DNA of 64,000 nucleotides from contig NNSG01000012.1 of assembly GCA_002256485.1 (NCBI GenBank), positions 1-64,000 of the forward strand, read 5' to 3'. Position 1 is the stretch's first letter. Every line of letters begins with the position of its first letter. The translations under genes were made by a program, and so were the position numbers. The notes under the pieces are model-generated. The model worked only from the letters and a program-made list of their open reading frames with translations. It made no database searches and was not told where the DNA came from. The stretch is from Fidelibacterota bacterium 408169 (GTDB taxonomy: Bacteria; Fidelibacterota; Marinisomatia; Marinisomatales; TCS55). Shown one piece after another: positions 1 through 64,000 of this stretch.

Positions 1-22
1 AAAAAACTGCTAAACCGGGAGC

Positions 23-46
23 AAAAAGCGCCCCGGCGCTTTTTTT
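23..46 (+). terminator. Rho-independent terminator
   Basis: The arms AAAAAGCGC (23-31) and GCGCTTTTT (36-44) flank a four-base loop, and the T-run continues to 46. It presumably ends a transcript that enters from the left edge, because no gene is complete before it. It isolates the gene starting at 82 from upstream transcription. Confidence 0.85.
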
Positions 47-81
47 GTTTTCGGGTGTTATTTGACTAAAAAGGAGGCATT

Positions 82-450
82 ATGCCTAGAAAAATAAAAC
101 CCAAATCCTCTTCAGAATCTTCATGGTCATTAAGTGTGGTGGAGCACTGGTGTTTGTATTCCCGCCAAACGGGATTTCAGCCCACCGGTGAACATCGCCC
201 ATTGCTGGATAAGCTGTTTTTTCCCTATTGGCACACATGTGAAATATGCAATGGAAAAGGGATTGTGGATGGAACTGACGAAGACACATGGAAAAATTGT
301 CCTATCTGTTTTTCCAATGGAGGTTTTTATACAGGGACCGTGAACCAAATGGAAAAAATGATATACACAGTAATGGATAAATATCCTGAATGTGTATGCG
401 GGAATACCAAACAATCGTATTTGAATATATATAATAAATACAGAGAATAA
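82..450 (+). CDS. Hypothetical protein with two CxxC zinc-knuckle pairs
   Basis: I do not recognise this 122-residue protein. It has two cysteine pairs: CEICNGKG (C53, C56) and CPIC (C73, C76). The first pair with its following Gly-Lys-Gly resembles one half of a DnaJ-type CxxCxGxG zinc repeat, so metal binding is a reasonable inference. Two more cysteines sit near residues 104-106. No signal peptide or membrane segment is visible. A good ribosome binding site (AAGGAGG) lies seven bases before the ATG, and a terminator lies just upstream, so the gene probably has its own promoter. It leads a run of small accessory genes. Function unknown; the coding call itself is fairly secure. Confidence 0.65.
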   Translation: MPRKIKPKSSSESSWSLSVVEHWCLYSRQTGFQPTGEHRPLLDKLFFPYWHTCEICNGKGIVDGTDEDTWKNCPICFSNGGFYTGTVNQMEKMIYTVMDKYPECVCGNTKQSYLNIYNKYRE

Positions 451-467
451 TTAATACTATAAACAAC

Positions 468-622
468 GTGGAGATTTGCGAGGATTGCAGCCACAAAAAA
501 AATGTGCTAAACCCTTGCCCGCCGTAGAGAATAGAGAATTCTATTACGTAGGCGGGCTCAAGGTCGGACATAGGCGCCGGCCCTGAATCAGACCCCCGCA
601 AGTCTCCCTAAAAAAGGAGACT
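468..622 (+). promoter_or_regulatory. Structured 5' leader with an RBS-sequestering hairpin
   Basis: The gap before the gene at 627 is GC-rich and folds strongly on paper. GTGG (468-471) can pair with CCAC (491-494). A long stem follows: CCTTG plus CCCGCC (513-523) with GGCGGG (551-556) and CAAGG (559-563), topped by AATAGA (530-535) with TCTATT (540-545). GGTC (562-565) may pair with GACC (591-594). Last, AGTCTCC (601-607) pairs perfectly with GGAGACT (616-622), which contains the Shine-Dalgarno bases of the next gene. It could be a translational switch in the leader or an independent structured RNA. I do not match it to a known riboswitch class. Confidence 0.5.
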
Positions 623-626
623 GAAA

Positions 627-1247
627 ATGTCTAATAACAATCAGACGGAATCGTTCTTAATCCAAGACGGTTCGTTAAATGAAGAAACACCGGATATAGA
701 AGCCAAACAGGATGCATCATTAATCCGCGCCAGGCTGGAAGGCGTGATGGCTTCCTACGGTCAATTCACACCTATTAACCAACAGTTGGTGGAATGGATG
801 GCGGATTGGGCGCTCTATAGACAACTGCTGAATAAAAATTATGGTGGCGGTACACACGATTGGGATGTCCGATTTTTACGGCTGATGCTGAAAGGCAAAG
901 TAAAAGACTTTGTCCATTACTGCAAAAAATATCCCGGCGAGAAAACAAACTTGGCCCTGTCCGGAATCATGTCCGCGTATGATTATAAATGGCCCCACAG
1001 TTCCGTGACAGGATATATCTTTTGGTATATGTGGGGATGGTTGCAGTTAGAGCTTGAAAAACCCGGGGAAGAAAAACCCAACACAGAAGAAGAACAAAGA
1101 GAGTTCTTGATAAAAGATGCAAAAGAAAATGGTAAAAAAATCGATCGTTTTATCTATGATGGCTTTGGCGGTGTAAAAGCAATACATAAGGAGAACGATG
1201 AATTCAGTAAGGAAAAACCCAAAACAAATAAAAAAAAGGAGCAATAA
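627..1247 (+). CDS. Hypothetical protein
   Basis: A 206-residue protein I do not recognise. The middle (about 40-150) is rich in Trp and Tyr and looks like a folded, mostly helical domain. The N-terminal 30 residues and the Lys/Glu-rich C-terminal 60 residues look disordered. There is no signal peptide. Its ribosome binding site AAGGAG lies inside a perfect 7-bp hairpin (601-622), so initiation may be controlled by the leader. The stop codon shares one base with the ATG of the next gene (TAATG), which suggests translational coupling. A phage or integrative-element origin is possible from the setting, but no hallmark gene supports it. Confidence 0.6.
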   Translation: MSNNNQTESFLIQDGSLNEETPDIEAKQDASLIRARLEGVMASYGQFTPINQQLVEWMADWALYRQLLNKNYGGGTHDWDVRFLRLMLKGKVKDFVHYCKKYPGEKTNLALSGIMSAYDYKWPHSSVTGYIFWYMWGWLQLELEKPGEEKPNTEEEQREFLIKDAKENGKKIDRFIYDGFGGVKAIHKENDEFSKEKPKTNKKKEQ

Positions 1248-1504
1248 TGGGCAAAATACTAAAAGAATACTTGGCGCCAGCAGACGACCCGGCACTTACA
1301 GAAGGTTATTCAGTCGTCTCGCTCCGCAGGCAGACAAAATCTACAGAAGACACTCCAGAAAAAACGGATGGAAAAACGCCCCAACCGTCAGAACCGGAGC
1401 GTCCTTTAGACTCGAGAACACCGGAAGAGATAGAAAAGGAAAGACTGGAACTGGTGGAGTACGCAATAAAGTTCAGATGGGAGAACAATATCACCGGGAT
1501 TTAG
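1247..1504 (+). CDS. Small hypothetical protein
   Basis: An 85-residue acidic, Pro/Glu/Thr-rich protein of unknown function. The start is favoured by an AAAGGAG site and by the one-base TAATG overlap with the preceding gene. A longer overlapping reading frame exists at 1198-1569, but it is Arg/Lys-rich, has a poorer start and looks like an out-of-frame shadow. The stop occurs where the other frame continues in a plausible-looking way, so a frameshift near 1490-1510 cannot be excluded. Confidence 0.4.
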   Translation: MGKILKEYLAPADDPALTEGYSVVSLRRQTKSTEDTPEKTDGKTPQPSEPERPLDSRTPEEIEKERLELVEYAIKFRWENNITGI

Positions 1505-1577
1505 GTGATGGTAGAGATTTCACTGATTTCTTCAGTGAGATAACAAACCGGGCAAACAATAAAACCTAGGTAGAAAA

Positions 1578-1793
1578 ATGAAAAAAAACACTGAAAAGAA
1601 GAATACGAAACGCAATATCATCAGTTACAAGGACTTGCCGAAAGACCATTGGATACGGAATCTTGGGCCAATGATAATCTATTCGACCCCCTCAACGAAA
1701 TCATCCAGCGAAACCCCGAGTTCTTCGGAGGAACCAGAGAACAACCCCCGGGAAGAGAAAACTCCCGACTCAGACCTGGAGAGAATGCCATAG
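1578..1793 (+). CDS. Small hypothetical protein, possibly frameshifted
   Basis: A 71-residue Lys-rich then Ser/Glu/Pro-rich product of unknown function. The first 25 codons read naturally. After about 1650 a second frame, open to 1933, reads with more aromatic and hydrophobic residues (for example NLFDPLNEIIQ), so the true product may continue in that frame after an indel. The ribosome binding site is weak (TAGG). The 3' end runs into the long direct repeat that starts at 1795. Confidence 0.3.
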   Translation: MKKNTEKKNTKRNIISYKDLPKDHWIRNLGPMIIYSTPSTKSSSETPSSSEEPENNPREEKTPDSDLERMP

Positions 1794-1794
1794 C

Positions 1795-2008
1795 CAAAAC
1801 TAAACTTTGCGGAAGCTCTGGAGTTTCAAAATATTTTCTTTTTAATAATATGCCCTTGATAGTGCAAGAACTTCCGCAAAGTTATTCGTACAACCAATTC
1901 TGTCATACTGATGAGGCAACCGCAGGTTGGTGAAGAAGTATCTCAAGCATCTTTATCATAACACGACTTGAGATTCTTCCTTTCACTCCGCTCATGTGCA
2001 GGATGACA
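1795..2008 (+). repeat. Outer direct repeat, left copy
   Basis: About 214 bp, matched by a second copy at 3364-3575 with roughly 85-90% identity by eye. Inside it, AACTTTGCGGAAG (near 1803) and its exact complement CTTCCGCAAAGTT (near 1870) form 13-bp inverted arms about 55 bp apart. A second stem, ATCTCAAG with CTTGAGAT, follows near 1940-1973, and the copy ends in an AGGATGACA motif. Such palindrome-rich blocks resemble dispersed intergenic repeats or miniature mobile elements. The two copies bracket the Fic gene. Confidence 0.85.
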
Positions 2009-2034
2009 AGGTTATTTGGTTTTTCACAGTTAAA

Positions 2035-2085
2035 TACCTCCCCCCTTGTATTTCCCCAGTCTGTACAGAGGGGGGATTTTAGGGT
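2035..2085. repeat. C-run/G-run inverted repeat
   Basis: Runs of six C (about 2041) and six G (about 2070) can pair across a loop of about 24 bases, followed by a short T-rich stretch. It could be a weak terminator for the small genes to the left, or part of the repeat-rich filler between 1794 and 2197. I see no gene in this 400-bp gap. Confidence 0.35.
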
Positions 2086-2100
2086 GTGTTAAATGATTTA

Positions 2101-2189
2101 AATTTCCGTATTTTTCGTACTGTATATAATTAATATGTTAAATAATATCTGCATTTAGTTAATTATGTTTTCCGTATAGTACGGTAATG
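2101..2189 (+). repeat. Inner direct repeat, left copy, with CCGTATAGTACGG palindrome
   Basis: 89 bp, matched by an 89-bp copy at 3227-3315. The last 20 bases are identical in both and hold the palindrome CCGTA-TAG-TACGG. This copy ends 8 bp past the 3' end of the Fic gene; the other begins 3 bp before its start codon. The repeat therefore brackets that single reading frame. Confidence 0.85.
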
Positions 2190-2197
2190 AGATATAT

Positions 2198-3223
2198 TTA
2201 AGAATTTCTCAAAGATTGGTTATATGTATACATATCTCGCACTTTTACCACCCAGAGTTTTCCTTTCTTTTTTGCCGGCAATTTTCCTAAATGGATGAGT
2301 TGGCGTAAATAGTCTTGGGAATAATTAAAGAATTTTGCTGCTTCACGAAGTGGTATCATGGCATCTAAATCATGTGTTTTAATTCCTTTTTCTATTCGGT
2401 CAAGAGATTGATTTAAGCATTGTTGAATAATAGATTTCATTTTTGACAAATCACTTTCTTTAACTGCTTTATTGAATCGGGCTATCGTTGGTTTTTCGCC
2501 TTGTTCTATTTTGCGAAGCATCATTTCAATTTTATCATCCCCTTTTTCCAGCGCATGATAATATTTTTGTCGATCCGGCTTTTGTGTCCCCTTTATAGCA
2601 ATGTTAATCAATCCATTTCCTATCAATAAATAAGACAACAAAATACGCCCCACCCTACCATTGCCATCCCGAAATGGGTGAATTGTTTCAAAAAGCACAT
2701 GACTCGCAGCCATAAACGTTAGAATGTCTGGTTTTGGTTCTTTCAATTGAGCATTATTCCATTGGATAAATACGGGTAGAATTTCCGGGATAAATTGAAA
2801 ATTCAATGGAGTAAACCTTGATTCAGTAACAGCAATATTCTCTTCTCTAAACCCGCCCAATTTCCCCGAAAATGTGCCGATTTGATGTTCATATCGCATT
2901 AATAATGTATGAACCTGTTTTAAATCTGCCTGGCGCAGTAGAAACTCATTGGAGTCATTTTGATTTTCAGCATATTCATAAAGCGTACTTGCCGCTTCAA
3001 AATATCCTAGGATTGCTGCGCTTTTTTGATTGAGCGTTCTTCGTCCCATTTCCAGAACGCTCAAAAGTTCGTTCCGATTAGAAAACACACCTTCAATGGC
3101 AATCGAATTCCGAATTTCATCCCGGAACAATGAATACCACTCGCTATTGTTTACCGTAATGAAGCGAGTTTCATCTTGTCTGAAACGATATAGTTTTTTT
3201 TGAATTGCTTTTAGTTTATTCAT
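2198..3223 (-). CDS. Fic-domain AMP-transferase with C-terminal helix-turn-helix
   Basis: A 341-residue Fic-family protein. Fic enzymes usually transfer AMP from ATP onto a hydroxyl of a target protein. The catalytic loop HPFRDGNGR is intact at 182-190. Residues 40-45 (SIAIEG) fit the (S/T)xxxE(G/N) inhibitory helix, so this is a self-inhibited N-terminal (class II) Fic. The C-terminus (about 290-335, IPLREAAKFFNYSQDYLRQL) looks like an excisionase/MerR-type DNA-binding helix-turn-helix. Such proteins may regulate their own promoter. Here GTAC-rich palindromes lie directly upstream (3230-3315) and again just past the 3' end. The gene stands alone with no visible antitoxin partner. The target protein is unknown. 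Confidence 0.9.
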   Translation of the reverse strand: MNKLKAIQKKLYRFRQDETRFITVNNSEWYSLFRDEIRNSIAIEGVFSNRNELLSVLEMGRRTLNQKSAAILGYFEAASTLYEYAENQNDSNEFLLRQADLKQVHTLLMRYEHQIGTFSGKLGGFREENIAVTESRFTPLNFQFIPEILPVFIQWNNAQLKEPKPDILTFMAASHVLFETIHPFRDGNGRVGRILLSYLLIGNGLINIAIKGTQKPDRQKYYHALEKGDDKIEMMLRKIEQGEKPTIARFNKAVKESDLSKMKSIIQQCLNQSLDRIEKGIKTHDLDAMIPLREAAKFFNYSQDYLRQLIHLGKLPAKKKGKLWVVKVRDMYTYNQSLRNS

Positions 3224-3226
3224 ATT

Positions 3227-3315
3227 AATTTCCGTACTTTACGTACTATACTGTAGTCCAAAGTTACACAATATCTTCATTTAGTCAAATATGCTTTCCG
3301 TATAGTACGGTAATG
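3227..3315 (+). repeat. Inner direct repeat, right copy (Fic promoter region)
   Basis: Copy of the 89-bp repeat at 2101-2189. Because the Fic gene is on the minus strand, this copy is its promoter and leader. It contains the 13-bp palindrome CCGTATAGTACGG (3298-3310) and a related GTAC/TATAC cluster at 3235-3252. These are candidate operators for the HTH of the Fic protein itself. Confidence 0.85.
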
Positions 3316-3363
3316 GCTTCGGCCTGATAATCGTTTTTGTTATTGGGTGTTAACTCTGAAAAT

Positions 3364-3575
3364 CAAAACTAAACTTTTCGGAAGCTCTGGAATTTCAAAA
3401 TATTTTCTTTTTAATAATATGCTCTTGATAGTGCAAGAACTTCCGCAAAGTTATTCGTACAACCATTTCTGTCATACTGATGAAGCTACCGCAGGTTGAT
3501 GAAGATGTATCTCAAGAGTCTTTATCCTAACAATACTTGAGATTCTTTCCCGCCAGTTGGCGGATCAGGATGACA
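3364..3575 (+). repeat. Outer direct repeat, right copy
   Basis: Second copy of the ~213-bp block at 1795-2008, offset by 1569 bp, then 1567 bp at its right end. Its inverted arms are slightly degraded on one side (CTTTTCGGAAG against CTTCCGCAAAG). The gap 3316-3660 holds this copy and then an AT-rich stretch that presumably carries the promoter of the gene at 3661. Confidence 0.85.
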
Positions 3576-3660
3576 TAATTTTAATTATGATATTTATTCC
3601 AGAAACAGGTGTAATTTATAGAATTCAAAAACACTCATTACTTTAAAAAGGAGTGAAAAA

Positions 3661-4050
3661 ATGAAACTAAATACAAGAATAAAACGGACCTTTCCCCTTG
3701 CGTTCGTTATTCTGTTTTCTTTGAGTGTAACCGCTTATAGCCAATCAGATCAGCAAACAGATAGCGCCGTAAAGGAAAACGTTTCCGAAGAAGCACCTAA
3801 AAATGAACACCCGACTAAAGAATATTCTTCAGGTGAGGATCCTGCCAATAAGGAAGCAACGTGTAATCATGCGGCTGACTTTAAAGGAACGTGCGATAAA
3901 ACAACATGCAAATATTCGGCTGGTAAAACAGTTTCCAAGGAACATTCTTCTAAAGAACACCCGAAAAGTGAACACCCGTCTGGCGAGCATCCAAAAAGTG
4001 AGCATCCGAAAAGTGAACACCCTTCAGGCGAGCACCCATCTGAGGACTAG
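3661..4050 (+). CDS. Exported His-rich repeat protein
   Basis: 129 residues with a clear signal peptide (hydrophobic core about 11-25, cleavage likely after AYS at 27). The mature part has three cysteines (C68, C78, C83) mixed with histidine. It then has a tail (94-127) of five-residue units of the type KSEHP or SGEHP, giving a histidine every fifth residue. Periplasmic binding of a metal such as Zn, Ni or Cu is inferred from composition only. The start is well supported by AAGGAG upstream of the ATG. It is followed at once by the secreted transglutaminase-like gene, so a shared transcript is likely. Tandem repeats of this kind expand and contract easily. Confidence 0.7.
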   Translation: MKLNTRIKRTFPLAFVILFSLSVTAYSQSDQQTDSAVKENVSEEAPKNEHPTKEYSSGEDPANKEATCNHAADFKGTCDKTTCKYSAGKTVSKEHSSKEHPKSEHPSGEHPKSEHPKSEHPSGEHPSED

Positions 4051-5425
4051 TTTTATCGAATCAAATATTTCGCCATCTTTTTCAGGACATGGTGAGCGAA
4101 AATCAATTGGTGCTTGGGGAATTCTGTGCATCTTATTAGCAACCTTCAGTGAAACGGCTGCCTCCGGGAAAAAAAGTCCCGATGTAGTGACAGCCGATAT
4201 TCAAGTCGGCATTGAGAAACATATTGAAGAGCAGGCTAAGCTCGGTCATGGGTATTTTAAAATACCCTTCGAAGGTAAGGAGCTACGGCTAAAACTAGTT
4301 CGGGTTCATACGGAATACCTGGCTCACCTTGCCCCCGGCCGCCACTTTGCCTGCGTAGATCTTGCCAGCACAAACGGACATGTATATGATGTGGATTTTT
4401 TCCTTTCCGGCGATGTGGGCGAAATGGAGGTAACAGAAACCACCGTTCACAAAACAAACGGGCAGCCTCTCTACGTGTGGAAGCAAAAGGAAGATAAAAC
4501 ATGGTTTCGCCTCCCCACCGATGATGCAACACCCGATTTGCTCGGTGTTTTAAAGGAAGAAGATGAGTTTGATTTTTTCTATCAAATAACGCTTCCAGAG
4601 ATGAAAGATGAGGGTCGCATTTGGATACCATACCCCATAACGGATCGCTTTCAGTCTGTAGAATTAAAACACATTCAAACTCCTGTAGATTACCAAATTT
4701 TGGAAGAAAAAATCAATGGGAATCAAGCATTTTACATGGTGTTTAATCCGGAGCATAGCGGAAAAACAATTGATATATCCTATCGAGTCAAACATCTTGA
4801 AAGAGGTGTGTATGAGGACGTGAGTCGAGATCCAAACGAATTTCTGGCTCCGAACCGTCTTGTGCCTGGGTTAGAAACATTCGATCAAATTGCAGAAGAG
4901 GTGACGAAAGGCAAATTGGGGAAACTGGCCCAGGCCCGTGCCTTATATGATCATACCATCGACCGAATGAGTTACATGAAATATGGCGATGGATGGGGAA
5001 AAGGTGATGCTGTGTATGCATGCGATGCCCGCACCGGTAACTGCACAGATTTCCATTCTTATTTTATTGCATTAGCAAGATCTGTAGATATTCCCGCTCG
5101 CTTTGCCATTGGTGCATCCATACCGTCTGCACGAAATGAAGGTGGAATTGATGGCTATCATTGCTGGGCCGAATTTTACACAGATGGGAAATGGTGGCCC
5201 GTTGACATTAGTGAGGGTGATAAATGTACGGCATTGTCTACCTATTATTTTGGCCATCATCCTGCGAATAGGATTGAATTCAGTCGTGGACGCGACTTGG
5301 TGTTTGCACCGGGTCCGATTTCCGGTCCCATCAATTTTCTCGCATATCCAGTTTTTGAACTAGGCGGTAAAATTACCAAAGCAAATGTGACTTTTTCCTT
5401 CCAGAGAATTATCGATTCTCTATAA
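4049..5425 (+). CDS. Secreted transglutaminase-like protein, start unresolved
   Basis: The frame is open from inside the previous gene to 5425. The part after 4049 (about 459 codons) is clearly protein: a hydrophobic signal-like segment (about 4105-4160), a beta-rich region, then a transglutaminase core. The catalytic triad is visible: Cys in TGNCTDFH (codon 5042), His in GYHCWAEF (codon 5159) and Asp in WWPVDIS. Such proteins cleave or cross-link peptides outside the cytoplasm. No ATG, GTG or TTG lies in frame between 4050 and the conserved part. The only in-frame ATG codons upstream are inside the His-rich gene in another frame. Either a frameshift removed the true start, a rare start codon is used, or translation slips from the upstream gene. 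Confidence 0.75.
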   Translation, partial: SFIESNISPSFSGHGERKSIGAWGILCILLATFSETAASGKKSPDVVTADIQVGIEKHIEEQAKLGHGYFKIPFEGKELRLKLVRVHTEYLAHLAPGRHFACVDLASTNGHVYDVDFFLSGDVGEMEVTETTVHKTNGQPLYVWKQKEDKTWFRLPTDDATPDLLGVLKEEDEFDFFYQITLPEMKDEGRIWIPYPITDRFQSVELKHIQTPVDYQILEEKINGNQAFYMVFNPEHSGKTIDISYRVKHLERGVYEDVSRDPNEFLAPNRLVPGLETFDQIAEEVTKGKLGKLAQARALYDHTIDRMSYMKYGDGWGKGDAVYACDARTGNCTDFHSYFIALARSVDIPARFAIGASIPSARNEGGIDGYHCWAEFYTDGKWWPVDISEGDKCTALSTYYFGHHPANRIEFSRGRDLVFAPGPISGPINFLAYPVFELGGKITKANVTFSFQRIIDSL

Positions 5426-5457
5426 AAATAACTTTTTATTCTTGACATCACCCTGAG

Positions 5458-5787
5458 TTGAAAAAGCCAAAACGATATTATGTATATGTAATTGAATTGG
5501 AACCTGCCGTCGCAGATAAGCGAAAATTTCGTACTAAAAATCCACAATATATACGAGGGAACTGTTGTGTCTATGTGGGGCAATCTTCACGAAAACCCCT
5601 CTTAAGGTTTGAACAGCATAAAGAAGGATATAAGTCCAACACATTTGCAAAAGTGTACGGTATGAAACTTCGACCGGATCTCTATGAAAAATATAATCCA
5701 ATCCCTACGCGGAAAGATGCTGAAGAAATAGAAGAAATGCTGGGTAAAAAACTACGAAGCCAGGGTTTTGGGGTGTGGTATAATTAA
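5458..5787 (+). CDS. GIY-YIG-like nuclease-fold protein
   Basis: 109 residues. YYVYVIEL near the N-terminus, then CVYVGQSS with a following Arg and Gln-His, resemble the GIY-YIG nuclease core, in which the two motifs sit in neighbouring strands. The C-terminal part has a Glu-rich helix and ends in GFGVWYN. Many short proteins of this type are uncharacterised; some cut DNA. The start is TTG at 5458 with little ribosome binding site, so the true N-terminus is uncertain. It is separated from the transglutaminase by about 30 bp and faces the regulator at 5809. Family call moderate, function unknown. Confidence 0.6.
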   Translation: MKKPKRYYVYVIELEPAVADKRKFRTKNPQYIRGNCCVYVGQSSRKPLLRFEQHKEGYKSNTFAKVYGMKLRPDLYEKYNPIPTRKDAEEIEEMLGKKLRSQGFGVWYN

Positions 5788-5808
5788 TTTGAAATAAAAC
5801 GGAAATAT

Positions 5809-7377
5809 TTAACTTATTAAAATTTCATTTTTAATTTCATCCACCCAGGATAAATTTTTAGGTGTACTCCCAACAGCACCTTTGCACGGTGTGGATCGGG
5901 GACAATTAGAGCGTCGTGGGCAGATAATCACAACAGGGTTTTCTAATCCATCTTTTATCCAGGAAATGTTCTGAATCCCCGCTGCGGTGGTGATGGCTGA
6001 AGCAATATGTTTTGGCATCATTGATTGCCCCGATTTTAAACAAACACTATCCAATTCGTTTAAAAGAGAAGGTACATCAAATCCCTGAAATTCCAGCATT
6101 GGAACTAAATCCACCCCCACAGAAACCACATGTGAATTTCCGGCAGCATCTTTTGTGCGGACGGCCGTACAGGCGTACAGGCGCAACAAATCATCCTGCT
6201 TTAGTAAAGATATTTGTGCCAAAGGTTTGCGCATTGTGCTATCTTGTGCCGCACGGAATAATGCCCATTGTTCACAAGCCGGTATACCCGCTTGCATGCT
6301 GCCCCAAGGTAAGGGTATTCTATTCCCCCGATAAGCTACGCGCAGCATCCCCGGGGGATAAATATCAAAATAATGCCAGCGATCATAGGGAGAGACAACT
6401 GTCATGCGCCGCATAACAACCCCGGGTGTTAATTCAAGCTTTTTTATCGCATGGACACTATAACCATTCCTTACCAGAAAACGTCTGAATGGTTGGCGGG
6501 GACACAGCAAAGCACCGGCAAAAAAACTGCATTCAAAATCTCTCCATGCAATGAGTATATCTTCTTGGGTAACGGCCCGCACGTGTACATTTGACGGCCG
6601 GGGTGATCCACCCAGTTCTCCGCCCGTAGCGTGAGACGATACCGCTCCGTCGCCATTGTGTAAAATTTTATGCGCCAGATAAAGGGCCAATTCATATTTC
6701 AGACGTTTGGGTTCATTTTCTAACTGCTTATTTATATATACTGTGTGAGGACTGTCATAAAAAGATCGAAACAGTGTTTTAATTTCCTGCCCTGCATCAT
6801 TCTTTGTTAAAAATGTTGGCTTATGGAACCACTTAACATTTATTCCATGTTTTTTACACAACTTCATTAAACCGGACATATCCACGGGAAATTTCCTCCC
6901 CCCTGTTTCATCCGCGAGTCGTTCTAGATCAGGAAATTTATTTTTATTCTGCTCCTGATAAGCTCGTAATAAAACATGGGAAAACTGCCGGCCGGAAATA
7001 CTTGCTTGTGATAACAACTCAGGGATAGCCCTTTCCATCAATTCCTTGGAAAACAAAATACCTGGTTCCAATAAAATTTTATTTTCCGGAAACCCAACTT
7101 CTTTTTTTGCATCTTCTAACAACTCCGTGCTGTCGTCTCTGAACCATGAAACATCCTTTTGAAATAATTCCGAAAACAGCATCAACAGTTTTTCAGATGG
7201 ATTTCGCCGTCCGTTTTCTATCAGGCTTAAATAGGGAACAGATGGTACAGATTGACTGTCCAATTGGTGACATCTGTAAACCAAGTCATCCATTGTCATG
7301 CCGTTTCGCTTACGCAATGCACGAATTTTTGAACCAAGAAAATGAGCCTTCTTTTGTGGTGCGTTTAAAGATTTCAT
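5809..7377 (-). CDS. XRE/ScfR-type (RamB/PrpR-like) regulator of the glyoxylate genes
   Basis: 522 residues. An XRE helix-turn-helix lies at about 15-75 (LGSKIRALRKRNGMTMDDLV to YLSLIENGRRNPSEK). Next comes an IrrE/ImmA-like domain at about 170-300, whose usual HExxH is degenerate (LYLAHKILH). The C-terminal domain of the short-chain fatty acyl regulator family follows (about 310-510). This order matches RamB and PrpR of actinobacteria, which control aceA/aceB or propionate genes and sense acyl-CoA. Clustered cysteines near the C-terminus (CPRRSNCPRSTPC) could hold a metal cluster, as proposed for PrpR. The gene is divergent from aceB with 168 bp between starts, so acetate/short-chain acyl control of aceBA is the natural inference. 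Confidence 0.88.
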   Translation of the reverse strand: MKSLNAPQKKAHFLGSKIRALRKRNGMTMDDLVYRCHQLDSQSVPSVPYLSLIENGRRNPSEKLLMLFSELFQKDVSWFRDDSTELLEDAKKEVGFPENKILLEPGILFSKELMERAIPELLSQASISGRQFSHVLLRAYQEQNKNKFPDLERLADETGGRKFPVDMSGLMKLCKKHGINVKWFHKPTFLTKNDAGQEIKTLFRSFYDSPHTVYINKQLENEPKRLKYELALYLAHKILHNGDGAVSSHATGGELGGSPRPSNVHVRAVTQEDILIAWRDFECSFFAGALLCPRQPFRRFLVRNGYSVHAIKKLELTPGVVMRRMTVVSPYDRWHYFDIYPPGMLRVAYRGNRIPLPWGSMQAGIPACEQWALFRAAQDSTMRKPLAQISLLKQDDLLRLYACTAVRTKDAAGNSHVVSVGVDLVPMLEFQGFDVPSLLNELDSVCLKSGQSMMPKHIASAITTAAGIQNISWIKDGLENPVVIICPRRSNCPRSTPCKGAVGSTPKNLSWVDEIKNEILIS

Positions 7378-7442
7378 TATTCAGATTTCATTATGTCAAA
7401 ATTCCTGGAGGTGTTTTTAGCAATTTGTTTCTGACTCAACAT

Positions 7443-7484
7443 TGTAAAATTTACACTGTAAAGTATTATATGTAAAGTTTACTT
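7443..7484. promoter_or_regulatory. Three TGTAAA boxes in a 14-bp period, candidate ScfR operator
   Basis: TGTAAA starts at 7443, 7457 and 7471, exactly 14 bp apart. The outer two extend into palindromes: TGTAAA-A-TTTACA (7443-7455) and TGTAAA-G-TTTACT (7471-7483). The array lies between the regulator and aceB starts. RamB sites in Corynebacterium also contain AAAGTTTGCAAA-like sequence, so these bases are plausible operators. The regular spacing suggests cooperative binding of several dimers. Confidence 0.6.
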
Positions 7485-7545
7485 TTATTCTTTTAATGAT
7501 GAAGGTATTATTCATTAGAGTTTTTTATTCTCCAAGGAATTATTT

Positions 7546-9156
7546 ATGAGTTTATATACATCATCAACGACAGCTAAAAACCGTTCCCTTTTGCCGGAAG
7601 GTGTTTCTGTGCTGGGAAAAACAGAACCGGGATATGAACAAATTCTGTCCTTTGAAGCCCTGGTTTTTGTTGCGGGTCTCCAGCGGAATTTTAATCCTCG
7701 GCGCCTTGAGCTTTTGCAAAATCGTACAGAGCGCCAAAAGGAAATTGACGCCGGTGCTCTTCCGGACTTTTTACCGGAAACAGAGCATATTCGCTCCAGC
7801 GGTTGGACAGTAGCTTCTGTTCCCCAAGATCTCCAGGATCGCCGCGTAGAAATCACCGGACCTGTGGATCGCAAGATGATTATCAATGCGTTGAATTCCC
7901 CCGTAAAAGTATTCATGGCTGATTTTGAAGATTCCAACTCCCCCTCCTGGGATAATTCTATTCAGGGGCAGATAAACCTTCGTGACGCAGTTGATGGCAC
8001 TATTTCGTTTGTCCATCCGACTAATAAAAATGTATATAGTTTAAACGAAGAAACAGCCACGCTCATGGTTCGCCCCCGGGGATGGCATTTGCCTGATAAA
8101 CATATTCATGTGGACGGAAAACACGTTTCCGGCAGTCTTTTGGATTTTGGTTTATTCTTTTTCCATAATGCAAAGAAACTTCTCCAAAACGGAACGGGGC
8201 CCTATTTTTATCTTCCGAAACTGGAAAATCATCTGGAAGCCCGGCTATGGAATGATGTATTCAATCATGCTCAGGACGCATTGGATATTCCCCGGGGTAC
8301 GATAAAAGCGACAGTCCTTTTGGAAACAATTCTGGCTGCCTTTGAAATGGATGAAATTTTATACGAGCTCCGGGATCACTCCGCGGGCTTAAACTGCGGT
8401 CGCTGGGATTATATTTTCAGTTTTATCAAAAAATTTCGCAATCATAAAAACCATGTTCTCCCGGACAGAGCCGTCATTACTATGGATCGCCATTTTATGA
8501 AAAGCTATGTTGACCTCCTTGTAAAAACATGCCATAAACGCCAAGCCCATGCCATGGGTGGTATGGCGGCTCAAATCCCCATTAAAAATAATCCGGATGA
8601 AAACGAAGCTGCTCTAAACAAGGTCCGCCAGGATAAAGTCCGGGAAGCCCGCGCAGGCCACGACGGCACATGGATTGCCCACCCCGGATTGGCGGAGATA
8701 GCACTGGAAGCGTTTAATGATGTAATGCCCCACGCCAACCAACTGGACGTAAAACGGGAAAATGTTTCCGTAACGGCCGCTGACCTCTTAAAAGTTCCCA
8801 CTGGCGAAATTACACAGGAAGGTTTCCGACACAATATTCGCGTGGGTATACAATATCTCGCTGCATGGCTGGACAGTAACGGCTGCGTTCCTCTTTACCA
8901 CCTGATGGAAGATGCTGCCACGGCGGAAATTTGCCGCTCCCAACTTTGGCAATGGATAAAATTTGGTGCAAAATTGAATGAGGGCACCGTCATCACAGCA
9001 GATTTTTTTAAAGAAATAATGAAAGAAGAATTAAGCGAGTTGAAAAATGCAGATAGCGGAAAACTGGTGCTGGCATCTGATCTGTTTACAGATATGGTGT
9101 TGAAAGAAGATTTTGACGATTTTCTTACCTTACCTGCATATAATTTTTTGGACTAA
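7546..9156 (+). CDS. aceB: Malate synthase A
   Basis: 536 residues, the usual length of malate synthase A. It condenses glyoxylate with acetyl-CoA to give malate, the second step of the glyoxylate bypass, in the cytoplasm. The family signature DHSAGLNCGRWDYIFS is intact near residues 278-293. The acidic substrate-binding stretch VFMADFEDSNSPSWDN lies near 121-136. The ATG follows a spaced AAGGA. It is 25 bp upstream of aceA, so the two form an operon. The divergent regulator and the TGTAAA array suggest induction on acetate or fatty acids. Confidence 0.97.
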   Translation: MSLYTSSTTAKNRSLLPEGVSVLGKTEPGYEQILSFEALVFVAGLQRNFNPRRLELLQNRTERQKEIDAGALPDFLPETEHIRSSGWTVASVPQDLQDRRVEITGPVDRKMIINALNSPVKVFMADFEDSNSPSWDNSIQGQINLRDAVDGTISFVHPTNKNVYSLNEETATLMVRPRGWHLPDKHIHVDGKHVSGSLLDFGLFFFHNAKKLLQNGTGPYFYLPKLENHLEARLWNDVFNHAQDALDIPRGTIKATVLLETILAAFEMDEILYELRDHSAGLNCGRWDYIFSFIKKFRNHKNHVLPDRAVITMDRHFMKSYVDLLVKTCHKRQAHAMGGMAAQIPIKNNPDENEAALNKVRQDKVREARAGHDGTWIAHPGLAEIALEAFNDVMPHANQLDVKRENVSVTAADLLKVPTGEITQEGFRHNIRVGIQYLAAWLDSNGCVPLYHLMEDAATAEICRSQLWQWIKFGAKLNEGTVITADFFKEIMKEELSELKNADSGKLVLASDLFTDMVLKEDFDDFLTLPAYNFLD

Positions 9157-9181
9157 TACATAATCGAAAGGATCTATAAAC

Positions 9182-10546
9182 ATGGGCACTGTTGAAGAAA
9201 AAATAACTTCTCTATCTATTGAAGAAAGAGCCGTTGAGAGGGAAAAACACATTTTAAGTCATGCGGTGGATACTGACGATGTAAAACACCTTGAAAAACT
9301 TTGGGAAAATGATCCCAGATGGTCCGGAATTACCCGATCCTATTCAGCTGAGGAAATGCTCAGGCTTCGTGGAACATTAAAAGTGTGGCATACATTTGCC
9401 CAGGCTGGAGCCGAACGATTATGGCATCTTTTACAAACGGAAGACTACATTATTGCTTTAGGCGCAATGACCGGCAACCAAGCAGTGCAACAGGTTGAAG
9501 CTGGATTACAGGCTATTTATCTCAGCGGGTGGCAGGTGGCCGCAGATGCAAATCTCGCAGGAGAAATGTACCCGGATCAAAGTCTTTATCCCAGCAACAG
9601 TGTTCCTGCAGTCGTAAAAAAAATCAATAATGCCCTTCGTCGTGCAGACCAAATACAGGTTTTGGACAATCGTCAAGACGGGCCCTACTGGTTCGCCCCC
9701 ATCGTTGCCGATGCGGAAGCGGGGTTCGGAGGCCCTTTGAATGCGTTTGAGCTTATGAAGGGAATGATTGAAGCCGGAGCTGCAGGGGTCCATTTTGAAG
9801 ACCAGCTTGCATCTGCAAAAAAATGTGGACATATGGGCGGCAAGGTTCTAGTCCCGACCCAGGAGTTCATCACTAAGCTTATTTCCGCCAGACTGGCGGC
9901 TGATATTGCAGGTACTTCAACTATCCTTATTGCCCGGACAGATGCGGACGCCGCGAAACTCATTACCAGTGATATAGATGAAAGAGACCTTCCGTTTATT
10001 GTTGATGAAGACAGGAGCTCTGAAGGGTTTTATCGTATCAAAGGCGGAATCGAAATGGCCATTGCCCGGGGACTGGCCTATGCGCCCTACGCGGATATGA
10101 TCTGGTGTGAAACATCTCACCCGAATTTGGAAGAAGCAAAACAATTTGCCGAAGGAATTAAGAATGAATATCCAGACAAACTGTTGAGTTATAATTGTTC
10201 ACCCTCCTTTAATTGGAAACACCATTTGGATGATGCAACAATTGCAAAATTCCAGCGGGAGCTTGCTTCCATGGGTTACAAATTTCAGTTCGTAACCCTT
10301 GCGGGGTTTCATGCCTTAAACCTGGGTATGTTTGATCTTGCCAAAAGTTATAAACAGGATGGCATGCTGGCGTATTCTAAATTCCAAGAACTTGAATTTG
10401 AACACGAGAGGGCGAATGGCTATATGGCAACCACCCACCAGAAATTCGTGGGTACCGGTTATTTTGATCGTGTGGTGAATTGTGTGTCCGGAGGGGAAAG
10501 TTCCGTCCAGGCTCTTTCAGGCTCTACGGAAGAAGAACAATTTTAA
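9182..10546 (+). CDS. aceA: Isocitrate lyase
   Basis: 454 residues. It splits isocitrate into glyoxylate and succinate, the first step of the bypass. The catalytic motif KKCGHMGGK is present, with the nucleophilic cysteine at residue 215. Metal-binding and substrate motifs such as [10 protein letters not shown]-like residues and [10 protein letters not shown] are also visible. It lies directly behind aceB with its own AAAGGA site and ends shortly before the convergent nitroreductase gene. Length is close to the short bacterial form (about 430-450). Nothing is missing. Confidence 0.97.
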
Positions 10547-10624
10547 GGAATTTGTTGCTCCCTTTCTGTCATATCCTGCAAAGGTTAATCCTTTGAAAGG
10601 TTGGCAATCATATACTTTTACGAA

Positions 10625-11278
10625 TCAACTAACCGTACACACTTCCCTAAACGGCTTCTTGTCAATCGCCGGCACGTATGCCTCATCAGCAGGATACCCC
10701 ACAGGAATTAACAAAAACGCCCTTTCATTTTTCGGACGTTTCAAAATTTTCTGTAAAAATTTCATGGGGCTTGGAGTGTGTGTTAATGAAGCCAGACCGG
10801 CGTTGTGTATTGCTGTTAATAAAAATCCCGCTGCAATACCGACGGATTCATTTACATAATAATTTTTCCGTGTCTCATCCCCGTGTGTATCAATCACCTC
10901 CTTAAAGATTACAATTAAATAGGGTGCTGTTTCCAAAAACGGTTTGCGCCAATCCGTCCCAAATTGATTCAAGTCCTCCAGCCATTCTTTTGTGGCACGG
11001 TGACTGTAAAATTCTTTTTCCTCTGTTTCCGCTGCGATTCGTATCTCTTTTTTTATGCTGGAATCTTTTACAATCACAAAATGCCAGGGTTGTTTATTGG
11101 CGCCTGATGGAGCGGATGCTGCTGTTTTGATACAATTATGTATAATCTCTTCCGAGACCGGACGTTGAGAAAAATCTCGTACGCTGCGCCGTGTTTTTAA
11201 TGCGTTTAGTAAATTTCCAGACCTGTTTAGCATTTCGATTTCAGGTATTTCATTAAATTCTAATTTTTGGAATGACAT
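10625..11278 (-). CDS. Nitroreductase-family flavoprotein, iodotyrosine-deiodinase-like
   Basis: 217 residues with the FMN-binding nitroreductase fold: RRSVRDFS and APSGANKQPWHF near the N-terminus bind FMN phosphate. The C-terminal pattern LTHTPSPM, then LKRPKNERAFLLIPVGYPADEA and VPAIDKKPF, is closer to the iodotyrosine deiodinase subgroup than to ordinary nitroreductases. Bacterial members remove halogen from halotyrosines in vitro, but their natural role is open. The Tyr/Glu/Lys lid region expected for substrate closure lies around 85-120 (FYSHRATKEWLEDL) but cannot be judged by eye. It is convergent with aceA and divergent from the hydrolase at 11333. Confidence 0.85.
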   Translation of the reverse strand: MSFQKLEFNEIPEIEMLNRSGNLLNALKTRRSVRDFSQRPVSEEIIHNCIKTAASAPSGANKQPWHFVIVKDSSIKKEIRIAAETEEKEFYSHRATKEWLEDLNQFGTDWRKPFLETAPYLIVIFKEVIDTHGDETRKNYYVNESVGIAAGFLLTAIHNAGLASLTHTPSPMKFLQKILKRPKNERAFLLIPVGYPADEAYVPAIDKKPFREVCTVS

Positions 11279-11332
11279 GGCGCACCTTTCTTCGTTAGTT
11301 TTATACTAGCAAATTTAATATAATTGACTTCC

Positions 11333-12694
11333 ATGCGCCTGTTTGAATCCATACTACTGTTAATCCTGATTGCGCTGATCTATCAGCTTGTTTTTTCAAA
11401 GCAAAAAACTGTACGCCCTATACATTTACTTTTGTTTGCACTTATTCTTGCAGTAGCACATTTGATGTTCGAGGGTTATCGCTGGCAAATGGTCCCGGCT
11501 TATTTAAGTTTTGGAATCGCATACCTCCGTGTAAAAACAGGTGGACTGAAATTCACACAACAATTTAATAAAATAACGTGGAGTTTGGGGACTGTGATTG
11601 CGGTAGGCTTGCCTTTCGCTGTTCCTATAATGACCCTTCCTGAACCAACAGGGCCTTTTCAAATTGGGACTTATATTTATCAATGGGCAGATACTTCACG
11701 GATGGAATGGTTTACGATCGAAGACGAAGATATAGACGATGTGCGTGAATTAGTTGTGCAGGTATGGTATCCCGCGGAAACGAAGACGGATAAGCCCATG
11801 CCATATCTGGATAATCTTAATCTCCGTATTGATGCTCTTGGGGGCGCTGGAGATTTTCCCGGGTTTTTAGCCAGCCATATTGATTTGGTAAAAACATATT
11901 CGTATTCAAATGCACCCGCAATTCCAGATAAGAAGTTTCCCCTATTAATACTGTCTCACGGCATTACCGGTTTTCGGCAAATCCACACAGCACTTATAGA
12001 AGAGCTGACGAGTAACGGCTATGTTGTGGTTGCTCCGGATCATACCTATGATTGCAACCTGACTGTTTTCCCTGACGGCCATACGGCCGATTATCGCTCT
12101 GATATTACCGGACACCCTGACAGTATTAATATTCGTCGGCAACAATTAAATACACGTACGGCAGATATCAAATTTATTCTAGACCAACTGTTGACTGCTG
12201 GCGAGTTCAGCAACATAATCAACTTTGAAAAAATAGGCGTATTAGGACATTCGTATGGCGGAGCTACGGCTATTCAAACGGCCTATGAAGATGATCGTTT
12301 TAAAGCTGTATTGACATTAGACAGCTGGATGAATCCTCTCCCGGAACATATTATTCAACAGGGGATAAATCAGCCGTTTCTGTACTTAGGCAGACCCAGT
12401 TGGGAAGATTCTGATTACCCCACAAGCCCTGATAAGCTAGAGCAATTTTTGGGAAAAGTAACAGGCGAAAAATTTCACTACATTTTACAGGGGGCCCGTC
12501 ATTTGGATTTTAGTGATGTGCCATTATTTTCTCCATTTTCAGATTTAATATTGGAAACTGGCAGCATAATGCCCGAAAAAGCTCTTTCACAAACAAATAC
12601 TGTTGTCTTGTCTTTTTTTGATCAATACCTAAAAAACAAAGTAAATCAAATTCCGGAAAATCTGTCCGGATATTCAGAACTATTAATGCAATAG
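11333..12694 (+). CDS. Alpha/beta hydrolase, platelet-activating-factor acetylhydrolase-like
   Basis: About 453 residues. Three hydrophobic segments span roughly residues 2-100. A hydrolase domain with the nucleophile elbow GHSYGG (about residue 303) follows, and a candidate catalytic His near ARHLDFSD. Strand-turn sequences LLILSHGITGFRQ and VVVAPDHTYD fit the PAF acetylhydrolase/dienelactone-type lipase group. It is probably anchored in the inner membrane and hydrolyses a short ester or phospholipid acyl group. I chose ATG 11333 over a TTG nine bases upstream; neither has a clear ribosome binding site. It is followed by the transporter pair after 16 bp. Confidence 0.8.
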   Translation: MRLFESILLLILIALIYQLVFSKQKTVRPIHLLLFALILAVAHLMFEGYRWQMVPAYLSFGIAYLRVKTGGLKFTQQFNKITWSLGTVIAVGLPFAVPIMTLPEPTGPFQIGTYIYQWADTSRMEWFTIEDEDIDDVRELVVQVWYPAETKTDKPMPYLDNLNLRIDALGGAGDFPGFLASHIDLVKTYSYSNAPAIPDKKFPLLILSHGITGFRQIHTALIEELTSNGYVVVAPDHTYDCNLTVFPDGHTADYRSDITGHPDSINIRRQQLNTRTADIKFILDQLLTAGEFSNIINFEKIGVLGHSYGGATAIQTAYEDDRFKAVLTLDSWMNPLPEHIIQQGINQPFLYLGRPSWEDSDYPTSPDKLEQFLGKVTGEKFHYILQGARHLDFSDVPLFSPFSDLILETGSIMPEKALSQTNTVVLSFFDQYLKNKVNQIPENLSGYSELLMQ

Positions 12695-12710
12695 AGCTAT
12701 ATTTTCGTTT

Positions 12711-12908
12711 ATGCCAAAAAAAGTGTATATCATATCACTGTTGTTTTGTGTGTTAACAACACCTTTTTTTGTTTCTTCTGAGCGTATTATAATGGGGTTT
12801 CCTGCTTGGGCATTTTATTCTCTGGTAATGATTATACTGTATTCTTTTATTATTGCAATCTTGCTGCATATCTACTGGCCAACCCAAAAAAAGCGTCATG
12901 ACTCCTGA
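12711..12908 (+). CDS. Small membrane protein partner of an SSF transporter (DUF3311-like)
   Basis: 65 residues with two membrane segments (about 5-22 and 32-54) separated by a Gly-Phe-Pro-Ala-Trp turn. This matches the small DUF3311-type proteins that regularly precede sodium:solute symporters, as YhdT precedes PanF. The stop codon overlaps the ATG of the next gene by 11 bp, so the two are translationally coupled. It may help assemble or regulate the transporter; its exact role is not known. Confidence 0.7.
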   Translation: MPKKVYIISLLFCVLTTPFFVSSERIIMGFPAWAFYSLVMIILYSFIIAILLHIYWPTQKKRHDS

Positions 12909-14349
12909 CCCTCTATTGGGTACAGGCGGGCTCATTTTCATGGGTCTGTACTTGTTTTCTTTAATTGGAATTGGCCTGGCTGGGCGATTAGCGCGTAAGG
13001 AAAATACATTATCTGATTTTTATCTTGCCGGCCGAGGCATGGGTGTTTTTGTTCTTTTTCTCACCCTCTATGCCACCCAATACAGCGGAAATACAATGAT
13101 TGGCTTTGCCGGAAAAGCTTATAGGGGCGGATTACAATCCTTGGTAATGGTCATATTCATGAGTTCAATTGTTGGAGCCTATCTCATATATGCACCAAAA
13201 TTGTTTAGGTTGTCAAAAAAGTACGGGTTTATTACTACGGGTGATTTCATTCACTATCAATTCAAGAATACAGCTCTGACGATTATTATCGTCTTACTAT
13301 CAATTGTTGCCCTTGGAAATTATATCCTTACAAATTTGAAAGCTATCGGATACATCGTTGTAGCTGCTACAGGCGGCGTGGTTGGTTTTGCCCAGGGGAT
13401 CATTGTATTATCGCTGATTATGGTTATTTATGAAACCTTGGGCGGTATGCGTAGCGTGGCTTGGACAGATGTAATTCAAGGTGTCCTTTTATTAATGGGT
13501 GTTATGTTGATTTTTATTGTGATTCAATTAGAATACGGTGGTATGTCAGAATCCGCTCATTTCATAAAAAACAATAATCCAGAATTCTTCATTCCTCCAA
13601 ATTGGGCAGAAAAAAGGCTATGGTTAAGTACCATCGGATTGGCGTTTTTTGGTATATCCGTTTATCCCCACGCCATTCAGCGTATCTATGCCGCTAAAGA
13701 CGAACACACATTAAAACGATCTTTGCAAATCATGGTTTTTATGCCCTTGGTCACCACAATGTTTATGATGGTTGTCGGTTGGGTCGGATTGGTTCAATTC
13801 CCTGATCTTGATCGCCAGGGCAGCGAACAAATCACAATCCTAATGCTGCAGGATATTGGTCACAGAATCCCCGCCATGTCCATCATGATTGTCCTTTTTC
13901 TTTCTGCTGCGGTTGCGGCGATTATGAGCACAGTTGATTCCGCTTTGCTTGCTATTTCGTCCATGGTTACAAAAGATTTATATGGACGATTGCAGCCGGG
14001 GAAAAGTCAGGGTGAACTAACAAAGCTTGGAAAATTATTTTCATGGCTCGTGATGGGCTTGGCTGTTTATTTGGCCATTGAACTGCCCCAGACAATCTGG
14101 CGCCTGATGGAAATAAAACTGGAATTGTTATGCCAAATTGCGCCGGCTATTTTTCTGGGGCTCCACATAAAGCATTTACGTGCAACATCCGTTCTTGCTG
14201 GTGTTATAACAGGGACGCTCATAGCTGTAATTATAACACTGTCGCCTTTTTTCCCTGCGAAGCCCTGGGGTATACATGCAGGAATTTGGGGATTGTTATT
14301 TAATGTTTCCGTATTAGCAATATTTCAGTTGGGTACACAAAAAAAATAG
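12898..14349 (+). CDS. Sodium:solute symporter (SSF family)
   Basis: About 483 residues with some 13 membrane segments. Typical SSF features are the early stretch SDFYLAGRGMG and the following TLYATQYSGNTMIGFAGKAYRGG, the GGMRSVAWTDVIQG motif near residue 190, and the Ser/Thr-rich helix AAIMSTVDSALLAISS near 355-370 that helps bind sodium. It imports an organic solute with sodium across the inner membrane. The substrate cannot be told from sequence. The start is set at 12898 because the longer frame would begin inside the small partner gene. It forms an operon with it, and possibly with the hydrolase upstream. Confidence 0.9.
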   Translation: MTPDPLLGTGGLIFMGLYLFSLIGIGLAGRLARKENTLSDFYLAGRGMGVFVLFLTLYATQYSGNTMIGFAGKAYRGGLQSLVMVIFMSSIVGAYLIYAPKLFRLSKKYGFITTGDFIHYQFKNTALTIIIVLLSIVALGNYILTNLKAIGYIVVAATGGVVGFAQGIIVLSLIMVIYETLGGMRSVAWTDVIQGVLLLMGVMLIFIVIQLEYGGMSESAHFIKNNNPEFFIPPNWAEKRLWLSTIGLAFFGISVYPHAIQRIYAAKDEHTLKRSLQIMVFMPLVTTMFMMVVGWVGLVQFPDLDRQGSEQITILMLQDIGHRIPAMSIMIVLFLSAAVAAIMSTVDSALLAISSMVTKDLYGRLQPGKSQGELTKLGKLFSWLVMGLAVYLAIELPQTIWRLMEIKLELLCQIAPAIFLGLHIKHLRATSVLAGVITGTLIAVIITLSPFFPAKPWGIHAGIWGLLFNVSVLAIFQLGTQKK

Positions 14350-14433
14350 AAATCGTATATATTCCTGCTTTTAATTAATCAGTTTTCGGCTGTAATCTCG
14401 TCTTTCAATTTTTATATATTTTCGTGACGTTAA

Positions 14434-15759
<1,326 letters not shown>

Positions 15760-15763
15760 TAGT

Positions 15764-16303
15764 ATGAATAGCGATTTACAGAAAATTCTTGTTGATGAAC
15801 AAACAATATTAAACCGTATTGATGAATTGGCTGGCCAAATCAATTCTGACTATGCTCATTTAGAGAGCATTGTGATTGTATCTATTTTAAAAGGTGCGTT
15901 TATGTTTACTTCAGATTTATTGAAGCGTATTAACGTCCCCCATGTTGTTGATTTTATGGCATTGAGTACTTATGGTGCAGAATCAAAGGTGAGCGGTGAA
16001 GTGCGTGTTATTATGGACCTCCGTCACCCCGTTCAAAATCAACATGTACTTATTGTAGAAGATATTTTAGATACAGGCCTTACGCTTCAATTTTTAGAAA
16101 GAATTCTTCAGACGCGAAATGTAGCGTCATTAAAAACATGTGTTCTTACTCAAAAAGAAGGCAAAGAAAACAATCTTATTAATATTGATTATTTAGGATT
16201 TACTATTCCAGATGTTTGGGTTGTGGGATATGGATTAGATTATGCTGATAAACACAGGACGTTACCTTACATAGCAGAATTAAAACCGGAAGTATATACT
16301 TGA
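15764..16303 (+). CDS. hpt: Hypoxanthine (guanine) phosphoribosyltransferase
   Basis: 179 residues, the usual size. It salvages hypoxanthine or guanine with PRPP to IMP or GMP. The PRPP loop VEDILDTGLT lies at 98-107, and the purine-binding segment near VWVVGYGLDYADKHRTLPYI at the C-terminus is intact. The ATG is 4 bp after purA, and purL begins 5 bp after its stop, so it is an integral part of the operon. The pairing of salvage and new synthesis in one transcript is common. Confidence 0.95.
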   Translation: MNSDLQKILVDEQTILNRIDELAGQINSDYAHLESIVIVSILKGAFMFTSDLLKRINVPHVVDFMALSTYGAESKVSGEVRVIMDLRHPVQNQHVLIVEDILDTGLTLQFLERILQTRNVASLKTCVLTQKEGKENNLINIDYLGFTIPDVWVVGYGLDYADKHRTLPYIAELKPEVYT

Positions 16304-16308
16304 CATAA

Positions 16309-18642
16309 ATGACATTCTCGCAAGAATTATTAGATTTTTCGGGATTGTCAAACAATGAAATTTCGCGCGCCCTCAAGAATTATAATATTCCTCTTACCGT
16401 AGACGAAGCTCTTAAAATCCAAAATGATATGTTGGGCCGGGCACCATCTCTGGCTGAACTTATTTTATTTTCTATCCAAGGATCAGAACACTGTAGCTAC
16501 AAAAGCAGTCGAAACCATTTAAAACAATTCACAACTGAAGGCCCAGATGTAGTTCTTGGCGCCAAAGAAGATGCTGGTGTGGTGGCGGTGACAACAGATA
16601 ATGATGGTCACCGCTGGTGCATTGTTATGAGTCACGAATCTCATAATCACCCATCTCAAATTGTGCCTTACGAAGGGGCAGCCACAGGTGTTGGTGGAAA
16701 TGTGCGAGATGTGCTATGCATGGGCGCAGAAGTGATTGCGGTCACCGATTCATTCCGATTCGGCGATATTAAAAACAATAAGACTAAATGGATCCATGAC
16801 GGCGTAGTGGCTGGTGTGGCGGGCTATGGGAACCCGCTGGGTATTCCCAATATCGGTGGTGACCTTTATTATCATGAAGGATATAACGAAAATTGTTTGG
16901 TCACACTGGTGACGCTCGGCATCGTTAGGGAAGACCATATTATTCATTCCTATGCGCCGGAAAATGCGGATGGATATGACTTAATTTTAATTGGGAAACC
17001 AACCGATAACAGCGGATTCGGCGGCGCCAGTTTTGCTTCCCTTGAACTGGAGGAAGAAAAGAAGGAACAGAACAAGGGAGCCGTCCAGGAACCTAATGCA
17101 TTTTTAGAACGACATTTACTTAAATCATCCTATGCCTTGTTTGACATTCTGAAAGACAAGAGGCTTATTGATAATATTGGTTTTAAAGATCTCGGGGCCG
17201 GGGGTGTGGCTTGTGCCAGCGTGGAATTGGCGGAAACGTCCGGCTATGGCGCAGAAGTTTGGATGGATAAAATTCACATCGGCATGGATAATCTGCATCC
17301 ATCAGTTTATCTCTGTAGCGAAACGCAGGAACGATTCATGTGGGTCTGCTCTCCTGAAATTACACCATTAATATTAGAGCATTATAATAAGGTCTATGAT
17401 CTTCCCGGCGTGAGTGAAGGCGCCCAAGCTTCAGTGGTGGGCAAGATTCGGAATGATGGCCAATATATCGTCCACAACGGCGATGAAGAAATTGTGAACG
17501 CCCCGGCGGCGGAAGTGACGGAAGGGTTTTTATACAACCGCCCCTATGAAGCGCGTGAAAATAATTTTACCGAGCCGGATATTCCTGAACCGTCCGATTA
17601 TAATGAAACATTGCTCAATATTTTATCCCATGAAAATATGGCCAGCCGCGAACCCATTTTTGAGCAATACGATAAACAAGTACAAGGACGAATTCATACG
17701 GAAACCGGATTGGCCGATTCTGGTGTCATGGCGCCTTTCAATTCTGAAAATTATCCGGAAGAAATTCGGAAGGTAGGCATTGCCCTGTCCACCGATCACA
17801 ACCCACGCTACGGGCTTATTGATCCATATTGGGGAGGCGTAAATGCGGTGGCAGAAGCCATGCGGAATATAGCCGCTGTGGGTGCCACACCACATGCATT
17901 ATCAGATTGCCTTTGTTTTGGAAATCCAGAGAAACCCCACCAAATGTGGGAATTTGTTGAAGGTGTACGCGGTGTGGCCGATGCCTGTCATGCCATTACA
18001 CTGAAGAATAATCTAGACCATGCCACGCCTATTATTGCGGGAAATGTCAGTTTTTATAATGAATCTAAAAATGGCGCTATTCCGCCCAGCCCCATCGTCA
18101 GTTGTTTGGGCCGGCTCAAAGATGTAAACAAAGCAGTCCCCGTGCATTTTCAAGCTTCCGATTCTATTCTGTTCATGGTTGGTGAGCGGAAAGATGAATT
18201 AGGTGGATCCGTCTATTATTCCCTTCATAATCAATTGGGCGCTAATGTTCCTAAACCTGATTTTGATGAAGTAAAAAACCAAATCTTTTCGCTCACCGAT
18301 TGTATTGATGATGAATTAGTGCTCTCCTGTCACGATATTGCAGATGGCGGCATTGCATCGGCCATTGCTGAAATGACTTTTGGGAATGACATTGGTTGTG
18401 ATGTGACAATAGAAAACGATCTTTCCACAGACAAAATTTTATTTTCCGAAACAGGCGGATTTGTATTGGAAGTGTCCCCGCAAAATCTTGAACGTGTTAA
18501 AGCGGCGTTTTCTAAATATGGGTTGGATGTGATTCAAATTGGGTCAACGGGCGGAGATAAAATTGAGTTAAATGGCGTGGTTAATATTTTGGTTAATGAA
18601 GCCAAAGATTCATGGCAAAACGGATTGAGAAATAAATTATGA
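16309..18642 (+). CDS. purL: FGAM synthase, large subunit
   Basis: 777 residues, the small-type PurL that works with separate PurQ and PurS rather than the 1300-residue single-chain form. It converts FGAR to FGAM with ATP and ammonia from PurQ. Visible motifs are SHESHNHPSQIVPYEGAAT (residues about 104-122), GGNVRDVLCMGA, and GGIASAIAEMTFG in the second half, with the AIR-synthase fold repeated twice. It overlaps purM by ATGA. No separate PurS gene lies nearby; a PurS-like domain seems to be fused to PurQ. Confidence 0.97.
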   Translation: MTFSQELLDFSGLSNNEISRALKNYNIPLTVDEALKIQNDMLGRAPSLAELILFSIQGSEHCSYKSSRNHLKQFTTEGPDVVLGAKEDAGVVAVTTDNDGHRWCIVMSHESHNHPSQIVPYEGAATGVGGNVRDVLCMGAEVIAVTDSFRFGDIKNNKTKWIHDGVVAGVAGYGNPLGIPNIGGDLYYHEGYNENCLVTLVTLGIVREDHIIHSYAPENADGYDLILIGKPTDNSGFGGASFASLELEEEKKEQNKGAVQEPNAFLERHLLKSSYALFDILKDKRLIDNIGFKDLGAGGVACASVELAETSGYGAEVWMDKIHIGMDNLHPSVYLCSETQERFMWVCSPEITPLILEHYNKVYDLPGVSEGAQASVVGKIRNDGQYIVHNGDEEIVNAPAAEVTEGFLYNRPYEARENNFTEPDIPEPSDYNETLLNILSHENMASREPIFEQYDKQVQGRIHTETGLADSGVMAPFNSENYPEEIRKVGIALSTDHNPRYGLIDPYWGGVNAVAEAMRNIAAVGATPHALSDCLCFGNPEKPHQMWEFVEGVRGVADACHAITLKNNLDHATPIIAGNVSFYNESKNGAIPPSPIVSCLGRLKDVNKAVPVHFQASDSILFMVGERKDELGGSVYYSLHNQLGANVPKPDFDEVKNQIFSLTDCIDDELVLSCHDIADGGIASAIAEMTFGNDIGCDVTIENDLSTDKILFSETGGFVLEVSPQNLERVKAAFSKYGLDVIQIGSTGGDKIELNGVVNILVNEAKDSWQNGLRNKL

Positions 18643-19676
18643 GCAAGTTGGATTATAAATCAGCTGGTGTAAATATCGACGCTGGCAATGAAGTAGTCGA
18701 TCGCATCAAGGATGGGGTGAAGTCCACCTTTGCGCCCAATGTGCTAACGGGTCTAGGCAGTTTTGGATCATTATATGATTTAAAACCTATTTTAGAAAAT
18801 TATGATCACCCTGTTATGGTTCAGAGCATTGATGGTGTTGGAACAAAAACTATCATTGCGCGAAAAATGAAAAAATTTGATACCATCGGTATTGATTTAT
18901 TGAGCGCAGCTGCAAACGATATTTTGGTCATGGGCGCTAGGCCGCTCACCTTTCTTGATTATATCGCTAATGATAAACTGAAACCAGAAATTGTAGAAGA
19001 AATTGTGTCCGGTATGGTGAAAGCCTGCAAAGAAACAGGCGTATCTTTAGTAGGCGGCGAAACAGCAGAAATGCCGGACACTTATCTTCCCGGAGAACAC
19101 GACCTTGTGGGCATCGTCACCGGTGTGGTGGAAAAAGATAAAATTATTACGGGCGAAAATATCCGGCCGGGACAAGTTGTGTTGGGATTTCCTTCCAATG
19201 GATTGCACACCAACGGCTATTCATTCGCTCGAAAACTCTTTTTTGAAATTGGCGGATATGATGTGAATGATACCATCCCAGAATTAGAAAAATCAGTTGG
19301 ACTCACGTTACTAGAACCCCATATTAATTATACGAATCATGTATTTGCGGCGCTGGGTGCAGGCATAGATATGAAGGGCATTGCCCATATTACCGGCGGC
19401 GGACTGGTGGAAAACATCCCGCGAATTTTACCGGACGGTTGCGGTGTGGAAATAAGAAAAGGGTCTTGGCCCAGCCTTCCTGTGTTTGATGTGATGCAAT
19501 CCATCGGAAATGTGGATGATGATGAAATGGCCCGCGCATTCAATATGGGTATCGGCATGGTCTTTATCGTGGATGCGAATGATGTAGTTACTGTAAAAGA
19601 TGCGCTGAAAGATTTGACAGATGTTTTTGAAATCGGTTTTGTTGTGAATGGAGAAAAGCATGTTTCAATTAAATAA
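18639..19676 (+). CDS. purM: AIR synthase
   Basis: 345 residues, normal length. It closes FGAM to AIR with ATP. Family motifs DYKSAGVNIDAGNEVVDRIK at the N-terminus, SIDGVGTKT (about 69-77), and GGETAEMPDTYLPGEHD (about 138-154) are intact. The ATGA overlap with purL shows translational coupling. Its stop codon overlaps the left edge of a palindromic repeat (19676-19742), beyond which purQ starts. Confidence 0.97.
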   Translation: MSKLDYKSAGVNIDAGNEVVDRIKDGVKSTFAPNVLTGLGSFGSLYDLKPILENYDHPVMVQSIDGVGTKTIIARKMKKFDTIGIDLLSAAANDILVMGARPLTFLDYIANDKLKPEIVEEIVSGMVKACKETGVSLVGGETAEMPDTYLPGEHDLVGIVTGVVEKDKIITGENIRPGQVVLGFPSNGLHTNGYSFARKLFFEIGGYDVNDTIPELEKSVGLTLLEPHINYTNHVFAALGAGIDMKGIAHITGGGLVENIPRILPDGCGVEIRKGSWPSLPVFDVMQSIGNVDDDEMARAFNMGIGMVFIVDANDVVTVKDALKDLTDVFEIGFVVNGEKHVSIK

Positions 19677-19742
19677 GCCACAGAGAACACAGAGCTTAAT
19701 GAGAAAAATATTTCAAGAGTTTTCTCTGTGAACTCTGTGGCT
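19676..19742. repeat. Purine-cluster palindromic repeat, copy 1 (full)
   Basis: AGCCACAGAG...CACAGAG on the left and CTCTGTG...CTCTGTGGCT on the right, about 67 bp, able to fold into a long hairpin. It spans the purM stop and the purQ start: both GTG codons that can start purQ (19728 and 19737, in frame) lie in the right arm. At least four more full or near-full copies and two half copies lie in this cluster. Confidence 0.85.
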
Positions 19743-20993
19743 CAAATAGCTATCATCCAATTCCCCGGTTCCAATACGGAGCGTGAAACACTCATGGCCT
19801 GTCGACGTGTGGGACTAAATCCGGTAGAATTTTTATGGAATGAATCAGCCGAATCATTATCCGATTTTGATGGCTATGTGATCGTGGGCGGGTTTTCCTA
19901 CGAAGACCGATCTCGGGCCGGCGTCATCGCAGCCTTGGACCCCATCATGAAGCAGATCAAAGTTGAAGCGGATAAAGGGAAACCTGTGTTAGGCATTTGT
20001 AACGGGGCCCAAATATTGGTAGAAAGCGGTCTCGTCCCGGGGCTTAATGATGGCCGTGTGGGTATGGCCCTGACGGATAACAAACGGGTGAAAGGCGGTC
20101 ACGTGGTTGGGATCGGTTATTATAACACATGGTCCAATTTAAAGATGTCCGCACCACCAATCCGCTGTGCATTCACGCGCCACTTAAAGACTGACAATTT
20201 TATCAATATTCCTTTAGCCCATGGCGAAGGTCGATTTATTATTCCAGACGAACTCTTGGAAAAAATGATTATGAATGATCAGACGGTGTTTCGCTATTGT
20301 GATAATGATGGAAACGTGGTGGATGAATTCCCCACCAACCCAAACGGGTCCATGCACAATCTGGCAGCAGTGTGCAACCCAAAGGGGAACGTAATGGCCA
20401 TGATGCCCCATCCGGAGCGGACGGAAAAGGGTGATGCTATTTTTTCATCCATGAAAGAATTTATTGAGAAGAACAACCCTGTCACCGATCACACCTTATC
20501 CTTTGAGCGTCCCCATTATAATGTGGGAAACTATACACCAACCCCCAACGCCACCGAATGGATCATTGATATGATCATCACAGACAATGAAGCGGCGTCC
20601 GTCCATAATGCGCTGGATCATTTGGGGCACGATGTGACCATCACACGACAGAACCACTGGGAAATATCCACGGACGGCAACCGAAATGACATCCTGAAAA
20701 AAATTGATGCCACGGGGGAACTTTATAACTCGAACAAAGAATTCATTAGCGACATTCAGACCGATGAAAACATCGCATCCTTCCTGGTGCGGCAAAAAGA
20801 AGACATGCACGGGCGGGCGAAATTTGAATCTCTGACCGAACGATTTGAAATTACCGAACTCGCTGAATTAAAACGCGGTGTCATATGGAATGTGACCGTA
20901 AACGGCGGTAATTTTGAAGTTGTTTTGGAAAACATGTTGAACACTCACATACTATACAATCCACTATCTCATGAATGCTATCGGATTAAATAA
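19728..20993 (+). CDS. purQ: FGAM synthase glutaminase PurQ fused to a PurS-like C-terminus
   Basis: 421 residues, against about 225-260 for PurQ alone. Residues 5-250 are the class I glutamine amidotransferase: IIQFPGSNTERE, the nucleophile elbow GICNGAQ (Cys91) and MMPHPE (His228, Glu230). It frees ammonia from glutamine for PurL. Residues about 277-421 are extra. They read as one or two ferredoxin-like units ending in NTHILYNPLSHECYRIK, which resembles the end of PurS (LxNPxxExYxxx). PurS bridges PurL and PurQ and is missing elsewhere in the cluster. The GTG start lies inside a palindromic repeat; GTG 19737 is an equal candidate. Confidence 0.9.
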   Translation: MNSVAQIAIIQFPGSNTERETLMACRRVGLNPVEFLWNESAESLSDFDGYVIVGGFSYEDRSRAGVIAALDPIMKQIKVEADKGKPVLGICNGAQILVESGLVPGLNDGRVGMALTDNKRVKGGHVVGIGYYNTWSNLKMSAPPIRCAFTRHLKTDNFINIPLAHGEGRFIIPDELLEKMIMNDQTVFRYCDNDGNVVDEFPTNPNGSMHNLAAVCNPKGNVMAMMPHPERTEKGDAIFSSMKEFIEKNNPVTDHTLSFERPHYNVGNYTPTPNATEWIIDMIITDNEAASVHNALDHLGHDVTITRQNHWEISTDGNRNDILKKIDATGELYNSNKEFISDIQTDENIASFLVRQKEDMHGRAKFESLTERFEITELAELKRGVIWNVTVNGGNFEVVLENMLNTHILYNPLSHECYRIK

Positions 20994-21432
20994 AAAATTC
21001 TTTTTGGGCACAATGATTGTTTTCGGCTTTCTATTCCAAGCTTGCTCAAATCAAAGCTCAAAAGATGTTGAAAAGATAATTAATCAGCAAAATCAAATCT
21101 ATATGGATGGCTACAATCATAAAAACGCACAACTGGCGGTAGATATTCATACGGATGATGCGTTTGTAATGCCGCCGAACAATAAAATTTTGAGAAATAA
21201 AGAATCAATCAAAAAATTTATTGAAGATGATATTCAAAACGGTGTCCGTGATGTTGTATTTACCACATTAGAATTAAAGGTTGATGGATACTACGCTTAT
21301 GAAGTCGGAATGTCTACAATGAAAATTGGCGCTGCGATCGACACCGGGAAATACATTGTGATTTGGGAAAAACAACAAAATGGAGATTGGCTCATTAAAG
21401 CTGACATTTGGAATTCTGATATTCCTAAATAA
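20971..21432 (+). CDS. SnoaL/DUF4440-like lipoprotein
   Basis: 153 residues. A signal peptide ends in a lipobox (LFQACS, Cys25). The mature domain fits the nuclear-transport-factor-2-like DUF4440 fold: an N-terminal helix (VEKIINQQNQIYMDGY), DIHTDDAFVMPPN, and ending strands with VIWEKQQNGDWLIKADIWNS. Members are small ligand-binding or isomerase-like proteins; no role can be assigned. It starts inside the last 23 bp of purQ and ends 21 bp before purC, an odd passenger in a purine operon. Confidence 0.75.
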   Translation: MNAIGLNKKFFLGTMIVFGFLFQACSNQSSKDVEKIINQQNQIYMDGYNHKNAQLAVDIHTDDAFVMPPNNKILRNKESIKKFIEDDIQNGVRDVVFTTLELKVDGYYAYEVGMSTMKIGAAIDTGKYIVIWEKQQNGDWLIKADIWNSDIPK

Positions 21433-21453
21433 AGTCAATCAAATTAAAACGAT

Positions 21454-22440
21454 ATGAATGCTATAGAATCAACTAAACACTACAAAGGCCGCATCAAAGC
21501 GGAGTTGAATAATACATTAACTAAAACTAGTTTGACCGCCGGGACCAAAAAAACCGGAAAGGTCCGGGATCAGTATGACTTAGGCGATAAAGTTGCGCTC
21601 ATTACCACAGATCGCCAAAGTGCGTTTGACCGGGTGCTGGCGTCTATTCCATTCAAAGGGCAGGTGCTGAATCTCACCAGCGCTTGGTGGTTTGAACAAA
21701 CCAAGGAGATTATCCTCAACCAGGTGATTGACGTTCCTGATCCCAATGTAACATTGGCTAAAAAATGCGATGTTTTTCCCATTGAGTTTGTCGTCCGTGG
21801 ATACATTACCGGCAGCACCAGCACGTCTCTCTGGACCGTGTACAACAACGGCGACCGGGAATATTGCGGAAACGTTTTACCTGAAGGATTGAAGAAAAAC
21901 CAGAAGCTGGCGGAAAACATGCTCACACCAACCACAAAGGAAGAGCATCACGACCGCCCCATCGCACCGCCGGAAATTGTGAGCGAAGGCTGGATGACCC
22001 AGGAAGACTGGGATTATTGCAGTCGGAAGGCGCTTGAATTGTTTGCGTTCGGACAAAAAAAAGCGGCAGAGAATGGCATGATCTTGGTGGATACCAAATA
22101 TGAAATGGGCCGGGATGCAGATGGGAACATTGTGCTCATTGATGAAATCCATACACCAGATTCAAGCCGTTACTGGATAGCTGAAACATACGATGAGCGG
22201 ATGGCTGCGGGACAAGAGCCACAGAATATTGATAAAGAATTTTTACGATTATGGTTTGTGGATAATTGTGATCCGTATAACGATGAAGTGCTTCCTGAAG
22301 CACCGGAAGAATTGGTGGTAGAATTATCTAGTCGGTACATTTATCTCTATGAGACCATCACTGGTGGGGTATTCCCCTTCCCGGATACAGGTAAATCAGT
22401 TAACGAAAGAATTAACGAAAACTTAAAAGACTATTTATAA
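21454..22440 (+). CDS. purC: SAICAR synthetase
   Basis: 328 residues, the longer SAICAR synthetase form (short bacterial enzymes are about 240). It joins CAIR and aspartate with ATP. The motifs GKVRDQYDLGDKVALITTDR, FVVRGYITGSTSTSLWTVY and LVDTKYEMGRDADGNIVLID are intact. It sits one step after class II PurE in the pathway and just before it in gene order. The 3' end abuts a half copy of the palindromic repeat. Confidence 0.96.
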   Translation: MNAIESTKHYKGRIKAELNNTLTKTSLTAGTKKTGKVRDQYDLGDKVALITTDRQSAFDRVLASIPFKGQVLNLTSAWWFEQTKEIILNQVIDVPDPNVTLAKKCDVFPIEFVVRGYITGSTSTSLWTVYNNGDREYCGNVLPEGLKKNQKLAENMLTPTTKEEHHDRPIAPPEIVSEGWMTQEDWDYCSRKALELFAFGQKKAAENGMILVDTKYEMGRDADGNIVLIDEIHTPDSSRYWIAETYDERMAAGQEPQNIDKEFLRLWFVDNCDPYNDEVLPEAPEELVVELSSRYIYLYETITGGVFPFPDTGKSVNERINENLKDYL

Positions 22441-22461
22441 GCCACAGAGTTCACAGAGAAA
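22441..22461. repeat. Purine-cluster palindromic repeat, left-arm half copy
   Basis: GCCACAGAGTTCACAGAGAA is the left arm only. A near-complete variant lies at 22623-22676, so the small gene at 22463 sits between the two. Confidence 0.7.
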
Positions 22462-22462
22462 A

Positions 22463-22622
22463 ATGAGTAAAGATAAAAAAAAACGAAAACGCTGTGGGTA
22501 TTGGGGTTGCGATGGGTGTTACTTTTGGCGTGGGAATCAGGACGGCTTTCGTAAATATCGCGATTTTAGCCGCTATTGGAACAAACTATCCACAATTATT
22601 TGATAAAATTGATAATAAATAA
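22463..22622 (+). pseudogene. Frameshifted small glycine-rich membrane protein
   Basis: From ATG 22463 the frame MSKDKKK leads into a stop after 46 codons. If one A is removed from the nine-A run (22475-22483), the reading becomes MSKDKKNENAVGIGVAMG and continues as a hydrophobic glycine-rich segment (GVTFGVGI, then NIAILAAIG) ending in FDKIDNK at 22622, about 51 residues. That product looks like a genuine single-membrane-pass protein. The break could be a real mutation, a homopolymer sequencing error, or transcriptional slippage that restores the frame. Function unknown. Confidence 0.55.
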
Positions 22623-22676
22623 CCGCAGGAACATAGAGTTTTAATACTTTTCTCTGTGAACTCTGTGGCTCTGCGG
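22623..22676. repeat. Purine-cluster palindromic repeat, variant copy
   Basis: CCGCAG...ATAGAG on the left pairs with CTCTGTG...CTCTGTGGCTCTGCGG on the right. The right arm contains GTG codons in frame with purE, but purE has a better start at 22695. Confidence 0.75.
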
Positions 22677-22694
22677 CAAGAAAAAGGAAATAAA

Positions 22695-23081
22695 ATGAAA
22701 ACAATTATTATTATGGGCTCAACTTCAGATGAACCCCACGCAAAAAAGATCACCGACAAATTAAACGACTACGGCATTGGCTGGGAACAGCATGCAGCGT
22801 CGGCCCACAAGCAGCCGTTGAAAGTTTTGGAAATTTTGGAAAACAACAAAGATGGCAAAGACATTGTTTACATCACCATTGCTGGTCGTTCTAATGCATT
22901 GTCCGGATTTGTGGCAGCGAATTCAGAATTCCCCACCTTAGGATGCCCGCCCTTTTCTGATAAAGCAGATATGCTGGTGAACATCCACTCTACCCTGCAA
23001 ATGCCCAGCAACACTCCGGTCTTGACCGTTCTTGATCCAGGAAATTGTGCATTAGCCGTAAAGCGGATTTTTGGTATTTAG
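22695..23081 (+). CDS. purE: AIR carboxylase, class II PurE
   Basis: 128 residues from the ATG that follows AAAAGGAAATAAA; a longer frame begins inside a palindromic repeat and is unlikely. The motifs GSTSDEPHA (8-16), ASAHKQPL and especially IAGRSNALSG with FPTLGCPPF match the class II enzyme of animals and Treponema rather than bacterial class I (which has AGGAAHLPG). Class II PurE adds CO2 directly to AIR to give CAIR, so it needs no PurK. No purK is present in the cluster, which fits. It is followed by an accessory insert before purB. Confidence 0.9.
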   Translation: MKTIIIMGSTSDEPHAKKITDKLNDYGIGWEQHAASAHKQPLKVLEILENNKDGKDIVYITIAGRSNALSGFVAANSEFPTLGCPPFSDKADMLVNIHSTLQMPSNTPVLTVLDPGNCALAVKRIFGI

Positions 23082-23126
23082 CCAAAAAACAAATGAGTAT
23101 ATTTTAAATAATAAGGAGAAACAAGA

Positions 23127-23516
23127 ATGAGCGTAACGCATGAAATCCCAGATCTAACAAATATCAATGTTCAGATAGCAAATACATATTCTCATGTCGT
23201 TCGAGCTGGGGATGTTTTATATGTATCTGGCCAAGCTGGCGTAGATTATAATTCGGGTGAGCTCGTTGGTGACGATTTTGAATCACAAGCTCGACAAGCA
23301 TTTAATAACATTTCAACATTGCTTGAGAATTGCGGAAGTAATATGAGTAACGTTGTTAAAACAACAGTTTGGCTGTGCGATGCAAATAATTTTGCAAAAT
23401 TAAATGAGCTCTTTGTTGAATTTTTTCCTAAAAATCCACCGGCTAGATCAACGCCGATTGTTGGTATGCCAATTGATGGGATACACATTTCCATAGAATG
23501 TATCGCTCTGGTCTAA
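23127..23516 (+). CDS. RidA/YjgF-family protein
   Basis: 129 residues. The motifs YSHVVRAGDVLYVSGQAGVD and the C-terminal RSTPIVGMPIDGIHISIECIA fit the RidA superfamily, whose archetype hydrolyses reactive enamines and imines made by PLP enzymes. The conserved Arg near the end that binds the substrate carboxylate (ARSTPIVG) is present. A strong AAGGAG site precedes the ATG. It lies in the insert between purE and purB and may have been acquired as a unit with the next two genes. Substrate unknown. Confidence 0.85.
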   Translation: MSVTHEIPDLTNINVQIANTYSHVVRAGDVLYVSGQAGVDYNSGELVGDDFESQARQAFNNISTLLENCGSNMSNVVKTTVWLCDANNFAKLNELFVEFFPKNPPARSTPIVGMPIDGIHISIECIALV

Positions 23517-23563
23517 ATCCATCAACATGAACACTCATTCAATTATTAAATAAGGAGAGCAAT

Positions 23564-23824
23564 ATGAAACCAATAATAAACGTTGATGATTTGACTGAAT
23601 TCAAAGGACATAATCGCGGTGGCTTTAGTGCCCAATACGCAGATGTCGGTGGTAAAATAGGCGCAAATCAATTAGGGTATAATATTACCATAATTCCACC
23701 TGGTAAAAAATCTTGGCCATTCCATAATCATCATGTAAGTGAAGAAATGTTTCTTATTTTAGATGGAACAGGTGTTTTAAGGTATGGAGAAAATAATTAC
23801 CCAATAAAAATGGATGTATTGTGA
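23564..23824 (+). pseudogene. Truncated cupin-domain protein
   Basis: 86 residues ending abruptly within the cupin fold. The first metal-binding motif is present (PFHNHHVSEEMFLILDGTG, with two His and a Glu), but the second motif, normally about 20-30 residues further on, is lost after GENNYPIKMDVL. Relatives of this kind are usually about 150 residues. The break falls just before the ribosome binding site of the next gene, so a deletion during insertion of that gene is a likely cause. The remainder may not be functional. Confidence 0.7.
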
Positions 23825-23861
23825 AAGTGACAAAAAGTTATTAGAAAAAAAAGGAGATTTT

Positions 23862-25445
23862 ATGCAATCAGAAACAAGATTGATCAAAGTAATTATTTTA
23901 TTAAGTTTCAGTTTATTTGTAATGCAAAACATTTATGCTGAAATTAGGCAGATGGAACCGGTAATTCTAATAGGAACTGATTTACCTGATGTGTATGATG
24001 TTCCGATAGATCAAATTCAATTATTCGTAAACAGAGATGATCTTTGGGTCCAAATACCTATGCAGATTGATGAAAGATCTACTGCCGGCTCATTATATGA
24101 GGATGATGACGGATTATGGGATGAAAATGATGAACTTGTCTTCCAGCCCCAAGACGGTGGAGCAAGTGTTTTGGCTTCAAATTGGATTGAGGATACAGAA
24201 TCACAAAGCAATTCAAGATACAAAATAGCAGTAAATGATCCGGCAGAAAATGATTATACATTTGTCTATTTATATTACTCAAGCACAATTGAAGATACTG
24301 TCTCAACGAGTTATATTTCGTATAATGACGAGGAAGATGCAATCATCACAGAAGATTACAAAATAGGTTTTGATGATCAAAAATTGTTTTGGGATGAATT
24401 TCGATTTAAAGAAGGTATTGACTTTTCCAACGATTTAATGGATAGAGAAAAGATGAGAATTAATGGAACAGTTTGGCCTTTCCCTGAATATACTCTATCG
24501 GAAAATGATTTTTCACCAATAGATTATTGGGTTAAATCCGGCAAAATACGAGTAATGCGTAAAGTGCAAAATGAAGTCTCTGTATATGGCATAACTCAAA
24601 CAACAGAAGCAGAAAAACATTTTTACAGATCTTTTCTTCAAGTGCCGGATCTTACCATTTCAGTTGATGAATCTGCAGGTGTAACTATGATCAGAAGGTC
24701 TTATGATCTAAGTTCCGAATCTGTGGGAGCAATTATTTCTACATCAAATAATGAATTCATTTTAGTTGATGGAAATCCTGATCCCAACGTTCAAACTGAT
24801 ATCGAATTATCTGAAATGTCTCACTATTGGATAAAAATGGATTTTGAAAACAAATCTTTAGTAACTGTTAGTGATTTTTCAGGAATTTCAGATGATTTCC
24901 TTTTATACTATTATGATAACAGTTCCGGTGGGACGAATGACGGAACTGACGACACAGGTGATATGGCTTCTTACGGTGACACAGGAATGAGATTCAATAA
25001 TCCTAATGCCGGTGAGCATATAATTAAAACTAACATTTATGCAAGTATTGAAAATGATTTATCCGGGATTACTTGTCAGAGTTATTTTGATAATTCTTTT
25101 GAATGCGAAATAAATGAAGAAGTATATGTTCCTGTAGGAATTTCTAACGATGATGTATGTCTTTCGTCTAATATTTCGCTTTCAAACTACCCCAATCCTT
25201 TTAACCCATCTACGACAATAAAGTTTTATTTGCCAACAAATTCTTTTGTAGATTTATCAATTTTTAACATAAAAGGACAAAAAATAAAACAGTTGATAAA
25301 AGAAGAAACTCCTAAAGGCATCAAATCAGTTGTTTGGAATGGAAAAGATGAAACAGGAAATTTTGTAAGTTCAGGGATTTATTTGTATCAAATACAAACC
25401 GATCAAGATCAAGTATCAATAAAAAGAATGATTCTTATGAAATAA
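23862..25445 (+). CDS. Secreted surface protein with a T9SS-type C-terminal sorting domain
   Basis: 527 residues from ATG 23862, preceded by AAAAGGAG; the in-frame ATG at 23814 lies in the cupin remnant. A signal peptide (core about 9-21, ending NIYAE) is followed by an acidic beta-rich body with Asp-rich loops. The C-terminal 85 residues have NYPNPFNPSTTIKFYLP, SIFNIKGQKIKQL and SSGIYLYQI. This is the FlgD-like/type A sorting domain used by the type IX system or related export routes in FCB bacteria. The body resembles no enzyme I know. It may be a surface structural protein or hydrolase. It lies inside the purine cluster. Confidence 0.85.
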   Translation: MQSETRLIKVIILLSFSLFVMQNIYAEIRQMEPVILIGTDLPDVYDVPIDQIQLFVNRDDLWVQIPMQIDERSTAGSLYEDDDGLWDENDELVFQPQDGGASVLASNWIEDTESQSNSRYKIAVNDPAENDYTFVYLYYSSTIEDTVSTSYISYNDEEDAIITEDYKIGFDDQKLFWDEFRFKEGIDFSNDLMDREKMRINGTVWPFPEYTLSENDFSPIDYWVKSGKIRVMRKVQNEVSVYGITQTTEAEKHFYRSFLQVPDLTISVDESAGVTMIRRSYDLSSESVGAIISTSNNEFILVDGNPDPNVQTDIELSEMSHYWIKMDFENKSLVTVSDFSGISDDFLLYYYDNSSGGTNDGTDDTGDMASYGDTGMRFNNPNAGEHIIKTNIYASIENDLSGITCQSYFDNSFECEINEEVYVPVGISNDDVCLSSNISLSNYPNPFNPSTTIKFYLPTNSFVDLSIFNIKGQKIKQLIKEETPKGIKSVVWNGKDETGNFVSSGIYLYQIQTDQDQVSIKRMILMK

Positions 25446-25449
25446 TAAT

Positions 25450-25575
25450 TGGGCATAACAAGCAACTCCACGCCAGAATTCGTATAAAAGTTTAGTGGTC
25501 ATTTTGGGCTGGAATTTCGTATGAAAGTTGGGAAGTAAATCAGGGATGGCGTGGCAGTTGCAAAACATTAGTGGC
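25450..25575. repeat. attC-like imperfect inverted repeat
   Basis: GCAACTCCACGCCA (25462-25475) and TGGCGTGGCAGTTGC (25547-25561) pair with one extra base. Between them two ~20-bp direct repeats run AGAATTCGTATAAAAGTT and GGAATTTCGTATGAAAGTT. The block begins GGGCATAACAAGC right after the gene end, like sites found behind cassette genes. The expected GTTRRRY box on the right is not clear. No gene is convincing in the 300-bp gap; a 23-codon frame at 25600 is too short to support. Confidence 0.45.
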
Positions 25576-25674
25576 ATTAAGGAGAAATGTGAGAATTAAT
25601 GAAAGACCCAAAAGCTATGGGAGAGTGGTTTGATAGCAAAAGGAAAGAATTTGAAGACATTGCAGAGTAATAAT

Positions 25675-25739
25675 AGCCACAGAGCACACATAGTTTCTGG
25701 GAAGTTTAATAAAGGTTTTTCTCTGTGATTTCTATGGCT
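25675..25739. repeat. Purine-cluster palindromic repeat, copy upstream of purB
   Basis: AGCCACAGAGCACACATAG on the left and CTCTGTGATTTCTATGGCT on the right, a slightly degraded full copy ending six bases before the purB ATG. Confidence 0.75.
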
Positions 25740-25744
25740 AAAAA

Positions 25745-27091
25745 ATGAACGCTTTAAACACCATTTCCCCGTTAGATGGCCGTTACGCAAATAGTGTAAA
25801 AGAGCTGTCTGAATATTTTTCAGAATCTGCGCTCATGCGCTATCGCCTAAAGGTTGAGGTTGAATATCTCATTGCATTGGGAAAAGAAAAAGGAATCAAA
25901 GGGTTTCCTCCCTTTACCCAAGACGAACAAGTTCGCCTGCGGAAGATATATGAAAATTTCAATTCTGGTGGCGCTGAAAAAGTAAAAGAGATCGAAACCA
26001 CCACCAATCATGACGTGAAAGCGGTTGAATACTATCTCCAGAGCAAGGTGAAAAAAACACTGCACCCTTGGATCCATTTTGCGCTTACATCTGAAGATGT
26101 AAATAATTTATCCTACACACTCATGTGGAAAGATGGGTTAAAACACGTTTACTTACCCTCGCTTCAATCGTTGAATAAAGAATTAAAAAAGCTGGCTCGT
26201 AGGTATAAAAATTCATCTATGCTGGCACTCACCCACGGACAACCAGCTACCCCAACTACATTCGGTAAAGAGTTGGCCGTATTCTGCGCTCGGCTGGATC
26301 GGCAGATCGATCAGATCAAATCCCATTCGTTATTGGGAAAATTCGGCGGCGCCACAGGAACCTGGTCTGCCCATATGGTTGCATACCCAAAAGTGAATTG
26401 GACAAGATTTGCTTCCATGTTCATTAAATCATTAGGGCTTGAGCCAAACCTAATCACCACCCAGATTGAACATCACGATTCTTTGGCAGAAAGTTTTCAT
26501 CAAGTAGTGCGGGTGAATTCTATTCTCACTGATCTTTGTAGGGATATGTGGGCTTACATCAGCCGCGGTATTCTCGGACAAAAGAAAGTGGCAGGTGAAG
26601 TAGGTTCATCCACTATGCCTCATAAAATCAATCCAATTCAATTTGAAAATGCGGAAGGAAATATGGGCGTCGCCAATGCGCTGCTAAATCATTTGGCTAC
26701 CAAACTACCCATTTCCAGAATGCAGCGGGATCTTACTGATTCCACCACATTGCGTAATCAAGGCGTTGCGCTCGGACATTCTTATTTAGCGCTGAAAAAT
26801 ATCCAAAAAGGGTTGGGCCGGATTACTATTAATAAAGTTCAAATGGAGAATGAGTTGGATGATCACTGGGAAGTATTAGCGGAAGCAATCCAAACCATTC
26901 TACGAAAAAACGGAAAGCAAGACGCCTACGAACAGCTTAAAGAACTGACCCGCGGACAATCTATTAATGTAGAATCTATGGCTGAATTTGTCTCCAGATT
27001 GAAAATTTCAGATGAAGATAAACGGATACTACTAAACCTAACGCCTGAATCTTATATCGGGTTGGCAAAAAAGTTAGTAGATTCATTATGA
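25745..27091 (+). CDS. purB: Adenylosuccinate lyase
   Basis: 448 residues. It removes fumarate from SAICAR and from adenylosuccinate, so it serves both IMP synthesis and the AMP branch. The superfamily signature GSSTMPHKINPIQFE is intact near residues 292-306, with the active-site stretches TSEDVNNLSYTL and LTHGQPATPTTFGKE. The form resembles the E. coli type in its N-terminal LNTISPLDGRYA. The ATG stands just past a palindromic repeat, and no strong ribosome binding site is seen. Confidence 0.96.
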   Translation: MNALNTISPLDGRYANSVKELSEYFSESALMRYRLKVEVEYLIALGKEKGIKGFPPFTQDEQVRLRKIYENFNSGGAEKVKEIETTTNHDVKAVEYYLQSKVKKTLHPWIHFALTSEDVNNLSYTLMWKDGLKHVYLPSLQSLNKELKKLARRYKNSSMLALTHGQPATPTTFGKELAVFCARLDRQIDQIKSHSLLGKFGGATGTWSAHMVAYPKVNWTRFASMFIKSLGLEPNLITTQIEHHDSLAESFHQVVRVNSILTDLCRDMWAYISRGILGQKKVAGEVGSSTMPHKINPIQFENAEGNMGVANALLNHLATKLPISRMQRDLTDSTTLRNQGVALGHSYLALKNIQKGLGRITINKVQMENELDDHWEVLAEAIQTILRKNGKQDAYEQLKELTRGQSINVESMAEFVSRLKISDEDKRILLNLTPESYIGLAKKLVDSL

Positions 27092-27136
27092 TCGCAAAAG
27101 ACCATAGCGCTTAACAATTAAAAATGAGGTAAACAA

Positions 27137-27250
27137 ATGGACACATTACATACATTGGGCGTCTTTTTTGCTGGAGTTGGTATTTTACTAATTGCCGTTG
27201 GTTTTGTATGGTGGGTTTCAATACAAAATGTGAAAGATAATGAAAAATAA
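27137..27250 (+). CDS. Small single-pass membrane protein
   Basis: 37 residues (MDTLHTLGVFF then a hydrophobic segment ending in WWVSIQN, and a charged tail). One membrane helix spans about 7-28. A GAGG site lies 8 bp before the ATG. Its place between purB and purF echoes the broken small membrane gene between purC and purE. Unknown function; below the size that automated callers usually keep. Confidence 0.5.
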   Translation: MDTLHTLGVFFAGVGILLIAVGFVWWVSIQNVKDNEK

Positions 27251-27320
27251 ATATTTTACCTTTAACAACTCCTGATTTATTTGTGTTTCTCCGTGAATAC
27301 TGTCTTCTAAAGAAAATATC

Positions 27321-28796
27321 ATGTGTGGTATAGCCGGTATTTATTCCCATAAACCTGTTGCGACAGAACTCTACGACAGCATTATTCATTTACAGCATCG
27401 TGGTCAAGATGCCGCCGGCATTATGACTTATGACGACCGCATGCATAAAGAAAAAGGGATGGGGCTCGCCAAAGAAATTTTCAATACCGAGAACATGAAG
27501 TTGCTCACGGGCAACATCGGTATTTCTCACAATCGTTATCCCACCCACGGTGGATTCAGCCATGGCGAAGTGCAGCCATTTTGGACATCCGTTCCTTACG
27601 GTATCGCTCTGGCACATAATGGAAACCTCACAAATTATGCAGAGCTGGCAGAAGGAATAAAAACCAAGGATTCCCGATACTTAAACACCAATAGCGATAC
27701 AGAAGTATTACTTCATTTTTTTGCTGACTTACTTCACACAAATAGTCCGCCGGAAGATAGTGAAGAATTTTTCTATCTCTTGTGTAATGCTGTTACCAAA
27801 ATATTCAAACGAGTGAAAGGTGCTTATTCCGTTACAAGTATTGTCATTGGAAAAGGGCTCGTCGTTTTTCGTGATCCTCAGGGAATTCGACCATTGGTAA
27901 AAGGTGAGAGATCCAATGGAAATGGTGGAAAAGATTATATTTTCGCATCAGAGAACACCATGTTCTACGCCATGGGATACGAACCGAAAGGTACAGTTCT
28001 CCCGGGTGAACTCATTTATGTAGATGAAGAGGGAAAGGTCTTTAGTAAACGATTGGTTAAAAAATCTTTTAATCCCTGTATTTTTGAATATGTGTATTTT
28101 TCCCGTCCAGATGCCACATTGAACGATGTAAGCGTTTATCGTTCCCGACTTCGGATGGGGCAAAATTTGGCAGACGCATGGAAGAATAGATATCCCGATA
28201 TCGTTCCGGATATTGTGATTCCAGCACCAAGCACAGCTAACACATCTGCCCTTTCTTTTGCACATGAGCTTGGCGTAAGATATTCAGAGGGGTTATATAA
28301 AAACACATTTATTGGTCGCACATTTATTATGCCGGGACAAGCGGAACGAAAGAAGTCTGTCAAATATAAATTGGTACCACAAGAAACAGAGATTCGTGAT
28401 AAAAAAGTAATGATCATGGATGATAGCATTGTTCGTGGAAATACCAGCCGGGAAATCGTGCGAATGCTAAAAGATTTTGGCGCAAAGGAAGTCTATTTTG
28501 CTGTGGCTTGCCCGCCAGTGAAATCGCCATGTTTTTATGGTGTTGATATGCCAACCAATAGTGAACTCATTGCTGGAAATATGACGGAATCTGAAATCCA
28601 AAAATACTTAAATGTGGATGCGCTTCTTTATCAAAAAATTGATGATTTGGTAGAAGCGGTTACCCGAAAAGGGGATCATCATATTGATACGCCCTGCATG
28701 GCATGTTTGGATGGAAATTACGTGGCCAACGATATAGATGAAGCTAAAATCGCAGAAATGGAAAGGATGCGTGTGAACGATCGGAATGGGAAATAA
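27321..28796 (+). CDS. purF: Amidophosphoribosyltransferase
   Basis: 491 residues. It catalyses the first committed step, PRPP plus glutamine to phosphoribosylamine. The N-terminus MCGIAG exposes Cys2 as the glutaminase nucleophile with no propeptide. HRGQDAAGI and the PRPP motif VMIMDDSIVRGNTSRE (about 368-383) are intact. A PCMAC pair near the C-terminus might be two of the four cluster ligands seen in Bacillus-type enzymes. The start is fixed by the need for Met-Cys. A degraded repeat arm lies just upstream. Confidence 0.97.
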   Translation: MCGIAGIYSHKPVATELYDSIIHLQHRGQDAAGIMTYDDRMHKEKGMGLAKEIFNTENMKLLTGNIGISHNRYPTHGGFSHGEVQPFWTSVPYGIALAHNGNLTNYAELAEGIKTKDSRYLNTNSDTEVLLHFFADLLHTNSPPEDSEEFFYLLCNAVTKIFKRVKGAYSVTSIVIGKGLVVFRDPQGIRPLVKGERSNGNGGKDYIFASENTMFYAMGYEPKGTVLPGELIYVDEEGKVFSKRLVKKSFNPCIFEYVYFSRPDATLNDVSVYRSRLRMGQNLADAWKNRYPDIVPDIVIPAPSTANTSALSFAHELGVRYSEGLYKNTFIGRTFIMPGQAERKKSVKYKLVPQETEIRDKKVMIMDDSIVRGNTSREIVRMLKDFGAKEVYFAVACPPVKSPCFYGVDMPTNSELIAGNMTESEIQKYLNVDALLYQKIDDLVEAVTRKGDHHIDTPCMACLDGNYVANDIDEAKIAEMERMRVNDRNGK

Positions 28797-28802
28797 ATGA
28801 AT

Positions 28803-28823
28803 AGCCACAGAGTTCACAGAGAA
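28803..28823. repeat. Purine-cluster palindromic repeat, left-arm half copy
   Basis: AGCCACAGAGTTCACAGAGA directly after the purF stop; the right arm is absent before purD. Confidence 0.7.
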
Positions 28824-28836
28824 AAACGAAGAAAGC

Positions 28837-30150
28837 ATGAATAAAATATTAGTCATTGGCTCCGGTGCACGTGAACATGCCATTGTCCGCGCATTAGACC
28901 GTTCCCCCCAAGAAAAAGAGATTTATTGTCTTGCATCCAATATGAATCCCGGGATTGCTGAACTCTGCGATGAATTAACGGTTGGCAACATCAACGACCC
29001 CGCTTTTGTAGTGAGCTATGCCAAAGAGACCGGCGCAGCTCTGGCTATTATTGGACCGGAAAATCCATTAGCTAACGGTGTGGCTGATGAATTGTGGAAC
29101 GCTGGCGTAAAAACGGTGGGACCCAAAAAAGATTTAGCCCAATTGGAAACATCCAAAGCCTTCACGCGGGATTTGTTGAAAGAATATGACATCCCTGGCG
29201 GCCCAAAATATCAAACTTTTGATTCTATGAGCGGCGTGGTTGAATTCTTAAATGAATTGGGTGAAAATTACGTAGTAAAGTTTGACGGACTCATGGGCGG
29301 TAAGGGTGTAAAAGTGTCGGGTGACCATCTCCATTCCCACCACGAAGCAATTGCGTATTGTAAAGAATTGGTAGAAAAAGGCGGAGAGTTTGTTATTGAA
29401 GAAAAATTCATTGGACAGGAATTTTCTCTCATGAGTTTCTGTGATGGAAATTCCTTAAAACATATGCCTGCGGTTCAAGACCATAAACGAGCTTATGAAG
29501 GGGACACGGGCCCCAACACCGGCGGAATGGGCACTTATTCCGATGCGAATCATTCGCTTCCGTTTTTACAAGAATCCGATATTACTGAAGCACACGCCAT
29601 CAACTTGGCTACAGCCAAGGCGCTGAAAGATAAATTTGGTGAAGGGTATAAAGGTATTCTTTACGGCGGGTTTATGGCTACGGCTAATGGAGTAAAACTC
29701 GTTGAATACAACGCACGTTTCGGGGATCCGGAAGCTATGAATGTTTTACCACTGTTAGCGTCCGATTTTATTGACATATGCAACGCCATCGCCGACGGCA
29801 CCTTGGATCAAGTGGATGTGCAATTCGCCAATAAAGCAACGGTGTGCAAATACGCCGTGCCGGAAGGTTACCCGGACAGTCCAGTAAAAAATAAACCTAT
29901 TGATGTGTCAAAAATTGAAAATCCGGATGGGTTGTTTTATGCGTCAGTTGATATTAAAGATGGACAATTAGTTGAAGCCGGCAGCCGAACAGCGGCAATT
30001 GTGGGTATTGCCGATTCTATTTCTGAATCTGAAAAATTTGCTGAAAAAGAAATATCGTCTGTTTCCGGTCCGCTTTTTCACCGGAAAGATATTGGGACGG
30101 ATGAGGTGATTCAGAAACGGATTGATCATATGAGTGAACTGCGTGGATAG
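28837..30150 (+). CDS. purD: GAR synthetase
   Basis: 437 residues, an ATP-grasp ligase that joins phosphoribosylamine and glycine. The N-terminal ILVIGSGAREHAI, the grasp-domain VVKFDGLMGGKGVKV and the GDTGPNTGGMGTYS and EYNARFGDPEAMN motifs are all intact. The stop codon TAG overlaps the first bases of a palindromic repeat (30149-30216). It follows purF by 40 bp in the same transcript, matching pathway order. Confidence 0.97.
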   Translation: MNKILVIGSGAREHAIVRALDRSPQEKEIYCLASNMNPGIAELCDELTVGNINDPAFVVSYAKETGAALAIIGPENPLANGVADELWNAGVKTVGPKKDLAQLETSKAFTRDLLKEYDIPGGPKYQTFDSMSGVVEFLNELGENYVVKFDGLMGGKGVKVSGDHLHSHHEAIAYCKELVEKGGEFVIEEKFIGQEFSLMSFCDGNSLKHMPAVQDHKRAYEGDTGPNTGGMGTYSDANHSLPFLQESDITEAHAINLATAKALKDKFGEGYKGILYGGFMATANGVKLVEYNARFGDPEAMNVLPLLASDFIDICNAIADGTLDQVDVQFANKATVCKYAVPEGYPDSPVKNKPIDVSKIENPDGLFYASVDIKDGQLVEAGSRTAAIVGIADSISESEKFAEKEISSVSGPLFHRKDIGTDEVIQKRIDHMSELRG

Positions 30151-30216
30151 CCACAGAGCACACAGAGACGAATATTAGATTTAACCTTTATATAAAGACT
30201 CTGTGATCTCTGTGGC
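30149..30216. repeat. Purine-cluster palindromic repeat, purD-purN junction
   Basis: AGCCACAGAGCACACAGAG...CTCTGTGATCTCTGTGGCC. The left edge forms part of the purD stop, and the right arm carries both candidate GTG starts of purN (30203 and 30212). Confidence 0.85.
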
Positions 30217-30811
30217 CAAGAAAATTAAACTCGGTATTTTAGGCTCAACCAACGGCACTGACCTTAAAGCCATTTTTGATGCCATCGCTTCAGGTGAACT
30301 GGATGCGGAAGTGTCAGTGGTCATCTCCAATCGGAAGAATGCCTACATTTTAGACCGGGCGGAGATTCATAGTGTTCCGGCAGTGTTCATTTCCCATAAG
30401 GGAAAAACGCGGGAAGAATTCGACGTCGAAATGACATCCGTTTTAAATGAACATGGTGTGGATCTGGTTCTGCTCATCGGTTTTATGCGCATCCTGTCTG
30501 CAGAATTTTGCAATACGTGGCGAGACAAGTTGTTAAACGTTCATCCATCGCTCTTGCCCAAATATGCTGGCGGGATGGACACTAACGTCCATGAAGAAGT
30601 ATTAGAAAACGGTGAAACAGAAACGGGATGTACCATCCATTTTGTTACGGATGAAGTGGACGGTGGACCCATCCTGATCCAGAAAAAATGTGCAGTGGCA
30701 ACCAATGAAACGGCGGAATCACTGAAAACAAAAGTACAAGAATTAGAAGGGCAAGCCTTTATTGAAGCAATAAAAATGATTAGCCACAGAGCACACAGAG
30801 ATGATAATTAA
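30203..30811 (+). CDS. purN: GAR transformylase
   Basis: 202 residues. It formylates GAR with 10-formyl-tetrahydrofolate. The catalytic region LNVHPSLLPKYAGGMD, with the His of HPSLLP, and VDGGPILIQ are intact; the Asn of NRKNAY and Asp of VTDEVDGGP are in place. The first codons (GTG...GTGGCC, reading ISVAKK) lie inside one palindromic repeat. The last nine residues (SHRAHRDDN) and stop are read from the next copy, so the repeats frame this gene on both sides. It precedes purH by 47 bp. Confidence 0.95.
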   Translation: MISVAKKIKLGILGSTNGTDLKAIFDAIASGELDAEVSVVISNRKNAYILDRAEIHSVPAVFISHKGKTREEFDVEMTSVLNEHGVDLVLLIGFMRILSAEFCNTWRDKLLNVHPSLLPKYAGGMDTNVHEEVLENGETETGCTIHFVTDEVDGGPILIQKKCAVATNETAESLKTKVQELEGQAFIEAIKMISHRAHRDDN

Positions 30812-30850
30812 GCCTAGCCTTGTTTTAATTTCTCTGTGATCTCTGTGGCT
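30782..30850. repeat. Purine-cluster palindromic repeat, purN-purH junction
   Basis: AGCCACAGAGCACACAGAG on the left and CTCTGTGATCTCTGTGGCT on the right, loop about 30 bp. The left arm encodes the C-terminus of purN. Confidence 0.85.
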
Positions 30851-30858
30851 TAAAAAGT

Positions 30859-32412
30859 ATGATAGAAAAACCAACAATAAACCAAAAACCAATCAAAATT
30901 AACCGAGCACTCATTTCTGTCTTTGACAAAACAGGCGTCATCGACTTGGCCCAATCTTTACATAACCACGGTGTGGAAATTCTGTCCACCGGTGGCACAG
31001 CCAAAGCATTGCGGGATGCAGACATTCCCGTTACTGATGTAAGTGATTATACAAAATTCCCCGAAATCATGGACGGCCGCGTGAAGACTATTAACCCGCT
31101 GGTAGAAGGGGGCATTCTTGGACTTCGTGATACCCACTGCGCCGATGCGGAAGCAAACCACATTCAATGGATCGATCTGGTGGTGTGCAATCTCTATCCA
31201 TTCTCCGATACCATTTCCCGGGAAGATTGCGACTTGGCGCTGGCATTAGAAAATGTGGATATCGGCGGGCCTACCATGATCCGTTCTGCAGCAAAAAATG
31301 TGGGGTGGGTTTGTGTGGCTGTGGATCCTGCGGACTATTCCACCATTACCGATGAATTAAATTCCGGGGAAATTTCCTTCGAAACTCGGCAAAAACTTTC
31401 CGCCAAAGCATTCGGGCATACAGCCAAATACGATACCATCATTCATAACTACCTTAAGGATGAAAAATTGTCGGATGATTTTTCTCTCACTTTTGAAAAA
31501 CATTCGGAAATGCGCTATGGTGAAAACCCCCATCAATCAGCCGCGTCTTATAAAATTCCCGGAAATAATGAAGCCAATATCTTGAATGCAAAAATCCACC
31601 AAGGGAAAAAACTGTCTTATAATAATATCATGGATGCGGATGGCGCCTTGGTGTGCGTCCGTGAATTTGATGATCCCGCCTGCGTGGTGGTGAAGCACGC
31701 CAACCCTTGCGGCGTGGCTACGGGGGATGATCTCTTGGATGTATACAATCGTGCCTTTAATGCGGATTCATTGTCTGCTTTTGGCGGTATTATTGCATTA
31801 AACCGAACCTGCACCAAAACGGTGGCAGAAGCCATTACGTCGGTTTTTGTGGAAATTGTATTGGCGCCAGACTTTGAACCGGAGGCGCTGGAAATATTCA
31901 AAAAGAAGAAGAATCTTCGTGTGTTGGAGAACGGTCAATTTGGTAAACGAACACCAAAACTTGAAGTCCGAAATGTAGATGGCGGTCTGCTCGTTCAAGA
32001 TACAGATAACAAAACTCTAACACGTGAACACCTAAACACTGTAACCAAAACACAACCTTCTGAAAAAGATATTGACACGGTTTTATTCACATGGAAGGTG
32101 CTCCGACATGCCAAATCTAACGGTATATTAATTGCGAAAGATAATACAACGGTTGGGCTCGGTGCGGGACAAGTAAGCCGCGTGGATGCAGTTCACATGG
32201 CACTTCGTAAAGGGGGCGACAATGTGAAAGGCGGCGTTTTGGCTTCCGATGCATTTTTCCCTTTTCGGGACAGCATTGACGCCATCAAAGATTCGGGGAT
32301 CAGAACGGTGGTCCAACCCGGCGGTTCAATTCGAGACCAGGAAGTGATAGACGCCTGTGATGAATACGGCATTGCCATGGTTTTTACTGGAACGCGTTGT
32401 TTTAAACACTGA
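30859..32412 (+). CDS. purH: AICAR transformylase/IMP cyclohydrolase
   Basis: 517 residues, the normal two-domain enzyme for the last two steps to IMP. The N-terminal IMP cyclohydrolase domain shows ALISVFDKTGV, ILSTGGTAKAL and GGPTMIRSAAKN. The C-terminal transformylase domain shows EKHSEMRYGENPHQ, VVVKHANPCGVA and SDAFFPFRDSID. With purF, D, N, L, Q, M, C, E and B in the window, the IMP pathway is complete. It is convergent with the next gene, 3 bp away. Confidence 0.97.
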   Translation: MIEKPTINQKPIKINRALISVFDKTGVIDLAQSLHNHGVEILSTGGTAKALRDADIPVTDVSDYTKFPEIMDGRVKTINPLVEGGILGLRDTHCADAEANHIQWIDLVVCNLYPFSDTISREDCDLALALENVDIGGPTMIRSAAKNVGWVCVAVDPADYSTITDELNSGEISFETRQKLSAKAFGHTAKYDTIIHNYLKDEKLSDDFSLTFEKHSEMRYGENPHQSAASYKIPGNNEANILNAKIHQGKKLSYNNIMDADGALVCVREFDDPACVVVKHANPCGVATGDDLLDVYNRAFNADSLSAFGGIIALNRTCTKTVAEAITSVFVEIVLAPDFEPEALEIFKKKKNLRVLENGQFGKRTPKLEVRNVDGGLLVQDTDNKTLTREHLNTVTKTQPSEKDIDTVLFTWKVLRHAKSNGILIAKDNTTVGLGAGQVSRVDAVHMALRKGGDNVKGGVLASDAFFPFRDSIDAIKDSGIRTVVQPGGSIRDQEVIDACDEYGIAMVFTGTRCFKH

Positions 32413-32415
32413 TTA

Positions 32416-33219
32416 TTACCCGCTTAATACCTCACTGTTTCCATAAAACTCCATCCTGTCAGTTATAATACCATCAACCTCTTTTTCTGTTAACCAGTCT
32501 ATAGCCGGTTTTGTATTCACTGTCCAAACGTTTACTCGCAACCCTTTTCTTTTTGTAAATGTCAATAAAGAATCTGTAATTAAATTACTGATTGGATGGA
32601 GAAAGTCTGGTCTTGCAATATATATAAAAGGAAGCATAAGTCTTTTTTCCACTATATAACCTGTCAAAATTGAACTGAAAAATGTTTTTATATAACATAA
32701 CGTTAGAGGATTGAAGGCGGAGATCATAGCTCTGGATTCAAGTTTTCTTTCTTTTAGTATCTTTGCTGTCAATCTCGCTGTTTTAAAGTCCATCCGTTTT
32801 GATGTTTTAATCTCAATATTAATTCTCGTTGTTTCAGGAATTAAATCCAAAACTTGATCCAAGGTTGTTAGTTGTGCTTTTTTATTATTAAATGAACAAA
32901 AAACGTTTGTTTCTTTCACCTGGTTGTAATGTTTTTCATGTAAATAACCCTGACCATCTGTCTGTCTTTCAAGATCAAAGTTGTGTGAACAGCACACAAT
33001 ATTGTCCTGCGTAGAAATCACATCCACTTCAATAGCCGGAAACCCTGTGTATATAGCTTTCTTAAAAGATTCTCGTGTGTTTTCTGGCTCACTTAAAAGA
33101 GCTCCGCGATGGGCAAACCAAAGTTTTCTATTATTATAAAAACGTTTGGCTCTTTTTGGGTGCCACGATAACAAATATAAAATTACAAGGGCAAGGGTTG
33201 TTACAATGAAGTACAGCAC
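32416..33219 (-). CDS. Glycerophosphodiester phosphodiesterase, membrane anchored
   Basis: 267 residues. One N-terminal membrane segment (about 2-19) is followed by a GDPD domain: WFAHRGALLSEPENT, AIEVDVISTQDNIVCCSHNF and NIEIKTSK hold the catalytic His pair and the metal-binding Glu/Asp. It splits glycerophosphodiesters from phospholipid turnover into glycerol-3-phosphate and alcohol. The anchor suggests it acts at the periplasmic or cytoplasmic face of the inner membrane. A terminator-like hairpin lies about 55 bp upstream of its start. Confidence 0.9.
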   Translation of the reverse strand: MLYFIVTTLALVILYLLSWHPKRAKRFYNNRKLWFAHRGALLSEPENTRESFKKAIYTGFPAIEVDVISTQDNIVCCSHNFDLERQTDGQGYLHEKHYNQVKETNVFCSFNNKKAQLTTLDQVLDLIPETTRINIEIKTSKRMDFKTARLTAKILKERKLESRAMISAFNPLTLCYIKTFFSSILTGYIVEKRLMLPFIYIARPDFLHPISNLITDSLLTFTKRKGLRVNVWTVNTKPAIDWLTEKEVDGIITDRMEFYGNSEVLSG

Positions 33220-33272
33220 AATATTCTCTGGATGATAAGAAATTTAAAGAAGATTGACTGCTTAAGAAAAAT

Positions 33273-33306
33273 AAAAAGCCCTCCCAAGTGTAAGAAGGGC
33301 TTTTTT
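33273..33306. terminator. Bidirectional terminator-like hairpin between divergent genes
   Basis: AAAAAGCCC (33273-33281) pairs with GGGCTTTTT (33297-33305); both strands end in a T-run. It sits upstream of both neighbours (minus-strand GDPD, plus-strand kinase), so it ends no visible gene. It may be an attenuator in the GDPD leader or the end of a small RNA. The rest of the 297-bp gap (33220-33516) is AT-rich with no gene. Confidence 0.75.
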
Positions 33307-33516
33307 ACAGAGCAACTACTAATTATATATCATAAAGGGTAGCATAGGATAATTCATCAATAATCCTCGCTAATATATTACTACTTTATCTATCTTTCGT
33401 CAATTATCACAATTGAGTATTTTTATGGTATAATCACTATGATTTTTTTGGTATAGTCTTTGTTTTGTTAGTACTTTCTAGTATTATGCTGAAGTTTTAG
33501 CTAATTTCACTTTTAA

Positions 33517-36273
33517 ATGAGCTCCATATTGAAAAAGTCTCTTATCGTTTTAATGTATTTTCTCGTGGCCCCGTCCGCCTCGCCCGCCATAACTATCGAT
33601 CTAAACCAGCAAGATATTTTTGTTCGCAAAGGCTTTGACAAAACATGGACTAACTCCCTCCCTTCTAAACATGATACCAATTGGATTCATGTCCCTGGTA
33701 AAACAGGTTCAAGACCGCTTGTTGTTCGAGAGTTAGGTTTTGAAGGTCTTCCTAATCGCTCATTTTTATCTATTAAAACTTTTCCGGCTGAATCATTTAC
33801 GTTTGTTACCTCATTCAATATTGCTTCTTCTGATATTGACAACCTTCCTCACCTTTCTTTATTTTTAAAAGGGATTGGGTATAATTGGGCGATTTATCTT
33901 AACGGCGTTGCAATTGAAAAAGAATTACATTTTAAAAATAACGGGGACATGTCTCCAAGGCGAGGACATAAACTGCTTGTTTTTATTCCATCTAAATTAA
34001 TCCGCCCGGGGGAAAACGTTCTTGTCTATCATATTATAGGTGATCCAACACATTTCGGCACTGGTTTTTATTACGGTGAACCTTATACAATAAGCTCAAC
34101 ATCAGAGTTTTTTCCGCCGAAATTAAACTTTTTCTCGTTTTCACATTTTATTCTTTATTTAGTAATTGCCCTTACATGGTTGTACTTTTTTATTCGCCAA
34201 CGACAAAACCTCTTTTTTCTATATTTTTCTCTTCTTTCTTTTGCTTTCGCTGTATATAGCGCTGAGCGTGCCTTTGTTGAAATAAGCTCTGGTACCTTTA
34301 ATTTTCTATCTTTTAGGATTGAATATTCGGCTATATTTTCAATTGCGTTCATGTTTGCACTGGTTGTTAATACATACTTGAAACATAAAACAACTCTCAT
34401 AACAAAGTTCTACTGTTTCTTTTGTGGTTTATTCATATTGCTAGCCGTATGGGCACCGCCTAATTTTATACTGGACATATTGCGTTTATGGCAATTTACC
34501 CTTCCTTTAATGTCTGGATATTTACTGTATTTGTCTATTAGCTGTTTATTAGCAAACCGCAAAGCTCTCTCTAAACCGATGTTTGTACCTGACGATTGGA
34601 AACAAATCCCTGTAAACGAAATAATATTTTTTAGTATTTGTGTTACAATTTTGCTCGGGACGGTAATTGTAGACATGTTGGATTCAGTGATATGGAGAAA
34701 GGCTTTATTTGTGAATAAATATGGCTTTTTAATTTGTATGATCGGTATAGCCGGACTTTTATTTAACCGCTTTATCCGTGCCAGCGATAGGGTTGAAAAA
34801 TGGAGCGAAGAGTTAGAAAAGGAGGTCCAGGATAAAACTCAAAATCTTCGTGCATTAAAAGATGATCTTGAAGCTGTATTTTTAGCTTTACCGGATTTAT
34901 ATTTTCGAATTGATCAGAACGGTCAATATTTAGAATACCGCGGACCAGAAGATCAACTATATAAACCTAAAGACAACATTGTTGGCTCAACCATATCTGA
35001 AAGGCTCCCAAAAAATTCTGCAAAAAAAGTTATGGAAGCTATTCAGGTCGTCGTTTCTCAACAAAAACGTGTTACAATTGAATACGAATTGGACATGCCC
35101 GGCGGCACGCGGGTGTTTGAAGCAGCTATGTTGCCTTTTCATAATAATGAGATAATCGCAGGTGTTCGCGATATTACGGACCGCCGCATAGTAGAAGAGA
35201 GTCTGCTAAAAAGTAATGAACAGTATCGTTCTTTGGTTGAAAACATGGAAGATATTGTATTAGTTATAGATCCAAACCACAAAATTCTTTTTGTAAACCA
35301 GTCTTTACTTATTTTAAATAGTACAAAAACATCTGCTGTTTTAGGTCATAATATTTCAACGCACCTAACTGAAAAAGGTACGCCCGTTATTGCTGAAACG
35401 ATAGATCGTATAGTTAAATCTCTCCATGGTGAAAAAATTGATGTTGAAATAACTTTTTCTACATTTTCCAGTTGGTTCGAATTCTCGTTTGTTCCACAGT
35501 TTGATGCATCAAATTCATTATATTCCATTCTCTGTATTGGCCGTGATATAACTGAAAAAATCATGTATGAGCAGGGGTTGGTACAACATGTTGAAAAACT
35601 GCAAACACAACAGCATCAATTACGTAAACTTTCAAAAGAAATGCTGAATATACAGGAGGATGAGCGAAAATATATAAGCATGGAGCTACACGATGAAATA
35701 GGCCAATCCATGACAGCAATTAATATGACGTTACAAAGCATTCGTACGGGTGAATTAGATGACAAAAAAATAAAAATGCGTATTGCTGATTGTCAAAAAC
35801 TTGTTGAAGAAACGTCCAGCAAAATTCATCAATTTTCTCTGGAGTTGCGCCCGCCAGAACTTGACGATCTTGGGCTTATTCCAGCTATAAAATCACATTC
35901 AAGAAAATTTACAGCTCGTACGGGCTTAACAGTTACTATTGAGAGTGATAACGAGGTGGAAAACCTTGGGGCTGAAATAAAAACAGCTTTTTATAGAGTG
36001 TTTCAAGAAGGGATCAACAATATAGCCAAACATGCGAATGCCTCTTCAATTAACGTCAGTATACATAAACAAAATGGTAAATTCCTTTGCTATATTGAAG
36101 ACGATGGAGATGGGTTTGATTCAAATCAGATATTTGCAAACACAGCAGGCCTTGGATTAATTGGAATGAGTGAACGTATAAAGTCTATCGGTGGACATTT
36201 TGATATTCAAAGCAATTCCGGAAAAGGAACGCGGCTGTGTGTTGAGTTACCAAAAAATCGGGTGGAAAGATAG
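33517..36273 (+). CDS. 7TM-type sensor histidine kinase with two PAS domains
   Basis: 918 residues. A signal sequence is followed by a beta-jelly-roll extracellular domain (about 25-200) and seven membrane segments (about 205-420). This is the 7TMR-DISM layout, thought to sense carbohydrate-like ligands. A short coiled coil, two PAS domains (about 445-555 and 565-685), a HisKA_3 dimerisation helix with the phosphorylated His in ISMELHDEIGQ (about 725) and a HATPase domain (GLGLIGMSERIKSIGG) follow. This is a NarX-type kinase. It ends one base into the next gene, its partner regulator. The stimulus is unknown. Confidence 0.93.
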   Translation: MSSILKKSLIVLMYFLVAPSASPAITIDLNQQDIFVRKGFDKTWTNSLPSKHDTNWIHVPGKTGSRPLVVRELGFEGLPNRSFLSIKTFPAESFTFVTSFNIASSDIDNLPHLSLFLKGIGYNWAIYLNGVAIEKELHFKNNGDMSPRRGHKLLVFIPSKLIRPGENVLVYHIIGDPTHFGTGFYYGEPYTISSTSEFFPPKLNFFSFSHFILYLVIALTWLYFFIRQRQNLFFLYFSLLSFAFAVYSAERAFVEISSGTFNFLSFRIEYSAIFSIAFMFALVVNTYLKHKTTLITKFYCFFCGLFILLAVWAPPNFILDILRLWQFTLPLMSGYLLYLSISCLLANRKALSKPMFVPDDWKQIPVNEIIFFSICVTILLGTVIVDMLDSVIWRKALFVNKYGFLICMIGIAGLLFNRFIRASDRVEKWSEELEKEVQDKTQNLRALKDDLEAVFLALPDLYFRIDQNGQYLEYRGPEDQLYKPKDNIVGSTISERLPKNSAKKVMEAIQVVVSQQKRVTIEYELDMPGGTRVFEAAMLPFHNNEIIAGVRDITDRRIVEESLLKSNEQYRSLVENMEDIVLVIDPNHKILFVNQSLLILNSTKTSAVLGHNISTHLTEKGTPVIAETIDRIVKSLHGEKIDVEITFSTFSSWFEFSFVPQFDASNSLYSILCIGRDITEKIMYEQGLVQHVEKLQTQQHQLRKLSKEMLNIQEDERKYISMELHDEIGQSMTAINMTLQSIRTGELDDKKIKMRIADCQKLVEETSSKIHQFSLELRPPELDDLGLIPAIKSHSRKFTARTGLTVTIESDNEVENLGAEIKTAFYRVFQEGINNIAKHANASSINVSIHKQNGKFLCYIEDDGDGFDSNQIFANTAGLGLIGMSERIKSIGGHFDIQSNSGKGTRLCVELPKNRVER

Positions 36274-36929
36274 TGAACAAAGAAAAAATTAATATTCTAT
36301 TGGCGGACGACCACACCATTTTACGCGATGGTATAAAAATGCTTCTGTCTGCTGAAAACGATTTAAATGTCGTTGGGGAAGCCAATAACGGCGATGAAGC
36401 TATTCAGATAGCTCGTAAACTAAAACCGGATATTGTTTTGATGGACATTTCCATGCCCAGTATAAATGGATTAGAAGCGGCGAAACAGATTTTACGCTTT
36501 GTAGAAACTAAAATCATTTTGCTTTCAATGTATACGGATGAAGAATACGTAATTCGGGCAATTCGAATAGGTGTCTCCGGTTACCTGCATAAGCAATCTG
36601 CTGCTACGACTTTATTAAAAGCTGTGAGGGCAGTTATGGCCGGGGAAGCATATTTCAGTTCCTCTATATCAAAAACTGTCTTGGAAACAGCTCGAAAAAA
36701 CATCCATGAACAGTTAGATTATTCGCGGTTTAATCGTCTAACAAAAAGAGAGAAACAAATACTGCAAATGATTTCGGAAGGAACGTCCTCGCGAGAAATT
36801 GGAGATCAACTTTTTATCAGCATGCCAACAGTATATAAACATCGTCGCAACCTAATGAAAAAAATAGGTGTGTTTGATGCAACCGGATTAACGCGTTTTG
36901 CTATAAAAAACAAGCTCATAGCAGAATAG
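36273..36929 (+). CDS. NarL/FixJ-family response regulator
   Basis: 218 residues. A receiver domain (NILLADDHTILRDG; phosphoacceptor Asp58 in VLMDISMP) is joined to a LuxR-type helix-turn-helix (LTKREKQILQMISEGTSSRE, then TVYKHRRNLMKKIG). It is the cognate partner of the kinase: the GTG start overlaps the kinase stop codon by one base. Its targets are not visible. The next two genes (36992, 38200) follow at 62 and 17 bp and may share the transcript. Confidence 0.94.
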   Translation: MNKEKINILLADDHTILRDGIKMLLSAENDLNVVGEANNGDEAIQIARKLKPDIVLMDISMPSINGLEAAKQILRFVETKIILLSMYTDEEYVIRAIRIGVSGYLHKQSAATTLLKAVRAVMAGEAYFSSSISKTVLETARKNIHEQLDYSRFNRLTKREKQILQMISEGTSSREIGDQLFISMPTVYKHRRNLMKKIGVFDATGLTRFAIKNKLIAE

Positions 36930-36991
36930 TGTCACCGTTGGTTTCTACCAGAAAAAAACTGTAAAATCTCAACCAATTTTTAAGGATATTT

Positions 36992-38182
36992 ATGATTATA
37001 GCTCTGGCAATAGTTGCCTTATTATTAACTGTATATATGTTCATTCGAGATGCGGGCAATCCACAAGTAATTAGCAGTCAGTTTCATTCGTATTACCGCC
37101 CTTTTCAAGCTGAAACTATTGTACAGCATGAATATATTTCCAAACCGGACATGATCTGGAAAGCGTTAACCGCATTAGAAGATTACTGTTTATGGTTTCC
37201 CGGGGTTAATCGAATGTTACCCATCGTTGATACTTCCCGTTATGTTCATCGTTTTTCCTTTGACCGTTTTTTGTTTGAGCCCGGTGCTTTTATAAAAATT
37301 CGTCCCAAGTCTTTTTTGCCTTGGTTTAATGGCCGAATAATGGGTGTTGAAACAAATAAAAAACTGGAATTAGAAATGAGGTTCAGCCCTATTAATAAGG
37401 AAACGGTGTCCTTTGAAATTAATCTCACTTCATCCGGATCTTCAGAGGTTGTTTGCACTCGTAACAGCTATGGTTTTTTCTCTTTTCTAACAACGTGGGG
37501 TTTTGCTGATAGAGGTTCAAAAATTTTACATAATCTTGGACATTTTATCCCCGAGGATAAATCTGCCATCAAAGAAAATGACAGTGCTTCAATCAAAGAT
37601 GTTGGACCTCAATTGAGCCGTGAAACCATCATTGCACAAGGCGTTCAGGCCGGGATTGATGGAAACATGGACCTTATTAACGCTATATCTGACAAACCGA
37701 CTCGCGGCATGGCCAAAGCAGCGTTGGTAAAAGCTAAACGTGTGGGTAAAATGCCGGAAAACCTAATTGAAGCCTTAAAAGTCGGTCCCATTGCTTCGGC
37801 TCCAGACAGCGTTCACATTGGAAGCTTGCCTCTGTTTAAAAACAACGAAGATTTGATCGCCCATGTTGTAAATAAAGCCCTTGATGGCGACATGGATCCC
37901 ATAAACAGTATTCCGGAAAGGCCGCTTCGTGGAAAGGCGAAAGCTGCTATGGTGAAGGCCAAGCGTACGGGAGAAAAACCCCTTATGCCGGATGTGCCGG
38001 ACGGTCCGCCATCAGCTGTCACAACACCCTCTGTAGGAGAAGAATCTGAAGAGGCATTAATAGCGCGTCTTGTTGAATCTGGGACAAAAGGAAACATGGA
38101 TGAAATCAACGCACTTGAAAACAAGGTCTTGAGAGGGAAAATCAAAGCATCAATCGTCCGCGCAAAGCGGGCAACAAAATAA
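36992..38182 (+). CDS. SRPBCC-domain membrane protein with three C-terminal repeats
   Basis: 396 residues. A membrane anchor (about 2-18) and an SRPBCC/START-like ligand-binding domain (about 45-185, starting VQHEYISKPDMIWKALTALEDY) are followed by an unusual tail. Three units of about 45 residues share the core LIA..V..G..GNMD.IN....RGKAKAA.VKAKR (about 213-257, 284-328 and 353-396). Each ends in a basic helix like KAKR. The units could bind nucleic acid, lipid or a partner protein; I know no family with this architecture. It lies directly behind a two-component system. Confidence 0.75.
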   Translation: MIIALAIVALLLTVYMFIRDAGNPQVISSQFHSYYRPFQAETIVQHEYISKPDMIWKALTALEDYCLWFPGVNRMLPIVDTSRYVHRFSFDRFLFEPGAFIKIRPKSFLPWFNGRIMGVETNKKLELEMRFSPINKETVSFEINLTSSGSSEVVCTRNSYGFFSFLTTWGFADRGSKILHNLGHFIPEDKSAIKENDSASIKDVGPQLSRETIIAQGVQAGIDGNMDLINAISDKPTRGMAKAALVKAKRVGKMPENLIEALKVGPIASAPDSVHIGSLPLFKNNEDLIAHVVNKALDGDMDPINSIPERPLRGKAKAAMVKAKRTGEKPLMPDVPDGPPSAVTTPSVGEESEEALIARLVESGTKGNMDEINALENKVLRGKIKASIVRAKRATK

Positions 38183-38199
38183 CACTATTATATAAACGA

Positions 38200-39228
38200 A
38201 TGCCGCGTTACGCCATTTTATTTGAAGGCAATTTTAATCATCTCTATGGCAAAACAGGCAACGCTTTACTTCGCTATCGCCCGGAAGATGTTGTTTGTTG
38301 TATTGATTCAAAAAACTCGGGAAGAACAGCCAATGATATTGTAGGAATTGGAGGCTCTTTACCTGTAGTCGCTCACATAGAAGCTTCTTTACAATTCAAT
38401 CCAGATACGCTGCTTGTTGGTGTAGCCACTGAAGGAGGTTATTTGCCGGATAATATGCGCGACAGTGTTGTAACAGCGATTAAAAACGGATTAAATATTA
38501 TTTGTGGTCTTCATTCATTTTTGAGCCTCGATCCAGAGTTTTCTAAATTGGCAAACAAACATAATGTTATCATAACTGATTTACGTAAACCGCCTGATCC
38601 ATTGCCTTTTACAAAAGGGACATGGAAAAACCGAAAAGTGCCTGTTTTGTTGACTGTGGGAACTGACTGCGACTCAGGAAAAATGACTGCTGCTTGGGAA
38701 ACAACCAATGCGTTAGTTAAAAAAGATGTGTCCGCAAAGTTTGTCGGAACGGGCCAAACGGGTATTTTGCTCAGTGGTGCCGGAGTTGCAGTTGATGCTG
38801 TTGTCAGCGATTTTGTCGCCGGTGGTATTGAAAACGAAATTGATAAGCTCGGCGAGGAGAATGATATTATTATTGTAGAGGGCCAGGGAAGTATTACACA
38901 TATGGCCTATTCGGGCGTAACTCTTGGTCTTCTTCATGGATCTATGCCGGATTTTCTCCTTATGTGTCACGACCCGTTACGCACGAAGGATACCTTTGGA
39001 CAACCCATGTATGATATTAAACAAACATTAGATTTATATTTGAATCTTGTACAAATATTTAAATCATGCCGTTGTGTTGGGTTGGGTCTTGTTACTCGCG
39101 CTGAAAACGATGAATCAGCTAGAAAAACCATTGATGAATATCAAAACAGGTTCGACTTTCCGGTAAATGATTTTATAAGATATGGTGGTAAAAATATTGT
39201 TGAAAATATTATAAGCCAATTAAGTTAA
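38200..39228 (+). CDS. DUF1611-family protein (DgcN-like)
   Basis: 342 residues of the DUF1611 family. A P-loop-like VGTDCDSGKMTAAWE (about 155-170), FVGTGQTGILLSG and DIIIVEGQGSITH are visible, so the fold is NTPase-like. Characterised members include DgcN, an N-acetyltransferase in D-glutamate breakdown that acts with the racemase-like DgcA. No dgcA is next to it. It may act on another amino acid or peptide substrate. It follows the SRPBCC gene by 17 bp in the same direction. Confidence 0.75.
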   Translation: MPRYAILFEGNFNHLYGKTGNALLRYRPEDVVCCIDSKNSGRTANDIVGIGGSLPVVAHIEASLQFNPDTLLVGVATEGGYLPDNMRDSVVTAIKNGLNIICGLHSFLSLDPEFSKLANKHNVIITDLRKPPDPLPFTKGTWKNRKVPVLLTVGTDCDSGKMTAAWETTNALVKKDVSAKFVGTGQTGILLSGAGVAVDAVVSDFVAGGIENEIDKLGEENDIIIVEGQGSITHMAYSGVTLGLLHGSMPDFLLMCHDPLRTKDTFGQPMYDIKQTLDLYLNLVQIFKSCRCVGLGLVTRAENDESARKTIDEYQNRFDFPVNDFIRYGGKNIVENIISQLS

Positions 39229-39261
39229 GCAGCCACGACCATACTATTTAGCCGCCAAATT

Positions 39262-39705
39262 CTAATCCGCCCTATATTGAAATTGATAAACACCTTTTTC
39301 TTTAACGATTGGTTTCACATTTTCAAGTTCTAATTTTAGCTCCTTTATTTTTCCATCAAAAAGCGGTATCCCTTTTCCAAAAATTAAAGGATGAGTTGTT
39401 AAATATAAATGTGTCAAATGTGGTGCAAAACGGAAATTTGTTTTTCCTCCACCCGCTATAAAACATTTTTCTGATTTTATTTCATCTAATATAGCCTTAG
39501 TGTTGTCGTTTCTGTGAACAACTATAATCTCCCGTCCAATTAATACTTTTTGCAAGCAATCAAATGTGTTTGAACCCATTATTACAGGATAGCCAAGCGT
39601 TTGTTGTTTAAATAGGCGCAGGTCTTCTGACCAATCTATAACTTCATGGTGATGGCGGGCGATATACCCATCCATGGTTATCGCTGCAATAAGTATGACA
39701 TCCAT
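39262..39705 (-). CDS. Dihydrofolate-reductase-like (RibD C-terminal) protein
   Basis: 147 residues with the DHFR/RibD-C fold: VILIAAITMDGYIAR at the start, VIMGSNTFDCL as the NADPH-binding helix, and CFIAGGGKTNF. Members reduce pteridine or pyrimidine intermediates, or act as stand-alone dihydrofolate reductases. It is shorter than many RibD domains, and the substrate-binding Asp typical of true FolA is not obvious, so I would not call it folA. It stands alone between convergent and same-strand neighbours. Confidence 0.8.
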   Translation of the reverse strand: MDVILIAAITMDGYIARHHHEVIDWSEDLRLFKQQTLGYPVIMGSNTFDCLQKVLIGREIIVVHRNDNTKAILDEIKSEKCFIAGGGKTNFRFAPHLTHLYLTTHPLIFGKGIPLFDGKIKELKLELENVKPIVKEKGVYQFQYRAD

Positions 39706-39836
39706 TTGGGTGCTATAAATTGGTCTTTGGGTGTTGAAGGTGGGAGAAAACGGAATTTATGGTTACAAGATTGAACGATTTGATTCGATTGATTGGGCTT
39801 CTATTTCTACGACCTAACATATAGTGTTATCGCTTA

Positions 39837-42596
39837 TTATTCTTTTAAGGGCTGTCCTTCTTTATCAATTGAACCTGCTGCAACAATAACCAGTTTTTCA
39901 GGATTAATGTATTTATGAATTGCCAGATTGACCTGCTCTAAAGTTAATTTTTGAATTATGCTTGGATACTCATCCAACATTGAATCATCATATCCTTTTT
40001 CTGTGTTGCGTTTGATTTGTCCTGCCAAACCACCGGTCGTCGCCAATCCAACTTTATATGAACCTGTTATTGTTTCTTTTTTTGCACTCAATTCATCTTC
40101 TGTTATGCCTTCTACCCAACCGTTAACTTGATCTATAACAGCTTGTTTACCTTTTTTTAACATATCGGGTGCAAAGGTTCCCCATACACTCCAATAGCCG
40201 TCACTGCCGTTACTTGCACCGCGAATGCTGGAATAAACGCCGTATGTTAATCCCATTTTGTCTCTTACCGTTTGCATAAGGCGTGCGGCAAAATTTCCAC
40301 CTAAAATATAGTTTCCAACCATAAGCGCATAATAATCTTCATGTGTATTGTCTATTCCAATCGGGACACCTATAAACATGTCTACGCTTGTTTTGTCTTC
40401 CACGGTTAAGTAGTGTGTTTTCGGTCCGGCGTCATTGGCTGAAAGCGTGAGGTTTGGGATAAATAGTTCGGATTTTTTCCAACCTCCAAAAGCATGCTCG
40501 AGTGCTTTTGAAATTATTTTATTATCTACATCTCCAACAGCTACAATACGCATATTTCCCATGCCATAATTCTTTTTATGAAACGATTTTAAATCCTCTG
40601 TTGATGCTTTTTTAACATCTGCTATTATATCATCTATTTCGCTTGAATAGTTTGGATGGTTTTTTGGGTATAAGGCTCTTTTGAATTCTCCACTTGCCCT
40701 TGTTCGTGTATTTTGTTTTGATCTTTGCAAGCTTCCAATTAGTCTTTTCTGCAAATTCTCAAGATCGGTTTCGTTGAAGGCGGGTGTTCTTAACTGTTCG
40801 CCCAATAACCCAACTACCAAAGGAATGTCTTTTTTTAGGCAGCGGGCGTTAAATCTTACTCTATATTTATCGCTTGAAAAACTTAAGCTGGCTCCAACAG
40901 ATTCTAGTTTTTCGCTTATTTCAAATTTATTTTGCGTGGCGGTTCCTTCCCCAAGCATTTCTGCTGTTAGTTCTGCAATTGATTTGTTTTTTTCCGGGCT
41001 AAACTCGTCACCGCCAAAAATACTGCCCGTTAGCGTTACAACATCTTCTACAGATGTTTTCAGCGTTTTTAATTCTATTCCGGGTAGTGGTTTTGATGTA
41101 ACGATCTGATTCGCGATTGATGCCTTTTTGTTTGCTTTTTTAATCTCTGTTGCTGTGCGTGCAGGCACATTTGTTTCAGTTATTTCTTCAGAACTATAAT
41201 TAAGAGGTTGATGAACGTTATTTGCCCCGACTTGATTGCTTTTTTCTCCGTTTGATTCTGGAATAAAATACCCTGTTGTACTTTGGTCTTCCTTCAAGTA
41301 TTTATTTGCGACTTGTTTAATATTTTCTGTTTTCACTGAAGAAATTTTTTCATTATATGTTGTATAAAATTTCCAGTCTCCAATTGCAATCGATTCGTTC
41401 AGGGCCGATGCGATTGAATATGACCCATCTCTGCTAAACGCCATTTCAGATTGAATTTGGGCCTTGGCTCTTTCAAGTTCTGACTTCTCAACTCCGTTTT
41501 GTTTTATATTTTCATATTCTTCAAGAACCAAACTCTCAACCTTGCTGTGTTCTGTGCCGGGAGTCATGAAAACATAGGTTATAAAAAGACCGTTATCCTT
41601 AAAAGGGAAATCCCACATGAATAAGCCCGTTGCCAACCCCTTATCAACGATTTTTCTATATAAACGGCTAGATTTGCCTCCCCCAAGAATCTTTGATAAA
41701 ATCTGAAGTGCATATGTATCTTCTGTTAATCCTTCCGGCGATTTATGGGCAATTCCCACGATTCCTGTTTCTCCCCGGCGGTTTATTGAAATTCTTCGGG
41801 GGCCTTCTTGTTTCGGTTCTGTTGTATACATTTCAGGTATTTTGTGTTTGCTCTTCTTATGTTTTCCAAAATATTTTTTAACCATTTTCAGCGTTTCTTG
41901 TTTTTCAAAATCACCTATAATTGTGACGGTGGCGTTGTTTGGCCAATAATATGTATTATAGAATTCGCGTAGTCTTTCTGTGGATACATTTTCTATATCC
42001 GATCGCCACCCTATTGTTGAGTGGTGATAGGGATGTGCCTGATATGCTGTCGCCCAAATATTTTTATCCAGCGCATCAAAAGGATCGTTTTCTCCCCTTT
42101 CAAATTCATTTCTTACTACTGTCATTTCCGGTTGGCGATCTTCATCTCGCAAAAATGCGTTTCTCATCCGATCTGCTTCTATTGCAATAGCCGTTTCGAG
42201 GTGTTCACTGGGTAATAGTTCAAAATAATTTGTTCTGTCCAACCACGTTGTAGCATTTATTCGAGCACCAACATTTTGCAACACGGTCCAAATTGCAGTA
42301 TTTCTTTTTTTATTAAAAGAGCGCGATCCTTTAAACATCATATGTTCCAACAGGTGCGTCGAGCCCGTATGACCTACAGCTTCGTTTCTGGACCCAACAT
42401 GATAGGTTACCATAAAGGTTGCCACCGGCGCGGAATGATCTTCCATCAGTAGAACAGATAAATCATTTGATTTCATTGTATATTCTTCGATTCCGCCTGA
42501 AGACTGAACATATTCAAAGCCATTATTTTGATTTTTTCCCATTACAATTCCTAATATTAACGTTAATAAATAAATTCGTGTATTAAACAAGTTCAT
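39837..42596 (-). CDS. M16-family zinc metallopeptidase, exported
   Basis: 919 residues, two fused M16 halves. A signal peptide (about 7-20) leads into the active half: HTGSTHLLEHMMFKG gives the inverted zinc motif HxxEH (His81, Glu84, His85), and a Glu in VVRNEFERGEN downstream is the third ligand. The second half (from about 500) lacks HxxEH and serves the chamber, as usual. It cleaves peptides in the periplasm. About 70 bp separates it from the methyltransferase-like gene upstream, so co-transcription is possible. Length fits the pitrilysin-like group. Confidence 0.93.
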   Translation of the reverse strand: MNLFNTRIYLLTLILGIVMGKNQNNGFEYVQSSGGIEEYTMKSNDLSVLLMEDHSAPVATFMVTYHVGSRNEAVGHTGSTHLLEHMMFKGSRSFNKKRNTAIWTVLQNVGARINATTWLDRTNYFELLPSEHLETAIAIEADRMRNAFLRDEDRQPEMTVVRNEFERGENDPFDALDKNIWATAYQAHPYHHSTIGWRSDIENVSTERLREFYNTYYWPNNATVTIIGDFEKQETLKMVKKYFGKHKKSKHKIPEMYTTEPKQEGPRRISINRRGETGIVGIAHKSPEGLTEDTYALQILSKILGGGKSSRLYRKIVDKGLATGLFMWDFPFKDNGLFITYVFMTPGTEHSKVESLVLEEYENIKQNGVEKSELERAKAQIQSEMAFSRDGSYSIASALNESIAIGDWKFYTTYNEKISSVKTENIKQVANKYLKEDQSTTGYFIPESNGEKSNQVGANNVHQPLNYSSEEITETNVPARTATEIKKANKKASIANQIVTSKPLPGIELKTLKTSVEDVVTLTGSIFGGDEFSPEKNKSIAELTAEMLGEGTATQNKFEISEKLESVGASLSFSSDKYRVRFNARCLKKDIPLVVGLLGEQLRTPAFNETDLENLQKRLIGSLQRSKQNTRTRASGEFKRALYPKNHPNYSSEIDDIIADVKKASTEDLKSFHKKNYGMGNMRIVAVGDVDNKIISKALEHAFGGWKKSELFIPNLTLSANDAGPKTHYLTVEDKTSVDMFIGVPIGIDNTHEDYYALMVGNYILGGNFAARLMQTVRDKMGLTYGVYSSIRGASNGSDGYWSVWGTFAPDMLKKGKQAVIDQVNGWVEGITEDELSAKKETITGSYKVGLATTGGLAGQIKRNTEKGYDDSMLDEYPSIIQKLTLEQVNLAIHKYINPEKLVIVAAGSIDKEGQPLKE

Positions 42597-42659
42597 AATA
42601 CATCTCCTCTTCAGTTTTTTGGAATGTGAAGTTACAAAACAGACTTAATTGTTTAAAAT

Positions 42660-43163
42660 TTATACTTCCTTCTCTGTCTCTTTTTTTAATGCTTTCCAAG
42701 AGGGTAAAAACTGTCCTGTTTTTTCTTGATATTTTTTGTATTTTTTTCCGAATAAAGATATCATATAGTTTTCTTCCTTTTGGACCAACCATGCCCAAAA
42801 AAGAGAAATTGGCAATACAGACACTAAAATAATCCACGATTCTCGCCACACCGCCAACATCCCTGACCCGGAAAACATAATTGCGCTATAAATAGGGTGA
42901 CGTATAAACCTAAACGGTCCGTGTGTAATTAATTTCTTTCCCCTTTCTTTGGGTATTAGTGTTAGTTGGCTTCCTAAAAACAAATATACTGCGTCTATAA
43001 AAAATACTATAAGCAGGAAATTTTTAAATGTTGGATTTATAATCATTTTTGGAATATCCATTGCTTTTTCAAGCTTGATGGCAACAAACCAAATAATTAT
43101 AGTCACCACAAAACCAATGGGTCCTATACAAAAAATACGTTTTAATTCTAATTTCGTGTTCAC
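42660..43163 (-). CDS. Isoprenylcysteine-methyltransferase-like membrane protein
   Basis: 167 residues from a GTG start at 43163. The frame stays open into the next gene, but that extension is a shadow of the MATE gene. Four membrane segments are present. The C-terminal motif GPFRFIRHPIYSAIMFSGSG, with RHPxY, is the S-adenosylmethionine-binding core of the ICMT/PEMT-like family. FLPSW near the end is also typical. Bacterial members methylate isoprenoid or lipid substrates, but few are known. The start is uncertain because no ribosome binding site is clear. It may be co-transcribed with the MATE gene 35 bp upstream. Confidence 0.75.
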   Translation of the reverse strand: MNTKLELKRIFCIGPIGFVVTIIIWFVAIKLEKAMDIPKMIINPTFKNFLLIVFFIDAVYLFLGSQLTLIPKERGKKLITHGPFRFIRHPIYSAIMFSGSGMLAVWRESWIILVSVLPISLFWAWLVQKEENYMISLFGKKYKKYQEKTGQFLPSWKALKKETEKEV

Positions 43164-43198
43164 TGTGATTTTGTTTTGATTAAAGTTACAATAACCTT

Positions 43199-44623
43199 CT
43201 ATACCTTTATCTCTTTCCAATCTCCTTGTTTTATTTTCCAGAACAAAATGGCTGCAAAAAGCACAAGATAAACAGGAAAAATAAACCAAGGGCCATAGAA
43301 ACCATAACCCAAAACAACCCCTGTTAAATAACTTCCGGGTAACAATAAGAACCAAATCAACAATGATTCTACCACTGCGGGAAAAAATGTATTTCCAGCG
43401 CCCGAAAGAGTAAACCAGAGGGTAATACCAACTGCGTCTACAAATTGTAAAAAACCTAGAATGCGCAAGCCAAACGTTCCCAGTCGTAAAACCTCTTTGT
43501 CGTTTGAAAAAAAAGATAAAAGAAACTCGGGAAACAAAAAAAAGATTATTCCCATCGAACCCATAATAATTTCTGCCCAGCGGATAGACTCCCAAATGCT
43601 TATTTCAGCTTTATCTATATTTTCTTCGCCCATGTGTTTTCCTACCAGTGTCGCACACGCCTGACCGACTCCCAGAGCCGGCATAAAAGAAGCATGCATA
43701 ATCGTGAAGATTAATTCTGTTGTTGCTAATTCTATTAATCCTATAATACCAAGAATTTTGTAATATAATGACCACCCAACCGTTACGGCAACTTCTTGAG
43801 TGCTTTGGGGAATTGCTAATTTTATCTGCCGTTTCATCATTGTTGTATCAAATGTTGGGGTCCAAATTTTATATTTTAACCTCGATTCTTCTGTAAACAA
43901 ATAATATGTGTAATGCAACGTCATCCACGCTGAAGCTATAACTGTAGAAATAGCCGCGCCCCTGACTCCAAGAGCAGGAAAATCATACCATACCCATAAA
44001 TTTGCTATAAAACCCAACCCGTGGCTTATAAAATACTCTCTAACAGCTACACCACCATAAATAAGACCGGCGTTTAAGTAAACGTTAAGAATATTGCTTG
44101 TTACAGTAACGTTCATATGAATTTTCGTGCGCTCTATGCCGGTGAAAAACCCTTGAAATATAAAAGATATGCTTGAAAAAATGAGTCCTATATATACAAG
44201 CGATGTGTATTGAATGCACAACGAAAGAGCAATGGGTTGTGATATAAAAAAGGGGACTATTTCGTCTGCCAGATTATAACCAGCCAAAGACATTGGAAGT
44301 CCATATAGTGTAGCCATTAACATTCCGTTATGAAAAGCAGTTCCACATTCATTGAATTTTTTCTGGCCCAGCCTTCTCGAAGTCACAGTTTGTGTTGCTG
44401 TTCGAATGCCCAACACAAAACTTAATGCACCCCAGAATAACATGGCTCCCATCCCGGTTGCTGCTAATGCCGAGGCCCCCAGCCGACCCACCATAGCCAC
44501 ATCCACTACGCTCATAAAAACTCTGCTTAAATTGCTTATAATAACAGGAAAAGCCAGACTAATTACATTTTTTGAAACAGCTTTGTCTTTGGGAGAAATG
44601 AATTTTTTTATAGTAGAAAACAT
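43199..44623 (-). CDS. MATE-family multidrug exporter
   Basis: 474 residues and about 12 membrane segments in two repeated bundles. VISLAFPVIISNLSRVF, DVAMVGRLGASALAATG and the mid-protein AIPQSTQEVAVTVGW with MPALGVGQACATLVG match NorM/MATE exporters, which pump drugs or metabolites out with Na+ or H+. The acidic residue in the first helix bundle (DVAMVG) is present. The start ATG shares one base with the stop of the gene upstream (44883-44623), so the two are coupled. Substrate unknown. Confidence 0.92.
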   Translation of the reverse strand: MFSTIKKFISPKDKAVSKNVISLAFPVIISNLSRVFMSVVDVAMVGRLGASALAATGMGAMLFWGALSFVLGIRTATQTVTSRRLGQKKFNECGTAFHNGMLMATLYGLPMSLAGYNLADEIVPFFISQPIALSLCIQYTSLVYIGLIFSSISFIFQGFFTGIERTKIHMNVTVTSNILNVYLNAGLIYGGVAVREYFISHGLGFIANLWVWYDFPALGVRGAAISTVIASAWMTLHYTYYLFTEESRLKYKIWTPTFDTTMMKRQIKLAIPQSTQEVAVTVGWSLYYKILGIIGLIELATTELIFTIMHASFMPALGVGQACATLVGKHMGEENIDKAEISIWESIRWAEIIMGSMGIIFFLFPEFLLSFFSNDKEVLRLGTFGLRILGFLQFVDAVGITLWFTLSGAGNTFFPAVVESLLIWFLLLPGSYLTGVVLGYGFYGPWFIFPVYLVLFAAILFWKIKQGDWKEIKV

Positions 44624-44883
44624 TATTCTGTTAGCTCTACGCCAATTCTATTTTGTTCTAAAAATAATTTTGTTTTACTGCACAGGGGGGCATTTGTTGT
44701 AAAAATTATTTTTTGATGGGGTAGTCCTTCTTTAATCTTTTTTGCTATTTTAATAATATTTACACCATCTTTCATTATAATGCGGCTTTTTCTGTTTTTC
44801 TCGATTAATATATCACCGTTGTTTTTTCGATAAATATTCGTTCGTGTGGTCAATCCATATTTTTTAGGGTTCATTTTTTGCAT
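44623..44883 (-). CDS. Hypothetical basic protein upstream of MATE gene
   Basis: 86 residues, strongly basic (many Lys/Arg), with no membrane segment and one cysteine. I do not recognise it. The N-terminal half (NIYRKNNGDILIEKNRKSR) and the C-terminal half (KKIKEGLPHQKIIFTTNAPL) look like two short beta-alpha units. It overlaps the MATE start by one base. No clear ribosome binding site. A conserved small partner or a remnant are both possible. Confidence 0.45.
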   Translation of the reverse strand: MQKMNPKKYGLTTRTNIYRKNNGDILIEKNRKSRIIMKDGVNIIKIAKKIKEGLPHQKIIFTTNAPLCSKTKLFLEQNRIGVELTE

Positions 44884-44953
44884 GTCTTTATCTTTCTTCT
44901 TAAAGCTTCGAAATTAATGCTAATTTATATGCACTACGCTGATAACTTTAACT

Positions 44954-45865
44954 ATGTCCATTAACGGTTTTTTAATTCACCCGGATGTAAAAAAGGCTCT
45001 CAAAAACAACAAGCCTGTTTTGGCTATGGAGTCTACAATTTTGGCTCATGGCATGCCTTTTCCTGATAATCTTGCTTTTGCGAAAAGTTCTGAGGTTTTG
45101 GTAAAGAGCATGGGGGCCATCCCCGCCACGATTGCCATTATAAACGGAAGAATAAAAATAGGTCTTGATGAAAAAGAATTAGAGTTTGTTTGTAAAAATA
45201 AAGAAATTCACAAAACCTCTCTTCGAGATTTGGGGATGGTGATTTCTGAAAATAAATCTGGGGCGACGACTGTTTCTGCTACGATGCGTTTGGCTTATTT
45301 GGCCGGTATAGATGTTTTTGCAACTGGCGGTATAGGCGGGGTTCACCATAATTATACAAAAAATATGGACGCATCTCAGGACTTGAAGGCTCTAAGCAAC
45401 ATTCCTATAATTGTTGTTTCTTCTGGTGCAAAATCTATTCTTGATCTCCCAAAAACTCTTGAGGCTCTCGAATCCTTCAGCGTTCCGGTTATAGGATTTA
45501 AAACAAAAGAATTCCCGGCTTTTTATTCTCGAAACTCTGGTTTAATGTTGAATAATTATGTCGAATCTGTTGAAGAAATAATTAAACAATATAAAGCATC
45601 GCAATCGCTTAAAATTAATTCTGCCTTTTTGATTGCAAACCCTATCGAAAAAAAAGATGAAATTTCGAAAAATGAAATAAGGAGCTATATAGAAACTGCT
45701 TTATTATTGGCGGAAGAAAATGAAATATCAGGAAAAAGCGTAACCCCGTTTTTGTTAAAGACCGTTGCCGATCTTTCTAATGGAAAATGCCTTAAGGCCA
45801 ATATTTCTTTGGCGCTTAATAATATAAAACTTGGGACTGAAATTGCTGTCGCATTAGCAAGCTAA
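44954..45865 (+). CDS. psuG: Pseudouridine-5'-phosphate glycosidase
   Basis: 303 residues, normal length. It splits pseudouridine 5'-phosphate into uracil and ribose 5-phosphate. Family motifs LAMESTILAHGMPFPDNL, the catalytic Lys/Asp region FATGGIGGVHHNY, and VVSSGAKSILDLPKTLE are intact. PsuK, the kinase that normally makes the substrate, is not beside it. It is convergent with the YggS gene; a 5-bp hairpin (CCATG...CATGG) lies between the stops. Confidence 0.94.
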   Translation: MSINGFLIHPDVKKALKNNKPVLAMESTILAHGMPFPDNLAFAKSSEVLVKSMGAIPATIAIINGRIKIGLDEKELEFVCKNKEIHKTSLRDLGMVISENKSGATTVSATMRLAYLAGIDVFATGGIGGVHHNYTKNMDASQDLKALSNIPIIVVSSGAKSILDLPKTLEALESFSVPVIGFKTKEFPAFYSRNSGLMLNNYVESVEEIIKQYKASQSLKINSAFLIANPIEKKDEISKNEIRSYIETALLLAEENEISGKSVTPFLLKTVADLSNGKCLKANISLALNNIKLGTEIAVALAS

Positions 45866-45896
45866 TAACCATGTTTGCCATGGTACACATAAACAG

Positions 45897-46613
45897 TTAT
45901 TCTCTACGTGTGGTTTGTCTGGCTCCAAATATTGCCGTTCCTATTCTAACCATTGTGCTGCCTTCTTCAACGCCAATCAAATAATCTCCACTCATTCCCA
46001 TAGATAAAGTGTCCAGTTTTTTATGGTTTGTTGGAAGTTGACTATTAATTTTATCTAATATCTTTTTTAATTCTGAAAAGGCGTCTCTAATTTTTTGTGC
46101 ATTTTTTGTGTGTGGACCAATTGTCATTAATCCTTCTACCTTTAAGTTTTTCTTTTCTAAACAGGCTAAAATATTATCCGTTCCTGTTTTATCAAATCCA
46201 TATTTTTGATTTTCTCCGCTTGTGTTTATTTCAAGTAAAACGGGTATCGTTTTGTTTAATTTCTGTGCGTTTTTACTAATGTTTTCTGCGAGTTTCAAAG
46301 AATCAACAGAATCTATACTATCAAATAATTTGATAGCCTTTTTGACTTTATTCGATTGTAGATGTCCAATCATATGTTTAATAACGTTGTTGGCGTGTTC
46401 AATATTAACAAATTTATTTTCTGCTTCTTGAACCCTGTTTTCACCAATATGTGTCAACCCTGCCTCAATCGCAAGTGAAGCTGTTTCTGGCGGGTGTGTT
46501 TTAGTGACCCCAATAATTGTTACAAGTTGGTTTTTACCTGTTTTTTCTTGGACGTTAAGTATTTTTTCCTGTATTCGTAGAATGTTTTTACGAATAGTAT
46601 TCTCATAGCCCAT
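45897..46613 (-). CDS. YggS-family PLP homeostasis protein
   Basis: 238 residues, the PLP-binding TIM-barrel family with no separate catalytic domain (YggS/PROSC). [13 protein letters not shown] carries the lysine that binds PLP (TKTHP), and [23 protein letters not shown] and [28 protein letters not shown] are hallmark motifs. It keeps PLP and amino-acid pools in balance. Its 5' end overlaps the gyrA stop by 11 bp, so it ends the gyrB-gyrA transcript. Confidence 0.95.
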
Positions 46614-49101
46614 CTTCGAGTGGGGTTTCTCCGGTGGTTTCTACTTTGAGAGATGTTTCTTCTTCTGTTTCGTTGTTTTCGTGAATTACCCGGCTAATGG
46701 ATGAAATTGTTGTACCTTCGTCCAATTTGACCAATTTTACACCTTGTGTTACTCGCCCAATGGTTCGTATTGACGTAACGGGCTGTCGCATTAAAACTCC
46801 TTGATCTGTTATTACAACCAAATCGTCTGTATCTACAACTTCCATGATAGCTTTCATTTTGCCGGTTTTTTCCGTAACGCGCATTGTCATTACACCTTTT
46901 CCTCCGCGCGTTTGTGTTCTGTATTGAATCACATCTGTTCTTTTACCAAGGCCCTTTTCCGTGGCAACCAAGATTGTTCCTTCTCTTTTGACCACCAGCA
47001 TTCCGATAACTTCGTCTGTTTTTGAGCTTAGTGTAATTCCCTTTACGCCCATTGTTTTGCGCCCTGTAGATCTTACGTTTTTTTCTGAAAAACGAATTGA
47101 TTTTCCTTCTTTTGTACCCAAAAGAATATCGTTTTCACCGTCGGTTATTTTTGCTTCTATCAGTCTATCTCCTTCACGAATATCAATTGCGTATATACCG
47201 CCTTTTCTCGGCTTACTGTATGCAGAAAGAGTTGTTTTTTTTATGATTCCTTTTTGTGTAGCCATTGCAATGTGGTGTTGGTCGTCAAATTCTTTTACGC
47301 TCACAAACGCTTCAACTTTTTCTCCCGGCTCACAGCCTATTAAATTAACCACCGCCCGGCCCAATGTAGCCCGGCCTCCTTGTGGTATGTCATAGGCCTT
47401 TAACCAATAACATTTTCCTTTGTCGGTGAAAAACAAAAGATAACTATGAGTGTTTGTTATAAATAAATTTTCTACAAAATCCGTATCTTTAGAAAGGGCA
47501 CCTTTAATTCCTCGGCCACCTCGTCGCTGGCTTTTATATGTGGTTACGGGGGTGCGTTTTATATATCCGCTATGGGTAATGGTTATTACAACATCTTCTT
47601 CAACTATCATATCCTCAAGGGAAACATCTGCTCCAAAAGGCATGATCTCTGTTCTTCTTTCATCGCTAAATCGTTCTCGGACATCTTCTAACTCGTGTTT
47701 TATAATGTCCATTCGTTGAGAGCGGCTTTCCAATATTCCTTTTAATTTTGCTATAGTTTTTATTATTTCTTTATACTGTTCAACTATTTTATCAACTTCG
47801 AGGCCCGTAAGTCTTTGCAATCGCATGTCTAAAATAGCTTGTGCTTGTTTTTCCGAAAGATCAAAAAGGTTCATCAATCCTTCTTTTGCTGATGAAGGGT
47901 CTTTGCTCGATTTTATCAATTCTATAACTTCGTCTATATTGTCTAGTGCTATTTTTAAACCCTCTAATACATGTGCCTTTGCCTCTGCTTCGTCTAGCTC
48001 AAACTGTGTGCGCCTAACAACAATTTCATGTCTAAAGGTAATAAAATGAGTCAACGTTTCTTTTAACGTCAAAAGCTTTGGTACACCATTTACCAACGCA
48101 AGTAAAATAATTCCAAACGTGTCTTGTAGTTGTGTGTATTTATAAAGCTGGTTTAAAATAACTTCGGGAATAGCGTCTTTTTTTGTGTCAATTACAACTC
48201 TAATGCCATCTTTATCTGACTCATCCCTAATGTCTTTTATACCAACAATTTTTTTGTTTCGCACATGGTCTGCAATTTTTTCAATTAGATTTGCCTTGTT
48301 TACCTGGTAAGGAAGTTCGCTTACAACAATGCTTGATCGACCCCTTGTGTCGCTTTCAATTGACGCCCGGGCACGAACAACAACTTTTCCTCTTCCCGTT
48401 TCATATGCGCTTTTAATTCCTTCATATCCCATAATTATTGCACCTGTAGGAAAATCAGGTCCCGTAACAATTTTCAACAGTTCGCTTGTTTCATAATCTG
48501 GGTTTTCAATGAGTGCAATAAGGGCATTAACAATTTCTGTTAGATTGTGTGGGGGAATTTTTGTGGCCATTCCCACAGCTATTCCTTCTGAACCGTTTAC
48601 AAGTAAAGCTGGAAACGTTGTTGGCAGAACTGTGGGTTCTTTCATTGATTCGTCAAAGTTCAGCTGCCAATCAACTGTTTTCTTCTCAATATCAATCATT
48701 GTTTCACTACCAAGCCTTGTCATGCGTGCTTCTGTATATCTCATGGCGGCCGCCCGGTCTCCATCAACAGAACCAAAGTTTCCCTGTCCGTCTACAAGCT
48801 CATACCGCATGGCAAAATCTTGTGCCATTCTTACTAGGGCATCATACACAGAGGAGTCGCCGTGCGGGTGATATTTACCAAGAACATCACCAACAATTCT
48901 GGCTGATTTTTTGTAGGGTCTATTCCACCCAACCCCCAATTCGCTCATTCCAAACAGTATTCTTCTGTGTACCGGTTTTAACCCGTCTCTTACATCGGGC
49001 AGTGCCCGGGACACAATAACAGACATTGAATAATTAAGGTAACTTTCACGCATTTCATCAACGATGTCTAGTTTTACTATATTATCTCTAGATAAATCCA
49101 T
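46603..49101 (-). CDS. gyrA: DNA gyrase subunit A
   Basis: 832 residues, normal length. It cuts and rejoins DNA in the gyrase tetramer. The catalytic tyrosine is Tyr122 in [10 protein letters not shown]. The C-terminal beta-pinwheel carries the gyrase box QRRGGRG (in [13 protein letters not shown]), which marks gyrase rather than topoisomerase IV. A start ATG at 49101 lies 18 bp after gyrB. It is part of the minus-strand dnaN-recF-dciA-gyrB-gyrA block. Confidence 0.98.
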
Positions 49102-49119
49102 TTTTCTCTTTCTGTTTTT

Positions 49120-51361
<2,242 letters not shown>

Positions 51362-51374
<13 letters not shown>

Positions 51375-52456
51375 ATTCTTTCCATGTGTAAAGAAGCGTT
51401 GTTTTCGGACTTTAAATCAATGCCGTGCTTTTCGATATCCACAATATCTGTTGTGGTTATAATTGTTTGATATTCTCCGTTCAATAGCGACAGTACGCTA
51501 TCAGCTCTTTGAAAGTCCAGCTTCGCAAAAAAATCATCAAGCATCAAAATCGGAGTTTTTCCTGTCGCTTTTTTTATTGTGTTTATCTCTGCCATTTTTA
51601 TAAGAACAAGGGCAAGCTTGTGCTCTCCTTGTGATCCAAAATTTCTCAACAACCTTCCGTTAAAAGAAAAACAATATTCGTCTCTGTGTGGGCCTGCAGT
51701 TGTCCGGCCTTTCACAATGTCTGAATTTAATGATCTTTCAAGGCGTTTTTTAAAGGTTTCTGTTTCTCCTTCCGGAAAAAATTCTAAACATAAATCTATA
51801 TCTTCTTTGACGTATTTTTTATTTATTTTTTGCAATTCGTGAACAATTTGGTCAATTATAGCTGTTTTTAGTTTCCACAGTTTTTTCCCCGCAATAACAA
51901 CCGGTTCGTTCCATGCTGTTATCGCCGTGTGGTTTATGTGTCTTTTTCGCGTTTCCCGAAGAGCAAAGTTGCGTTGTTTTATAAGCCTTTGATAGATAAG
52001 CAGCGTTTTTAAATATTCTCTTGAGATGGTTGATAAAATTTTATTGAAATAGTCGCGCCTGTCTCCAGGAGAACCTTTTGTTATAATTTGTTCTTCTGGA
52101 GACAATAAAACAATGGGTGTTTTTCCTATCAAATCCATTGTTTTTTTTATAGCCGTTCCGTTGATAAAAAAACGTCTCTGACCCGTCGACAAATGATTTA
52201 GTTTAATTTCCCTCATGGCGCAGCTTGTATTAAAAACACCTCTTAAGGAAGATTTATTTGAGTTTTCCTTTAGTGTTTCCTTGTGGTTTCGAGTGCGAAA
52301 ACTCCTTCCCATCGAGAGCGTATAAACCGCCTCCAGCGCCGCTGTTTTTCCTGACCCATTTTCACCCCAAATCACATTAATTCCTTTTTTGAAATTAAGC
52401 TGAACGTAGTCGTGGTTTCTGTAGTTTTGTATTTCAACTGTCTCAATGTGTGGCAT
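51362..52456 (-). CDS. recF: DNA repair ATPase RecF
   Basis: 364 residues, normal length. It helps load RecA at gaps. The Walker A motif GENGSGKT lies at 31-38; LLSPEEQIITKGSP, the signature-like SQGEHK stretch and PILMLDDFFAKLD (Walker B and D-loop) complete the ABC-type ATPase. It lies 42 bp downstream of dnaN and overlaps dciA, the usual order in origin regions. Confidence 0.97.
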
Positions 52457-52498
52457 TGAAACTTGCTATTTTTGGTTGGTTGTGGATTTTTTTACCTT

Positions 52499-53614
52499 TT
52501 AATCATTAAGCCTAATGGGCATCAACAGCATGGTAATTTCGTTGTTGGGTCCTTGGTTTTCTGGAAAAACCAGACATGCGCTTATGGCTGTTTTTAGGTG
52601 AAGAACTATATTTTTTGTTTTCAGGTGCATCAATATGTCTTTCAAATAAGCAGCATTATAACCCACCGTTACATTTTCTCCTATAAGCTTTGAGGGAATT
52701 TCTTCTTTGGCTTTTGATGCTTTTTCCGGGTCTTCAGTTCTTACGGTTATTTTGTCTTCAACAACTTCGAGAGCTATCTGATGAGTAGAGCGATTAGAAA
52801 AAATTGAAACTCTTTTTACCGCGCTTAATAAAGCTTCTCTTTCTACTAAAAGTTCTTTGTCGTTATCGGAGGGTATTACGCTTTCAAAGTCTGGAAACCT
52901 TTCATCTATAATTCGTGTAAAAATAGAATCACCGCCCGTGTTTGCGGTTAAACTGTTGTCACCCATCCAGATTTGAACGTCTGCATTGGACACTAACAAC
53001 GAATTCATAAGGTTTAAAAATTTTCTTGGTATTATTATGTCTCCCGAAAAGTCTTTACCTTCAAAATCTTTTTGTATATAGCGCACAAGTCTGTGACCGT
53101 CTGTTGCTACTGTGGTTAGTTTTTTCTCTTCAAATCGAAAAAGTACGCCTGTTAAAGCTGGTTTCAGCTCGTCTTTGCTGATAGCAAACGTTGTTGTTCT
53201 GATTATTTCTCTGAGCGCGCCTGAATCTATTCCGCTGGCTTTGCGATTATCTACGTCCGGAAGAGCTGGAAACTCCTCAACCGGCTTTCCCATTAGGTCG
53301 TATGTGCCGGTGTTTGTTACTAGTTCAATCTTCTGGTTGTCATCTGCTGACAGCGTAATGCGCGTGTCTTGCATTTCGTTGGTGATGTCCATGAGTGTTT
53401 GGAGTGGAATAGCAGCTGACCCCGGTTGTTCAATGCTTGCGTTGAGCTTGGTGCTTATGGTGATTTCAAGGTCTGTTGTTCGCAAAGAAACCCCGTCTTT
53501 ATCAACCTCAAACAATACGCAGCTTAAAATAGGGAGGGTTGATCTTGCGGGTATTCCCTTAGAAAGCTTTTGAAGTGTTTTTAGAAGTTCTTCAGATGAT
53601 GTTGTAATCCGCAT
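52499..53614 (-). CDS. dnaN: DNA polymerase III sliding clamp (beta)
   Basis: 371 residues, three repeated clamp domains. It forms the ring that holds the replicase. Typical pieces are LPILSCVLFEVDKDGVSLRTT, FEEKKLTTVATDGHRLVR and the C-terminal PGPNNEIT-like stretch ending MLLMPIRLND. It is the first gene after the 371-bp AT-rich gap (53615-53985) with DnaA-box-like sites; dnaA itself is not in the window. Normal order dnaN-recF-dciA-gyrB-gyrA follows. Confidence 0.97.
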   Translation of the reverse strand: MRITTSSEELLKTLQKLSKGIPARSTLPILSCVLFEVDKDGVSLRTTDLEITISTKLNASIEQPGSAAIPLQTLMDITNEMQDTRITLSADDNQKIELVTNTGTYDLMGKPVEEFPALPDVDNRKASGIDSGALREIIRTTTFAISKDELKPALTGVLFRFEEKKLTTVATDGHRLVRYIQKDFEGKDFSGDIIIPRKFLNLMNSLLVSNADVQIWMGDNSLTANTGGDSIFTRIIDERFPDFESVIPSDNDKELLVEREALLSAVKRVSIFSNRSTHQIALEVVEDKITVRTEDPEKASKAKEEIPSKLIGENVTVGYNAAYLKDILMHLKTKNIVLHLKTAISACLVFPENQGPNNEITMLLMPIRLND

Positions 53615-53985
53615 TTAGTCGCCCGTTTAAAATTGTTATAAACTTAAAATTAATTGCTTTAATAAAGCTTGAGATGTTACCGACAAGGGGGTTTTTAGAC
53701 AAGAAATTTTCACCCCACATAACTCTATATATTATATAAGATTAGTTTAATTAATAATTATATTAATTATATACTGTGTGGACAATGTGTATAAGTTTAT
53801 TGATTAAAAAGAATAAAAAGGTTTAATACAAAATTTTAAATGCGTCCGTTAAAGAAAAAGTTGAAGTGGATAAAAGGAGAAAAATTGTGGACAAAGAAAG
53901 AAAAGAAGACAAAAAATATATTTTTTTTAACTTGTGGTTGAAGCTGCAGGCATTGTTAAAAACATGTTAAAAGATTTGTGGAAAT
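53615..53985. other. Candidate replication origin (oriC)
   Basis: This gene-free gap upstream of dnaN has an AT-rich core (53720-53775, almost only A and T). Four DnaA-box-like 9-mers are read from the complement as TTGTCCACA (53777-53785), TTATACACA (53786-53794, directly next to the first), TTATCCACT (53865-53873) and TTGTCCACA (53886-53894). All face the same way. An unwinding region next to boxes is the expected layout. It could instead be only a DnaA-controlled dnaN promoter. Confidence 0.6.
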
Positions 53986-55275
53986 CTACCACGTGTTTAT
54001 TTGAATAAAGAACCTTTCACGAGCTTTTGATATCCAATCTTTATACCACTGGGCACGCTTATGGTTTAATGCCATGTTTTCTATTTCAGGCCAATGTGCG
54101 GTAAGGTTTGGCTCTCCTCCCTCTCTAAAAGAATCTACCCAGAATAAATGATATCCTTGTTCTGTTCTCACAGGAAGACTACATGTCCCTATTTCTAATA
54201 AGCTAAAAACTTGTGAAAGCTCGGGGATGGGCGAGTCGTTTGGATTAATCCAACCTAAATCTCCCCCAAGTTCTTTAGTTTGTGTATCGCCGGAATGGGT
54301 AGACACAAGTCTCTTAAAATCGTTAAGAGAACGAATGGAATCTTTCAAGGTTAACGCAAAGTGGTAAGCTAGAGATTCGTCATCATCGGAAATTTTTGGG
54401 ATAAGCAAAATATGACGAACCTTGATTTTATCTCCACGTTTTTCCTCTGTTTCAATAATGTGATAACCAAATTGCGTTTTAATGATATCGCTAACAACAC
54501 CGACCTCCTGCGAAAAAGCAACAGATTCAAATTCAGGAACTAGCGACCCCCTGCGAACATATCCTAAAGAGCCCCCGTTTTGTCTGCTTCCCGGATCCTC
54601 TGAGTGAAGAAGTGCAAGTTCTTCAAAAGACAAATCTTCTTCTTTAATTTTTTTCTTAATTTCAACAAGTTTCTCGTACGTCGCTTTGCTGCTTTTTTCC
54701 CCAGCAATAACCGGAACCAAAAGATGGCGTATTTTAATTAAAGAAGGAAACAAAGGTAAACTGTCTTTATAAGCAACAAAAAAGCTTTCAACATCCTCAC
54801 GGTTCACGTTTATTTTATTGATCAACGTTTGTTGGTATCTTTCCGTTGTTAATCGATCTCTCATATCAAACCAGAACTCCCGACGAAAAGACTTTAGAGA
54901 CTGCCCAAGCATTTCTTCCGCCCTTTCTTCGTTTCCAGACTGAGTGATAAACATTTCAATTTGTTGATCCAGGGCCCTGTCTACCTCCTTATCTTCCACA
55001 ATGATAGAGTCAACAGAAGCCATTTCCAACATAATTTTTTGATCTATGATTGAACGAACTACGCCTTGTTGAAGGGGCAAGAGTTTTTCCATGTCTGCTG
55101 CCGGGTTCAGCTGTTGTTGTGTTGCTGCGATATTTACAAGTTGAGCAACATCACTTTTCAAGACAAGATGTTCACCAACAATTGCAGCAATGCCATCAAC
55201 AAAAACAGAGTCTTCTTTGTCACCTGAATAAAGACAAGAACAAAGAAGCAGCGCAAGAATATTTATTTTTTTCAT
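53986..55275 (-). CDS. SurA-like periplasmic parvulin, two PPIase domains
   Basis: 429 residues. A short signal sequence (LLLCSCLYSG) may carry a lipid at the cysteine. It is followed by a SurA_N-like helical region (about 25-165), then two parvulin domains (KIRHLLVP...ENGGSLGYV-like GGSLGYVRRGSLVPEF, and KVRHILLIP...LGGDLGWI). Such chaperones fold outer-membrane proteins. It is the last gene before the oriC-like gap and is preceded by a second parvulin-like gene 4 bp away. Confidence 0.88.
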   Translation of the reverse strand: MKKINILALLLCSCLYSGDKEDSVFVDGIAAIVGEHLVLKSDVAQLVNIAATQQQLNPAADMEKLLPLQQGVVRSIIDQKIMLEMASVDSIIVEDKEVDRALDQQIEMFITQSGNEERAEEMLGQSLKSFRREFWFDMRDRLTTERYQQTLINKINVNREDVESFFVAYKDSLPLFPSLIKIRHLLVPVIAGEKSSKATYEKLVEIKKKIKEEDLSFEELALLHSEDPGSRQNGGSLGYVRRGSLVPEFESVAFSQEVGVVSDIIKTQFGYHIIETEEKRGDKIKVRHILLIPKISDDDESLAYHFALTLKDSIRSLNDFKRLVSTHSGDTQTKELGGDLGWINPNDSPIPELSQVFSLLEIGTCSLPVRTEQGYHLFWVDSFREGGEPNLTAHWPEIENMALNHKRAQWYKDWISKARERFFIQINTW

Positions 55276-55279
55276 ATAA

Positions 55280-56056
55280 TTAGTTAATAATATAGGGTGT
55301 ATGGTTACGTAAACTGTCTAGAACATGTAAAGATTTTAAGGCAAATTTTTGTTGAAAAACACGTTGAAAAACCTCATCATAAACTTCTTCTAGTATAAAA
55401 ATAGACCCAGGCATATGTCTTTCTAAAACATATAATATATGATAACCGAAGCTACTTTTAATAGGCCCATAAAGTCTTTTTTTTGATTTCGTTGAAAACA
55501 AGGCTTTTTCCAGCTCTGGAATAAGCGAACCAGTTTCAACAACTACAGGAAGAATGTCGTATTTTACAAAAAGTTCATTTTTTTCCTGTTTTTTACCTTT
55601 GACCCCAAGGACGCGAGCTACCTCAGAAGCCTCTTTTTTGTTGTTGGTAAACACGTGATAAACTTTTACTGCTTTTTGTGTTCTTTTAAAGCTGTCAAGG
55701 TTGTTATTATAATATTCAATAACTTCTGCTCCAGAAACAGAAAGACCTTGACCCACAACGGCTCTCAAATAGTGTTGGCCTGCTAATTTACGAGCGTATT
55801 TATCAACGGAAAAATTCAAGTCGATATTATTGTTGAAACCGGATTTAACAGCATGGTTAAAAAGAATCTCCTCAGACACCCACCGGTTAACCAGTTGATC
55901 AATTTTTGTTTTGTTGTTTGTGGGATGCTCCAAAAGGTCTTTTTCCAACAACTCTATGCTCCCCACTTTTGCAAGAACAGTTAATTTGCTTGAAGGCTTA
56001 TCGCAACCAATAAAAAGAAAAAGTAAAATAAAAAAATATTTTTGTACAGAAAACAC
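55280..56056 (-). CDS. Parvulin-like lipoprotein, partial PPIase domain
   Basis: 258 residues. A lipobox (LFIGCDK) gives a lipoprotein of the outer or inner membrane. The region after residue 20 resembles SurA/PrsA N-terminal helices, and a single degenerate parvulin-like part ends in GPIKSSFGYHILYVLE. The key PPIase residues are not all clear, so it may be a chaperone without isomerase activity. It is coupled with the SurA-like gene by 4 bp and follows mfd by 11 bp. Confidence 0.75.
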   Translation of the reverse strand: MFSVQKYFFILLFLFIGCDKPSSKLTVLAKVGSIELLEKDLLEHPTNNKTKIDQLVNRWVSEEILFNHAVKSGFNNNIDLNFSVDKYARKLAGQHYLRAVVGQGLSVSGAEVIEYYNNNLDSFKRTQKAVKVYHVFTNNKKEASEVARVLGVKGKKQEKNELFVKYDILPVVVETGSLIPELEKALFSTKSKKRLYGPIKSSFGYHILYVLERHMPGSIFILEEVYDEVFQRVFQQKFALKSLHVLDSLRNHTPYIIN

Positions 56057-56067
56057 AATAATAAACT

Positions 56068-59000
56068 TTAGTCTTTGATTCGAATCAGACCGGCAAAGTC
56101 CGTTAAAAAGGAAAAAGCGTCATTAAAAGAAACGGTTTCAACCAAAACAAAAAAACCTTCTTTGTTACCATAGCGAAAAACCCTCCCCATTGAAGAAAGA
56201 TTCTTTTGTAAAGAGTTTAAGTCAAAAACCCCGCCTTGTTGTTGGTTCGAAAAGCAAACTTTAATAGAACTGTTTCGTATGTATATTTTTCTCACGCCAC
56301 ATCCTACAAAAAATTCACGAATTTTTGCAATAGATATAACATTGTTAGAAAAAAGAGGAAGCGCGCCAAAACGATCAAGCAATTCTTTGTTTACGGTTTC
56401 TACTTCACCCACACCACGAGCAACGGATAGACGCTGATAATAGAAAACCCTGTCCTGCGCTAAAGGAATATAATTTTCAGAAAAATATGCAGACCCATCA
56501 AAAACAACGCGAGGAGGCACAGGTGTTTTTTCTTCTGGTCGAAACTTTTCATCAACACACTGTTTAAGAATTTTGCAATACATGTCGTAGCCAATTTGGT
56601 TTACGTGCCCGCTTTGATCATACCCAAACAAACTTCCGGCTCCCCTTATTTCTAAATCCTTAAGAGCAATTTCATAACCAGACCCAAGGGCAGAATAATG
56701 CTCAATAGCCTTAAGTCTTTTTCGTGCATTTTCGTTAAGTTTTTTATTGGGTATTAACAACCAGCAGTATGCCTGTATGTTACCCCGACCAACGCGTCCG
56801 CGAACTTGATAAAGCTGTGCAAGCCCAAAACGGTGAGCATTGTTGATAATAACAGTATTAGCATTCGTTACATCTAATCCAGACTCGATAATCGTTGTAC
56901 AAACAAGAACATCAACGTCGCCATCAAAAAAAGATAAAACAGTCTTTTCTAATTTCTTACTGGGCATAGAACCGTGTGCGCCCACAACAACAAGCTCTGG
57001 AAAGAAATCTTTTATTTTATTAACAACAAAAGGAAGAGATTGAATATTGTTATGTAAAAAATAGACCTGCCCACCGCGACGCACCTCTCTTTTTATTTGT
57101 TGCTTAACAGCTACCCAAGAAAAATATTGCACATTTGTTTTAATAGACAGTCTTTCTCGGGGAGGTGTGTTAATCCGGCTAATATCGCGAACCCCAACAA
57201 GCGATTGTTGTAATGTTCTCGGAATAGGCGTTGCTGTAAGAGTTAAAACGTCCACTTCTTTTTTCAAAACACGAAGCCACTCCTTATGTTTTACACCAAA
57301 ACGGTGCTCTTCATCTATTATGAGCAGCCCGAGATTCTTTGTAACAACATCTTTAGAGAGCAATCGGTGTGTGCCAATCACGAGATCAACCTTTTTATTG
57401 TTAATTTTTTCAAGAACAGATAACTGTTCCTTTTTTGATTGGAAACGAGACAACAATGAAATGTTTACCCCCAACCCCCCAAGCCGCGTTTTAGCTGTAA
57501 TAAAGTGTTGGTCGGCTAATATTGTTGTTGGGGCGAGAAAAAAAACCTGTCTCCCTCCAGCAATAACCTTCATTGCGCCGCGAAGAGCAACCTCTGTTTT
57601 TCCAAACCCAACATCTCCCAAAACAATACGGTCCATTGGGTTTGGTTTGTCCAAATCAACAAGAATCTCATTAATTGTTTTTGTTTGATCCACTGTTTCT
57701 TCAAAAGGAAAAGAATACGCTAAAGAATCTACAAATTCATTATCACGCGTATAACAATACCCCCGAGGTTGTTGACGAGAAGAAAAAACCTTAATTAAAT
57801 CATCAACAACAATATCAACAGATTTTTTTGCTCGGGCGAGCTTGTTTTTCCATGCGCCGGAACCAAGGCGAGACAGCTTTATGATACTCTCTCCCGAAGG
57901 GGTATATTGATGGATTTTATCAAAACAGTCTAATGCAACATTGACAACGCCTCCATCAGCAAATTCGATTGCAACGCTGTCTTGTCGGCTTTCTTTATTA
58001 CCAACAAAAGACAAACCCCTGTATTTACCAACACCATATTCTTCGTGCACAACATAATCTCCCCAACCAACATTTGCCAGACCAAAGTCTACTGAAGCAT
58101 TTGGGTTGTGCATCGCAGGAGAAAGGGGTGGGGGTCGTACCAACATTAGGTCTTCATAACCTAAAACAGCTAAATTTAAATGTTTAGAAACAAATCCGCT
58201 CCGCAACGGCCTTGGCACAAAAGTAAGGTCGCCGAACCGCTCTTTTAATTTTGCTTTTTGATGAGTACTAGAAGCAAAAATATACACATTAAAACTATGG
58301 TCTTTTGATAATGCTTTTATTTTATTCGATACACAATCAACAGACAAACCGCGGCCTATTGAATGAGGATTATTTGTAACAGAGAAAAAACCATCTGTTT
58401 TTTTTATATAGTATTTTTCTTTTATGGAACGAGTAACTAGTTCACAAAATGAAATTTTTTCTTTTGCACTAAAGCCCGAAGGAGCACAAAGAACAAATTC
58501 ATCTAATGATGAGATAGAAAGTTGCGAAACAGGGTTGAATGCGCGTATAGATTCGATTTTATTGCCAAAAAATTCAATGCGAATAGGCATAGAGGCGTAC
58601 AAAGGGAATATATCCAATATACCGCCCCGCACAGAAAAGGACCTTGGTGACGAAGTTGTGTCAACAGGTTCATAACCCCAAAACGATAGTTTTTTTACTA
58701 TTTCATCCATGGAAACAGAGGTTGATGTTTTCAAAACAACCCGATTAATATCTTTGTTTGGATCAAAAACAGGCTGATTAATAGCGCTTTCTGTGGATAT
58801 TATTATGGGGGCGTTGTTTGAAAGAATTGCCGCATAGGCCGATTCAAAACTTTTTTCTTCTTCAGAAACAAAAAAACTTGGCTGGTTTTTCTTTTTTTCA
58901 ATATGGGGAGCAAAAAAAACAGCACCAGGCAAAAGATCATATACGTCCAAATATAGGTTTTCAGCATTTGCGCTTGTATCTACTATTATTAAAAAACCGT

Positions 59001-59169
59001 TTTTATCATGAAGCGCTCTTATAGAAATCAATAACGATAAAAAACCAGAAGCACAGTTTTTTAGATAAGCAGGACCAAAACCACCAAAAAGGTGTTCATA
59101 ATAAACAGATTGTTTGATTTTATTATAAAGAACCTCTGGAAAAGGTTGTGTTTCACGTGAAACCTGCAT
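56068..59169 (-). CDS. mfd: Transcription-repair coupling factor Mfd
   Basis: 1033 residues, somewhat shorter than the 1148 of E. coli. Mfd removes stalled RNA polymerase and recruits UvrA. The N-terminal UvrB-like part, the RNA polymerase interaction domain (VGWGDYVVHEEYGVGKYRGL), the motor (GDVGFGKTEVALRG Walker A, LIIDEEHRFGVKHKE) and the TRG motif region are intact. The first codons (MQVSRETQ) lie over a parS-like 16-mer (59149-59164). It sits in the minus-strand block between mnmG and the parvulins. Confidence 0.95.
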   Translation of the reverse strand: MQVSRETQPFPEVLYNKIKQSVYYEHLFGGFGPAYLKNCASGFLSLLISIRALHDKNGFLIIVDTSANAENLYLDVYDLLPGAVFFAPHIEKKKNQPSFFVSEEEKSFESAYAAILSNNAPIIISTESAINQPVFDPNKDINRVVLKTSTSVSMDEIVKKLSFWGYEPVDTTSSPRSFSVRGGILDIFPLYASMPIRIEFFGNKIESIRAFNPVSQLSISSLDEFVLCAPSGFSAKEKISFCELVTRSIKEKYYIKKTDGFFSVTNNPHSIGRGLSVDCVSNKIKALSKDHSFNVYIFASSTHQKAKLKERFGDLTFVPRPLRSGFVSKHLNLAVLGYEDLMLVRPPPLSPAMHNPNASVDFGLANVGWGDYVVHEEYGVGKYRGLSFVGNKESRQDSVAIEFADGGVVNVALDCFDKIHQYTPSGESIIKLSRLGSGAWKNKLARAKKSVDIVVDDLIKVFSSRQQPRGYCYTRDNEFVDSLAYSFPFEETVDQTKTINEILVDLDKPNPMDRIVLGDVGFGKTEVALRGAMKVIAGGRQVFFLAPTTILADQHFITAKTRLGGLGVNISLLSRFQSKKEQLSVLEKINNKKVDLVIGTHRLLSKDVVTKNLGLLIIDEEHRFGVKHKEWLRVLKKEVDVLTLTATPIPRTLQQSLVGVRDISRINTPPRERLSIKTNVQYFSWVAVKQQIKREVRRGGQVYFLHNNIQSLPFVVNKIKDFFPELVVVGAHGSMPSKKLEKTVLSFFDGDVDVLVCTTIIESGLDVTNANTVIINNAHRFGLAQLYQVRGRVGRGNIQAYCWLLIPNKKLNENARKRLKAIEHYSALGSGYEIALKDLEIRGAGSLFGYDQSGHVNQIGYDMYCKILKQCVDEKFRPEEKTPVPPRVVFDGSAYFSENYIPLAQDRVFYYQRLSVARGVGEVETVNKELLDRFGALPLFSNNVISIAKIREFFVGCGVRKIYIRNSSIKVCFSNQQQGGVFDLNSLQKNLSSMGRVFRYGNKEGFFVLVETVSFNDAFSFLTDFAGLIRIKD
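59149..59164. promoter_or_regulatory. parS-like centromere site at the mfd start
   Basis: TGTTTCACGTGAAACC matches 15 of 16 bases of the ParB consensus TGTTTCACGTGAAACA. The palindromic core TTTCACGTGAAA is perfect. It lies in codons 2-7 of mfd. An identical 16-mer lies 1.9 kb to the right. Confidence 0.85.
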
Positions 59170-59172
59170 TTT

Positions 59173-61050
59173 TTACCTGGATAGATAAACAGATAAAACA
59201 GATACGTCAGCAGGAGTAACACCTGAAACCCGAAAAGCTTGACCAAGAGTTTCCGGACGAACAAAGCTCAGTTTTTCTCTCGACTCCTTAGAAAGGCTGG
59301 AGATTTTTAAATAATCAAAATCTACAGGAATCACTTTGTGCTCGAGTTTTTTTAACTGGTTAATTTGTTTGTGTTGTCGTTTTATGTATCCATCATATTT
59401 TATAATAACTTCAGCCTCCAATAACATTTCGTCAGTAAAAAAAGAAGAAAAGTTGTTAACTGATTTTATGTTTAATAATCTCGAAGGCATATGGTTGATG
59501 TTTACCGCAGGGCGCTTTAAGATGTCTTTCGCGGGGGTATTTTGTAATATAGGCTTCTCTCCTAAACGAAAAAGAGCTGGGTTTATTTCTTCTGGCAACA
59601 GTGTTAATTTTAGATTTTGGACAACAGTTTTTGAAAAATCAAAAAAGTTGCACACCTGTTCAAATTCTTCATTAGTAATTAAACCGTATTCAAGTGCTTT
59701 TTTGGCGAGCCTGTCTCCCGCATTGGAATAACGCATTAAGATTCGGTATTCCGCTCTTGAAGTAAACATTCTATAGGGTTCCAGAGTGTCTTTTGTAACA
59801 AGGTCGTCAATCAATACACCTATGTACGCCTCGTTTCTCCCAAGCAAAAGAGGGTCTTTATTTGATAAAAAATTAACTGAGTTTGCGCCAGCTATCAACC
59901 CCTGGGCGGCTGCCTCTTCATAGCCAGATGTGCCGTTTATTTGTCCAGCAAAAAAAAGGCCTGAAATAAATTTTGATTCAAGCGAAGATTTTAATTGCGC
60001 CGGTGGAAAAAAATCATATTCTATAGCATAACCCGGCCTGAAAAACTCAACTTTTTCTAAACCTTGTAAACTACGCAAAGCTCGCAACTGTGTTTTTTCG
60101 GGAAGACTGGTTGAAAAACCGTTTGTGTAAATTTGGTTTGAATCCGTCCATTCAGGCTCAAGAAAAAGCATGTGGGAGTCTCGACGAGGAAAACGATGAA
60201 TCTTGTCTTCTATAGAGGGACAATAACGGGGGCCAACGCCGGAAACGTCGCCAGAAAACATTGGAGAAAGAGAAAGGTCCTTTTTTATATGATTATGGCA
60301 AGCAGTGTTTGTTTGTGTTGTGTAACATGGAATATTTGGAGGATTAAACTCTCTGGTGCGATAAGAAAAAGGGGTTGGTTTCTTGTCCCCAAGAGCAATG
60401 TTTGTTTTTTTCCAGTTAATAGATTGCGCAACAAGACGAGGGGGGGTGCCGGTTTTTAACCGACCGCTAGAAAAACCCAGCGAAACCAAGAACTCTGTTA
60501 TGCCTTTTGCGCCGCGTTCCCCCATTCGACCAGCAACAATTTTTCTTTCCCCAATATGTACAAGTCCATTTAAAAAAGTTCCACACGTTAAAACAACTGC
60601 ACGTGCAAATATTTTTTCGCCTCCTCTTAACAAAACACCACCAACAGAATTGTTTTTTATTTGAAGAGAAACAGCTTCCCCCACAATAATCTTGATACTA
60701 TTTGAGGAATAAAGATGTGCATTGACATATTGTTCATATGTTCGCTTGTCAACTTGAGCCCGCGGAGACCAGACAGCTTTACCTTTTGTACGGTTTAAAA
60801 TTTTGAACTGTAGGCCAGAGCGATCAGCCGCAAGCCCCATGATGCCCCCTAAAGCGTCAATTTCACGAACCATTTGTCCTTTTGCTATACCGCCAATAGC
60901 CGGATTACAAGACATTCTCCCAACAGCCAATTTATCCAATGTTAAAACGCAACACGTTTTACCCATACGGCTTACAGCAAGAGCTGCTTCAATTCCTGCA
61001 TGGCCGCCCCCCACAACTATAACATCAAAACTATTAGAAGATTGTTTCAC
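59173..61050 (-). CDS. mnmG: tRNA uridine 5-carboxymethylaminomethyl enzyme MnmG
   Basis: 625 residues from GTG 61050, which agrees with the usual length (about 629) and starts MKQSSNSFDVIVVGGGHAG. A 13-residue-longer frame begins upstream but reads into the mnmE stop region. It modifies wobble uridine of certain tRNAs with MnmE and FAD. GGGHAGIEAA (FAD loop), SCNPAIGGIAKG and the C-terminal MnmE-binding helices are intact. The GTG lies in the middle of a parS-like 16-mer. It follows mnmE directly. Confidence 0.95.
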   Translation of the reverse strand: MKQSSNSFDVIVVGGGHAGIEAALAVSRMGKTCCVLTLDKLAVGRMSCNPAIGGIAKGQMVREIDALGGIMGLAADRSGLQFKILNRTKGKAVWSPRAQVDKRTYEQYVNAHLYSSNSIKIIVGEAVSLQIKNNSVGGVLLRGGEKIFARAVVLTCGTFLNGLVHIGERKIVAGRMGERGAKGITEFLVSLGFSSGRLKTGTPPRLVAQSINWKKTNIALGDKKPTPFSYRTREFNPPNIPCYTTQTNTACHNHIKKDLSLSPMFSGDVSGVGPRYCPSIEDKIHRFPRRDSHMLFLEPEWTDSNQIYTNGFSTSLPEKTQLRALRSLQGLEKVEFFRPGYAIEYDFFPPAQLKSSLESKFISGLFFAGQINGTSGYEEAAAQGLIAGANSVNFLSNKDPLLLGRNEAYIGVLIDDLVTKDTLEPYRMFTSRAEYRILMRYSNAGDRLAKKALEYGLITNEEFEQVCNFFDFSKTVVQNLKLTLLPEEINPALFRLGEKPILQNTPAKDILKRPAVNINHMPSRLLNIKSVNNFSSFFTDEMLLEAEVIIKYDGYIKRQHKQINQLKKLEHKVIPVDFDYLKISSLSKESREKLSFVRPETLGQAFRVSGVTPADVSVLSVYLSR

Positions 61051-61058
61051 GTGAAACC
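61043..61058. promoter_or_regulatory. parS-like centromere site at the mnmE-mnmG junction
   Basis: TGTTTCACGTGAAACC, identical to the site at 59149. It starts one base past the mnmE stop on the coding strand and contains the mnmG GTG. Genes for ParA and ParB are not in the window. Confidence 0.85.
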
Positions 61059-62404
61059 TATTTTCCCACACAAAAATGACTAAACACATTGTTTAGTATT
61101 TCTTCGCTAGTTGTTTTGCCTAATATACGATCAATGGCGTCAAGAGAATCGCGGATTTCAATTGACAACAACTCAAAACTAATAGGTCTGTTTTTTATAA
61201 GGGATATGGCCTCATCAAGAGCAAGAAGACATCTTTTTGAAACGTCGTACTGTCTTTGGGTAATTAAAAAAACAGAATCTGATATATTTTCAGAAATGTC
61301 TAATGATTTCAATATCCTGTTTTTTAAATTTTCAATTCCGTCGCCGGTTTTTGCGGAAACAAAGAAACAGCTGTTTATTTTTGATTTGATTTTATATCTT
61401 TGATTCTCATTGTATAAGTCACATTTATTTAAAACAGGAATAACAACAGCGCGGCCTTTGTTTATGTTTTGTGGAGGTTGGGATTCTAAATCAAAAACGC
61501 TTAAGACAATATCTGCTTTGTGGGTTTTTTCTGTGGCGCGCCTTATGCCCTCCATTTCTATTTCTTCTTCACCCTCTCGAATGCCCGCTGTATCAGAAAA
61601 AACAATACTGACACCATTATAAACAACAGAAGCATCGATTAGATCGCGAGTTGTGCCAGGAAAGGAGGTTACGATTGCCTTGTTCTCATTTAGCAGCTTA
61701 TTAAACAAGGTTGATTTTCCCACATTTGGTGGACCGGTTATTACCACAGACGCTCCACGATTCAACAGGCGTCCTTCTTTAAAAGATTTTGTAAGACTTG
61801 AAACTTCATTTTTGGCCAAAGAAAGGCTTTCAAGAATTCGCACGTCAGAAACACTTAATATATCTTCTTCGGAAACATCAAGCTCAAACTCAACGTGGGA
61901 CAACGCATCAACAATAGATTTTCTTATGAGCTCAAGTTTTTTTGTAAGCTCTCCCGATATAATTCGATGATTCAGCCGAGAACATTTTTCACCTAACCCA
62001 TGTATTGTTCCTGCTACAGACTCGGCTTGAACAAGGTCCAGTTTTCCATTAATAAACGCCCGTTGGGTAAACTCGCCCGGATCTGCGGTTCGAGCCCCAA
62101 GGTTTATTGCTTCCTCAATTATTGTTTCAACAATGGTAGGGCTACCATGACATGAAATTTCAAAAACATCTTCACCAGTATACGAGTTTGGGGTTTTAAA
62201 AAAGGTTACAAGAGCACTGTCAAACGGTTTATTGTTAGATTTATAAAGTTGAACCTTTGTTGCTTTACGATTCAAAAAGGAAGAGGGGTGTTGACATATT
62301 TTTTTTACGATTTCGTTTGCTGTTGTGCCGCTTAAACGAACGACCGCTATGCCACTAAACCCATACGGAGTTGCCGCAGCAACTATCGTATCGTTTGGCT
62401 TCAT
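61058..62404 (-). CDS. mnmE: tRNA modification GTPase MnmE
   Basis: 448 residues. The N-terminal formyl-THF-binding fold begins DTIVAAATPYGFSGIAVVRLSG. A helical domain encloses the G domain (GPPNVGKST, DTAGIREGEEEIE, NKCD), and the C-terminus ends in FCVGK, the CxGK motif that is needed for activity. Partner of MnmG. Its stop codon touches the parS site; its ATG overlaps yidC by four bases. Normal length. Confidence 0.97.
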   Translation of the reverse strand: MKPNDTIVAAATPYGFSGIAVVRLSGTTANEIVKKICQHPSSFLNRKATKVQLYKSNNKPFDSALVTFFKTPNSYTGEDVFEISCHGSPTIVETIIEEAINLGARTADPGEFTQRAFINGKLDLVQAESVAGTIHGLGEKCSRLNHRIISGELTKKLELIRKSIVDALSHVEFELDVSEEDILSVSDVRILESLSLAKNEVSSLTKSFKEGRLLNRGASVVITGPPNVGKSTLFNKLLNENKAIVTSFPGTTRDLIDASVVYNGVSIVFSDTAGIREGEEEIEMEGIRRATEKTHKADIVLSVFDLESQPPQNINKGRAVVIPVLNKCDLYNENQRYKIKSKINSCFFVSAKTGDGIENLKNRILKSLDISENISDSVFLITQRQYDVSKRCLLALDEAISLIKNRPISFELLSIEIRDSLDAIDRILGKTTSEEILNNVFSHFCVGK

Positions 62405-64000
62405 TTTCGTTTTAAAGCTGTTTCAGAAATATGAGTCGTAACGGGCGTGAGGTATTTTTGCTGGAGAATAGTTAAAAGATTAAAGAGAGTATAGTATAGG
62501 TTTAGCCCCGAAGGAAAATTGTTGAAAAGCAGTGTAAAAAAGATAGTCATAAAATAAGACATAAATTTTTGTTGGCCAGAAGCTTGAGTCGGCATCATTT
62601 TTTGCTGAAGAAACATAGTTATACCCATTAAAATTGGTAGAACAGCTATATGGCCACCATAAACAGGTATAGTAAAAGGCAGATCTACGATTGCGTCGGG
62701 ACTGGAAAGATCTTTAATCCAGAGTACAAAAGGCGCACCTCTTAATTCGATTGTTGAACGGAAAACTTGAAAAAGTGAGAAAAGAAGGGGCATTTGCAAT
62801 AAAACAGGAAAACAACCACCAAGCGGATTAACGCCGTGTTCTTTGAAAAGCGCCATTTGAGCCTGGCTCATTTTCTGCTGGTCGTTTTTATATTTTTCCT
62901 TAAGGGCATTTAATTGAGGTTGAACGGCTTGCATTTTTTGTGTTGATTCATAGCTCTTTTTGGTGAGAGGGTACACAACAATTTTTACCAAGAGAGAAAA
63001 GATAATTAACACAATACCATAGTTTGGAACAACAGTGTACATTTTTATAAGCAAAAAATGTACACCTTTTGCTATGGGGCGTATTAGAGACCATCCAAAA
63101 TTCATAATAGAGTCTAAACCAACATTCAAAGATTTGATGCGACGATATTCTAAAGGACCAAGATAAAGCAGAGTGTTTTTATGTTGATAAGCCGCAAGTG
63201 AAACGGCAACATTGTATACCTTTTCAAGGTCGCCTCTTTTATATCCTGACGTTTGACCTCCCAAGCCCGGGGTTTCAGGAATTAGGGCGCCAACAAAATA
63301 CTTTGATCTAATTGCAACCCAAGCAGTGCCACCCTTAATATTGTCTTCTTTTGCTGTTTTTTCTTCAGACAGTTTAGGGCTGTGAAGTTCTCCCCCTTGA
63401 TAAATGTATGAATCAAAATAATTGAGATCGTCGCTTACGTTTTTTTCTGTAACAGGTAAACCGCCTGCCCAAGACAAATTGAAAACACCCTGCGATAAAA
63501 ACGATTCAGCCGATGAAAAATCTGTTTTTACATTGATTGTATAATTGTCGTGATAAAAGGTAAGAGTTTTATATACCCAAACACCACCAACTGATTTCTT
63601 AAACTCAAGGGAAAAATCTTTTTCAATGTAGCCGGGTGACACGTTTTTAACTGGTACCCAAGGGCCGGAGAGCTCAACCTTTTCTCCGTCAATGCTGCGG
63701 AAAGATAAAAGCAGATTTTTGCTATTCTCTTCATTAATTAATTGAACAAGGCCATTATCTAAATATAAATAATTATTTAAAGTAAAAGACGTTATAGAAC
63801 CGCCGTTGTTAGAGCTAATGGTTGCAGAGTAAAGGTCTGTATCTACATAATATAACTCTTCCTTCGCTTCTTTCTCTGGAGACGGCAGTTCATCCTTTTT
63901 AATCGTGGCAGTACTAGGAGCTCTTTCTCCTGCCTCCTCACGAGTTTCAACGACGGTCGTGTCTGTATCTACAGGCTCAAGAGGAGGATATAAAAGATTA
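62401..64000 (-). CDS. yidC: Membrane protein insertase YidC (5' end cut by window)
   Basis: The frame is open to the right edge, so the N-terminus, with its first membrane segment, is missing; about 533 codons are present. The periplasmic beta domain (KEELYYVDTDLYSATISSNN through GWS region) and the conserved C-terminal insertase domain (PNYGIVLIIFSLLVKIVVYPLTKKSY, NPLGGCFPVLLQMPLLFSLF, FPSGLNLYYTLFNLLTILQQ) are intact. It inserts proteins in the inner membrane. A start at GTG 63642 is an internal codon. It overlaps mnmE by ATGA. Confidence 0.96.
   Translation of the reverse strand, partial: NLLYPPLEPVDTDTTVVETREEAGERAPSTATIKKDELPSPEKEAKEELYYVDTDLYSATISSNNGGSITSFTLNNYLYLDNGLVQLINEENSKNLLLSFRSIDGEKVELSGPWVPVKNVSPGYIEKDFSLEFKKSVGGVWVYKTLTFYHDNYTINVKTDFSSAESFLSQGVFNLSWAGGLPVTEKNVSDDLNYFDSYIYQGGELHSPKLSEEKTAKEDNIKGGTAWVAIRSKYFVGALIPETPGLGGQTSGYKRGDLEKVYNVAVSLAAYQHKNTLLYLGPLEYRRIKSLNVGLDSIMNFGWSLIRPIAKGVHFLLIKMYTVVPNYGIVLIIFSLLVKIVVYPLTKKSYESTQKMQAVQPQLNALKEKYKNDQQKMSQAQMALFKEHGVNPLGGCFPVLLQMPLLFSLFQVFRSTIELRGAPFVLWIKDLSSPDAIVDLPFTIPVYGGHIAVLPILMGITMFLQQKMMPTQASGQQKFMSYFMTIFFTLLFNNFPSGLNLYYTLFNLLTILQQKYLTPVTTHISETALKRK

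Follow-up and report, generated by a model that had tools for sequence, protein, structure and literature searches.

The window analyzed here is a stretch of 64,000 nucleotides, corresponding to bases 1-64000 of a 68,803-bp contig (G000:C4) in the 2.47-Mb, 48-contig Neomarinimicrobiota draft genome G000 of an uncultured marine bacterium. On the minus strand of this contig lie, in order, gyrA-gyrB-DUF721-recF-dnaN, a 371-bp gap (referred to below as the dnaN gap), and then genes for a SurA-like protein and a PPIase, followed by mfd, mnmG, mnmE, yidC, yidD and rpmH. The genes downstream of dnaN are those that, from their protein sequences, we take to be recF, DUF721-like, gyrB and gyrA, and their order among relatives was obtained by tblastn. 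As stated in the original prediction, dnaA is not adjacent: it lies on the plus strand, starting at contig position 64640, which is 640 bp beyond the end of the window and approximately 11 kb from the dnaN gap. It is divergent from rpmH, with a gap between them at contig 64471-64639. The dnaA product contains PF00308, PF08299 and PF11638, and the box-binding domain IV is encoded by the host.

The dnaN gap contains a cluster of predicted DnaA boxes (Table 1), a box being defined as a site with at most one mismatch to TTATCCACA and a weak box as a site with two mismatches. The earlier description of four same-orientation DnaA-box-like sites, two of them end to end, beside a core of almost pure AT holds in full: all four boxes are on the minus strand, two of them abut each other, and the AT core is real, with no 60-bp duplex elsewhere on the contig as weak (-54.7 vs -59.3 for the runner-up); it ends 1 bp before the first box. 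The gap is also the densest box cluster of the contig, with 4 of the 25 sites found in 68,803 bp. At the rate observed in the rest of the contig, 0.11 boxes would be expected per 371 bp (Poisson P ~6e-6), and none of 2000 dinucleotide shuffles of the gap reached four boxes. DnaA-trio runs on the proper strand numbered 58, compared to a shuffle mean of 48.7 (sd 3.1), with 66 on the opposite strand, so this signal is not strand-specific. An Rfam search of the window returned no RNA element at the gathering threshold.

Table 1. Features of the dnaN gap and its neighboring genes (window coordinates)
Feature	Position	Strand	Remarks
Candidate oriC, non-coding dnaN / surA-like gap	53615-53985		Contains the box cluster and the weakest duplex; strand composition switches here; conserved among 37 stretches
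Predicted DNA unwinding element (AT core)	53716-53775		Least stable 60-bp duplex of the 68.8-kb contig
Predicted DnaA box TTGTCCACA	53777-53785	-	At most 1 mismatch to TTATCCACA; adjoins the AT core
Predicted DnaA box TTATACACA	53786-53794	-	At most 1 mismatch; abuts the box at 53777-53785 end to end
Predicted DnaA box TTATCCACT	53865-53873	-	At most 1 mismatch; 21 bp start-to-start to the box at 53886
Predicted DnaA box TTGTCCACA	53886-53894	-	At most 1 mismatch to TTATCCACA
Weak DnaA-box-like site	53933-53941	-	2 mismatches
Weak DnaA-box-like site	53977-53985	-	2 mismatches; a good box is often at this place in relatives
Promoter-like block read towards dnaN	53674-53702	-	TTGTCT, 17 nt, TAACAT; conserved; between the AT core and dnaN
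dnaN (beta clamp)	52499-53614	-	Pfam PF00712, PF02767, PF02768
recF, DUF721-like gene, gyrB, gyrA (presumed)	46603-52456	-	Downstream of dnaN; leading-strand composition
surA-like, PPIase, mfd, mnmG, mnmE, yidC	53986-64000	-	Lagging-strand composition; block runs past the window to yidD and rpmH (contig 64470)

The promoter-like block is likely to be the dnaN promoter; a block of the type TTA[CG][CT]..ACAAG recurs at a fixed 22-nt spacing in relatives, with 20 such spacings over 37 stretches as well as in the alignment. A promoter scan made no call at 53674-53702; the promoter-like sites that it did call fell within the boxes and the AT core, and thus DnaA may also regulate dnaN. On the plus strand, a terminator-like stem-loop (window 53977-54003) is located at the 3' end of the surA-like gene, where it overlaps with the last of the weak boxes.

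For comparison, 41 stretches were used (40 relatives and the window contig), of which 37 contain dnaN, representing 13 families of the order. Shorter loci of the same genomes were not counted besides their longer stretches, and the alignment of the dnaN gap comprised 36 of the 37 stretches, L086 being omitted on account of its long gap. Stretches that include both ends retain the gene order fully or nearly so, with mfd absent from the cluster in L100-L102 and with patchy detection of recF, ppi2 or yidD among stretches whose order is otherwise kept. Counting the window contig, the dnaN gaps of the 37 stretches contain 115 boxes, of which 110 share the orientation seen in the window, versus 5.6 in shuffled gaps (sd 2.3, maximum 11 in 100); the remainder of the same stretches has 0.20 boxes per 371 bp, with no bias in orientation. 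The gap holds at least two boxes in 32 stretches and at least three in 22. Box positions cluster approximately 160-180, 240-280 and 340-380 bp from dnaN, and the commonest spacing in relatives is 21 bp start-to-start. The end-to-end pair is not the rule, both sites being within two mismatches in 8/37 stretches. The weakest 60-bp duplex of the whole stretch falls in the dnaN gap in 33/37. All 13 families thus show conservation of the boxes, the weak duplex and the gene order, and the arrangement, with the candidate origin next to dnaN and dnaA apart from it, is common to the order.

According to the original prediction, a skew switch at rpmH-dnaA would speak against an origin at dnaN. Because the genes from gyrA to rpmH all share a single strand, raw GC skew is a confounded measure; in the window it is dominated by gene direction, shows no clean minimum at the dnaN gap, and was rejected as a test. 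The switch was therefore assessed from the local T-A skew at fourfold-degenerate codon sites on the window contig and its relatives, using 31 of the 37 dnaN stretches (the middle block is incomplete in L104, L106, L108, L110, L112 and L113, which were left out). The plus-strand fourfold T-A skew is higher to the left of the gap than in the surA-yidC block in 28 of these 31 stretches, the difference expected from an origin at this gap. In 20 stretches its change point is at most 1.4 kb from the dnaN start; it is near dnaA in two (G058 and G008) and elsewhere in nine, which places the switch at the dnaN/surA gap and not at rpmH-dnaA. Fourfold G-C skew fails to separate the two sides of the gap (17/31). 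An artefact of amino-acid composition behind the T-A switch was rejected, because the shift has the same sign in each of the eight fourfold codon families.

Among genes outside the disputed block, T-A skew distinguishes leading from lagging ones in all of the seven genomes except G008. When random sets of leading genes were drawn 20,000 times per genome, none reached the T-A skew of the surA-yidC block in five of the seven genomes, including G000, where only 9 leading genes were available for drawing; the proportion was 0.4% in G060 and 71% in G008. The block from surA to yidC looks lagging-like in composition, not leading-like.

An origin-position scan covering all gene boundaries, in which genes were compared only by their leading or lagging status, was applied to the same number of genomes. 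It peaks in the dnaN gap in four of the seven, among 42 to 181 genes scanned, with a log-likelihood gain of 75.1 vs 63.0 at dnaA in the window genome, 98.8 vs 50.8 in G049, 53.8 vs 26.0 in G007, and 113.3 vs 12.1 in G043. The peak lies 1.5 kb away in G060 (gap 71.2, dnaA 63.0), and G048 has a flat, broad top with its optimum at about -7 kb (gap 28.6, dnaA 17.5). The gap is thus preferred to dnaA in six of the seven genomes, the seventh (G008) being uninformative (best 8.9, gap 7.7, dnaA 8.7).

Two single-contig genomes of the phylum extend this comparison. In G074, which belongs to another class and measures 2.79 Mb, 13 kb separate dnaN from dnaA. The scan optimum falls 2.3 kb to the left of the dnaN start (33.8; gap 33.0; dnaA 24.3), the cumulative G-C minimum of a 198-kb stretch lies 1.9 kb left of the same start, and raw skew, as sampled, is positive up to 1.2 Mb, with negative or near-zero values between 1.4 and 2.77 Mb. 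In G108, which belongs to the same class but another order and measures 3.40 Mb, dnaA is 92 kb from dnaN (G108:C1; loci L155, L161-L175), yet the least stable duplex of 300 kb lies 141 bp from dnaN, with adjoining box-like sites visible by eye beside it, upstream of the gene. The scan rejects dnaA (43.9 vs 82.3 at the dnaN gap), with a broad optimum 15 kb to the right of dnaN (104.5) that stands 22 log units above the gap and counts against exact placement at dnaN in this lineage. The dnaN gap is preferred to dnaA in both single-contig genomes. Together with the scan in six of seven genomes and the conservation of the element across the order, these results support the earlier proposal of an origin on the dnaN side.

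We consider it highly probable that the chromosomal origin of replication corresponds to the 371-bp gap upstream of dnaN, and that it operates by box loading, melting and fork departure as outlined below. The assignment of oriC to this gap is a prediction that is very probably correct, being well supported by the boxes, the weak duplex, the conservation and the composition switch. In the proposed model, DnaA, encoded 11 kb away, would bind the co-oriented boxes at 53777-53894, and, on the pattern of the basal unwinding system described below, those at 53777-53794, next to the AT core, would load it onto a single strand of 53716-53775. This segment would then melt, with a presumed polarity, and take the helicases. 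A left fork starting here would be co-directional with dnaN-recF-gyrB-gyrA, while the right fork would run into the surA-mfd-mnmG-mnmE-yidC-rpmH operon, which apparently faces it head-on, before reaching dnaA.

The rpmH-dnaA region is the origin region of many bacteria, and the arrangement in this genome is similar in that rpmH and dnaA are divergent and two boxes are located at the dnaA start. These boxes lie 11 bp apart at contig 64628 and 64639, and the latter shares sequence with the dnaA start codon; the pair is kept at this spacing in 28/33 stretches, and a promoter-like site, TTGTCC/TATAAT, detected by the promoter scan overlaps the proximal box. If the origin were in this classical place, every gene from gyrA through to rpmH would be transcribed in the direction of its fork, and the dnaN gap would represent only a DnaA-controlled promoter of dnaN-recF-gyrB-gyrA. 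This explanation is unlikely. Unlike at rpmH-dnaA origins, the duplex here is the less unstable one, that of the dnaN gap being weaker in 29/30 stretches, and neither the strand switch nor the unwinding element is found at rpmH-dnaA in most genomes, the exceptions being the change points of G058 and G008; moreover, the surA-yidC block has the lagging-like composition that random leading sets failed to reach in five of seven genomes. In G108, the distant dnaA is closely preceded by two TTATCCACA boxes that are 11 bp apart, whereas the weak duplex is at dnaN, a pattern that fits autoregulation. Since this pair stays with dnaA 92 kb from dnaN, it is suggested to belong to dnaA control, and the box pair at the dnaA start is most likely autoregulatory.

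Just beyond the window end, a Y1 transposase gene (PF01797; L009:2958-4344, contig 65957-67343) separates dnaA from a lexA-like gene (PF01726). It is flanked by 73-nt repeats that are 97% alike, with a 51-nt stretch containing the palindrome GTACAATGTTTGTAC on both of its sides. This locus resembles the insertion of a REP-associated transposase at what may be an SOS operator.

A split origin, in which melting takes place at the dnaN gap and the dnaA box pair cooperates with it across 11 kb, is very unlikely. Known bipartite origins span about one gene, and the two box groups are 92 kb apart in G108, so that no fixed distance would be needed between them. Its attraction is that both groups are conserved in the order and that bipartite origins do exist, such as the oriC of H. 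pylori, which is described as consisting of two parts (PMC8235120). The suggestion that the dnaN gap is a DnaA-titration or regulatory site near an origin elsewhere within some 10-20 kb, which could draw on the broad optima at +15 kb in G108 and -7 kb in G048 and on the overlap of boxes with promoter-like sites, is extremely unlikely given the scan optimum in the gap itself in four genomes, among 42 to 181 genes, and the location of the weakest duplex there in 33/37 stretches.

The identification of the dnaN gap as oriC can be compared with known systems. An oriC beside dnaN with dnaA elsewhere is already established in cyanobacteria: in Synechococcus elongatus and Cyanothece ATCC 51142, oriC is described as adjoining dnaN, with dnaA encoded apart (PMC7198777, PMC4674748), and the DoriC description likewise covers a dnaN-side oriC of cyanobacteria (PMC6323995). 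As in the window, the cyanobacterial origin adjoins dnaN apart from dnaA and combines several boxes with an AT stretch. However, its boxes are mostly TTTTCCACA, which is none of the window's four but is present in several relatives, which mix both types; in addition, unlike in cyanobacteria, dnaN in the window heads recF-gyrB-gyrA, and dnaA is approximately 11 kb off across one conserved operon. A second parallel is the basal unwinding system (BUS) of B. subtilis, described as two co-oriented, adjoining DnaA boxes by an AT element with further boxes beyond (PMC6669920, PMC10721633). The window has a similar co-oriented, adjoining pair next to its AT core, although only the 8/37 stretches mentioned above keep both sites. 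The DnaA-trio repeats of the BUS, sought on the proper strand, gave the counts reported above, higher than in shuffles but lower than on the opposite strand. The incC region of B. subtilis is near dnaA, whereas the candidate oriC of the window is 11 kb from it.

With regard to the draft genomes, 21 of 61 had neither a dnaN nor a dnaA match; the same 21 (21/21) had no mnmG match and 18 of them no gyrA match, although the rpoB domain PF00562 is present in 18/21. It seems that the block near the origin is lost from these drafts as a unit, perhaps due to higher coverage near the origin. G057 (L111, L112), with two dnaN and two dnaA matches on different contigs that are 58-64% identical to those of the window, is probably a mixed bin.

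No origin was found described for this phylum in the open-access papers searched (Marinimicrobia, Neomarinimicrobiota, SAR406). With the dnaN gap, the dnaN-side arrangement extends to a second phylum, and an uncultured marine lineage gains a concrete, testable oriC. It can also be used in coverage-based estimates of growth rate, in which the peak is expected at dnaN rather than at dnaA. The conserved essential-gene operon that apparently faces the fork head-on right at the origin is an unusual neighbor. In a broader interpretation, for and against which we see the balance as even, the origin would be fixed at dnaN, apart from dnaA, across the order examined and visibly in other orders, and an operon of essential genes (mfd, mnmG, mnmE, yidC, rpmH), situated between oriC and dnaA, would be maintained in head-on orientation to the first fork. 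As oriC would stay at dnaN even where dnaA is 92 kb away, its position in these bacteria would follow the clamp gene and not the initiator gene.
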